Shown here piece after piece: positions 1 to 38,104 of a stretch of 38,104 nt of DNA (position 1 is its first letter; each line of letters opens with the position of its first letter). The notes below the pieces were generated by a model that saw only the letters and a program-made list of their open reading frames with translations, did no database searches and had not been told where the DNA came from. The translations under genes were made by a program, and so were the position numbers. Location: positions 39,589 to 77,692 of the forward strand of contig HG799464.1 of the NCBI GenBank assembly GCA_000531095.1, in the 5' to 3' direction. This stretch comes from Gemmata massiliana. GTDB lineage: Bacteria > Planctomycetota > Planctomycetia > Gemmatales > Gemmataceae.

Positions 1-375
1 CTCGCGGATCTCGTCGGGCTCCCGTTCGATGCGGCGTTCCGGGATCCGGAAGATCCCGGCCAACAGCGGTTGGAGCGGGTTGATGTTGCGGCACACGGAA
101 CGGTCGTCGATGCCGAACAAGAACCCGAGGAAGGCGTGGGTGGTGTAGGTCCGGTAGTACATCAACAGCATCAGCAATCGGTCGCTCAACGGGCGCGCGA
201 ACTTGCGCCCCGCACCCGGCTTCCGCTGACGAGAGGGCCGCTTCTTCCGCTTGGCGTCGGCCTGCGGGTAACGCGGTTCGAGTTCGGCCAACAGTTGGTC
301 GAACGCATCGGGGGTAATCCCGGTCAGTTGACGGAACGTGTCCGGCATTCGCCTCAACCGACTCGTGTGGCTCAT
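1..375 (-). CDS. IS5-family transposase, N-terminal part (cut by window edge)
   Basis: Reading the minus strand from an ATG at 375 gives 125 codons open to the window edge. The protein starts MSHTSRLRRMPDTFRQLTG and continues with a basic linker rich in K/R, then LSDRLLMLLMYYRTYTTHAFLG and GIDDRSVCRNINPLQPLL. This is the helix-turn-helix that precedes the DDE catalytic domain in IS5-family transposases; the catalytic part lies beyond position 1. The stretch up to about 417 would be the element's own end, since the ISAs1 remnant next door stops at a CTAG at 417-420, a plausible IS5-type target. Family assignment is by motif recognition. Whether the element is intact cannot be judged here. Confidence 0.8.
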   Translation of the reverse strand, partial: MSHTSRLRRMPDTFRQLTGITPDAFDQLLAELEPRYPQADAKRKKRPSRQRKPGAGRKFARPLSDRLLMLLMYYRTYTTHAFLGFLFGIDDRSVCRNINPLQPLLAGIFRIPERRIEREPDEIRE

Positions 376-417
376 ACACCAAACCTACGCACCCGGCCAC
401 TATTGTGCAGCGACTCT

Positions 418-640
418 AGTAGTTCCGGATGTAGCCGGCCAGTACCGCCGCGCCCACGCGCAGGCTCGTCAGGTAGTAGTGGGCTGTGCCCTGGTCCTCG
501 TCCCGTTCACCGCGCGCTCCCGGCACACCAAGGCCACCGCACCGACATCAGTCCACCCGTCCGGCAATCCGGCTGGATTCTGAACTACCGTCACGTACCG
601 CTCGTCGCGCCCGTGCCCGGCGCCGACCTCCGACGTCATG
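418..640 (-). pseudogene. ISAs1-family transposase remnant, frameshifted
   Basis: Minus-strand reading shows GHGRDERYVTVVQNP then AGLPDGWTDVGAVALVCRER in one frame, and GTAHYYLTSLRVGAAVLAGY followed by IRNY in another. This matches the region of ISAs1-family transposases around the 'HYYLTSL...IRxHWxIEN' signature. The reading frame changes near 500, and the coding trace stops at a TAG at 418-420, just where the neighbouring IS5-type element begins. The catalytic C-terminus (HW-IENxLHW) is missing. It is best read as a relic ISAs1 copy interrupted by the IS5 insertion. The right limit is approximate. Confidence 0.6.
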
Positions 641-684
641 GCGCACCCGAGGAAGTCCCTGCTCTTTGCGTGAACTCATCGCAA

Positions 685-830
685 TCAGGCCGCCAAGTCG
701 AGCAGGCGTTCCGCAGCCACTTGTCATTCCCGCTCGGTTACCCCGGCGCGTAGAACGGCCTGGATCTCATTTCCCAGTAACTCCCGCCGCCATGCTCGCC
801 GCTTGTCGGCGTGACTAGGACGCCGTGACT
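685..830 (-). pseudogene. Decayed coding remnant with in-frame TGA, family unknown
   Basis: On the minus strand one frame reads SHADKRRAWRRELLGNEIQA, then VLRAGVTERE, a TGA, QVAAERLLDLAA and a second TGA at 685-687. The regular amphipathic, charged pattern running through a single stop suggests the C-terminal end of a once-coding sequence. I do not recognise the family. It could belong to cargo or to a host gene broken by the surrounding insertion sequences. Confidence is low because the trace is short. Confidence 0.3.
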
Positions 831-917
831 TATCGTCCCAAGGGGACGCGCAGCTGTGCCCTACCAAGTCCTTCTCGGATCGGTTCCAGGCCCACGCCTC
901 GGTCGTCGTGAAGGCCC

Positions 918-1091
918 TTAATCCCTCGCCAGAAGGCGGGGAACCGTCGGGTGTCGCGGCGTCGGATCGTGGTCGAGCACGGGATCGGGAAGATGAAGGT
1001 GTGGCGCATCGCGGCCGAGCGATACCGGAACCCGCGCCGTCGGCACACCCTCATCATCAAGAACGTCGCCGGGCTCCCACTGACCTTTTGA
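918..1091 (+). pseudogene. IS5-family transposase C-terminal fragment
   Basis: The frame starting at 918 reads LIPRQKAGNRRVSRRRIVVE then HGIGKMKVWRIAAERYRNPR and RRHTLIIKNVAGLPLTF, ending at TGA 1089-1091. The 'RRRIVVEHGIGKMKxWRI' block is the conserved C-terminal region, with the catalytic Glu, of IS5-family DDE transposases. Upstream of 918 the frame cannot be followed as transposase, so only the tail remains. It points the opposite way to the fragment at 1-375, so the two are not one copy simply split apart. No flanking terminal repeats were recognised. Confidence 0.65.
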
Positions 1092-1113
1092 CCTCTGCCG
1101 ATCCCGCCGCCAG

Positions 1114-1320
1114 GTGGCAGTGGTGCAGAAACTCAAAGGGAAGACCGTGTACACACTGCTGGGTGGGTCCGCGCACGTGCGGAAGCCGTTCTGGGGTCGG
1201 CACCTATGGGTCCGGGTCCGCCGGAGCAGTGGGCCGGTGACCGATGAGGTGATGAAGGAGTGCATCGAGAACCAGGGCCGGTCCGGGGGGTGCAAAGTTC
1301 GGGGTCGAAGGGCTGAGTAG
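1114..1320 (+). pseudogene. IS200/IS605-type TnpA fragment with Cys in place of catalytic Tyr
   Basis: Translation from GTG 1114 gives AVVQKLKGKTVYTLLGGSAH, VRKPFWGRHLWVRVRRSSG and PVTDEVMKECIENQG. This matches the C-terminal half of the Y1 HUH transposase of IS200/IS605 elements ('VVxxLKGKS...FWGRxxxVxTVG...VxxYIENQ'). The N-terminal part with the HUH histidines is absent. The nucleophilic Tyr of 'xYIENQ' reads Cys (KECIENQ). The fragment should be inactive. A hairpin just downstream at 1327-1351 may be the remains of the element's right end. Confidence 0.6.
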
Positions 1321-1326
1321 CTTCAG

Positions 1327-1351
1327 CCGGAGGTCTTCAGTCGACCTCCGG
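1327..1351. repeat. Hairpin next to the TnpA fragment
   Basis: CCGGAGGT (1327-1334) and ACCTCCGG (1344-1351) form a perfect 8-bp stem with a 9-nt loop. IS200/IS605 elements carry subterminal hairpins rather than inverted terminal repeats, so this could be the right-end hairpin of the dead element. It also lies 23 nt past the stop codon of the minus-strand kinase gene and could serve as that gene's terminator. Confidence 0.4.
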
Positions 1352-1373
1352 TCGGAACAGGACTTTTAGTCCG

Positions 1374-2996
1374 CTACTCGAAGCCACCGCCTGAAGTCGG
1401 TGGTGCGTTTACTAAACGCGGCTCGATCCAGCCTCCGTGAGCGCCTCTGTGATTCCCAGCCGTGCGCAATCCGAGGGTGAGTACACTGACTCCAATCACA
1501 TCCAGGTCGCAGGCTTCTTTTGGCGTACCAACCCCCATGACCTTCGAGTGCCAGAGTTCTTTGCCGTCGGCGGTCACAACGAACACGAGCGGCCCGCTCC
1601 ATTCATCGGAGGAGTCGATCATCGCGACCTCGGACTGAAACCGCGCGTACTTTTTATCGAGCGAATACGAGGTAAACATCTGTTGGCCGAACGAAGGGGC
1701 GCCGTGCATGAAAAGCCCGTGCGGTGACAGAACGCCGCGGACGCGAACCTTGCCGTCGACGTGCGGCGGGAGGTGACCCGGGGGCGGAAACTCGTAGTAG
1801 TCCAACACGGGCAGTTCCGAGATGAACTGCGGGGCCGTTTCTTTCGCGACGGGTGTGTTAGTAGGTGTGGCTGTTTTCCCGCGGTCGCGTGTCAATGCTG
1901 CACCGAGTATCACCCCGGTCGCTACGAACCACACGCATGCGACGAGCGCCAGTACGGTTCGGTGCCGGCGCCAGAACGAGCGACGGGCCGCTTCAATCAC
2001 TTCGGTGTCGGAGTCGCGGTCGAAGCCGTCGCGGATGTCCTGGAGGCGCTTGACTACGGCCGCCGCTGTTGCGGGTCGGTCGGAGGGGTTCTTCGACAAC
2101 AGTTCGGCAATCAGGTTCGAGAGCGGTTCGGGGATATCGGGGTTCAACTTGCGCACGCGGGACGGGGTGTCCGCGACCAGTGCCGCGGCCTGTGCGATCG
2201 GGTTGATGGCCGCGAAGGGCTGGTGTCCCGTAGCCATCGTGTAGAGAACGCACCCGAAACTGAACAGGTCCGTGCGCTGGTCGAGTGCCCACCCGCGTAC
2301 CTGTTCCGGGGACATGTACGCGGGGGTGCCTACGACGGCACCGGCTTCGGTCAGGTGCGTGTCTTCGTGGATGTCGCGGACCAAGCCAAAATCGAGGATC
2401 TTTACCCGAGGAGTGAGGGACGAAGCCGAGTCGGTCGTTTGTCCGCGCGTTTCGGCTTCGAGCCAGATGTTGCCCGGTTTGATGTCACGGTGAATCAGTC
2501 CGCGTTCGTGAATCGCGCTTAACCCGGTTGCGGTTTCTTCGGCGATTCGGAGTAACTCGTCGAACTCCAGAGGTGTCTTGTTGCGAAGCCGCGTTTCCAG
2601 CGATTCGCCCTTGAGTAACTCCATCGCCAGGAACATCGTGCCGCGGTCTTCGCCGGTCTGGTACACGGTCACGAGGTTGGGGTGCTTGATCGCGGCCAGC
2701 GCCCGGGCCTCGCGGAGGAACCGCTCCCACCAACTCCCCACGTCCTCGCCGGGCGGCAGACACATCACTTTGAGCGCGACGTCGCGTTGCAACGTCATGT
2801 CTTCGGCGAAGAACACCTTACCCATGCCACCGGAACCGATGAGCCGGAACACGCGGTAGTTGCCGAGTCGCCCGAGTTCGCCGGGCAGGGCAGGGGCGCG
2901 GAGGAACGGGAACGTAGCGGATTCGGGCAGCACGACCCGACCCGCACCCGCGCCGTCCGGTAAACCGTGTCGGTCGCTGCGAATGGTGATGGACAT
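1374..2996 (-). CDS. Membrane Ser/Thr protein kinase with NPCBM-like C-terminal domain
   Basis: A Hanks-type kinase of 540 aa. The kinase domain spans about residues 47-325: glycine loop GSGGMGKV (54-61), VALKVM with the ATP-binding Lys near 76, catalytic HRDIKPGN (169-176), DFG (202-204), and GTPAYMSPEQ. One membrane segment follows at about 347-368 (VLALVACVWFVATGVILG). The remaining 170 aa would lie outside the cytoplasm. They resemble an NPCBM domain (SPHGLFMHG, YARFQSEVAMID, VFVVTADGKELWHS, then WIEPRLV), a fold often linked to carbohydrate binding. I prefer ATG 2996 over GTG 3038 because GGGAGA precedes it. It follows tsaE by about 100 nt. The substrate is unknown; the layout suggests a transmembrane sensor kinase. 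Confidence 0.88.
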   Translation of the reverse strand: MSITIRSDRHGLPDGAGAGRVVLPESATFPFLRAPALPGELGRLGNYRVFRLIGSGGMGKVFFAEDMTLQRDVALKVMCLPPGEDVGSWWERFLREARALAAIKHPNLVTVYQTGEDRGTMFLAMELLKGESLETRLRNKTPLEFDELLRIAEETATGLSAIHERGLIHRDIKPGNIWLEAETRGQTTDSASSLTPRVKILDFGLVRDIHEDTHLTEAGAVVGTPAYMSPEQVRGWALDQRTDLFSFGCVLYTMATGHQPFAAINPIAQAAALVADTPSRVRKLNPDIPEPLSNLIAELLSKNPSDRPATAAAVVKRLQDIRDGFDRDSDTEVIEAARRSFWRRHRTVLALVACVWFVATGVILGAALTRDRGKTATPTNTPVAKETAPQFISELPVLDYYEFPPPGHLPPHVDGKVRVRGVLSPHGLFMHGAPSFGQQMFTSYSLDKKYARFQSEVAMIDSSDEWSGPLVFVVTADGKELWHSKVMGVGTPKEACDLDVIGVSVLTLGLRTAGNHRGAHGGWIEPRLVNAPPTSGGGFE

Positions 2997-3096
2997 TCTT
3001 TTCGGATCTCCCGCGTCCGTCGAAACGGAGTATCGCACTCAACAATGCGGTGCAAATGCCGGGAGTGCAAGACGGTCGGGGTAGGCCGAAGTGGTT

Positions 3097-3558
3097 CTAA
3101 TCGAGCCGCTTAAGGAGATTGCAGTAAGTTTCGCCCGTGGCCTGAACCTGGAACCGCCGCCGGTTCGCGTCGATGATCTCGATTTCGATGCGCAGATGGT
3201 CGACGGGAAAAGCCGCGGCCACCTTATCGGCCCACTCGACGATACAAACGCCGTCACCGTGGAAGTATTCGTCAGTGCCCAGCTCCGCGAACTCCCTCGC
3301 CCCGTTCAGGCGGTAGGCGTCGAAGTGGTAAATGGGCAAGCGCGCTGGGTACTCCTGGATGAGCACGAACGTGGGACTGTTCACCGCGGCCGGGTTCTTC
3401 ACGTTCAGCCCCTCGGCGATGGCTCGCGTGAGGTGCGTCTTCCCCGCTCCGAGTTGGCCGATTAAGGCAATCACTGCACCGGGAAACAGCAAGGCCCCAA
3501 GCCGGCGCCCAAAGGCTTCCGTTGCTGAGAGATCGGGGATGTCGATGATGTGAGTCAT
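3097..3558 (-). CDS. tsaE: tRNA threonylcarbamoyladenosine biosynthesis ATPase TsaE
   Basis: A 153-aa P-loop protein. Walker A is GQLGAGKT (34-41), followed by the family blocks NSPTFVLIQEY, YHFDAYRL and CIVEWADKV. TsaE works with TsaB and TsaD to make the t6A37 modification of ANN-decoding tRNAs in the cytoplasm; length and motif order fit the family. The start is either ATG 3558 or TTG 3567, and neither has a clear ribosome binding site; I chose ATG. It lies downstream of prfB on the same strand, separated by a long inverted repeat (3566-3667) that may attenuate read-through. Confidence 0.92.
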   Translation of the reverse strand: MTHIIDIPDLSATEAFGRRLGALLFPGAVIALIGQLGAGKTHLTRAIAEGLNVKNPAAVNSPTFVLIQEYPARLPIYHFDAYRLNGAREFAELGTDEYFHGDGVCIVEWADKVAAAFPVDHLRIEIEIIDANRRRFQVQATGETYCNLLKRLD

Positions 3559-3565
3559 GGAGGGC

Positions 3566-3667
3566 AATCAGTCACGGATGAACACCGATAGCACAGATCG
3601 GACAAGAGATAGCTCAAACACTGCTTTTCGTTTGATCCGTGTTATCGGTGTTCATCCGTGGCTGATT
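3566..3667. repeat. Long inverted repeat between prfB and tsaE
   Basis: The left arm at 3566-3590 and the right arm at 3643-3667 are 25 bases each and match at 24 positions. The core motif is CACGGATGAACACCGATA and its complement. The loop is about 52 nt and contains a further GATCCGTGTTATCGG-like stretch. A related motif (GATCCGCGTAATCTGCG) occurs at 14076-14098, so this looks like a dispersed intergenic repeat. It could also act as a transcription barrier after prfB. Confidence 0.75.
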
Positions 3668-3668
3668 C

Positions 3669-4794
3669 TTACTTCGATTTCGTCTTGTTCGCGCGGGCCG
3701 TCTTGTGGCGCAAGTAGGCGTGCATGAACTGGTCGAAGTCGCCGTCGAGCACGTCGCTGACGGCAGGGGTTTTCACGTCAATGCCGTCGCGTTCCTCGCG
3801 CACGAGCGTATACGGCTGCATGACGTAACTGCGGATCTGCGAGCCGAACGCGATTTCGCCCTTCGCGTCGTAACTCTTCACCGCGTCCCCGATGCGCTTC
3901 TGCTCCTCGATCGCGTAGAGCCGCGCTTTGAGCAACTTGAGCGCGTTGTCCTTGTTCTTGTGCTGGCTCTTATCGACGCGGCTCTCGGCCCGGACCCCCG
4001 ACTTGTGAATCAGTCGCACGCCGGACTGCGTCTTGTTCTGGTGCTGACCGCCGGGGCCGCCGGTGCAGAACGTCTGGATCTCGTAGTCCGTGTCCTTGAC
4101 GACGATTTCGATGTCGTCGGGCAGTTCGGGCAGCACGTCCACGGCCGCGAACGAGGTTTGGCGGGTGTCGCCGCCCCCGAACGGGCTGATGCGCACCAAC
4201 CGGTGGACGCCGATCTCGGACTGCATGTACCCGTAGGCGTAGGGGCCGACGATCTTGAACGACACGCTCTGAACCCCGGCTTCGAGGTTCGGTTCGATGT
4301 CGATCTCGTCCTTCGGGATGTCGAACCCGTGGTTCGCGGCCCAGCGCTGATAGGCGCGGAACATGATGTTCGCCCAGTCGCACGCATCGGTACCGCCGGC
4401 GCCGGGCTTGATCGAGACGACCGCCGAGCACGAGTCGTGCTTGCCGCTCATCATCGCCTGGAGCTCGAACGCTTCGTACTGGTGCTCGGCTTTAACCAGC
4501 GCGGGTTCCAGTTCGGCCTCGAACGCCGCGTCCTCGTCCGCGAGTTCGGCCATCGCGGTGATGTCGTTGGCGGCGGCCGTGAGTTCCTCGTAGGGCTTCA
4601 GCAGCGAGTTCAGCACCTTCAGTTGCGAGATAACCCCCTTGGCTTTCTCCTGGTTGTTCCAGAAGTCGCCTTCGGCCTGCTTCGCTTCCAGTTGGTCGCG
4701 CGCGGCGGTTTTGCCGCGCACGTCAAAGAGAGTCCCGCAACTGGGTGAGGCGGGTGCAGAGTTCGTCGGTTCGGCGGCGCAGGTCCGGGTTCAT
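3669..4794 (-). CDS. prfB: Peptide chain release factor 2, with programmed +1 frameshift
   Basis: RF2 reads UGA and UAA stop codons and triggers peptide release on the ribosome. The first 23 codons run from ATG 4794 (MNPDLRRRTDELCTRLTQL...) to an in-frame TGA at 4725-4723. The slip site reads CTT TGA C, exactly the conserved RF2 programmed frameshift. A +1 shift continues as D-V-R-G-K into a 350-codon frame ending at 3669, giving 374 aa. The stop-recognition motif SPF falls at about 203-205 and the catalytic GGQ at about 248-250, almost the E. coli positions. A purine stretch (GCGGGA) lies just upstream of the slip site. Low RF2 favours frameshifting, giving autoregulation. The gene must not be called as starting at 4721. 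Confidence 0.95.
4720..4731 (-). promoter_or_regulatory. prfB programmed +1 frameshift site
   Basis: The minus strand reads TCT CTT TGA C in the zero frame. CTT slips to TTT over the slow UGA stop, which RF2 itself decodes, as in most bacterial prfB genes. The purine run GCGGGA upstream could act as the internal Shine-Dalgarno stimulator, though it is weaker than the E. coli one. Confidence 0.9.
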
Positions 4795-4937
4795 CGCATT
4801 ACCCTTCGGAAGGTGCGGCCACACGGCCACACGTGAAGTTAGACAGTAGCATATCGAAGAGGGTTCAGAGCCAGAAGAGCAAGACGTGTTGCCCGGTGGT
4901 GACGACGCGGAACCCCTCCCAAATTCAGGCGCGCACA

Positions 4938-5672
4938 ATGAGCAAATTGGCCAACAAGGTCGCCGTGGTCACGGGCGGCGGGTCCGGCGTGGGCAAGTCG
5001 GCGGCCGCGCTTTTCCTCAAAGAAGGGGCGAAGGTCGTAATCGCTGGGCGCGACGGCGCTAAGCTCGCGGCGGTGGAGAAAGAACTGAACGCCGGTGACT
5101 CTCTCCGCACCCTCCCCACGGACGTAACCAAAGTCGAACAGTGCCAAGCACTCATCGACTTCGCCACCAAGACGTTCGGCCGGGTGGACATTCTGGTGAA
5201 CAACGCGGGCACGAACATCAAGGACCGCACCCTGCGGGAACTCACGCCCGAAGCGTGGGACATGATGATTCGTACCAATCTCGACGGCGCATTTTACTGC
5301 ACGAAGGCCGTTTTGCCGCAAATGTTCGACCGCAAGGACGGGGTGATTGTGAACGTCGTCAGCGTCGCCGGGAAGCGGGCGAACCCCCTGGGCGGTGCGG
5401 CATACGTTGCGGCGAAGTTCGCGATGGGGGGACTGGGGCTCGTTCTCTCCAACGAAGAAAAAGACAGCGGCGTCCGCGTGAGCAACATTTACCCCGGTGA
5501 GATCGACACACCGATTCTCGCTGCCCGTCCGAAGCCGGTTAGTGAGGAACAACGGGCCGTCATTCTGAAGCCCGAGGACGTGGCCGAAGCCGTACTTTTC
5601 GTCGCGAGCCTGCCGGCCCGCGTGTCGATCCCGGAACTGGTCATCAAGCCGACCGTGCAGATGTACTGGTGA
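4938..5672 (+). CDS. Short-chain dehydrogenase/reductase (SDR)
   Basis: A classical SDR of 244 aa. The cofactor motif TGGGSGVG is at 12-19, NNAG at 88-91, and the catalytic Ser142, Tyr156 and Lys160 sit in VVSVAGK and YVAAK. ATG 4938 puts the Rossmann strand at the usual distance from the N-terminus; the upstream in-frame extension from 4833 has no family similarity. It would be a cytoplasmic NAD(P)-dependent oxidoreductase; the substrate cannot be read from sequence. It is divergent from prfB and convergent with the next gene. Confidence 0.9.
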   Translation: MSKLANKVAVVTGGGSGVGKSAAALFLKEGAKVVIAGRDGAKLAAVEKELNAGDSLRTLPTDVTKVEQCQALIDFATKTFGRVDILVNNAGTNIKDRTLRELTPEAWDMMIRTNLDGAFYCTKAVLPQMFDRKDGVIVNVVSVAGKRANPLGGAAYVAAKFAMGGLGLVLSNEEKDSGVRVSNIYPGEIDTPILAARPKPVSEEQRAVILKPEDVAEAVLFVASLPARVSIPELVIKPTVQMYW

Positions 5673-5727
5673 TTGTGCTGTCACTCTGGGGCTGGCGCAC
5701 GGATGGCTGCCCCGGTCCGTTTGAACC

Positions 5728-7654
5728 TCACCGCGGGAACCGACCCGGAGGGTAGTAACCGGAGTTCATCTGGTTCGGGTCGCGCATGCTCATCAGCTTG
5801 TCGAACCAGTCCATCCCCGCGCTAACGAGCGGAGCCAGCCCGCCGTTCTGGACCTTCGGCTGAAACAACTCGAACCGGAGTTCGTCTCCGGTGCGCTGTG
5901 CGGTCAGGAGCGCGGGGGGCAATTCGCTCAGCGAGGTTTGGAACGCGACGCGGGCCTTTTCCACGTCTTTCTGAAGCGCCTCGTGAACGGCCACGTTGCC
6001 GCCGCCTGGGGGTAGCCGGAGCGGTTCGACCGGGCGCACGGGGCCGCCGGCAACGGGCTTCGTCTCGAACGATGCGACGAGGTCGCCGATGTTAAGGGTG
6101 CCGACGAGTGCGAGACCGCCGGAGGGGAGGGGCGCTTCCTTGTTGTTACCCGCGACGGAGTTTGCGGCGTCGGGTGCGGTAGCTGCGGCCACGAGCTTAC
6201 GGTCCAGGCCCCAAACCAGTACCGAGTCCTTGCGCGCGTAGTGGACCGCGGCCTTCCACGGTAAACCGGTACCCGCGAGCGAGAGTATCTTCACGTCTCC
6301 CGTCGTTTCCGTCGAAGGTTGCGCCGCGTCCTTATCTCCCGCGATTTCCGCAACTAACTTCGGAATGAACGCTTCCAGTTCGGTTGCTGCGGTCGCGTCT
6401 TCTGCGTGGACCACGAACATCGGGATCGGTTTCGCGCCTTTCGCTAGTTCTTGTTTCGTGGGCACGATTACGGTGACTGTGCGGATCTTCGAGAGGAGAG
6501 CGTCACTCACCGACATCTTGTACTTCGCGTCGAGGTCTTTCACCACGTCGCTCGGCAAGCGCCCGAGTTCGCCGCTCCCCTTTACGAGTGCGTCCAGCAG
6601 GCCGAGGACGGCCGCTGCGCGGTCCTTTTCGGGTAGGTTCATTGTCGCGGCAAATGATGCGGGCTTGCGGGCGTGGTGGAGCGCATCGATCTTCACCGCG
6701 GGGCCGGAGAAGGCATCAAGTAGCGGGCTTTTTTGTGCGGGGTCGAATCGCGTGCCGATCACGAGTGACGATCCGCCGTCGCGGAACTGCACGCACCCGG
6801 CCACGGTCTTCAGTGCTTTCGGGTTGGTGACGAGCTTGAGCCAGGCGAAGAAATCGAGGTCCATCGGCGCACCGCGGAGGCGTGCGGCCGCGTCCAGTTT
6901 TGTGAAGAATTCCGGAGCGTTGGCGTAGAAGAACAGACCAGGTTTGCGGTAGGTCGGCGCGCTGGTCTTGAAGCCCTCGGTCGCGCGGAGCGAGTCCTTC
7001 TCGTCCCCGCGGAACCGCGCGATGATCGGGGCGATCGCGGTTTTACTCGTGCCCGCGACGAACAGCCCCGGAACATACGCGAACGTCGGCTCGTATGTCC
7101 CCTCCACCAGTTTGTCGGTTGCGAGTTTCGGGGTTGCTGCTCGGGTCGTAGTTGGTTGCCGGCGCGCGGTGTTGAAACACGGGCACCTTTCCGACTTCGC
7201 CCACGCGCCGGAGATCCTGGCTCGTGGTGACGAACGCGCGCGCGGCGAGTCCGGCCGCGGCGCTATCACCCGTGAGGACCGCGACCGCCAATTCGGGATC
7301 GCCGCGTTCGTTAAAGCCGATCAGCCCGACCGCGACCCCGCCGAGTTTGCGGAACTCGCCGAGTACCTCGGGCGACATTAACAGCGCGAGTTGCGCGAGT
7401 TCCTGTTTCGCTTTGAGTTCCGCGAGCGTCTTGGCCCCGTCCTTTTTGCCGTGAATGAACGGGATGCTGTCTTCCAGCGGCGTGCCTTTGAAGACTGCGG
7501 CGAGTTGGGGGCCGAGTTCCGCGGGGTTGTGCAGTTCGGCATACGCGGACGTGTTCGGCGGGAACACGTCCGCGACATCGGTCGGCGCTGCGGTCGCCGT
7601 GCCCACCGTCAGAACGAAACACGCGCCGAGAGCGAGGAGAGTTTGTCGAGCCAA
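5728..7654 (-). CDS. Secreted protein of unknown function, interrupted by a one-base frameshift
   Basis: Translation begins at 7654 with a clear signal peptide (MARQTLLALGACFVLTVGTA, cleavage near TAA-AP). The first frame is meaningful to about ...ATNYDPSS, then turns to nonsense. The second frame takes over at TPKLATDKLVEGTYEPTFAY and runs to 5728. The switch lies next to a run of four G at 7130-7133 (plus strand); removing one base restores a single frame of 642 codons. The protein shows repeated alpha/beta blocks and a Pro-rich segment (PVRPVEPLRLPPGGG) near the C-terminus. I do not recognise a named family with certainty; the location would be periplasmic or extracytoplasmic. The break is more likely a sequencing error than true decay, because both halves are well preserved. 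Confidence 0.75.
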
Positions 7655-8048
7655 AGGGCTACTCCGCGGGGTTGCCGTCGTTTAGGAGCGGCAGTGATCG
7701 GGACTTTACAAGGGTAAGGGTAATAGTCGATATTGCTATTCAGTTTGCGGAAGCGCTTTCGATGCTGGTGGTGGCCAGCAGTAACATTTGCTAACGTTCT
7801 CGGAGGCAGAATCGGCTCCTCCGCACCAAAGGCTGGAATTGCCAGGGTTTCACAACGATTCGCCTTCTGTTCGATCGCCGAAAAGGGTAACAACGGCTAA
7901 CATTCTTCACGAGGTTGTTACCCTTTTGTTTGCAATTCCGTGGATTCTGTCAAAATTCTTCTCGTCTGTACTACCTACTCATCCCTCTGTGTGCCGCGAA
8001 TAGGTTTGGTGGAGATATTCTCGCCTACTATACAGACGATCAATGGTC
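7655..8048. other. Intergenic region, one terminator only
   Basis: No open frame with coding character. It is more AT-rich than its surroundings. It contains the perfect stem at 7881-7927 and the presumed promoter of the minus-strand secreted protein gene, but I could not pick a convincing -35/-10 pair. Confidence 0.5.
7881..7927 (-). terminator. Intrinsic terminator downstream of the ThuA-like gene
   Basis: AAAAGGGTAACAAC (7881-7894) and GTTGTTACCCTTTT (7914-7927) form a perfect 14-bp stem with a 19-nt loop. The A/T ends give a short U-run on either strand. It lies 122 nt past the stop codon of the minus-strand gene at 8049. Confidence 0.7.
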
Positions 8049-8768
8049 TCATTTCGTTGGTTTAAAATCGGTTTTTGTTGCCCAGGCCAGACCGTTGACG
8101 AGGAGCCGGGTGAAGTTCTCGTCCTTAAAGTCGTCCGGGTGGCCCAAAGAGGTGTAGAAGACCCGCCGGCCGTCTTTCTCCCGCACCCACGCGACCGGTT
8201 CCGATTCCTTGCCCATTGTCCCCCGAAGGAGAACGGTCACGTCGTCCGTGACGTTGGGATTTTTATACAGGCTGCCGTTCGTCTTAAACGGCTTTACGTC
8301 CTTCAGGATCGCGTGATCCTTGACTTTCTCGATCGCGTGTATCTCGGCGGCGCCGGCGCCGAAATGTCCCTTGTAATCACCGCCGAACACGTTCTTGTCC
8401 ATTTCCAGCCACTTCTGGAACCCGTGGCTCGCGGTGCGGATGCCCACAATCGGTTTGCCGGATTTGACGTACTTCCTCACCTGTTCGAGCGAATCTCCGT
8501 CGATCTGGAGCCGGCGCGTAAAGAAGACGGCGACGTCGCACGTTTCCAACTGCTCCAAACCCGACAACGACGTGTCCTTTTCTGCTTTCGCCGATATCAG
8601 CACGCACTCAACCGAGTAATTCGCTTCCAGGTACTTCTGAAACGCGCTCAGGGAATCGTCCGATTTGTACTCGAACGATCCGGACACGAGAGCGATTTTC
8701 AACGTTTTTGCGCCCTTCGCGTTGGGCTTGGGTGCTTCCGAAGAACCCCTCCCCAATCCCTCCCTCAA
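8049..8768 (-). CDS. ThuA-like domain protein, start unclear
   Basis: The frame gives about 220-239 aa of ThuA-like fold (class I glutamine amidotransferase-like). It shows KIALVSGSFEYKSDDSLSAF near the N-terminus, CDVAVFFTRRLQIDGD, GKPIVGIRTASHGFQ, GDYKGHFGAG and RRVFYTSLGHPDDFKDENF. Family members are usually linked to sugar metabolism; planctomycete copies are usually exported, but here no signal peptide precedes the domain. The only upstream starts are TTG codons inside the G-rich repeat between this gene and 8815, with no clear ribosome binding site. The gene probably follows the PVC-type dehydrogenase in one transcript (47-nt gap). The 5' end may have been replaced by the repeat. Confidence 0.82.
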   Translation of the reverse strand: MREGLGRGSSEAPKPNAKGAKTLKIALVSGSFEYKSDDSLSAFQKYLEANYSVECVLISAKAEKDTSLSGLEQLETCDVAVFFTRRLQIDGDSLEQVRKYVKSGKPIVGIRTASHGFQKWLEMDKNVFGGDYKGHFGAGAAEIHAIEKVKDHAILKDVKPFKTNGSLYKNPNVTDDVTVLLRGTMGKESEPVAWVREKDGRRVFYTSLGHPDDFKDENFTRLLVNGLAWATKTDFKPTK

Positions 8769-8836
8769 GGGGAGAGGGGCCAGATCCAGTCGGTGGTTCT
8801 GCTCCCCCTTCCTTTCAAGGGAAGGGGGCGGGGGTT
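8741..8836. repeat. G/C-skewed intergenic repeat (CCCTCCCC/GGGGAGGG type)
   Basis: Two imperfect inverted units sit side by side: CCCTCCCTCAAGGGGAGAGG near 8759-8778 and CCCCTTCCTTTCAAGGGAAG near 8805-8824, followed by GGGGGCGGGGGTTAGG. Each folds around a TCAAGG centre. It covers the junction between the PVC-type gene and the ThuA-like gene and forms both the end of one and the apparent N-terminus of the other. Confidence 0.55.
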
Positions 8837-11826
8837 AGGTTCTTTTCTTCTTTCTTCGCATCGCTCGCCAGATACGCGAACAGGTCCGCGATTTGTGGTT
8901 CCGTGAGCGTATCGAGCAGCTTCTCCGGCATCAGCGACACCGGTGACGGCTTCAGGTCCGCGACGTCGGCTTTCGCGAGCGTCGTTTTCGTGACCTGATC
9001 GTTCACAACGTTCGTGACGACGATCGATTCACCCGTCTCTGTGACGATCCCGGAGAGCTTGCGGTCGTCCTTGGTTAATACGCTGTGAACGACGAATTCC
9101 GGACGAATGTAGCCTGACGGATCGACGATCTGCGTGAGCATGTACCCGCGGTTCTTGCGGTCCGCAGTGGTCAGGTCCGGACCGACTTTGCCGCCGTCGC
9201 CGTGCAGTTGGTGGCACGCGGCGCAGTGTTTGGTGAAGAGCACTTTCCCGTTCACGGCGTCGCCGGGTTTTGCCCGCCCGAGTGCGGTACTCAGCCACGC
9301 GATACGAGCTTGCTTCTCGCCCGCCGTTGCGGGCGCGAGTTTCCCGAAGTGCTTTTCGACGAGGGTTGTGACCTCTTTGTCGCTGAGGTTCGTCGCGGTA
9401 CGGGCGTTGTCCACGGTCACGTCGGTTTTGGGGAACTTGCCCGCGTCCAGTTCTTTGAGGAGCATGAGCGCCCACGCCGGGCGCGTGAGCAGGAGTTGCA
9501 CCGCGCGCTTTTTTACGGCCGGGGTGTAACCCGAGTAACCCGCGAGCACTTTTTCGCCAATAGAGGCGTGCTCGAACGCTTCGAGACCATCGAGTAGACC
9601 CGTGCGCAAATTATCCGACTTCTGCACGGATAGTTGCTCGAGGAACAGTTCTTCCGCACGCGGGTCGCGCACGTCACGCAGAAGAGCGATCGCACGCAGA
9701 CGGTTCCCATCGCCGATCGATTCGTCGATTACGAGGTCGCGGAGGGCGGACCGGGCCGAAGGATCTTTCATCCGCGCCAGCACTTCGAGCAGAAGCAGGT
9801 CTTTTTTTCGCTGCTGTCGCAGTTGATTCAGTGGCGGTTGGAGGGAAGGGGGGATCGCATCGAGCGGTTGTGCCCGGAGCGCGGTGGCGATGCCTCGAAG
9901 TACGGGCGCGATGTCGTCGTTGGCGCCGGTGGTCAGGCCGAACAGCGTGCCGATGCGCTCGCGCCCGCGGGTGACGTTCCCGGACATGAGTCGGCGCGCG
10001 ACGCGCTCGTTAAAGAAGTCCGCGAGCTTTTGGATCGGTTCGTTAGCGTAGGGGAAGCGCACCATGTCGGTCGTGTCGCGGCGGTTGCAGTCTTCGAGCG
10101 CCCACCACACGAGGAGCGGTAACTGCGGGTCGTCGCCCACCAGTGGGTTCATCATCAGTGCGGAAACGATGTCGTACTCCTGCGGCGGGGCGAGCCGGCG
10201 AATGGAGCACGCGATCTGCGCCACCACCGCGTAACTCTTTTCGCTCGCGGCGATGCCCCCCAGGGCCACCTGCGTCGCGTTCGAGACGGTTTCTTCGTCG
10301 CACATGAGCCGAATCATCCAGGCGCGGACGTGTTCGTTCGGGTGCTCACCGACGTTGTCGAAGTCCCGCTCCACCCACCCGTCCGAGGAGGCGAGCGCCC
10401 ACAGTGCTTCGAGTGCGAGCGAACCTTTCTCGGTAATGAGCCACTTCCGCAACTTCGGGTGAACGCTCGCGTCGCCGCGCTCGGCGATGAGCCGGCGCGC
10501 TTCAGTACGCCACCATTTGTTCGGGTGCTTCAGCAACTCCGCGAGTTCGGATGTGGACTTCTTCCGCAAGTCGAACGGCTGTTGCTTTGGCGGCCCCTTG
10601 TAGTCGATGCGGTAAATGCGGCCGGTGGCTTTGTCCCAGTTGTCAACCGGGTCGAGGTGCGCCGCGCGCCGGTCATAGAAGTCGGCGACGTAGATGCACC
10701 CGTCCGGCCCGAGCAGGCAATCGACCGGGCGGAAATGTGAGTCGTCGGTGGTCATCAGTTCGCCGCCGTGACCGGCCGTGAACGACGACTTGTGCGGTTC
10801 GAGCTTGTGCCAGTGGATCGCGTTGGAGAGCAGGTTCGCGGCGATGTACTGACCGCGATACTGTTCCGGGTACCGGTCCGCGTCGTACAGCACGCCGCCA
10901 CACGTGACGTGCCCGCCCTTAAAGTCCTTGTACGGGACGTGCTCGAAGTAGCCGTAAGTGTAGGGGTTGTGGAGCGGGCCGTGTTTGCTGAAACCCTTCA
11001 CGTAGTATGCGCCCTGCATCTGGTGCAGGCACGCGAACCCGCCCCAATTGGTCCCCGCGATGATCTGGCCGTTCCTGTCGAAGTCGAGACCGTAGGTGTT
11101 CCCGCCGCCTTCACTGAAAAGCTCGAACCGCTTCGTTTTCGGGTGGTAGCGCCAGATGCCCTGCTGGAACTCGATGAACTCGGGACCACCTGTAGCAGAT
11201 GGCACCGGCGGCTTGATCTTGCACGTGCTCGTGCTCCCCGCGGCGCCGTAGAGCCAACCGTCCGGCCCCCACTGGAGCGAATTGGCGAGTGAGTGCGTGT
11301 CGTCCATGCCGAAGCCGGAGAGCAACACTTCGGGGTCGCCGTCGGGCACGTCGTCTTCGTTCTTATCAGGGTAAAAAAGCAAGTACGGCGGCTGCACAAC
11401 GTACACGCCGCCGTTACCGATGCAGAACCCGCTCGTGATGTTCAGCCCGGTCACGAAATCCTTCGACTTGCGGAACACACCGTTCTCGTCCGGGTCGGAG
11501 AGAATGGTGATCCGGTCCAACCCTTTCGGTCCCTTCGGGGGCGCTTCCGGTACCTTGTCCCAGATCGTGCGCAGGTACTGGTCCTGCTTCACGGGCTTGA
11601 GTCCCGCGTAGTTCGGGTACTGGAGGTATTGCAGCACCCACAAGCGCCCGCGTGCGTCGAAGCTCATGCTCACGGGCTGCCGGATCATCGGCTCGGCCGC
11701 GATCGTGCGAACCGAAAAGCCTTCAGGCAGTTTGAACCGCTTCGCGGCTTCTTCGGGTGTCAGGCCGTCGGCGAACGCGAACGGTGCGCAGGAGAGAAGT
11801 GCGCAAAGCGAGACGAGGAGGCGCAT
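8815..11826 (-). CDS. PVC-type membrane-bound dehydrogenase / heme-binding cytochrome c protein
   Basis: A 1003-aa exported protein. ATG 11826 is preceded by GGAG and begins a signal peptide (MRLLVSLCALLSCAPFAFA). The N-terminal half matches the planctomycete beta-propeller dehydrogenase family (LPEGFSVRTIAAEPMIRQPV, WGPDGWLYG, DRNGQIIAGTNWGG, GPDGCIYVADFYDRRAAHLD). A helical, HEAT-like middle follows. The C-terminal cytochrome c domain has the heme site CAACH and axial-ligand context in HQLHGDGGKVGPDLT. These large proteins are widespread and multicopy in Planctomycetes/Verrucomicrobia and are thought to oxidise sugars or alcohols outside the cytoplasm; the exact substrate is unknown. It sits between the PDZ gene and the ThuA-like gene. 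The 31 codons before ATG 11826 lack signal-peptide character. Confidence 0.92.
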   Translation of the reverse strand: MRLLVSLCALLSCAPFAFADGLTPEEAAKRFKLPEGFSVRTIAAEPMIRQPVSMSFDARGRLWVLQYLQYPNYAGLKPVKQDQYLRTIWDKVPEAPPKGPKGLDRITILSDPDENGVFRKSKDFVTGLNITSGFCIGNGGVYVVQPPYLLFYPDKNEDDVPDGDPEVLLSGFGMDDTHSLANSLQWGPDGWLYGAAGSTSTCKIKPPVPSATGGPEFIEFQQGIWRYHPKTKRFELFSEGGGNTYGLDFDRNGQIIAGTNWGGFACLHQMQGAYYVKGFSKHGPLHNPYTYGYFEHVPYKDFKGGHVTCGGVLYDADRYPEQYRGQYIAANLLSNAIHWHKLEPHKSSFTAGHGGELMTTDDSHFRPVDCLLGPDGCIYVADFYDRRAAHLDPVDNWDKATGRIYRIDYKGPPKQQPFDLRKKSTSELAELLKHPNKWWRTEARRLIAERGDASVHPKLRKWLITEKGSLALEALWALASSDGWVERDFDNVGEHPNEHVRAWMIRLMCDEETVSNATQVALGGIAASEKSYAVVAQIACSIRRLAPPQEYDIVSALMMNPLVGDDPQLPLLVWWALEDCNRRDTTDMVRFPYANEPIQKLADFFNERVARRLMSGNVTRGRERIGTLFGLTTGANDDIAPVLRGIATALRAQPLDAIPPSLQPPLNQLRQQRKKDLLLLEVLARMKDPSARSALRDLVIDESIGDGNRLRAIALLRDVRDPRAEELFLEQLSVQKSDNLRTGLLDGLEAFEHASIGEKVLAGYSGYTPAVKKRAVQLLLTRPAWALMLLKELDAGKFPKTDVTVDNARTATNLSDKEVTTLVEKHFGKLAPATAGEKQARIAWLSTALGRAKPGDAVNGKVLFTKHCAACHQLHGDGGKVGPDLTTADRKNRGYMLTQIVDPSGYIRPEFVVHSVLTKDDRKLSGIVTETGESIVVTNVVNDQVTKTTLAKADVADLKPSPVSLMPEKLLDTLTEPQIADLFAYLASDAKKEEKNLTPAPFP

Positions 11827-11903
11827 GGTGGGACTCCGTGCGAATAGCCAGACGTGCAGAATGCGGCAGCGCGCGGAGAATTGCAAGCACCGACTCAGTA
11901 ACG

Positions 11904-11946
11904 ATCGGGCCGCGGGCACCCCATAAGGCGATGCCCGCGGCCCGAT
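11904..11946 (-). terminator. Strong GC-rich hairpin downstream of the PDZ gene
   Basis: ATCGGGCCGCGGGCA (11904-11918) pairs perfectly with TGCCCGCGGCCCGAT (11932-11946) around a 13-nt loop. It lies 41 nt past the stop of the PDZ protein gene and before the next start at 11826. There is no U-run, so it may act as a Rho-independent-like barrier or an mRNA 3' stabiliser. Confidence 0.7.
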
Positions 11947-11987
11947 TAAACAAACGGGTCGGAGCGAAACCGGTTGTTCAGTCGTGG

Positions 11988-12953
11988 TTAATCCCGAACC
12001 TTCGCCCGAGACGGCCCGACGTTCTTCAGCAATTTCTCGACCGTCGGACGGTACTTCTCGGGCACCTTGTCGAGACTCGCTACCTCGATCGTTTCGTCGC
12101 CGGACTTGATGGTCACCTTGTCCGCAGTTGCTCCGTCGGCTCCCACTTGGCCGGTGATTACGAAATTCACGCCGCTCTGCGTCGCCTTGACGACGAATTT
12201 CCCGTTGTTGATCGACACAGAAACCGAATCACCGGCTTTGTTGTTTTCGAGCGCTTTGGGGTTCGTGGGGAGCCTCTGGGCCTCGGGTTGTGGAACGACT
12301 TCCGGGGCGGGCAACTCGATCCCCTTCAGCTCGACCTTCTTCCCCTTCCGCACGACGACCGCGTTCACCTTCTCGCCGGGCTTCACCGCATTCACCTGGC
12401 GGGTGAAATCACGCGGATCATTGCTGACGGGCTTTCCGGCGAACTCGATCACAACGTCGTGAACTTTGAAACCGCTCTTTGCTGCAGCCGAACCTTCGAG
12501 CACACCAGCGACGGCTATGCCCGAGTTTGGATCGAGGCTAAGTTGATCCGCCACCAGCGGCGTGAGCGGTTCGAGTTGAACTCCCAGTCGCGCGCGATCA
12601 GAAGCACGACCGAGGCTGAATCCCGGGAACCCCGGTCCGGGGCGCGGGATCTCGTTCGCCCCGCTTGCCAGCGCCTTCATCAGCGCGGCGCGGGCTTCGT
12701 CCAACTGTTTCCGGGCTTCCGCGTCGTTCGGGTCTTTGGCCAGGGCTTCCACCGCTCGGAACATCTGTTCCTGGGCCTTTTTGAGATCGGCAGAGAAGGG
12801 CGACTTCCCTTCTTTCGGGAGTGCTTCTGGGGTAGGTGGTTTGGGAGCCTTCGGCTCGTCCGCGTGCGACATCGAAAAGCCCAGCGCGAGGGCCAACGCA
12901 GCGGACCCGAGCACAGCGCTTGCTGCGCCGGTGCGGATTCGGATACCGGACAT
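11988..12953 (-). CDS. Secreted PDZ-domain protein
   Basis: 322 aa starting at ATG 12953, with AGGAG about 10 nt upstream. A signal peptide (SAVLGSAALALALGFSMSHA) is followed by a Pro/Lys-rich linker and a short helical segment (KKAQEQMFRAVEALAKDPND). A PDZ domain lies at about residues 125-215 (RARLGVQLEPL, GIAVAGVLEGSAAAKSGFK, DVVIEFAGKPV). The last 100 residues alternate beta-like segments (VSINNGKFVVKATQSGVNFV). There is no protease triad, so it is not a complete DegP/HtrA or CtpA enzyme. It is likely a periplasmic binding or scaffold protein. The function is inferred from domain content only. Confidence 0.85.
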   Translation of the reverse strand: MSGIRIRTGAASAVLGSAALALALGFSMSHADEPKAPKPPTPEALPKEGKSPFSADLKKAQEQMFRAVEALAKDPNDAEARKQLDEARAALMKALASGANEIPRPGPGFPGFSLGRASDRARLGVQLEPLTPLVADQLSLDPNSGIAVAGVLEGSAAAKSGFKVHDVVIEFAGKPVSNDPRDFTRQVNAVKPGEKVNAVVVRKGKKVELKGIELPAPEVVPQPEAQRLPTNPKALENNKAGDSVSVSINNGKFVVKATQSGVNFVITGQVGADGATADKVTIKSGDETIEVASLDKVPEKYRPTVEKLLKNVGPSRAKVRD

Positions 12954-13192
12954 CGTGGGGAAACTCCTGTGTTGTGAGAAACGGCAGCTCTCGACTTGCG
13001 CGCGGTTGGGGGACACAAGTGGGAGCAAATTGAGCGATGATGCCTTGTCCACCCGGGCCGCAGACGCGGCGAAAATGTGCCCGGAGGTTACAGGATTCTA
13101 CGTTCCTGAAATGTCCGGAGTTCGTCCGCGCGACTGGAAGTTTGTTGCGCGGAGAATCGCAATCCGGAAGAAAACAGTGGTGCGGACCGGAG

Positions 13193-13771
13193 CTACGCCG
13201 CGGCGCGGTTTTCGGCGTGATAGTTGCGCAAGTACCGCTCGATCTCTTCGCGGCTTCTCCCGGGTTTAAAACCGTAACTCTGCATTTCCGCGATGGCTTG
13301 GTCCGCGCTCCATCCCTGGCGGGCCATGCGGAAGAGCGCGCACATGGTCCCGGTCCGGTGAATGCCCGCGAAACAGTGAACGAGTACCGGTTGGTTGGTC
13401 GGATCGCTCACGATGTCCAGGAACGATTTGACGACCTGTTCGGCGGGAAGTTCGCCCTTCTTATCCACGGACCACGAGCGCGGGACGATACGCATGTGTC
13501 GGGCGCCGTGCGCCGCGCACACATCTTCTTCCCACGCATCGGGGAACGGGCGATCGGGGTTACGCACGGTGCGCAGTGTCACGACCGTTTTGATGTGGTA
13601 CGCGCTCAGAACCAGTTTCAGCCCGGTTTGAGTCGTTTGGCCGCTGCGGTAGAGCACACCCGGTTCGACTGTGTGAAAGTTCCGGGTGTGGTGTTCCACG
13701 CCCCACGCCAGGAGCGACCCGCTGGCGACGGTCGTGCCGGCCATGAGTGCCAGAAACCGGCGCCGCGTCAT
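13193..13771 (-). CDS. Tat-exported dual-specificity/tyrosine phosphatase-like protein
   Basis: 192 aa from ATG 13771 (GGAG upstream). The N-terminus has a twin-arginine-like signal (TRRRFLALMAGTTVASGSLL). The phosphatase P-loop is VHCFAGIHRTGT, fitting HCx5R with nucleophile Cys133 and Arg139. Upstream sections EPGVLYRSGQTTQTGLK and IKTVVTLR are typical of the DSP/PFA-like family. It would hydrolyse phosphate esters outside the cytoplasm; the substrate (phosphotyrosine, inositol phosphate or other) is not clear. The 5' extension up to 14005 covers GC-rich inverted repeats and lacks family similarity. Confidence 0.88.
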   Translation of the reverse strand: MTRRRFLALMAGTTVASGSLLAWGVEHHTRNFHTVEPGVLYRSGQTTQTGLKLVLSAYHIKTVVTLRTVRNPDRPFPDAWEEDVCAAHGARHMRIVPRSWSVDKKGELPAEQVVKSFLDIVSDPTNQPVLVHCFAGIHRTGTMCALFRMARQGWSADQAIAEMQSYGFKPGRSREEIERYLRNYHAENRAAA

Positions 13772-13917
13772 CGTGCTTCTCCTGTGCGTACTTCGTTTCC
13801 TGTCATTATGTGGACCGGCGGGTGCGGCAGCCGAATCGTGACCCGGCACCCGTGCCCGAACTCGCTCTGAACATCGATTGTGGATGTGGACCGCTCCCGG
13901 CGGTTGGAGCCGCGGTG

Positions 13918-13960
13918 GTGCGTCGGGCGGGCGAAGCGATCGCCCGCCCGACCGACGCAC
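13918..13960. repeat. GC-rich hairpin
   Basis: GTGCGTCGGGCGGGCGA (13918-13934) pairs with TCGCCCGCCCGACCGACGCAC (13940-13960, last base at 13960) with one small bulge and a 5-nt loop. It may terminate the minus-strand oxidoreductase transcript, though no U-run follows. Confidence 0.6.
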
Positions 13961-14004
13961 AGATCGTTGCTGAGCTACGAGCGCCCCAAACATCGGCACT
14001 TTCA

Positions 14005-14064
14005 ACAGTCTGCTAGTAGTCAGGGGTGAAGCGAGCTATGCGAGCGCAACCCCTAGCGGACTGT
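14005..14064. repeat. Nested inverted repeat, possible mobile intergenic element
   Basis: Outer arms ACAGTCTGCTAG (14005-14016) and CTAGCGGACTGT (14053-14064) match at 11 of 12. An alternative inner stem AGGGGT/ACCCCT overlaps it (14022-14027 with 14049-14054). The interior reads GAAGCGAGCTATGCGAGCGC. The ends resemble those of a small non-autonomous element. Confidence 0.5.
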
Positions 14065-14072
14065 CTTCTGTC

Positions 14073-14104
14073 TGATCCGCGTAATCTGCGTTATCCGCGG
14101 CTCT
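14073..14104. repeat. ATCCGCG-type dispersed repeat
   Basis: The sequence GATCCGCGTAATCTGCG is followed by TTATCCGCGG. It resembles the GATCCGTGTTATCGGTG motif in the long inverted repeat at 3566-3667. Two related copies within one window suggest a dispersed intergenic family. Confidence 0.45.
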
Positions 14105-14138
14105 TTTCCTGCTTTTGCTCCGTCTTGAACCGCTGTGT

Positions 14139-15142
14139 TCACACGCTCATGACGACTTTGCCGAAGTGCGAGCCGCTTTCCAAGTATTTGAATGCGGCCG
14201 GGGCTTCGGCGAACGGGAATACGCGGTCGATGACGGGCCGAATTTGCTTCTCCGCAATTATGCAGTTCATTTGCTCGAACATCGCGCGCGAGCCGACGAA
14301 CACACCCTGAAGCCGGACCGCTTTCATCAGGATCGGCAACGGGTTGAACGCTCCCATACCGGAAAGCACCCCAATCAGCGCGACGTGCCCACCCGTTTTG
14401 ACCGCCTTGACCGAGCGCTCCAGCGTTCCCGCGCCGCCGACTTCCACGACCACATCCACACCCGCTCCGCCGGTCTGTTGACGCGCCCACTTATCCCAGC
14501 CCGCGTTCGTGCGGTAGTTCATGCCCGCTGTGGCACCGAGTGCCGAGGCGCGAGCGAGCTTCTCGTCGCTGCTGGACGTAATGAGTGCGCGTGCGCCGAG
14601 TGCGTGCGCGAGTTGCAGCGCGAAGATGGAAACGCCCCGGTTCCTTGCAAAAGTACGGTCGTTCCGGCACTCGTGCCCGCGGTCGTCAGTGCGTTCCACG
14701 CGGTGACCGCCGCGCACGGGAGTGTCGCGGCTTCCTCGAACGTGAGGTGGGCGGGAGTAGCCACCAGTGCACGCTCTTCGACCGCTACGAGTTCGGCGAA
14801 CACGCCGTCGCGGTCGCTGCCGAACGTCGATTTCGCCGCCGCGTCGCTGATCGGTCCGTCTTCCCAGTCGGGCATGAAACAGTTCGCGACGCGATCGCCC
14901 GCGTTGAAGCGCGTCACGCCGCTGCCAGTTGCGACAACTTCACCCGCAGCATCGGAACCGAGGATTCGGGGGAACTGGAGCTTGGGGTTGTACAGCCCCT
15001 TCGCGAGCAACAGGTCACGAAAGTTCAGCGATATAGCTCGCACGCGGACGAGCACCTGACCCGGTCCCGGGGTCGGATCGGGCCGGTCTACAACAGCGAG
15101 ATTTTCTAATCCGAACGTGGGTTGGATGACGAGTGCCTTCAA
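14139..15142 (-). CDS. Zinc-type quinone oxidoreductase / alcohol dehydrogenase (MDR family), frameshifted
   Basis: The N-terminal half ([20 protein letters not shown]... [12 protein letters not shown]... [15 protein letters not shown]... [11 protein letters not shown]) and the C-terminal half ([49 protein letters not shown]) lie in different frames. They join at QGTG/GVSIF, where the coding strand has four G (plus strand C run 14635-14638). One extra G restores 334 aa, the normal family length. I start at TTG 15142 because GAGGAAC precedes it; the GTG at 15169 adds a non-conserved tail. The enzyme would be a cytoplasmic NAD(P)H-dependent oxidoreductase with a Rossmann domain; the exact substrate is unknown. 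The break is probably a homopolymer miscall. Confidence 0.85.
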
Positions 15143-15372
15143 GGTATTGTTCCTCGGGCGACGGGACACGGCTTTCGACCTGTGCTACGGAAGACAACCC
15201 GTTTGTGAAGAAAACGGCGCGCCGCTCGCAATTTCGTGCTTCATCCCGGGCGCGATTTTGGTGGGCACGAAGCGGTTTTCACGGAATTCACGATTCTGTC
15301 GCCCGGATTACCTATGGTAAACTGAGCACAATCTGGTTGACGAATCGTCCACTCGCGTCTGGTTACTCGCTG

Positions 15373-16137
15373 ATGGATTCGTCCGATTCGCTGAAAATTG
15401 ACGAGAACCTCGCGCGATTTCTGGCCGCCTACGACCAGGGGCTCGAGGGCGGGGACACGGACGCGCTGACCGTCAATGTCCCGTTTCAGCCGGCCAACTC
15501 GTCCTCGGTTACCACCGAGCGCCCGGTAACCCCGATGCGCCCGGACGCACCGAACGAGGGTTCGCTCGGCGAACTGCTCCCGGACCCGGGATACCGGGGC
15601 GGGCGCTCGTCGCTTACACCGCCCCCCTCTCTCGCTGGTAACCCCCACCGCATCGGCCGGTTCGAGCTGCGCCGGCAACTCGGTAAGGGCGGTTGTGGCA
15701 TCGTATTTCTCGCCTACGATCCGAAGCTCCGGCGCGAGATCGCGCTGAAGATCCCGCGCCCCGAGATGCTCCTCAACTTGGACGCGAAGCGCCGGCTCAA
15801 GCTCGAAGCGCTCGCGGCCTCGGAGTTCGATCACCCGAACCTCGTGCCGGTTTACGAGTTGGGTGAGATCGGCCCGCTCTGCTTCATCGCGACCGCGTTC
15901 TGCCCCGGTCTGACGCTCGCGGAGTGGATCGACCGGCAAGCGTTTCCCGTTCCCTTGCGGCAAGCGGCCCGGTTGGTCGCCACGGTCGCCGACGCGGTTC
16001 AGCACGCGCACGACCGCGGCGTGTTGCACCGCGACCTGAAGCCGAACAACGTGATTCTCCAGGAAGTGAAGGTCGAGGAGAACGACGAGGCGCCGGCGGG
16101 CGGCGTTCAGATGCGCGGGCGTAATAACTTCGTATAG
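15373..16137 (+). CDS. Kinase-WD40 protein, N-terminal part (frame ended by linker sequence)
   Basis: ATG 15373 begins a low-complexity leader (MDSSDSLKIDENLARFLAAY) followed by a Hanks-type kinase N-lobe from about residue 93: RFELRRQLGKGGCGIVFLAY, IALKIPR with the ATP-binding Lys, HPNLVPVYELGEIG, and the catalytic loop HRDLKPNN. Host coding sequence ends at 16119 (QMRG). The last six codons and the TAG at 16135 come from inserted linker DNA. The DFG motif that should follow is missing and is resumed only as G-LAKL at 16157. This is the first half of one gene that continues to 18631. Confidence 0.85.
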   Translation: MDSSDSLKIDENLARFLAAYDQGLEGGDTDALTVNVPFQPANSSSVTTERPVTPMRPDAPNEGSLGELLPDPGYRGGRSSLTPPPSLAGNPHRIGRFELRRQLGKGGCGIVFLAYDPKLRREIALKIPRPEMLLNLDAKRRLKLEALAASEFDHPNLVPVYELGEIGPLCFIATAFCPGLTLAEWIDRQAFPVPLRQAARLVATVADAVQHAHDRGVLHRDLKPNNVILQEVKVEENDEAPAGGVQMRGRNNFV

Positions 16138-16156
16138 CATACATTATACGAAGTTA
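16120..16156. other. loxP-containing 454 paired-end linker left in the assembly
   Basis: Positions 16124-16156 carry a loxP site: arm ATAACTTCGTATA, spacer GCATACAT, and the inverted arm lacking only its last T (33 of 34 bp). The four bases before it (CGTA) match the flank of the 454 Titanium paired-end circularisation linker as I remember it, for a 37-base match with its 5' part. The host kinase frame is lost exactly at both edges. A natural Cre target inside a kinase catalytic core is very unlikely, so this is a sequencing-library artefact. Confidence 0.93.
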
Positions 16157-18631
16157 GGGCTGGCGAAACTGGCCGAGCGCGGCGGCCCCTCGGAAACCGC
16201 CACGCGCCAGATCCTCGGTACGCCGAAGTACATGGCGCCGGAACAGGCCCAGGCCCGGCGCGAGGACATCGGCCCGCCGGCCGACGTGTACGCGCTCGGG
16301 GTCGTTCTGTACGAACTGGTCGCCGGGCGCGCCCCCTACGACGGCGCGAGCGACGTGGAAGTGCTCCGGCAGTCCGTTGAGGGAAAGGCCGCGCCCCCGC
16401 GCCACTTCCGGCCCGATCTCCCGCGCGACCTGGAAGCGATTTGCCTCAAGGCGATGGCCCGGACCACGACCGAACGGTACCGTACCGCGATCGACTTCGC
16501 CGACGACCTGCGCCGGTTCCTCGACGGGCGCCCGACGATCGCGCGCCCGCTGGCGTGGTCCGGGCGCGCGATCCGGTGGCTCCGCCGTAACGACCAGATC
16601 GTGGCCATCGCGGTGCTCGCGGTGGTCGCCCTGTTCGTCACGCTCCTCGGCACGTGGAACTCGTGGCAGAACCGGAACCTCCGCAGTACCCACAACAAGG
16701 AACTCAACGACGTCCTCAGTAGTCAGGCCGAGCGCAACCGTTTCGATCAGCAGCGGGAGTACGCGCGCCACGTGCGCGACGCCTTTTACGCCTGGCGGGG
16801 CGGGAGCACCGGAGTCGCGACCGACTCGCTTGATTCGGCCCGGCGCGCCGCGAGCGCGCTCGTGGAGTCGACGGACTTCCCGCTTGATTACCTCGCGCGC
16901 CTGGTCAAAGCGGAGCGGCTCCACATCGAGTGCCCTGCGGGAGCCGTGACTGCCCTCGCGGTTACGCCCGATGGGACGCGGCTCGCCACCGGCCATGCCG
17001 ACGGGACGCTCACCGTGTGGGACCGCGCGACGGGGAACCAGCTCGGGACGCTAAAGGCGCACGCGGGCGCTGTAACGCACGTCGCGTTCGGCCTGGACGG
17101 AACCGTAATCGTGACCGTCGGTCGATTCGATGATTCCTCCTCGAATTTGACCACGTGGAGCGTCACACGGGCCGGGATCGTGGCCCCCGAATCGGGCAGC
17201 CGGCGCGTCGCTATCGCTGACGTCACCTGTTGTGCCGTAGCGCCCGACGGGAAGGCCGTGTTCGTCGGCGGCCCTAGCGGTTCCTTAGTGAAAGTGCAGT
17301 TCGCGAATCCGCAGGCGCGGCTCGTGGTCCCGGGCCGCGTGAGCGGGGCCGCGATTGTGGCCGTTTCGATCACCCCGGATGGGGCGAAAGTGCTCGTGGC
17401 CGATTCGAGCGGGATCACGTGCCGTCGGACCGCCGATTTGGAACAAGAATCGCTGCCCGCTCCGGTATCACGCGCGGACGTCACCGCAGTCGCGGCGAAC
17501 GCGATCGGTGCCCCCGTGATTGGGACCGAAGGTGGCAGCGTATTCGTTGCGGGTACGGCACCTTCGGGCGCGGGCAGCGGGCGCATTTCTTGGGTCGCCG
17601 TCAGTGGGACCAACATCGCGGCGAACGGGAAAGCGGGCCGCGTGCGGATCGGTGGCGCGGACCTCGTGACGGGTGATACGGGTGCGGTCCTCGCGGGGGC
17701 ATTTTCACCCGACGGTAAGACGTTCTTCACGGGTAGCGAGGACGGGACCGTTCGGTCGTGGGACATGGGACGCGATTTGTCCGAGCGAGCTGCGTGGAGC
17801 GAGGGACGGGTTGTTTCGATTACTGTTTCGTCCGCGGGTGGTGAGTTCGTCGTCGCGACCGATCGCGCCGTCCATCGCCACGGGACTGGGCCGCGGGTGA
17901 AGATTGCCGGTGCGGTACGGGCGGTTCAGACCCTCAGCACCGGAGCCACGCGCGCGGTCACATTCGAGGGGAAGTTGGTCGTCGTATCCGACTTTACCAC
18001 GAGCACGTCACGCGAACAGTTTCGGGTCACGGTACCCGGGCGCGGGGCACCAACCGCGGTCGCGCTCACGCCCGACGGCGCGCGACTGGCAATCGGTGAC
18101 GACTCGGGTCACATTACCGTGTGGTCGGTCACGGACCGGGCCGTGATCGAGACGATTGATACCGGTTCGCGGCACGCGGTGCGCGACCTGGTCGCCTCGG
18201 ACGACGGCCGGTTCGTTGCGACGCGCACCCCTGTCGGTGTGTGCGCGTGGGCGCTCGGTACGCCCGGGCAGTTCACGACGATCTACGCCGACGAGCGGTC
18301 GGTGTTCCACTTCCTTCCCGGTGGTGACCGCATCGTGACCGCGGGGCGCGACGGCGGGCTGATCGTGTGGTCCGTGAGCGGTCGAGAGGAGATGCGGTTG
18401 CTCGGGCACGTCGGGCGCGTGACCGGCTTGGGCGTTTCCCCCGACGGGCGCACGCTCGTCAGTGGGTACGCAACGGGCGAGGTCGCGTTCTGGGATCTGA
18501 AGACGGGTCAGGATCTGTTCGTGATCCGGCGGCACTCCACACCTGTGACCGCCATCGAATTCTCTGCCGACGGCAAGTTCATGGTCACGGGCGGGGACGG
18601 CCAAATTGCGGTGTGGGATACCCGGGATTAG
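16157..18631 (+). CDS. Kinase-WD40 protein, C-terminal part (kinase C-lobe, TM helix, WD40 propeller)
   Basis: The frame resumes at 16157 with GLAKLAERGGPSETATRQIL, GTPKYMAPEQ and DVYALGVVLYELVAG, the activation segment and C-lobe of the same kinase. A transmembrane helix (IVAIAVLAVVALFVTLLG) lies at about 16600-16655. The next ~600 residues form WD40-type repeats (AVTPDGTRLATGHADGTLTV, FSPDGKTFFTGSEDGTVRSW, VSPDGRTLVSGYATGEVAFW, FSADGKFMVTGGDGQIAVWD). Automated callers would start at ATG 16232 and lose the activation loop. Kinases with C-terminal propellers are abundant in Gemmata-like planctomycetes. The role is likely signal transduction; ligand and target are unknown. Confidence 0.88.
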   Translation, partial: GLAKLAERGGPSETATRQILGTPKYMAPEQAQARREDIGPPADVYALGVVLYELVAGRAPYDGASDVEVLRQSVEGKAAPPRHFRPDLPRDLEAICLKAMARTTTERYRTAIDFADDLRRFLDGRPTIARPLAWSGRAIRWLRRNDQIVAIAVLAVVALFVTLLGTWNSWQNRNLRSTHNKELNDVLSSQAERNRFDQQREYARHVRDAFYAWRGGSTGVATDSLDSARRAASALVESTDFPLDYLARLVKAERLHIECPAGAVTALAVTPDGTRLATGHADGTLTVWDRATGNQLGTLKAHAGAVTHVAFGLDGTVIVTVGRFDDSSSNLTTWSVTRAGIVAPESGSRRVAIADVTCCAVAPDGKAVFVGGPSGSLVKVQFANPQARLVVPGRVSGAAIVAVSITPDGAKVLVADSSGITCRRTADLEQESLPAPVSRADVTAVAANAIGAPVIGTEGGSVFVAGTAPSGAGSGRISWVAVSGTNIAANGKAGRVRIGGADLVTGDTGAVLAGAFSPDGKTFFTGSEDGTVRSWDMGRDLSERAAWSEGRVVSITVSSAGGEFVVATDRAVHRHGTGPRVKIAGAVRAVQTLSTGATRAVTFEGKLVVVSDFTTSTSREQFRVTVPGRGAPTAVALTPDGARLAIGDDSGHITVWSVTDRAVIETIDTGSRHAVRDLVASDDGRFVATRTPVGVCAWALGTPGQFTTIYADERSVFHFLPGGDRIVTAGRDGGLIVWSVSGREEMRLLGHVGRVTGLGVSPDGRTLVSGYATGEVAFWDLKTGQDLFVIRRHSTPVTAIEFSADGKFMVTGGDGQIAVWDTRD

Positions 18632-18649
18632 TCCCGTTTCAGTTTCCTT

Positions 18650-18749
18650 GTAGCGAGCCGCGACCGCAAGGGAGCGGGAGGCGCCCCCGTTATCGTCGCG
18701 GTTCCACACACAGGTAGCCCGCTCCCTTGCGGTCTCGTTTGGTCGCTAC
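18650..18749. repeat. Large inverted repeat after the kinase gene
   Basis: The arm at 18650-18678 (containing CGACCGCAAGGGAGCGGG) is mirrored at 18718-18749 (CCCGCTCCCTTGCGGTCTCG then TCGCTAC), with a small internal mismatch and a 39-nt loop. It begins 19 nt after the stop codon at 18631 and may terminate that transcript. The CCGCAAGGGAGCGGG core looks like a dispersed element. Confidence 0.65.
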
Positions 18750-18851
18750 GTGGATCTCGAAACGAGACTAGTCTTGCGGGCGAAAGCCGCAAGATCACAA
18801 GTCTTAATATCCAAAGCTGTTTAGTTCTCGTAGCCCTCCCGCTCGTTGGCA

Positions 18852-18888
18852 CGCGCGGTTCGCCCGGAGGATTTTGGCGAACCGCGCG
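18852..18888 (-). terminator. Hairpin downstream of the transporter gene
   Basis: CGCGCGGTTCGCC (18852-18864) and GGCGAACCGCGCG (18876-18888) form a perfect 13-bp stem with an 11-nt loop, 28 nt past the transporter stop. A direct repeat GTTGGCACGCGCGG flanks it on both sides. Confidence 0.6.
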
Positions 18889-18916
18889 TTGGCACGCGCG
18901 GGTGGTACCTCCACAC

Positions 18917-20935
18917 TTACGCAGTGCCCGCGATGATAATGAGCGGGCGCTTCGACTCGTCGGGCTGAGCGCGGCGAATCAGGTCGCGCACCATCCACGG
19001 CACGTTGCCCTCGCCGAAGAGAAGGAAGCCGAGCGTGCCGGATACCGGGCTGTCGTCGGTCCACCCGAAGTGGACCTCTGGCGGGCGCCCGACCTTCGCC
19101 ATTTCCAGCGCGAGCGCCGCGAGCGTGTGCGCGATCGATGCGGCCCCCGTGATCTTCACCACGTAGCGCCCCTCCTCGCGCGTGACCCGCAGCTCCGGCT
19201 CGTTCACGAAGTCGCTCGTGTCGTCCAGTTCCACCTCGACGAACACGATCATCAGGTCGCGCGGGATGCGGTGCTCGCGCCGGATCTGGCCTTCCTTGTT
19301 GGCGAGGCTCCGGCGCCCGGGGCGGTGCGGCACCAGAACCGTCAGTTCCAGGTCGCGGATCGTGTCCCACATGAGGCGCGATTCCGCGTCCGGGAGCTTG
19401 AACCCGGCGAACCGCAGCTCGCGGCTCCGCGCCCAGCGCGACCAGAACGACGTGACCAGAATCGCGAGGATGAAGAACGCCGCGATCTTAATCCCGTCCG
19501 GCTTCTCGAACACGTTGGCGATCGTGGTGTAGACGAACACCAGCGTGATGAGCAAAAACGGCCAGCACAACCGCGAATACCACCGACCCGTGCGCCGCTG
19601 CCAGACGTCGATGACGCTGGCGACGCAACCGCTCGTGATGAGCACCAGCACGCCGGTGGCGTAGGCCGCGCTCTGGGCGTCCACGTTCGCTCTGAAGATC
19701 ACCGTCACAATAAGGTTGATGACCGTGAACATCAGCACGAGCGGGCGCGTCGCGCGGGTCCACTCGGGGGCCATGCCGTAGCGCGGGAGGTACTGTGGGA
19801 CGAGGTTGAGCAACCCCGCCATCGCGCTCGCCCCGGCGAACCACAGAATGATGACGGTCGCAATGTCGTAGACGGTCCCGAACTCGTCGCCGAAGAACGG
19901 GAGCAACTTGCCCGCCCGGTTCTCGCCGTGCGCCAGGTACGCGAGCGCGCGGTCCTTGGCCTTCAGTTCTTTGTCGGCGACCCCGTCCCGTTCGGCCCCA
20001 GCCGCGTTCACTTTCACGAGGTGTTCGGGGGGCACCAGGCACGCGACCACGACCGACGAGCAGACGAGGTAAACGGACATGATCGCGGCCGCGGTGATGA
20101 GCAGTTTGCGCGTGTTCGCGACCCGGCCCTTCGGGTCTTTCGGGTCGTCGGTCGGGCGCCCCTTCACGAGTGGCATAACGGCGACGCCCGTTTCAAACCC
20201 CGAGAGGCCGAGGGCCAGTTTGGGGAAAATAATCAGGCTGATCGCGATGATCGTGAACAGCCCGGTGCCCGCGAGCGGGCGCTCCGATTCTTTCAGGTAC
20301 CACTCGCCCGCGCGGATGTGCTCGATCAGTTGGTGGAACGCCTCCGGGTGCTTGACCAGGTGCGCCACGCCCGCTCCGATCACGATCCCGCTCAACAGCA
20401 GGTACGCGCCGACGATCACGACTGCCAGTCCGATGACCTCGCGGAACCCGCGCATGAACGACGCGCCGAGGAGCATGAGCAGGAACCCGGTCACGTAGAT
20501 CGCTTGCCGGGTCTTCTCGGCGTCGTCGGGGACCGCGAGCGGCCAGTTCGGGTTCGTAATCAGGTGGACGGCCGCGTCCGCGCCCGAGAGCGTCTTCGTG
20601 ATGACGAAGTCGGTGGCCGCGAACCCGAGCAGCGTCAGGACGAGCACCTTCCCGCCCCACCCGGAGACGAGCTTCGCGAGCATCCCGATCGACCCCTGAC
20701 CCCCGTGCGAGCGCCCGCACACGTACCAGTAGATGGGCAGCGCGCCGAACAGCGTGACGAGGACGAGCACGATCGTCGCGAGCGGCGCGAGCAGGCCCGC
20801 GTTCTCGTAAGCGATGGACGGCTGGTAGCCGAGGGTGGAGAAGTAGTCGACGCCGGTCAGACACATCACCCACAGCCAGAAGGACTGGTGGTGCGGTTTG
20901 GCCGGCTCCGCGTGGGCACCGGGTTGATCGCTCAT
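18917..20935 (-). CDS. APC-superfamily amino acid/cation transporter
   Basis: 672 aa from ATG 20935. The first ~490 residues contain about 12 hydrophobic segments (for example LLAPLATIVLVLVTLFGALP, GKVLVLTLLGFAATDFVI, ITAAAIMSVYLVCSSVVVAC, GVLVLITSGCVASVIDV). The N-terminal stretch FWLWVMCLTGVDYFSTLGYQ fits APC/KUP-like permeases, and the segment FITKTLSGADAAVHL-like loop follows. The C-terminal ~170 residues are soluble (LTVLVPHRPGRRSLANKEGQ, VEVELDDTSDF, HFGWTDDSPVSGTLGFLLFG). The substrate cannot be assigned; planctomycete homologs are usually named amino acid permeases. No clear ribosome binding site precedes the start. It is in the same direction as, but well separated from, the DUF4112 gene. 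Confidence 0.82.
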   Translation of the reverse strand: MSDQPGAHAEPAKPHHQSFWLWVMCLTGVDYFSTLGYQPSIAYENAGLLAPLATIVLVLVTLFGALPIYWYVCGRSHGGQGSIGMLAKLVSGWGGKVLVLTLLGFAATDFVITKTLSGADAAVHLITNPNWPLAVPDDAEKTRQAIYVTGFLLMLLGASFMRGFREVIGLAVVIVGAYLLLSGIVIGAGVAHLVKHPEAFHQLIEHIRAGEWYLKESERPLAGTGLFTIIAISLIIFPKLALGLSGFETGVAVMPLVKGRPTDDPKDPKGRVANTRKLLITAAAIMSVYLVCSSVVVACLVPPEHLVKVNAAGAERDGVADKELKAKDRALAYLAHGENRAGKLLPFFGDEFGTVYDIATVIILWFAGASAMAGLLNLVPQYLPRYGMAPEWTRATRPLVLMFTVINLIVTVIFRANVDAQSAAYATGVLVLITSGCVASVIDVWQRRTGRWYSRLCWPFLLITLVFVYTTIANVFEKPDGIKIAAFFILAILVTSFWSRWARSRELRFAGFKLPDAESRLMWDTIRDLELTVLVPHRPGRRSLANKEGQIRREHRIPRDLMIVFVEVELDDTSDFVNEPELRVTREEGRYVVKITGAASIAHTLAALALEMAKVGRPPEVHFGWTDDSPVSGTLGFLLFGEGNVPWMVRDLIRRAQPDESKRPLIIIAGTA

Positions 20936-21130
20936 TTGAGGGGGAGGCGTGCCGCGAGCGAGCCCGCGCGACGGGCGCGGGCAGCGAGCGGTGAGAAGGG
21001 GCAGTTACAGGTGGATTCGCACCGCCCCAAAACCGAACGTTAGTCTATTGGGAAAAGCGACGAGAATCCATCGTCACATCCAATTCGTCGGGGCGCGGCT
21101 CAGACCTTGGCCGCGCCGTAACTGCTGATG

Positions 21131-21670
21131 TCACATCGCGTTCCATAACCACTTCACAGCAAACACGGTACCGACTATCCCTCCACCAACGATCAGGGCG
21201 AACGCCCCAAACGTGCCGATCAGCTTGAACCAACTCGATGCCGCGGCCGTCCGCCGGTTCTCGATGGCCCGTTCGATCAGGGCGACGTTCTTCACGTTCG
21301 CCTTATACAGCACGTCGAGGTAATCCCCGAAAATCGGAACCATCCCGAGCACCGCGTCGATCAGCAAGTTGAGCAGCATCTGGGCGATAACGACCGACGG
21401 CACCCCGAGTCGCGTGGCGGCGCGGAGAATGTACGCGCCGATCGCCGCGCTACTCAGGTCGCCCACAACGGGCAGAAGTCCGAGTAGCGCGTCGAGTCCG
21501 ACCTTGAGGTTCGTGTTGGGCAGAGTGACGGCTTCGTCCATCACCTTCGCCAGAGCTCGGATGATCGCGAGTTCGGCCTGTTCCGTCTGCGTGGGAAGAA
21601 TCCGGACGGTTGTCAGCTCCGGTACTTCTTGGGGTCCACGCTGTGGTACTTGATATGTGTTCGCTTCCAC
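21131..21670 (-). CDS. DUF4112 membrane protein, start uncertain
   Basis: The conserved core reads LAKVMDEAVTLPNTNLKVGL, DALLGLLPVVGDLSSAAIGA, MLLNLLIDAVLGMVPIFGDY and LYKANVKNVALIERAI, which is the DUF4112 pattern with two 'G-DAL-G--P--GD' repeats. A C-terminal transmembrane helix (GTFGAFALIVGGGIVGTVFAV) follows. No ATG precedes the core. Options are GTG 21670 (GGAG about 11 nt upstream, overlapping the sialidase gene) or a non-standard CTG at 21616 right after GGAG. It is the last gene of the minus-strand run from 24263. Function unknown. Confidence 0.75.
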   Translation of the reverse strand: MEANTYQVPQRGPQEVPELTTVRILPTQTEQAELAIIRALAKVMDEAVTLPNTNLKVGLDALLGLLPVVGDLSSAAIGAYILRAATRLGVPSVVIAQMLLNLLIDAVLGMVPIFGDYLDVLYKANVKNVALIERAIENRRTAAASSWFKLIGTFGAFALIVGGGIVGTVFAVKWLWNAM

Positions 21671-22542
21671 GTGTACGTGATCTCCAGCGTTCCCGCGGCG
21701 GACTGAATGATGGCAGGGTACGAGTATTCGCCCGGTTCGGTTTCGAGGTCCACGACCTTGGCCCACGTTTTACCGTCATCGGTCGAACGGGCGAGGCTGA
21801 TCGGCGTGCGGAGCAGGGCGGTGGGGTTGTAAATCAGGAATATGTCCCCCTCTTTTGTCTTCACGCAGTCGATCCCCGAACTCGGGTTCGCGAGCTTCGT
21901 TTCCTCGGCCGGTGAAAACGTGGCGCCGCCGTCCGCAGATTCCGCCCGGCAAATCATACGCGGGTTGCTCGATCGCATCAGCGCGACGATCTTCCCGTCC
22001 TTCGTTTCAAATAGGGTCGGCTGAATCTGGTGGAACTTCTCCGGCACCGGGAACGGGTTCGAGCGCTTCCAGGTTTTACCCTCGTCGGTGGAGCGATCCA
22101 CGAACGGCGTCCAGTTGCGATAACTCTCCCACGAAGTGCCAGCGAGAATCGTGCCGTTCGCGAGTTGAATCGGCTTCGCACGCACGGGGCCGACGAACGA
22201 ACTGGGCATGGTTTCGGGCTTCGTCCACGTTTTACCGTTATCCGTCGAAGTGCGGACGTACCCGGTCCAGTTGTCCGGCTTCGGACCGGCCTTGTACCAG
22301 AGGAAGAGCGTCCCCTTCGCGGTTTTAAAAAGCACCGGGTTCCAGCACGGCTGCCCTGGTTCGGTACCGAGCACCTTCGGTTCGCTCCACGCCTTCCCCT
22401 CGAAGGTGCTGGCCCAGATTTGCACGTCCTTCGCGCCTTCGTCCTTGCCGCCGAACCACGCGGCCATGAACTTGCCTTCTTCGTGCTCCACGATGGTGGA
22501 GGCATGGCAAGACGGGAAGGGAGCTTTCTCGAATATGAACAT
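21613..22542 (-). CDS. Sialidase-like BNR/Asp-box glycosidase family protein
   Basis: 309 aa from ATG 22542. Four Asp boxes mark a sialidase-type beta-propeller: STDNGKTW (99-106), STDEGKTW (151-158), SADGGATF (202-209) and STDDGKTW (253-260). Sialidase superfamily enzymes cleave or bind sugars, but many planctomycete members have no proven substrate. The protein lacks a signal peptide at this start, which is unusual for the family; no better upstream start is visible because the TIGR02996 gene ends 9 nt away. It overlaps or abuts the DUF4112 gene, suggesting co-transcription. Confidence 0.85.
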   Translation of the reverse strand: MFIFEKAPFPSCHASTIVEHEEGKFMAAWFGGKDEGAKDVQIWASTFEGKAWSEPKVLGTEPGQPCWNPVLFKTAKGTLFLWYKAGPKPDNWTGYVRTSTDNGKTWTKPETMPSSFVGPVRAKPIQLANGTILAGTSWESYRNWTPFVDRSTDEGKTWKRSNPFPVPEKFHQIQPTLFETKDGKIVALMRSSNPRMICRAESADGGATFSPAEETKLANPSSGIDCVKTKEGDIFLIYNPTALLRTPISLARSTDDGKTWAKVVDLETEPGEYSYPAIIQSAAGTLEITYTWKRTHIKYHSVDPKKYRS

Positions 22543-22551
22543 GGGGACGAT

Positions 22552-23022
22552 TCAGTTAGAGGGAGTAGGCGGATACGAGGCGATGCTGAGTTTAAGGAAG
22601 TCCCAATCCCGGACACGTTCGCACACACGCGAAGCATCCTCAAACAGAATCTGCGATAACAGTGCGCGGGGTGGATTTCCCCCAATAACTGTTTTCGCTT
22701 CGCCAAAGCCCCAACCCGTCAGTTCGCGAACAAACGCAGTGGTCTTTACATTGTCCGAGAACCAGTCGAGTAAGAGGCTGAATCGCGAACCGACTATTTT
22801 TCGCCATTCTTCTGCGAGTGCGACACCGAAACCCACGAATCGTTCCGCACCCGGGGCCGCAGCCAGATTCCCTTCGTTCCGGGCGGTGGTGACCACGAGC
22901 CGCAAATACTCCGCCCTCACGGGCTCGTTGTGTTCATCGAGCCAGTCAGCATAGACTAGCCGCGCCGTATCATCGGCGGGGTCCACCTTGAGCGCGGCCA
23001 GAAACGCGGCTTCGTCGGACAT
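22552..23022 (-). CDS. TIGR02996 'repeat-companion' domain protein
   Basis: 156 aa from ATG 23022. The N-terminal 42 residues (MSDEAAFLAALKVDPADDTA, RLVYADWLDEHNEPVRAEYL) are the TIGR02996 domain, a paralogous domain first described in Gemmata obscuriglobus. The rest is mostly helical with no recognised motif. The start lies 5 nt after the stop of the Gfo/Idh/MocA gene, and the sialidase-like gene follows 9 nt later, so it is inside an operon. Function unknown. It is the best taxonomic marker in the window. Confidence 0.9.
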   Translation of the reverse strand: MSDEAAFLAALKVDPADDTARLVYADWLDEHNEPVRAEYLRLVVTTARNEGNLAAAPGAERFVGFGVALAEEWRKIVGSRFSLLLDWFSDNVKTTAFVRELTGWGFGEAKTVIGGNPPRALLSQILFEDASRVCERVRDWDFLKLSIASYPPTPSN

Positions 23023-23027
23023 GGGCC

Positions 23028-24263
23028 TCACCCGCTGACGATCTGTTCTTTTGCCGCGTCCCACAACACTTTCTTGCCGGTCCGGTACGCGACGTTCGCG
23101 AGGTGCGCGGCGGTGATGACGCGGTGCCCCAATTCGATCGGCGAACTCGGGTCTTTGTTGTCCTTCACCGCGCTGAGCCAGTTGCGGACGTGGAGCGGTG
23201 TTTCGTTCTCCACCTTCCACTCGGCCTTCGGCTTCATGGTGGGGGAGAACTTGTCGATGGTATCGTAGAGCCGGATCATCCCGCCTGGGTCCGCGTCGCA
23301 CTGGAGCGTTTGTTTCGTGCCGTAGAACGTGGCGCCCACTCCGTCGTAGCCGTTGATGAACTCGACCGCGAACGTGGCCGTGAATTTGCCGTAGTCCCAC
23401 ACGCCGTGAACCACGTCCGGTGTTTCCCAGTGCTTGAAGTGGTAAGTGCCACCGTTGGTGGTCACGCTCTTGGGCATCTCGACCCCGCCGAGCCACTGCA
23501 CGATGTCGAGTTGGTGCGCGCCGATGTCGGTGAGCAACCCGCCCGCGTAGTCCCAATACCAGCGCCACGCCCAGTAACGCACCGGGTCGAACGGTACCTT
23601 CTTCGCGGTGCCGAGGAACGCTTCCCAGTTCACGCCCTTCTGCTGGGCTTCGTCGAACGTTTTCGGTGGTGCGAACGGGTCGCGCTTGAGCCAGTTGCGG
23701 CAGTCCCACACTTTGACCCACACCAGATCGCCGAAATCACCGGACTGGATCACGTCCTTACAGCGCGCCCAATGCTCGCCGCTGTGCCGCTGGTTGCCGA
23801 CCTGCACGATCTTCTTCGCCTTCCGCACGGCCGCGACCATCTCCTTGCCCTGCTCGATGCTGTGGCTGAGCGGCTTTTCGCAGTAGGCGTGCTTGCCCGC
23901 GGCCATCGCCGCGAGGAGTTGCTCTTTGTGGTGGTGGTCCGGGGTGGCGATGATGACCGCGTCGAGGCCCTTGTGGTCCAGTAACTCGCGGTAGTCGTCG
24001 TAAATAGCGGGTTTCGGGCCTCGGACCTTCGCCAGTTCTCCGATGATGAAGTCGTGGCGGAACTTGGCCACGTCCGCGACCGCGACGATGTTGTGCCCGG
24101 CCTTCACGCACTCGGTGCTGATCGTGCGCCCGCGGTTCCCGCTACCGATGAGGCCGATATTGAGGCACTCGTTGGCTCCGAGGGCGTGAACGGCGGGTGC
24201 TCCAAGTGCGAAGGCGCCTGCGGCCGAACTCGCGATGAACGTGCGGCGGTCGGGAGAGGACAT
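23028..24263 (-). CDS. Tat-exported Gfo/Idh/MocA family oxidoreductase
   Basis: 411 aa from ATG 24263 with GGAG about 10 nt upstream. A twin-arginine signal (SPDRRTFIASSAAGAFALGA) leads the protein. The NAD-binding motif GLIGSGNRG follows, then VIIATPDHHHKEQ and the catalytic EKP region (HAYCEKPLSHSIEQG). The C-terminal half shows WYWDYAGGLLTDIGAHQLDI, typical of planctomycete secreted members. These enzymes oxidise or reduce sugars and related polyols, here probably in the periplasm. Its neighbour with sialidase-type repeats supports a carbohydrate-related role, which is inference. Confidence 0.92.
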   Translation of the reverse strand: MSSPDRRTFIASSAAGAFALGAPAVHALGANECLNIGLIGSGNRGRTISTECVKAGHNIVAVADVAKFRHDFIIGELAKVRGPKPAIYDDYRELLDHKGLDAVIIATPDHHHKEQLLAAMAAGKHAYCEKPLSHSIEQGKEMVAAVRKAKKIVQVGNQRHSGEHWARCKDVIQSGDFGDLVWVKVWDCRNWLKRDPFAPPKTFDEAQQKGVNWEAFLGTAKKVPFDPVRYWAWRWYWDYAGGLLTDIGAHQLDIVQWLGGVEMPKSVTTNGGTYHFKHWETPDVVHGVWDYGKFTATFAVEFINGYDGVGATFYGTKQTLQCDADPGGMIRLYDTIDKFSPTMKPKAEWKVENETPLHVRNWLSAVKDNKDPSSPIELGHRVITAAHLANVAYRTGKKVLWDAAKEQIVSG

Positions 24264-24640
24264 GGCGTGAAGCTCCGTCTCGGCGGGGGAAACGGACGAG
24301 ATGCTAACCGAAGATGTGACCGGCGCGAAGCGCTGGCAGTCGGAATCGATCGTGTTTTGGCGAACCCCGCCCGCAAGGGCGGGGAGTGCGCTTCAACATG
24401 CTTTGTCACGCCGGGTCACCGTTGCGCCTCGCACTCGCTGCCCGACTTTAAGTTATTCGATGCCATCGTGAAACCTCCTCGAAGGTGGAACTCCTTTGGG
24501 CGAGCAAAAGGACATCGCAAATATGTAAAAATTACGCAAACTTGTTCGTGAACTTTTTTGAGTCGGTTACAGTTTAAGGAGCAGAAAGGCGATTGGTGAC
24601 AATTTGGTTACAGAGTGTAAGTGACTTGGGGCTGACAAAT
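24264..24640. other. Intergenic region, no gene recognised
   Basis: No convincing coding frame. It holds the small hairpin at 24365-24384 and an AT-richer tail from about 24510 to 24640. The promoter of the Gfo/Idh operon should lie near 24264-24340, but I cannot name -35/-10 boxes. Confidence 0.5.
24365..24384. repeat. Short GC hairpin with GCAA loop
   Basis: CCCCGCCC (24365-24372) and GGGCGGGG (24377-24384) enclose a GCAA tetraloop of the stable GNRA type. Role unknown; it lies upstream of the Gfo/Idh gene. Confidence 0.5.
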
Positions 24641-24643
24641 GAA

Positions 24644-24676
24644 AAACCCCACGATTTCAAGACAATCGTGGGGTTT
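24644..24676 (-). terminator. Intrinsic terminator of the tRNA-Gln gene
   Basis: AAACCCCACGATT (24644-24656) and AATCGTGGGGTTT (24664-24676) form a perfect 13-bp stem with a 7-nt loop. On the minus strand the stem is followed by a U-run, 8 nt past the tRNA 3' end, a classic Rho-independent terminator. Confidence 0.85.
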
Positions 24677-24684
24677 GATTGAGT

Positions 24685-24754
24685 TGGGGATCTAGGATTC
24701 GAACCTAGACTAAGTGAGTCAGAGTCACTCGTGCTACCGTTACACCAATCCCCA
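24685..24754 (-). tRNA. tRNA-Gln (anticodon CUG)
   Basis: The minus strand folds into a full cloverleaf: acceptor TGGGGAT/ATCCCCA, D-stem GTGT/GCAC, anticodon stem AGTGA/TCACT with loop CTCTGAC (anticodon CTG), and T-arm CTAGG-TTCGAAT-CCTAG. CCA is not encoded. Gln is read from anticodon CUG decoding CAG. A U-run terminator follows. Confidence 0.93.
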
Positions 24755-24878
24755 ATTCGTTTCCAAAGTGGACAGCACGATTATTACGAATATAGCCGCC
24801 GGCACCTCAACCGACAAGATCCGCGCCTGTCTCACACGGACCGCCTTGAACGAAGTCACTTGGCCATCCTTTGAAGGA

Positions 24879-24934
24879 AGTTGCAATTTGCAACTAAACA
24901 GGTACAATTCCAGAGAGGTTGCACATTGCAACTT
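24879..24934. promoter_or_regulatory. Pair of TTGCAAC-type palindromic operators for the HxlR regulator
   Basis: Operator 1 at 24879-24895 is AGTTGCAA-T-TTGCAACT, a perfect palindrome. Operator 2 at 24917-24934 is a near copy, GGTTGCA-CAT-TGCAACTT. Their centres are 38 bp apart. They sit just upstream of the HxlR gene and flank its likely -10 box, so binding should repress it. Autoregulation is inferred. Confidence 0.65.
24881..24908 (+). promoter_or_regulatory. Likely sigma70-type promoter of the HxlR gene
   Basis: TTGCAA (24881-24886) and TACAAT (24903-24908) are separated by 16 bp. The -35 box lies inside operator 1 and operator 2 begins just downstream of the -10 box. Confidence 0.5.
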
Positions 24935-24959
24935 GATACAAGACTATTGAGGGGGCGGT

Positions 24960-25388
24960 ATGAAGCGAACAAGTTTCGCGAAGGAGGAGTGCCCGATCGC
25001 GCGGTCGCTGGACACGGTGGGCGACTGGTGGGCGCTCCTGATCGTGCGCGATGCCTTCATCGGGAAGAAGCGGTTCGGGGAGTTCCAAGCGAGCTTGGGC
25101 GTCGCGAAGAACATCCTCACGGTGCGGCTCAAGAAACTAGTCGACGATGGGGTGCTTGAGAAGATCCCCGCGTCCGACGGGAGCGCGTACAAGGATTACG
25201 TCCTCACGGAGAAGGGCAGAGGGCTCTTGCTCGTGTTGGTCGCGCTGGGGCAGTGGGGGTGCGGGGAGTCCGAGTTCGCGCTCGTGGATCGCAAGAAGGG
25301 GAAACGTGCTCGGCTTGAATTGCGTGCCGAGGACGGGCGCAAACTCGAACTGGATGATGTGCAACTGGTTCCCGCGCCAGCAGAGTAA
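24960..25388 (+). CDS. HxlR-family winged-helix transcriptional regulator
   Basis: 142 aa from ATG 24960, preceded by GAGGGGG. The HxlR signature is clear: ECPIARSLDTVGDWWALLIV with Cys11, then RDAFIGKKRFGEFQASLGVA, KNILTVRLKKLVDDGVLEK and YVLTEKGRGL. The N-terminal Cys is used as a redox or electrophile sensor in some family members such as HypR and QorR, but that role is not shown here. The family binds inverted repeats as a dimer, and two such repeats lie upstream. The C-terminal tail (KGKRARLELRAEDGRKLELD) is longer than in minimal members. No target gene is obviously adjacent beyond itself. Confidence 0.9.
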   Translation: MKRTSFAKEECPIARSLDTVGDWWALLIVRDAFIGKKRFGEFQASLGVAKNILTVRLKKLVDDGVLEKIPASDGSAYKDYVLTEKGRGLLLVLVALGQWGCGESEFALVDRKKGKRARLELRAEDGRKLELDDVQLVPAPAE

Positions 25389-25407
25389 CGTGGTGAGGCC
25401 GGGTGTT

Positions 25408-25484
25408 TGCCCGAGCCTACAAGGACTCGGGCACGATAATCGCGGAATCCGAGTCGGCTGTTAGAAGCCGACCTCGGATTCGCG
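25408..25484. terminator. Two hairpins between convergent genes
   Basis: TGCCCGAG (25408-25415) pairs with CTCGGGCA (25426-25433). A longer stem pairs CGCGGAATCCGAGTCGGCT (25441-25459) with AGCCGACCTCGGATTCGCG (25466-25484) with small bulges. They lie between the HxlR stop and the stop of the minus-strand gene at 25492 and probably terminate both. Confidence 0.65.
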
Positions 25485-25491
25485 ACCGTTT

Positions 25492-25923
25492 TTAGTGGTT
25501 CGCGTAGCTGTCGTAGGCGCGCGGGCAGCCGAAGCCGGTGCCGTAGGGTTGAGCCATCGGGGTGATCCCACAGCCAGTCGGACCGCACGGTGAGAAGAAC
25601 TGCTTGCACGAGCCGAAGTGGAACGCGAGATCGCTCTTCACGCTCCCGCACCCGTTCTGGCACGGCGCACCGTACTGGCAGTTGCCGCCGGTGATGCTGG
25701 ACATCTTGAACCCGCGGGTCACCGGGCCAACGGTCCCGCAGTTCGTGCAGCCGCCGCTCCCTTGAATGACGGTCGCTCCCGAAGCCGGTTGCAGCGGGGT
25801 CGCTGCGGCCGCGCTGGGTACGGTGGCGGGGTATCGGGGCGCGGGTTGGTACTGAGGTTGTTGTGCGGTCGCGGCGCTTGCGAGAGCGAACACACCCAGC
25901 GCCGCGAGAAACAGTTTACGCAT
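25492..25923 (-). CDS. Small secreted Cys-rich protein, function unknown
   Basis: 143 aa from ATG 25923. A signal peptide (MRKLFLAALGVFALASAATA) is followed by a Gln/Pro-rich segment and then a Cys-rich domain with CTNCGTVGP, CQYGAPCQNGCGS, FGSCKQFFSPCGPTGCGI and FGCPRAY (about ten Cys). The spacing suggests disulfides or metal binding outside the cytoplasm. I do not recognise a named family. The sequence GSCKQFFSPCGPTGCG may be a small repeated loop. Confidence 0.8.
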   Translation of the reverse strand: MRKLFLAALGVFALASAATAQQPQYQPAPRYPATVPSAAAATPLQPASGATVIQGSGGCTNCGTVGPVTRGFKMSSITGGNCQYGAPCQNGCGSVKSDLAFHFGSCKQFFSPCGPTGCGITPMAQPYGTGFGCPRAYDSYANH

Positions 25924-26152
25924 TGGTGGAGACCCTTCCGAGGTGGAGTGCCGCTTTCCGTGGCGGCTACCTTTCCATCGGAGGGTTCCACGCGCTGAAC
26001 ATTGAGAAACGTCAAAGTGCGACGGGAGAAATGTCGACGGCGCTCGTGTTAGCGCGGTCACAGCGCACGGGGCGCTTCCACACAGCGCGCGGGGCGGGTA
26101 AGATTTAGCGGTCGGTCGGCTTCCTCCCGCGAACCCGTTCCTGCGGAACGCA

Positions 26153-26926
26153 TTAGTCGCTCAACGCGACCCGGCGCAAGATGCGGCCGTAATCCGGGGC
26201 GAACGAGTCCCATACTCCGCACTTCCGTGCCAACCGGTTCGGCCAGTTGACCAGATTCAGGTGATCCCCGTCCCACACGTCGGTGTGTTCGCCCCACGAA
26301 GCCGATGCGACCGATACGACCCCGTCATTCGGACCTTCCGCGCGGCTCACGATACCGTGCGGGAACCGCCATTCCGGGCCGATCCACTGCCCCTCACACA
26401 CGCCCGCGACGGAGTAGTACCGCACTCCGCGGACGTCCCGCACCGTTTCGTTGAACCGGCGGCACGCGGCGGAAGTCAGGTCGATGAATGCCTGATACGA
26501 CAGCCCGAGGAACTGAAAGAACGGCGCGAGGAGCCGACCGAACCGGCCGACGCCCCAATCCGCGAACGCGCTCCCGCGGTGCGGGGTACCGACCGTGGTG
26601 AGTGACCGGACGCGATCGGCCATCCCGAGCTGGCTCACCATGTAGCGGGCGTCGAGGCCGCCCATGCTGTGCCCGATCACGTGGACCGGACCCGTCGGAA
26701 CGTGTCTCTGGATGTACCGCGCCAGTTCGCCTGCCCGAGCGGACACGCCGAGTGTGCAACTCAACCGGGGCACAAGAACGCGGTTCCCAACCGCTTCGAG
26801 TTGCTCCCGAATGCCCGGGAAGTAGTCCTTGAGCGTCCGCCCGAAAGCCACCACGCGGTCATACCCGCACAGACCGTGAACGAGCACGACGGGAGCACTG
26901 AGTTTGGGGATATCGTTCGCGATCAC
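26153..26926 (-). CDS. Alpha/beta-hydrolase, triacylglycerol lipase-like
   Basis: 257 aa from GTG 26926. The lipase oxyanion region is VVLVHGLCGYDRV, the nucleophile elbow is GHSMGG (Ser87), and a likely acid/base pair is Asp201 (EGPNDGVVS) and His222 (DGDHLNLVNW). TVGTPHRGSAFADWG is the typical block after the elbow in bacterial lipases. It lacks a signal peptide at this start, so it may be cytoplasmic or the true start may be elsewhere. The substrate (acylglycerol or other ester) is inferred. Confidence 0.88.
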   Translation of the reverse strand: MIANDIPKLSAPVVLVHGLCGYDRVVAFGRTLKDYFPGIREQLEAVGNRVLVPRLSCTLGVSARAGELARYIQRHVPTGPVHVIGHSMGGLDARYMVSQLGMADRVRSLTTVGTPHRGSAFADWGVGRFGRLLAPFFQFLGLSYQAFIDLTSAACRRFNETVRDVRGVRYYSVAGVCEGQWIGPEWRFPHGIVSRAEGPNDGVVSVASASWGEHTDVWDGDHLNLVNWPNRLARKCGVWDSFAPDYGRILRRVALSD

Positions 26927-27152
26927 GCGGGGCGGTCCTTCGATGAATGTAACAACCCGCTTTTGCCTCTAAAGAAGAAGCAAAAGGCAGGAAGGTATTC
27001 CGTTCGCGTCCGGTTGTGTCAGCGTGAAGGCGGGTTCACTAACATGAGCGCCAGTCGCTGGCTTCTTGCCAGGGAAGTGAATTTGTCCCGGCACGGTCAA
27101 CCACTGCGAAAACTGTAAAGAATACACATACTTCCTTAACGAGACCCACGCA

Positions 27153-28061
27153 ATGAAAATCTCCGTCGCGCAACCCGGAAAGACCCGTATCGGCTGGATC
27201 GGCACGGGTGTTATGGGTCGGTGGATGTGCCAGCACGCCATGACGAAGGGCTATTCGGCGACGGTGTACAACCGGTCCGCGGATAAGGCTCAACCCCTCG
27301 TGGAAGCCGGCGCGAAGCTCGCTCGTAGCCCGAAGGAAGTCGCGGAACAAGCCGACATCGTGTTCGCGATCGTCGGGTTCCCGAAGGACGTTCGCGAGGT
27401 GTTTCTAGGCCTTGAAGGGGCACTTGCGGGGGCAAAACCGGGCGCGGTGCTGGTGGACATGACGACCAGCGAACCGTCACTGGCGAAAGAAATTTACGAA
27501 ACTGCGAAGGCGAAAGGGGTCGCCGCACTCGATGCACCGGTCAGCGGAGGAGACGTCGGCGCAAAGAACGCAGCTCTCTCCATTATGATCGGCGGGGACA
27601 AGGATGTGGTGGAGGCCGTGCAACCGGTGTTCGAGTGCATGGGGAAGACGATCGTCCACCAGGGCGCTCCGGGGTCCGGTCAGCACACCAAGATGGTGAA
27701 CCAGATCCTCATTTCCTCGAACATGATCGCGGTGTGCGAGGGGCTGCTGTACGGGTACAAGGCCGGTCTCGATCTCGAAACAGTGTTCAAGAGCGTGAGC
27801 GTCGGTGCCGCGGGTAGCAAGGCGCTGGAAGTGCTCGGGCCGCGCATGCTGGCGCGGAACTTCGAGCCGGGCTTTTACGTCGAACACTTCATCAAGGACA
27901 TGGGCATCGCCCTAGCCGAGGCCGAGAAGATGAACCTCGCGCTGCCGGGGCTGGGGCTAGCGAAGCAGCTCTACGAAGCCGTTCGTGCACAAGGGTTTGG
28001 GCGCAAAGGCACGCACGCGCTGCTAATGGCTTTGGAGACGCTCAACGGGATCAAACGGTGA
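27153..28061 (+). CDS. NAD(P)-dependent 3-hydroxyisobutyrate dehydrogenase-like oxidoreductase
   Basis: 302 aa from ATG 27153. The cofactor site GWIGTGVMG is at 14-22, the substrate block [11 protein letters not shown] near 128-137, and the catalytic Lys180 in GQHTKMVNQ. These are the signatures of the beta-hydroxyacid dehydrogenase family (3-hydroxyisobutyrate, tartronate semialdehyde or related). No neighbouring pathway genes point to one substrate, so I give no symbol. It stands alone between opposite-strand genes. Confidence 0.92.
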
Positions 28062-28245
28062 GGCAAGAGCGGTTTTGATGCACGGATTGGTGCACAACCC
28101 GTTCAGAAGATAAGTTGTGTGGGCTTTGTCGGTTTCGGTTTGGGTTGCTGTGGTGGGCAGACAAGTTCGGTGGGCGGTCCACCCTTCCGCGAGAAATATA
28201 GCTGCCCGCTTCCACCCGCGTGCAGGGGTGCGAGCGGTGGGTGCA

Positions 28246-28737
28246 TCACTCCTTCGGGAGCGGAAGCGTTGAATCGGTTGTGTGAATGACGCCGTTGCTG
28301 CACACGATGTCGGCGGTCACGATCTTCACTCCACCGACGAGCAATCCGTCCTTCATGTCCTCCACTTTCAGCATGTTTCCGTGGACCGTTTTTAGTTCCT
28401 TGCCGTCCAGTTTCTTCAGATCCGCGGCTGTGTACCGTCCCGCAACGAGGTGCGAGCGGAGGAGCCGTTGTACCACGTCCTTTTTGGTCGCGATCTCCCC
28501 AATGGTGGTGTCGTCAAGTTTTTTGAACGCCGAATCGAGCGGTGCGAACAGGGTGTACTGCGTCGCGCCTTTGAGTGCGGCGACCTCGGCCGCCTCCTTC
28601 GCAGCTACGGCCAAAACCGTGTGCCCGTCACGTGCAGTAAGCGTGTCGTAGATCGTGCCCGTGTCGGCCGTGCGCGCGGGGAACGCGAGTGCAAGGAGTG
28701 CTACGAGGGTGCTGGCGGTGAGTTGGGAGGATCGCAT
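28246..28737 (-). CDS. Secreted fasciclin (FAS1) domain protein
   Basis: 163 aa from ATG 28737. A signal peptide (SQLTASTLVALLALAFPARTA) precedes one FAS1 domain: IYDTLTARDGHTVLAVAAKE, YTLFAPLDSAFKKL (H1-type box), LRSHLVAGRYTAADL and CSNGVIHTTDSTLPLP (H2-type box). FAS1 domains mediate cell-surface adhesion or binding. The long N-terminal extension in the same frame to 29061 lies over the divergent UvrC-like gene and is not real. It diverges from that gene across 109 bp. Confidence 0.9.
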   Translation of the reverse strand: MRSSQLTASTLVALLALAFPARTADTGTIYDTLTARDGHTVLAVAAKEAAEVAALKGATQYTLFAPLDSAFKKLDDTTIGEIATKKDVVQRLLRSHLVAGRYTAADLKKLDGKELKTVHGNMLKVEDMKDGLLVGGVKIVTADIVCSNGVIHTTDSTLPLPKE

Positions 28738-28846
28738 CAAAACTGTTCTCCCGGTGGTTTTGGACTTTTTTTGGAGTTCGCGCGCGGGCGGATCGAGTGT
28801 TAGAATACCTGCGTACACCACCCCGAGCAAGGCGCGAACGTTCAAT

Positions 28847-30091
28847 ATGAGTCGCACTCCCAGGGACGGGCGCAAACAACCGCGGCTCTTCGCGGACGAT
28901 TTCGACGGGTTCGGGCCGAGTCGGTTCCGACCGATCGACGAAGTTGTTCCCGTGTTCGAGGTTCGGGGCAAGCGCTTGAGCCGGTTGAAGCGCGGGACGA
29001 AGAAGAACGCCCCGAAAGCGCCCGGCGTGTACGGCATGCTCGACAAACGCGACCGGCTCATCTACGTCGGCAAAGCGAAGAACCTGCGCGCTCGGTTACT
29101 CTGCTACTTCCGCGAAAACAGTCGCGACCCGAAGGCCGGGAAGATCATCGAGCAAACGAAGCGGCTCGTGTGGGAGCAGTGCGGCGACGAGTTCGCAGCG
29201 CTGCTCCGTGAACTCGAACTCATTCAGCGCCTGCGCCCGCGTTACAACGTCCTGGGGGTACCGGGCTTTCAACGCCATCATTATATCTGCGTGGGGCGCA
29301 CACCCGCTCCCTATGTTTATGTCACTTCCGCGCCGAGCGGGAAAGAACTCGGAACATACGGCCCCCTCGTGAAGTGGGGCCGGTCCGATGACGCCGCGCG
29401 CCGGCTGAACGATTGGTTCAAACTGCGCGATTGCCCGCAAACGGTGGCGCTATCGTTCGCGGAGCAGGGAGAACTGTTCGACCCGGATCGAGGCGCGAAG
29501 TGCTTGCGGTTCGAGTTGGGCACGTGCCGCGGTCCGTGCGTGGGCGCGTGTTCGCGGAAGGATTACTCCGACGGGGTTCGCGCGGTGAAAGCGTTCCTTG
29601 ACGGGCGCAATAGGTCGATCCTGCGCACGCTCCAGAATCAGATGGAAGAGGCCGCGGCCGCGTTCGAGTTCGAGAGGGCGATGTCCCTTCGCGACAAACT
29701 CCAGGCGCTCCAGTGGCTCGACGACCGGCTCAGCCTGTTACGCACGGCGCGCGACCGGAATTCGTTCGTGTACCCGCTCACCGGTACCGACGGGCGCCTA
29801 CGCTGGTACCTGATCCACCGTGGCGAGGTGCAGGCGGTCGCTGCACCTCCAACACCTGATTCGGTCGAGTCCGTATCCGCGCTGCTCGCGGCCACGTTCG
29901 CCGATCACCCTACGCCCGCGGTACTGTCGGACGTCGCGGTGGACAGCGTACTCCTCGTATCGTCGTGGTTTCGTAAATACGCCGACGAGCGCGCAAAGTT
30001 GTTCCCCCGCGCGAAGGCCGAAGAGATTTGCGCGAGCCACGCCCAGGCGCGTGAGGCGCCCGCGCCTCTATCGGCCCGCAGGCACGAATAG
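28847..30091 (+). CDS. UvrC-like GIY-YIG nuclease lacking the C-terminal nuclease half
   Basis: 414 aa from ATG 28847. A GIY-YIG domain lies at about 58-133 (PGVYGMLDKRDRLIYVGKAK, NLRARLLCYF, and the catalytic-Glu helix LRELELIQRLRPRYN). The UvrC Cys cluster follows at 219, 227, 231 and 235 (CLRFELGTCRGPCVGAC), then the fold block YSDGVRAVKAFLDG and a UVR motif at about 256-290. The C-terminal RNase H-like and HhH domains of full UvrC are absent. This resembles a Cho-type or UvrC-N protein that incises only 3' of DNA lesions. Its role in repair is inferred. Confidence 0.88.
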   Translation: MSRTPRDGRKQPRLFADDFDGFGPSRFRPIDEVVPVFEVRGKRLSRLKRGTKKNAPKAPGVYGMLDKRDRLIYVGKAKNLRARLLCYFRENSRDPKAGKIIEQTKRLVWEQCGDEFAALLRELELIQRLRPRYNVLGVPGFQRHHYICVGRTPAPYVYVTSAPSGKELGTYGPLVKWGRSDDAARRLNDWFKLRDCPQTVALSFAEQGELFDPDRGAKCLRFELGTCRGPCVGACSRKDYSDGVRAVKAFLDGRNRSILRTLQNQMEEAAAAFEFERAMSLRDKLQALQWLDDRLSLLRTARDRNSFVYPLTGTDGRLRWYLIHRGEVQAVAAPPTPDSVESVSALLAATFADHPTPAVLSDVAVDSVLLVSSWFRKYADERAKLFPRAKAEEICASHAQAREAPAPLSARRHE

Positions 30092-30190
30092 ATCGCACAT
30101 CGAGCACGACCCGCTGTGTTAGTCGCGTGTACTACGTTTCACACGTTTGGGGTTCATTTTCTCACAAGTGTGAACCGGAGTGCCGAGCTA

Positions 30191-30412
30191 ATGTCCTTTC
30201 TTTTACGGGCCGCGATTGCCCTTCTCGCCGGGATCGGAGCGGGCCTCATCGGGTTTTGGATCGTCTGGAGGGCCGTTTGGAAGGTGGTTGGTGAGCACCC
30301 GGGGATCGGGCACGATTCCTGGCTTTTAGCCGGAATTTTTGTGCCCGGGGTTGTCGTTTCGGTTCTCGTTTTCCGTGGTGTCAGTCGAGCGGTTGCAATC
30401 AAACCGGTCTGA
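30191..30412 (+). CDS. Small membrane protein, hypothetical
   Basis: 73 aa from ATG 30191. Two hydrophobic segments (LLRAAIALLAGIGAGLIGFW and SWLLAGIFVPGVVVSVLVF) are separated by a short charged loop (KVVGEHPGIGHD). No family recognised. The alternative start at 30116 adds 25 residues without hydrophobic character. Confidence 0.6.
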   Translation: MSFLLRAAIALLAGIGAGLIGFWIVWRAVWKVVGEHPGIGHDSWLLAGIFVPGVVVSVLVFRGVSRAVAIKPV

Positions 30413-30532
30413 GCGATTCGTCCGTCACGCGGTCACGGATAGTCGGCTTTTCCGCCGGCAGCCACTTGCTGACGCACCCCAGATATGCTGTATGATGGGA
30501 TTACGCTGTGCCCAGCGATCGGAGGTTGTCAG

Positions 30533-31054
30533 ATGGGTGTGCCGACGGGTGAAGTCGTCGCGCGGCCGATGGTCGCACGCGCGTGCGGGTGCCTGCGTGA
30601 GTTCCAACATTACGCGGTAGATCGGTACCGGGCGCAGCGGCTGGCGAAGTTCCAGAAGACCCGCTGCGAAGAGTGTGTCGCGAAGCTCAACGAGGAGCAG
30701 CGCCAGGCCGCCTCGGTAGTGCCGAAGAAGGGCGAGGCGTTCAAGCTCCTCCCCACCAATGCTCAGTTCTCGCTGACGCGCAAAGCGGACGCGACGTGGG
30801 CGGGTACGTTGTCTGCGGAGGGGAAAACGGTCGAGGCGGTCGGTGACGGTCCGCACGGTCTCACGCTGGCATTAGCCCGCGCGTGGCTGGCAGCAAACGG
30901 CATTACTTCTCCCAGTGGTTCCGGTGAAAGTGCGCCGAAGCCGGCCGCGCCTCAAACGGCGCCCGCACCGGTTTCCAAGCACCCCGCTCCCAAGCCGCCG
31001 CCCCCGTCCGCGAAGCCGAGCCTGAGCAACTTTCCGCGCCCGAAGTCGGGCTGA
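30533..31054 (+). CDS. Hypothetical protein with CxC...CxxC zinc-like motif and Pro-rich tail
   Basis: 173 aa from ATG 30533; GGAGG 7 nt upstream decides this start over 30485. The N-terminus has ARACGCLREFQHY and FQKTRCEECVAKLNEEQR, a possible four-Cys metal site on an amphipathic helix. A folded middle (AQFSLTRKADATWAGTLSAE, LTLALARAWLAANGI) is followed by a Pro/Ala/Lys-rich tail (SKHPAPKPPPPSAKPSL). I do not recognise a family. Confidence 0.75.
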   Translation: MGVPTGEVVARPMVARACGCLREFQHYAVDRYRAQRLAKFQKTRCEECVAKLNEEQRQAASVVPKKGEAFKLLPTNAQFSLTRKADATWAGTLSAEGKTVEAVGDGPHGLTLALARAWLAANGITSPSGSGESAPKPAAPQTAPAPVSKHPAPKPPPPSAKPSLSNFPRPKSG

Positions 31055-31340
31055 GTAGAGTGGGACGCGCATGTACGCAAAACGCTGCCGCGGGCAGACG
31101 CTATGCGACACTCGTTCGGTCGTTAAGATTGATTGTTTAAAACGCCCAAAAATTGCCCACCTTCAGTATACTTTTGATTTCCTCTCCACGTCTGTCGGTG
31201 CGACCACCTACTCCAACGCCCTATTCAGTAGACTTGCCACTTAATTGTCGTTGAATGCCACCCGCGCACCTCGCGGCGTGAATGTGAGTTCGTAGGGCGC
31301 GCTTAACGGGCTCAATGTTAGATCGCGATGGGCGGTGCCG
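31055..31340. other. Intergenic region, nothing clear
   Basis: About 285 bases between convergent genes. It is AT-richer in the middle (31130-31250). No open frame, RNA gene or promoter pair could be supported. Confidence 0.5.
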
Positions 31341-31345
31341 AAAAT

Positions 31346-31380
31346 AATGCGGGCCGGGGCAAATGACCCCGGCCCGCGTT
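31346..31380 (-). terminator. Intrinsic terminator of the secreted gene at 31397
   Basis: GCGGGCCGGGG (31349-31359) pairs perfectly with CCCCGGCCCGC (31367-31377) around a 7-nt loop, extended by A/T and G/T pairs. On the minus strand the stem is followed by ATTATTTTCGG, a U-rich tail. Confidence 0.75.
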
Positions 31381-31396
31381 GGTGTGCGTGTGACGT

Positions 31397-31957
31397 TCAC
31401 TTCGCGGGGGGCGGTGGAACTGCGGGAACCGCAGGTGCGGCGGGGAGGGCCGGAACTACTTGGAACTGCAGGTTGGGGAACACGACGTTACCGCCCGGCA
31501 TCGCGTTGGGACCGGGGGCTGCCAGTTCCGGGGACACGAAAACCAGCACGTCGTCCCGGAACAGCTTCAGGTGGCGCGGATCGACCTTCTTCCCGTCGGC
31601 CGACACGACCACGGTACCGCCCTTCGCGAGCCGCTTGGTCGCGTCGGCCACGGTCACTTCTTTCCCGTCGGCGGTGTACACCTTCAGTTCCTTCACTTCG
31701 GTCAGTGGGACCGACTTGGCTACGTCTTGTTGAATTTCGAGCTGGGCCTGTCCCCCGTTCGGGTTCCCGTTGATCCCGATCACAATCACCCCGCCCTGTT
31801 GCTGTTGCTTTTCGGCGCGGGTCACAGGGACAGTGATCTTGCCGTCGGTGTCCGGCTTTACTTCGAGCAGGCGCGGGAGCGGCCCCATCGTGGCGGGAGT
31901 GCCAGCGGGTGGAACGGGAGCGCCGAGAACCAGGGAGAGGGTTAGGCACGTCAGCAT
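31397..31957 (-). CDS. Secreted protein of unknown function
   Basis: 186 aa from ATG 31957 with GGAGG upstream. A short signal-like N-terminus (MLTCLTLSLVLGAPVPPAGT) precedes KADGK-like beta-rich repeats (VKELKVYTADGKEVTVADAT, KGGTVVVSADGKKVDPRHLK) and a Q-rich stretch (EKQQQQGGVIVIGING). The C-terminus is Pro/Ala-rich (LPAAPAVPAVPPPPAK). It likely acts outside the cytoplasm. No family recognised. Confidence 0.75.
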   Translation of the reverse strand: MLTCLTLSLVLGAPVPPAGTPATMGPLPRLLEVKPDTDGKITVPVTRAEKQQQQGGVIVIGINGNPNGGQAQLEIQQDVAKSVPLTEVKELKVYTADGKEVTVADATKRLAKGGTVVVSADGKKVDPRHLKLFRDDVLVFVSPELAAPGPNAMPGGNVVFPNLQFQVVPALPAAPAVPAVPPPPAK

Positions 31958-32098
31958 GTGAAACTCCTCCGGTCAGAACGTCGAGCAGACCGAACAGTAC
32001 GATACCGGCGGCCCGCTATATTACAACCCGCGTTCTATTACCCCCGGAAGATGTGCGCGCTCGGAAGAAAATTGAGAAATACCGAGCGCAGTGCCGAC

Positions 32099-32497
32099 TT
32101 ACGTGTTCCCGTCGGGCGGAATTGCACGCGGAGCGATCACCGCAAGCATGGTTCCGAGTCGGTGCAAATCAACCGGCTTACCCAACACGGCAATAGCTCC
32201 GCGGGCTAATAGTTCGGCCTCGGTGTACGGTGCGGTATCGCCGCTTACAAACACGCACGGCAAATCCGGATCGAGAGCGCGTAACGCATCAAGGGTCGCA
32301 GGGCCGTCCATGCCCGGCATCTGGACGTCCAAAATGGCCGCGACCACACCGCCCGCCCGGTACATCTCGACACCGTGTGCCCCGCTGCGAGCCGGGCGCG
32401 GGTTGTAGCCGTGGTGGACGAGCATTGCGCCCAAAGCGGCGCGAACCGCCGACGAATCGTCCACCACCAACACCGCGGGGTCGGGAGAGACTGTCAT
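32099..32497 (-). CDS. Single-domain response regulator (receiver only)
   Basis: 132 aa from ATG 32497. The receiver hallmarks are VVDDSSAVR (acidic pair 13-14), the phosphoacceptor Asp57 in ILDVQMPGMDG, Ser in VFVSGDTA and Lys in LGKPVDL. No output domain is present, so it probably signals by protein-protein contact, as CheY-like proteins do. No histidine kinase is adjacent. It is divergent from the second receiver gene at 32786. Confidence 0.9.
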   Translation of the reverse strand: MTVSPDPAVLVVDDSSAVRAALGAMLVHHGYNPRPARSGAHGVEMYRAGGVVAAILDVQMPGMDGPATLDALRALDPDLPCVFVSGDTAPYTEAELLARGAIAVLGKPVDLHRLGTMLAVIAPRAIPPDGNT

Positions 32498-32785
32498 CAG
32501 GCTTTTGCTCCATTCAAGATCGGGTTACAATCGAAGGCCGACCTGTTGCAATTCGCGCACCATCGCATTTTTATATCCAGACGTGAAATATGACGGCTAC
32601 TCATTCGCACGAGGTCCGTTCTGGCTCATTCGGAACATTCCGAACGAGGTGTTAGTCCGATTAGGGGGCGGTTGAGTTCGAGAACTCGGGATTCACGGGA
32701 GCGAAATCCCACTTGTGTGGCCCGCGAATCGCTTACAATCGAATCGCACGGAAATGCGTCGCCCGCAACGGAACTGGGTCCGTCT

Positions 32786-33364
32786 ATGTTACCCCCAGAC
32801 GATCAGCCACTCGGCGCGGATCACTACGATCCGCTAACCAACCAGTTTCGGTCCGCCTTCCAGGTCAGGACCGACCGCCCGCAATTTGCCCCGACCGGAC
32901 CCACGCCCGCGCTCGACATTGCGGACGATCGGGCGCCCGACCTGTTGCGCGTGATGGTGGTGGACGATAACGTGGACGCGGCCGATGCGCTGGCCGCGCT
33001 CACCGAACTTCTGGGGTGCGAAACGCGCGTGTGCTACGGCGGTACCGCGGCGCTAAAGGCGCTCGCGGAGGAAGTACCGGACGTTCTACTTCTTGACCTG
33101 AGCATGCCCGACGTGAACGGACTGGAGGTCGCGGCCCGTGCTCGTGCGCTGGCCGGGCGCCACATGTTCCTCCTGGTCGCAACAACGGCGCTGGGGGACT
33201 GGGAGGATCGCACCGCGACCGCACTGGCCGGGTTCCACTTTCACCTCGTCAAACCCGTCGATATGGCAACCCTCCGGGCCACACTGGACCGGTTCCGGTC
33301 GGTTCGACGCGCGTCCCTTCAACTCGCGCCGAACTCCACATCGGGCGCGTCCGGCCTAACCTGA
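32786..33364 (+). CDS. Response regulator receiver protein with N-terminal extension
   Basis: 192 aa from ATG 32786. The receiver domain lies at about residues 54-170: VMVVDDNVDAADALAALTEL, the phosphoacceptor Asp104 in LLLDLSMPDVNG, VATTALG and Lys in HLVKPVDMATL. The first 50 residues are low-complexity and have no known domain. No output domain was seen. The earlier start at 32672 is possible but lacks a ribosome binding site. The two nearby receivers are not close copies of each other. Confidence 0.87.
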   Translation: MLPPDDQPLGADHYDPLTNQFRSAFQVRTDRPQFAPTGPTPALDIADDRAPDLLRVMVVDDNVDAADALAALTELLGCETRVCYGGTAALKALAEEVPDVLLLDLSMPDVNGLEVAARARALAGRHMFLLVATTALGDWEDRTATALAGFHFHLVKPVDMATLRATLDRFRSVRRASLQLAPNSTSGASGLT

Positions 33365-33398
33365 AGTGAGCGGATAGTCCCCACGAGAGCAAGCGACC

Positions 33399-34093
33399 GT
33401 GACCGAAACGGAGTGGCTGGCGTGCCGCACCTCGCGCAAGTTACTCGCTTTCCTGCGCGGCCGGCTCACCGAGCGCAAATTGCGGCTCATCGGGTGCGGG
33501 TGCTGTCACGTTGTCGGCCCGTTCGCGCTCGCCGAGTGCCGGACCGCGGCGGACGTCGCGGATCGAATTGCCGACCGGGTCGCGAGCGCGACTGAGATGG
33601 CCGAAGGGTACCGCGCAGCGAACTACGCGCGCGACATGGCCACCGGAACGATGGGTTCGATCCCGCGGCGCTACCGGACCCGCGAAGCGTGGTGCGCGTC
33701 CTGGGCCGTTCACGAACTCGTGGTGGCCCTCGACCCGGACTTTCCGGGGTATTTGCAAGCGCTCCACGACTGCGTTTCCAGTGCGCTCGATCACCTTTCG
33801 GACCTGCCCCGAACCCCGCCGTTAACCGGTTGAATCAAGCGCGCGTGGTGCGCGACGTTGTCGGGAATCCCTTTCGCGCGATCCAATTCGATCCGGCTTG
33901 GCGCACATCCAATGCGACGCTTCTCGCGCAAGGCATTTACGCAGAGAGGGCGTTCGACCGACTGCCGATCCTGGCGGACGCACTTCAGGATGCCGGGTGC
34001 GACAACGACGATATTCTCGACCACTGTCGCGATCCCGCCGGCCCGCACGTGCGCGGGTGCTGGGTGGTCGATTCGGTTTTGAGCCGAGCATGA
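33399..34093 (+). pseudogene. Gemmata-type paralog ('NPFR...AWR' family), split by a frameshift
   Basis: From GTG 33399 (GAGAG upstream) one frame reads TETEWLACRTSRKLLAFLRG, RKLRLIGCGCCHVVGPFALA, then runs into TGA at 33831. A second frame continues LNQARVVRDVVGNPFRAIQF, DPAWRTSNATLLAQGIYAER, FDRLPILADALQDAGCDNDD and GPHVRGCWVVDSVL to 34093. I recall this order (EWLAC...RKLRL...CC...GNPFR...FDPAWR...LPILADALxxAGC) as a multicopy hypothetical family in Gemmata-like genomes. Adding one base near the C runs at 33807-33817 gives one frame of 232 codons. Function unknown. The break may be a miscall rather than a true pseudogene. Confidence 0.75.
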
Positions 34094-34099
34094 GACCGG

Positions 34100-35404
34100 T
34101 TAAACGCGACTCGCGGCCAGAACGTCGGGCAGCACTTCGGCCAGCCGGTCGATTTCGCCCTCGGTCGTGTAGAAGTGGTGGCTCACCCGGACCAGTAACC
34201 GGTTCGGGCGCTCGATCACCGGGATTTCCACGCGGCGCGCCCAGAACTCTTTACGGAGCGCTGGGGCGCTGAGGCCGGGCGGCAACTCGAACGCGGTCAT
34301 CGCCCCGCACATGCCCGGCCGCGCCGGGGTCGCGAGCGGTAACCCGGTGGCGCCGATCACCCGGCGCGTGTACGCGGCCAGTTCTGCGATGCGCCCGCGC
34401 ACGGCGTCGAACCCGAGTTCGGTTTGGAAATCGATCGCGGTGGGTACTGCGAGCCACGGGCAGATGTCGCGCGTGCCCTCGAACTCCAGGAACCGGGTCC
34501 GCGGGGTACTGCCGTAGTTGTCGCGCGCGTCCGGTCCATCGGACCGGGCCACCTCGCTCGTTGTGTCTCGCGACCTGTCGCCCGCAGAGCCGGGCTTCAC
34601 GGCTGCTCCAAGGGGATATTTGTCCGCGTGGTAACCCCAGCTCACGTGGAGCGGCTGCAACCGATCTTCGTTCCCGGTGCCGATCACGAGGAACCCCGCG
34701 CCGCTCGGGGCGAGCAGCCACTTGTGCAGGTTCGCGGTGTAGAAATCCGCGTTCACACTGGAAACGTCGAGCGGGATGTAAACGGGCGCGTGGGCGCCGT
34801 CCACGACCGAAATAATTCCGCGCTTACGAGCTTCCGCACACAGTTCTTGCGCCGGGAGCACCAGGCCCGTCGGTGACAGGACGTGGCTGAAGAACAGGAG
34901 CCGCGTGCGCGGGGACATTGCTCGTGTGGCAGCTTCTACGATCGCGCCGGGATCGGTCGCCATTGTGGGCAGCGGGAACGTGCGGATCGTGAGCCCCTGG
35001 CGCTGCGCGACGCGCTCCCAGCACCAGATCATCGCGCCGTACTCGTGGTCCGACATCAGGATCTCGCCGGGCGCGTTCAACTTCAGCCCTGACGCGACCA
35101 GGTTGATCGCCGCGGACACGTTCGCGGTGAACACGAGCCGGTGCGGTTTCGTGCCGAGGAACGCGGCGGTGCGCTCGCGCGCTTCCCACAACAGTGGGGG
35201 CACCTGGCGCACGAAGAAGTCCGTCGGCCCGGCCGCGAGCCGGAGCCGCAGCGCGGTCGCGTGGTCGAACACCGGGCGCGGGAGCGGACCGAACGAGCCG
35301 GTATTGAGCATCGTGACGGTCGGATCGAGAATGATCTGGGCGCGGGCCGCTCCCCAATTGGGGGCCGCGCTCGCGTTCGGGACCGGCTGACTTTCGTTGC
35401 TCAT
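34100..35404 (-). CDS. Class V aminotransferase (isopenicillin N epimerase-like), PLP-dependent
   Basis: 434 aa from ATG 35404 (GGAG upstream). The fold-type I PLP site is visible: LNTGSFGPLPRPV near the N-terminus, ISVVDGAHA (Asp202 for the pyridine N), and the Schiff-base Lys228 in NLHKWLLAPSGAGFL. LEFEGTRDICPWLAVP is also typical of the CefD-like subgroup. Between HADKYPLG and NYGSTPRT lies a low-similarity insert of about 33 residues (PGSAGDRSRDTTSEVARSDG...) coded by DNA with a palindrome. Substrate unknown; roles in cysteine desulfuration or amino acid epimerisation are possible. It ends 6 nt from the convergent paralog gene. Confidence 0.88.
   Translation of the reverse strand: MSNESQPVPNASAAPNWGAARAQIILDPTVTMLNTGSFGPLPRPVFDHATALRLRLAAGPTDFFVRQVPPLLWEARERTAAFLGTKPHRLVFTANVSAAINLVASGLKLNAPGEILMSDHEYGAMIWCWERVAQRQGLTIRTFPLPTMATDPGAIVEAATRAMSPRTRLLFFSHVLSPTGLVLPAQELCAEARKRGIISVVDGAHAPVYIPLDVSSVNADFYTANLHKWLLAPSGAGFLVIGTGNEDRLQPLHVSWGYHADKYPLGAAVKPGSAGDRSRDTTSEVARSDGPDARDNYGSTPRTRFLEFEGTRDICPWLAVPTAIDFQTELGFDAVRGRIAELAAYTRRVIGATGLPLATPARPGMCGAMTAFELPPGLSAPALRKEFWARRVEIPVIERPNRLLVRVSHHFYTTEGEIDRLAEVLPDVLAASRV
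34519..34606. repeat. Palindrome-bearing in-frame insert in the aminotransferase gene
   Basis: The DNA encoding residues ~266-298 contains CCGGTCC-ATC-GGACCGG (34531-34547). It keeps the reading frame and codes for charged, low-similarity residues. It resembles repeated palindromic elements that insert into genes without breaking them, but only one copy is seen here. Confidence 0.4.
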
Positions 35405-35508
35405 TCCGCACTCCGGGCGCCACAATAATCCCACGGGGTTGACAGACGCCTTCAGCCCCGCCATCGTCTAAGAATACATACCGATTCCCCTTACGCAGGG
35501 CGGGCGCC

Positions 35509-36948
35509 ATGCCGAGAGAACGCGAAACCGAAGACCTCCCGCCCGACGAGTACCAGGGCGCCTACGGGAGCCGCGCGCTCGAACTCGGCGACCTGGCCGA
35601 ACTGAACCGCACCGCGCGCGAGTCGCCGTGGGCCGACGAGCGCATGGAGAAGGTACTCGAGAAGCTCTACGACGGGTGCGCCAAACGCGCCACAGAGCAC
35701 GACGAGTTGTACGAACAGGTACAGCGGCTCCGGGCGAGCAGCGTCGGGCGCTCGTCGCCCAAACTGAAGCGCCAGATCGAGACCATGGAGCAGCAGCGGG
35801 CCGAGAACCGCGAGTGGTTCGAGGCGCTCGACCGCCGCGTGTACCTGCTCCACGTGCAAATGGCCAACCGGGTAGACAAGAAGCTGCGGGAAGAACTGGT
35901 CGAGCGGTACCGGCTCCACCTAGAACTCCAGCGGTTCTACCAGAAGGTGCGCGCCGCGTTCGCAAAGGCGGACGCCTTCATCGTCGCTCACGGCAAAAAC
36001 GAACGGGAAGAAATTGAACTCGGGTCGGAGTTCGTCGACGAAGTGGTTCGGGTGCTCCGGGACTCGTGGAAGGCCCTCAAAGGGGTTATCAAGGACGCGC
36101 ACGAGACCGACCTACCGGCGATGAAATACTTCGAGGAGTGCGCCGACCTCGCGAACTACGTCCTCGAAGACAAGTTGGTGGCGGAACCGCCCCCCGATTA
36201 CACGAAGGGGTGGGTCAGTAAGTTTATGACCCAACTCCAGGGCGCGCGCCAGAAGTGCTCCAAGCTCCAGATCAAGAGCGTGAGCGGTGTCCTGCGGCTT
36301 CAGGAGCAGATCGTCGCGAATTGGAAACTCGCGCGCGAGCCGATTCCCGCCGAGGTCATCGACGCGGAACCGATCGAGGCCGAAGTTATTGAAGCGGAAG
36401 TGATTGACGCCGAGGTCATCGACGCGGAAGTGGTCGATGCTGAGGTCATTGACGCCGAAGCGGTTGAGACCAAGTTCATTCTCCCTCCCGAACCACCACC
36501 CGAGCTGCCGAAAACAGAACCGGCGCCGGTCGACATCGTTGGGCAAGCGAACGTGTTCGATTTCGACGCTCTGGCCCCCGGTACTCCGGTCCCGTCCGCG
36601 GACGTCTTCGCGCTGCATACGGACCCGTTCGTAAGTGCCCCAACAGCACAAATGCCCGCACTGGGGGCTATAACCGAAGTGGCGCCCCCGGTGGGTGGGG
36701 AAGGGGAGCCACCGGTCAACCAGACCGCGTGGCTCGATCCGATCAAATTGAAGGCGGAAAAGGCCAAAGCCGATGCGCTGAGAGCCGAGGCGGAGGCGCG
36801 GACCCGCGCGAACTCGGCGGCCGCCGACAAGGGCGCGTTCGGTGCGGGAGCGCCCGTCGTATTCGGCACGAAGGCGCTCAAAGCGAAGCGCCCTACGGTC
36901 CGGATCACTCTGGTGAAGCCGGGTGAAGAGTCACCGCTGGCGAAATAG
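35509..36948 (+). CDS. Large coiled-coil protein with EVIDA-type repeats, function unknown
   Basis: 479 aa from ATG 35509. The N-terminal ~270 residues are strongly helical and charged (ADERMEKVLEKLYDGCAKRA, KLKRQIETMEQQRAENREWF, ELVERYRLHLELQRFYQKVR) and likely form coiled coils. Residues ~280-320 are a tandem of five-residue units (AEVID, AEPIE, AEVIE, AEVID, AEVVD, AEVID, AEAVE). The rest is Pro/Ala-rich with low complexity. No signal peptide or membrane segment was seen. I recognise no family. A structural or scaffold role is a guess. Confidence 0.78.
   Translation: MPRERETEDLPPDEYQGAYGSRALELGDLAELNRTARESPWADERMEKVLEKLYDGCAKRATEHDELYEQVQRLRASSVGRSSPKLKRQIETMEQQRAENREWFEALDRRVYLLHVQMANRVDKKLREELVERYRLHLELQRFYQKVRAAFAKADAFIVAHGKNEREEIELGSEFVDEVVRVLRDSWKALKGVIKDAHETDLPAMKYFEECADLANYVLEDKLVAEPPPDYTKGWVSKFMTQLQGARQKCSKLQIKSVSGVLRLQEQIVANWKLAREPIPAEVIDAEPIEAEVIEAEVIDAEVIDAEVVDAEVIDAEAVETKFILPPEPPPELPKTEPAPVDIVGQANVFDFDALAPGTPVPSADVFALHTDPFVSAPTAQMPALGAITEVAPPVGGEGEPPVNQTAWLDPIKLKAEKAKADALRAEAEARTRANSAAADKGAFGAGAPVVFGTKALKAKRPTVRITLVKPGEESPLAK
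36349..36471. repeat. 15-bp tandem repeat coding EVIDA units
   Basis: About eight imperfect 15-bp units (GCCGAGGTCATCGAC and variants such as GCGGAAGTGATTGAC) run in frame. Third-base variation shows selection or age, not recent slippage. Confidence 0.65.
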
Positions 36949-36951
36949 CAT

Positions 36952-37857
36952 CTACTTCTTGCGGAAAGTCGCGGTCACCCCGGGTTGCAGGCTGGGGTGC
37001 AAGAGCTCACCGTCCTCGAACACGGCCGTGATCGTGCGCGGGGTGTTGTCGGTGTCGAGTTCGAGCTTCAAAACCTTCGTACCCACAACAGTTTGTACCC
37101 GGTACTTCCCGGTCGCGGTTTTGGCACCAGAGCCGGTTTGTTTCGCGCTGAATGTTCCGTCGGCCTTGTAGGTCAGTTCTTCCGTCACCCCGCCACCCAG
37201 GTCTGCTGTCCACGAACCGAGGAGCGCGGTCGTGTGCTTCTGCGTAAGTGCTTGGACTTCCGCTGCCGGAATTAGTGCTCCGAACGTGTTCGTGGCACCC
37301 GCTCCGGCACCCGGTACAGGCGCGGGCCGTTTCGGACCGTTCTGCGGGTTGAGTGCTATTTGGGGGGCGGGTGCGTTCTGCGGGGCAAAATCCTGTGGAC
37401 CGATGAACTCTTTCTGGCGATCCGCTACCTCCATCGGCTTCAAGGAACCTGGAGTGGCCGCGGCCTCGCTTTCCTTCCGCTTCTTCTCGTAGAGGAAGTA
37501 GGCGAGCACGAGCATGACGACGATGAGCACTCCGAGAATGACGAACCGCACGGGCGAGTTCTTGTACGAGCGCTCGTCGCCCTCTTCGTCGTCGACCCGC
37601 CTCCGCTTCTTCTTCCGGGGCTTCTCGTCTTCGTCGTCCTCATCGTCGTCCACGGCCGCAGCCCGGACCGGTTTCTTCCCCGCGGGCGCGCCTTTGCTCT
37701 TTGCCGCGGGCCGGGGTTCCTCGAAATCGTCTTCGGGCTCCTCGACCGTGAAGTACGTTTCGCACTTGGGGCAGCACACCGTTTGTCCGACCGTGAAGCC
37801 GGCGGCCGATTTCAATCCGGCGTTGCACTCCGGGCACTTGATCTTGGGCAGACCCAC
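36952..37857 (-). CDS. Zinc-ribbon membrane protein with lipocalin-like C-terminal domain
   Basis: 301 aa from GTG 37857, GGAGG 5 nt upstream. The N-terminus is a four-Cys zinc ribbon (KIKCPECNAGLK, VCCPKCETYF), then acidic/basic tracts (DDDEDDEDEKPRKKKRRR) and one transmembrane helix (FVILGVLIVVMLVLAYFLY). The C-terminal ~95 residues (LLGSWTADLGGGVTEELTYK, GTFSAKQTGSGAKTATGKYR, VLKLELDTDN, TITAVFEDGEL) are beta-rich and resemble a lipocalin-like domain of Gemmata paralogous families. Topology predicts cytoplasmic zinc ribbon and external barrel. Function unknown. Confidence 0.8.
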   Translation of the reverse strand: MGLPKIKCPECNAGLKSAAGFTVGQTVCCPKCETYFTVEEPEDDFEEPRPAAKSKGAPAGKKPVRAAAVDDDEDDEDEKPRKKKRRRVDDEEGDERSYKNSPVRFVILGVLIVVMLVLAYFLYEKKRKESEAAATPGSLKPMEVADRQKEFIGPQDFAPQNAPAPQIALNPQNGPKRPAPVPGAGAGATNTFGALIPAAEVQALTQKHTTALLGSWTADLGGGVTEELTYKADGTFSAKQTGSGAKTATGKYRVQTVVGTKVLKLELDTDNTPRTITAVFEDGELLHPSLQPGVTATFRKK

Positions 37858-38039
37858 AGCGGCCTCCGCGACTAAAGGAATGGACGGTTCCCACAGTGTA
37901 TCGCGGCGTGCCCGGGCACGCCACGAGCGAGAGAACGGACCGGATTCATTGGGTAGGCATCGGGGAAGTTGGTGGGAACTGTGTTCAGTTCGGTGTAGCT
38001 TTGAGCGTCGTGGGGAATTTACCCGGGCAGGAGGTCGTT

Positions 38040-38104
38040 ATGTCCGAACCGCTTGAACCTACACTCGAAGCCAAAGCCCAAGAATTGGCCGCGCGCATCA
38101 AGGC
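38040..38104 (+). CDS. Start of a further gene (cut by right window edge)
   Basis: ATG 38040 is preceded by AGGAGG with 5-nt spacing and begins MSEPLEPTLEAKAQELAARI. The 21 codons in the window are consistent with a helical N-terminus. The family cannot be named from this short stretch. The gene diverges from the zinc-ribbon gene. Confidence 0.65.
   Translation, partial: MSEPLEPTLEAKAQELAARIK

Follow-up and report, generated by a model that had tools for sequence, protein, structure and literature searches.

The loxP-like stretch that interrupts a protein kinase gene of Gemmata massiliana is almost certainly a leftover 454 Titanium paired-end linker retained in the consensus, an assembly artefact and not a chromosomal loxP site. 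It lies in a window of 38,104 nucleotides, the whole stretch of DNA analysed here, which occupies positions 39589-77692 of contig C3 in the organism's own assembly (G000). The copy in the window is one of dozens in this assembly, which could not be seen from the window alone. The artefact reading of the original prediction is supported by the many copies, by their clustering at gaps, by duplicates in fragment order at some of them and by the lack of the site in every relative searched.

A circularisation linker in the window

We searched the window with the 37-base sequence, allowing up to three mismatches, and obtained a single match, at 16120-16156 on the forward strand and with no mismatches; at the same threshold, none of 100 shuffles gave a match. 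The matched bases comprise CGTA, the first 13-base arm of loxP, the spacer GCATACAT and 12 of the 13 bases of the second arm, exactly as had been described from the sequence alone. They are bases 1-37 of the 42-base Cre/loxP circularisation linker of the Roche/454 GS FLX Titanium paired-end procedure. All 37 bases agree, including the outer CGTA that lies outside loxP, and the window copy differs from the linker in lacking its last five bases (TACGA). The window copy also shares 33 of the 34 bases of the loxP site of Escherichia phage P1, but the bases adjoining it are unlike those that adjoin the lox site of P1. The coordinates of the features are collected in Table 1.

Table 1. Features at the interrupted kinase locus, in window coordinates.
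Feature	Position	Strand	Basis
N-terminal part of a Ser/Thr protein kinase, cut just 5' of the DFG segment	15373..16119	+	Pkinase PF00069, E 1.7e-18
454 Titanium paired-end linker, bases 1-37 of 42 (CGTA and loxP without its last base), almost certainly not host DNA	16120..16156	+	exact match to printed linker
Apparent false TAG stop, made of linker bases in the kinase frame	16135..16137	+	frame reading
Apparent false join; 30 host bases of all 15 compared loci absent between 16119 and 16157	16156..16157	+	locus comparison
Remainder of this gene, with the kinase C-lobe (starting at the Gly of DFG) and after it WD40 repeats	16157..18631	+	PF00400, E 4.9e-43; locus comparison

The 42-mer concerned is what we take to be the stock 454 Titanium linker, an identification that the printed passages together bear out. 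In one of them the 42-mer is printed as the adaptor to be screened out of libraries whose preparation followed a Roche 454 protocol, with a Roche circularisation adaptor and Cre. Excerpts of two further papers describe a Roche kit that uses Cre-LoxP, with the linker marking the junction (PMC3253782), and, in a genome report on Acidobacteria, 42-bp loxP linkers for 454 Titanium paired ends, where circularisation by Cre leaves a single linker bridging the fragment ends (PMC6992861). The same Roche adaptor was used with Illumina sequencing according to a passage from the guppy project, and the 42-mer appears in an excerpt from the ginseng project in a Cre/loxP mate-pair library run on HiSeq X-Ten (PMC5710592). 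Because these two libraries used it, the linker reveals circularisation by Cre/loxP and not the sequencer. The earlier claim that the linker tells the platform therefore stands for the circularisation step, but the linker alone does not prove the instrument.

The 454 platform would instead follow from the genome paper that matches this assembly. The isolate of that paper came from the water network of a hospital and was sequenced on 454 Titanium from 3-kb paired-end and shotgun libraries (BioProject PRJEB621); assembly with Newbler 2.8 (40-bp overlap at 90% identity) gave 417 contigs in 22 scaffolds of 9,249,437 bases, with ORFs that spanned a sequencing gap being dropped (PMC4672568). We infer that G000, with its 22 contigs and 9,269,192 bases, is this published draft. 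Among the literature matches listed, no report of linker residue in the Gemmata massiliana genome was found; a search for Gemmata massiliana together with loxP found no literature, and the matches listed for loxP with '454' were mostly genetic-engineering papers.

One kinase-WD40 gene split in two

The upstream kinase frame runs into the linker as CGT AAT AAC TTC GTA TAG, which ends the open reading frame at 16137, and immediately past the linker the downstream frame picks up again with the Gly of DFG (GLAKLAE). Since the remainder of the gene begins at 16157, the start given for the ORF at 16232-18631 lies too far downstream. Pfam searches recognised both pieces, and on the second piece WD40 models made up the best 25 of 42 hits.

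We compared the locus with 15 other kinase loci, nine from other genomes (L148-L156) and six from a set of 63 loci. Three pairs (L005/L152, L006/L153 and L015/L155) gave identical figures and so probably represent the same genomes, which leaves about 12 distinct loci. All 15 carry exactly 30 host bases between the points that correspond to the two linker edges, a distance given by script output for 11 loci and read from coordinates for the other four, which lie on the minus strand (L150, L151, L152 and L155). In the 11 loci with a printed distance, the Asp-Phe of DFG lies among those 30 bases; with the Gly directly 3' of the linker, this agrees with the original placement of the linker at the DFG motif. 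Host bases for at least the Asp-Phe codons had been predicted to be missing. These codons are indeed absent, but the loss amounts to ten codons rather than two. Exchanging 30 bases of host sequence for 37 of linker shifts the frame by one.

The nine loci from the genus (L148-L156) encode the kinase and the WD40 repeats in single open frames of 1,087-1,272 amino acids, to which both the left and the right piece of the window gene match. The best-matching relative (G008) shares 99% identity with the left part and 91% with the right. Planctomycete Ser/Thr kinase-WD40 proteins (PF00069 with PF00400) likewise have one gene with the kinase followed by WD40 repeats; they are open through the DFG segment, whereas the window gene is cut there by the linker. 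The view that 15373-18631 is a single gene divided into two ORFs by a false TAG and a frame change is thus upheld, and, judged from these sequence comparisons, the gene is broken in appearance only, through the way the genome was sequenced and assembled.

Copies across the assembly and its relatives

Near-full loxP sites, with at most two mismatches, number 45 in G000, and the reversed control pattern gave none. Comparison with related genomes, which the original prediction had proposed as a check, found no loxP site in any of the 58 others among the 59 searched, and host bases in its place at 15 of 15 kinase loci. When fragments were included, the longer stretches held at least 75 linker places with a score of 15 or above, distributed over 69 of 70 loci. 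A set of 73 short stretches contained at least 76 places at a score of 11 or more and at least 74 at 15 or more, the longer set holding one more place because its stretches are longer. The list of places was seeded from searches with the loxP arms, one listing of which runs as far as contig C8, so that the fragment counts are a lower bound for later contigs, and two weak places scoring under 15 (L117, with its one N run, and a second place in L130) were dropped before counting.

Among the 74 places listed, 23 span linker bases 1-42, nine of them identical to the 42-mer throughout, and 61 extend to one or both of the linker's outer ends, in bases that lie outside loxP. The form seen in the window, with bases 1-37, occurs at 13 of the 74 and is the second commonest. 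Since the outer bases match the kit linker and differ from the neighbours of lox in P1, the kit linker and not phage loxP is the source that fits these copies.

Gaps and duplicates beside the linkers

The distribution of N runs was examined in those short stretches where a linker place had been counted (215,645 bases). The zones reaching 150 bases from a linker make up 24,331 of these bases and contain 27 of the 29 N runs; the remaining 191,314 bases contain two. Viewed by place, 28 of the 74 have an N gap within 150 bases. Ns come within 3 bases of 7 of the 56 truncated linker edges, compared with none of the 92 complete or near-complete edges.

Certain N-run lengths recur in L070-L140: 58 five times; 475, 114, 26 and 24 three times each; and 271, 307, 25 and 33 twice each. 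Such repetition may mean that the assembler estimated gap sizes in quantised steps. The first base of the window is itself directly 3' of a scaffold gap of 58 Ns, and another linker is present just before this gap at C3:39455-39497 (L094, G000:C3:37981-41015). A CRISPR-like array of roughly 9 kb (L204, G000:C3:1022904-1034938), with a 36-base repeat and a period of about 72 bases, is interrupted by a linker remnant at 6001-6027 and a run of 475 Ns, so that its true length and the spacers near the break cannot be read from the assembly.

If a linker marks the point where the ends of a circularised fragment were brought together, DNA on one side of it should recur one insert length away. We found a direct duplicate touching the linker at 19 of the 75 listed places, compared with 5 of 345 control positions chosen at random; one or more of the control matches fell in a CRISPR-like array, and the first 10 control hit rows listed were all at one L204 position. 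In eleven of the 19 cases the duplicates are separated by 1,424-3,971 bases and follow the order expected of a circularised fragment (its end, the linker, its start), the weaker among them being L226 (22 bases at 95%) and L227 (in repeat-rich DNA). One more is 818 bases apart in the order of a circularised fragment, five are only 52-184 bases apart and perhaps represent overlapping contig ends, and two are in the opposite order. No touching duplicate was found within about 6 kb at the other 56 of the 75 places.

Related genomes were informative at some of these joins. At L131/L234 (distance 2,406), the 76 bases to the right of the linker match G012 at 89%, about 2.4 kb upstream of where the left flank ends; part of these 76 bases also matches elsewhere in G008 and G012 at 79-83%, and G008 otherwise gave short matches only. 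Two linkers lie 24 bases apart in a repeat-rich region at L124/L227 (G000:C6, about 134061-134160). The outer flanks of L124 are colinear in G008 and G012, both of which are without a lox site, and about 100 bases adjoining the first linker, together with the bases between the linkers, have no alignment in either genome. L122 matched a repeated family and was uninformative on the join, and the match of L085 to G012 was mainly one-sided and gave little information. At the window copy, neither Ns nor a duplicate adjoin the linker, and both its flanks are colinear with the relatives, indicating that both flanks are in their right places.

Route into the consensus and alternative explanations

In the paired-end procedure, loxP linkers are added to sheared fragments and Cre closes each fragment into a circle, leaving a single linker between its two ends. 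Reads crossing the linker need to be split there, and some would have kept it, allowing the assembler to extend contig ends into the retained linker. A 42-base linker is long enough on its own for the required 40-bp overlap, and some of the joins may have arisen in this way. In the window, a contig whose last base was linker base 37 would have been placed directly against the following contig, no Ns being inserted, and the 30 host bases in between would have dropped out. We are surer of the artefact as such than of the route by which this copy entered the consensus. Probably the copy marks a contig edge that was closed with no Ns inserted. A lesser share of our confidence in an artefact goes to the second route, in which a chimeric or linker-bearing read was merged inside a contig. 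This is a possible but doubtful account of the window copy: it is consistent with the lack of Ns there and with mate sequence continuing past the linker at other copies, but the recurrence of the 1-37 form at 13 of the 74 listed places and the confinement of immediately adjacent Ns to truncated edges (7/56 against 0/92) point to contig ends.

Explanations that place loxP in the chromosome itself were weighed against the same observations. A real site, dispersed by an element resembling P1 or by a Cre-like host recombinase, would account for the core sequence, which is that of loxP, and G000 does contain three tyrosine-recombinase-like matches to P1 Cre, where among 20 other genomes only G002 has one. 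The frames concerned (L142, L143 and L144) align with most of the length of P1 Cre at 27-30% identity (E 3e-16 to 6e-12). A single search of G000 with the P1 Cre protein found no Cre recombinase, the best match being 30% identical, with three matches at E below 1e-10 and the fourth at 0.5. G002 has a comparable recombinase match but no lox site, and none of the 58 relatives searched has a site. A comparison of the P1 flanks with those of the window site found no P1-type context, the outer bases instead matching the kit linker. The N gaps and fragment-order duplicates that cluster at the copies, and the host bases lost where the linker sits, also speak against a real site, which we consider very improbable; natural loxP was rejected on the low identity of the Cre matches, the match in G002 without a site and the non-P1 flanks. 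Its fullest form, with dozens of true chromosomal sites scattered by a distant Cre-like tyrosine recombinase and one of them cutting the kinase at DFG, is the least credible of all. loxP is a standard genetic tool, and an engineered scar or loxP-tagged insertion in a laboratory strain would fit a site that interrupts a gene. Deliberate engineering does not sit well with at least 75 places, many of them fragments and 28 of the 74 listed beside N gaps, nor with a window linker flanked directly by both parts of the kinase gene and no other foreign DNA between them; on these grounds it was rejected. The matching paper, moreover, concerns an isolate that came from the water network of a hospital (PMC4672568). 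We regard engineering as even less probable than a real site in general, and retain the paired-end linker as the explanation.

Consequences for use of the assembly

The finding bears on data quality, as the sole genome of this species in the collection searched carries at least 75 linker places. The copy in the window introduces an apparent false stop and frameshift into a gene, and other copies carry misplaced mate sequence or lie beside gaps. The filter applied to gap-spanning ORFs in the published draft acts on gaps, and linker joins without Ns, like that in the window, would escape it. Gene counts, pseudogene calls and domain inventories drawn from this assembly should be masked at the linker places.
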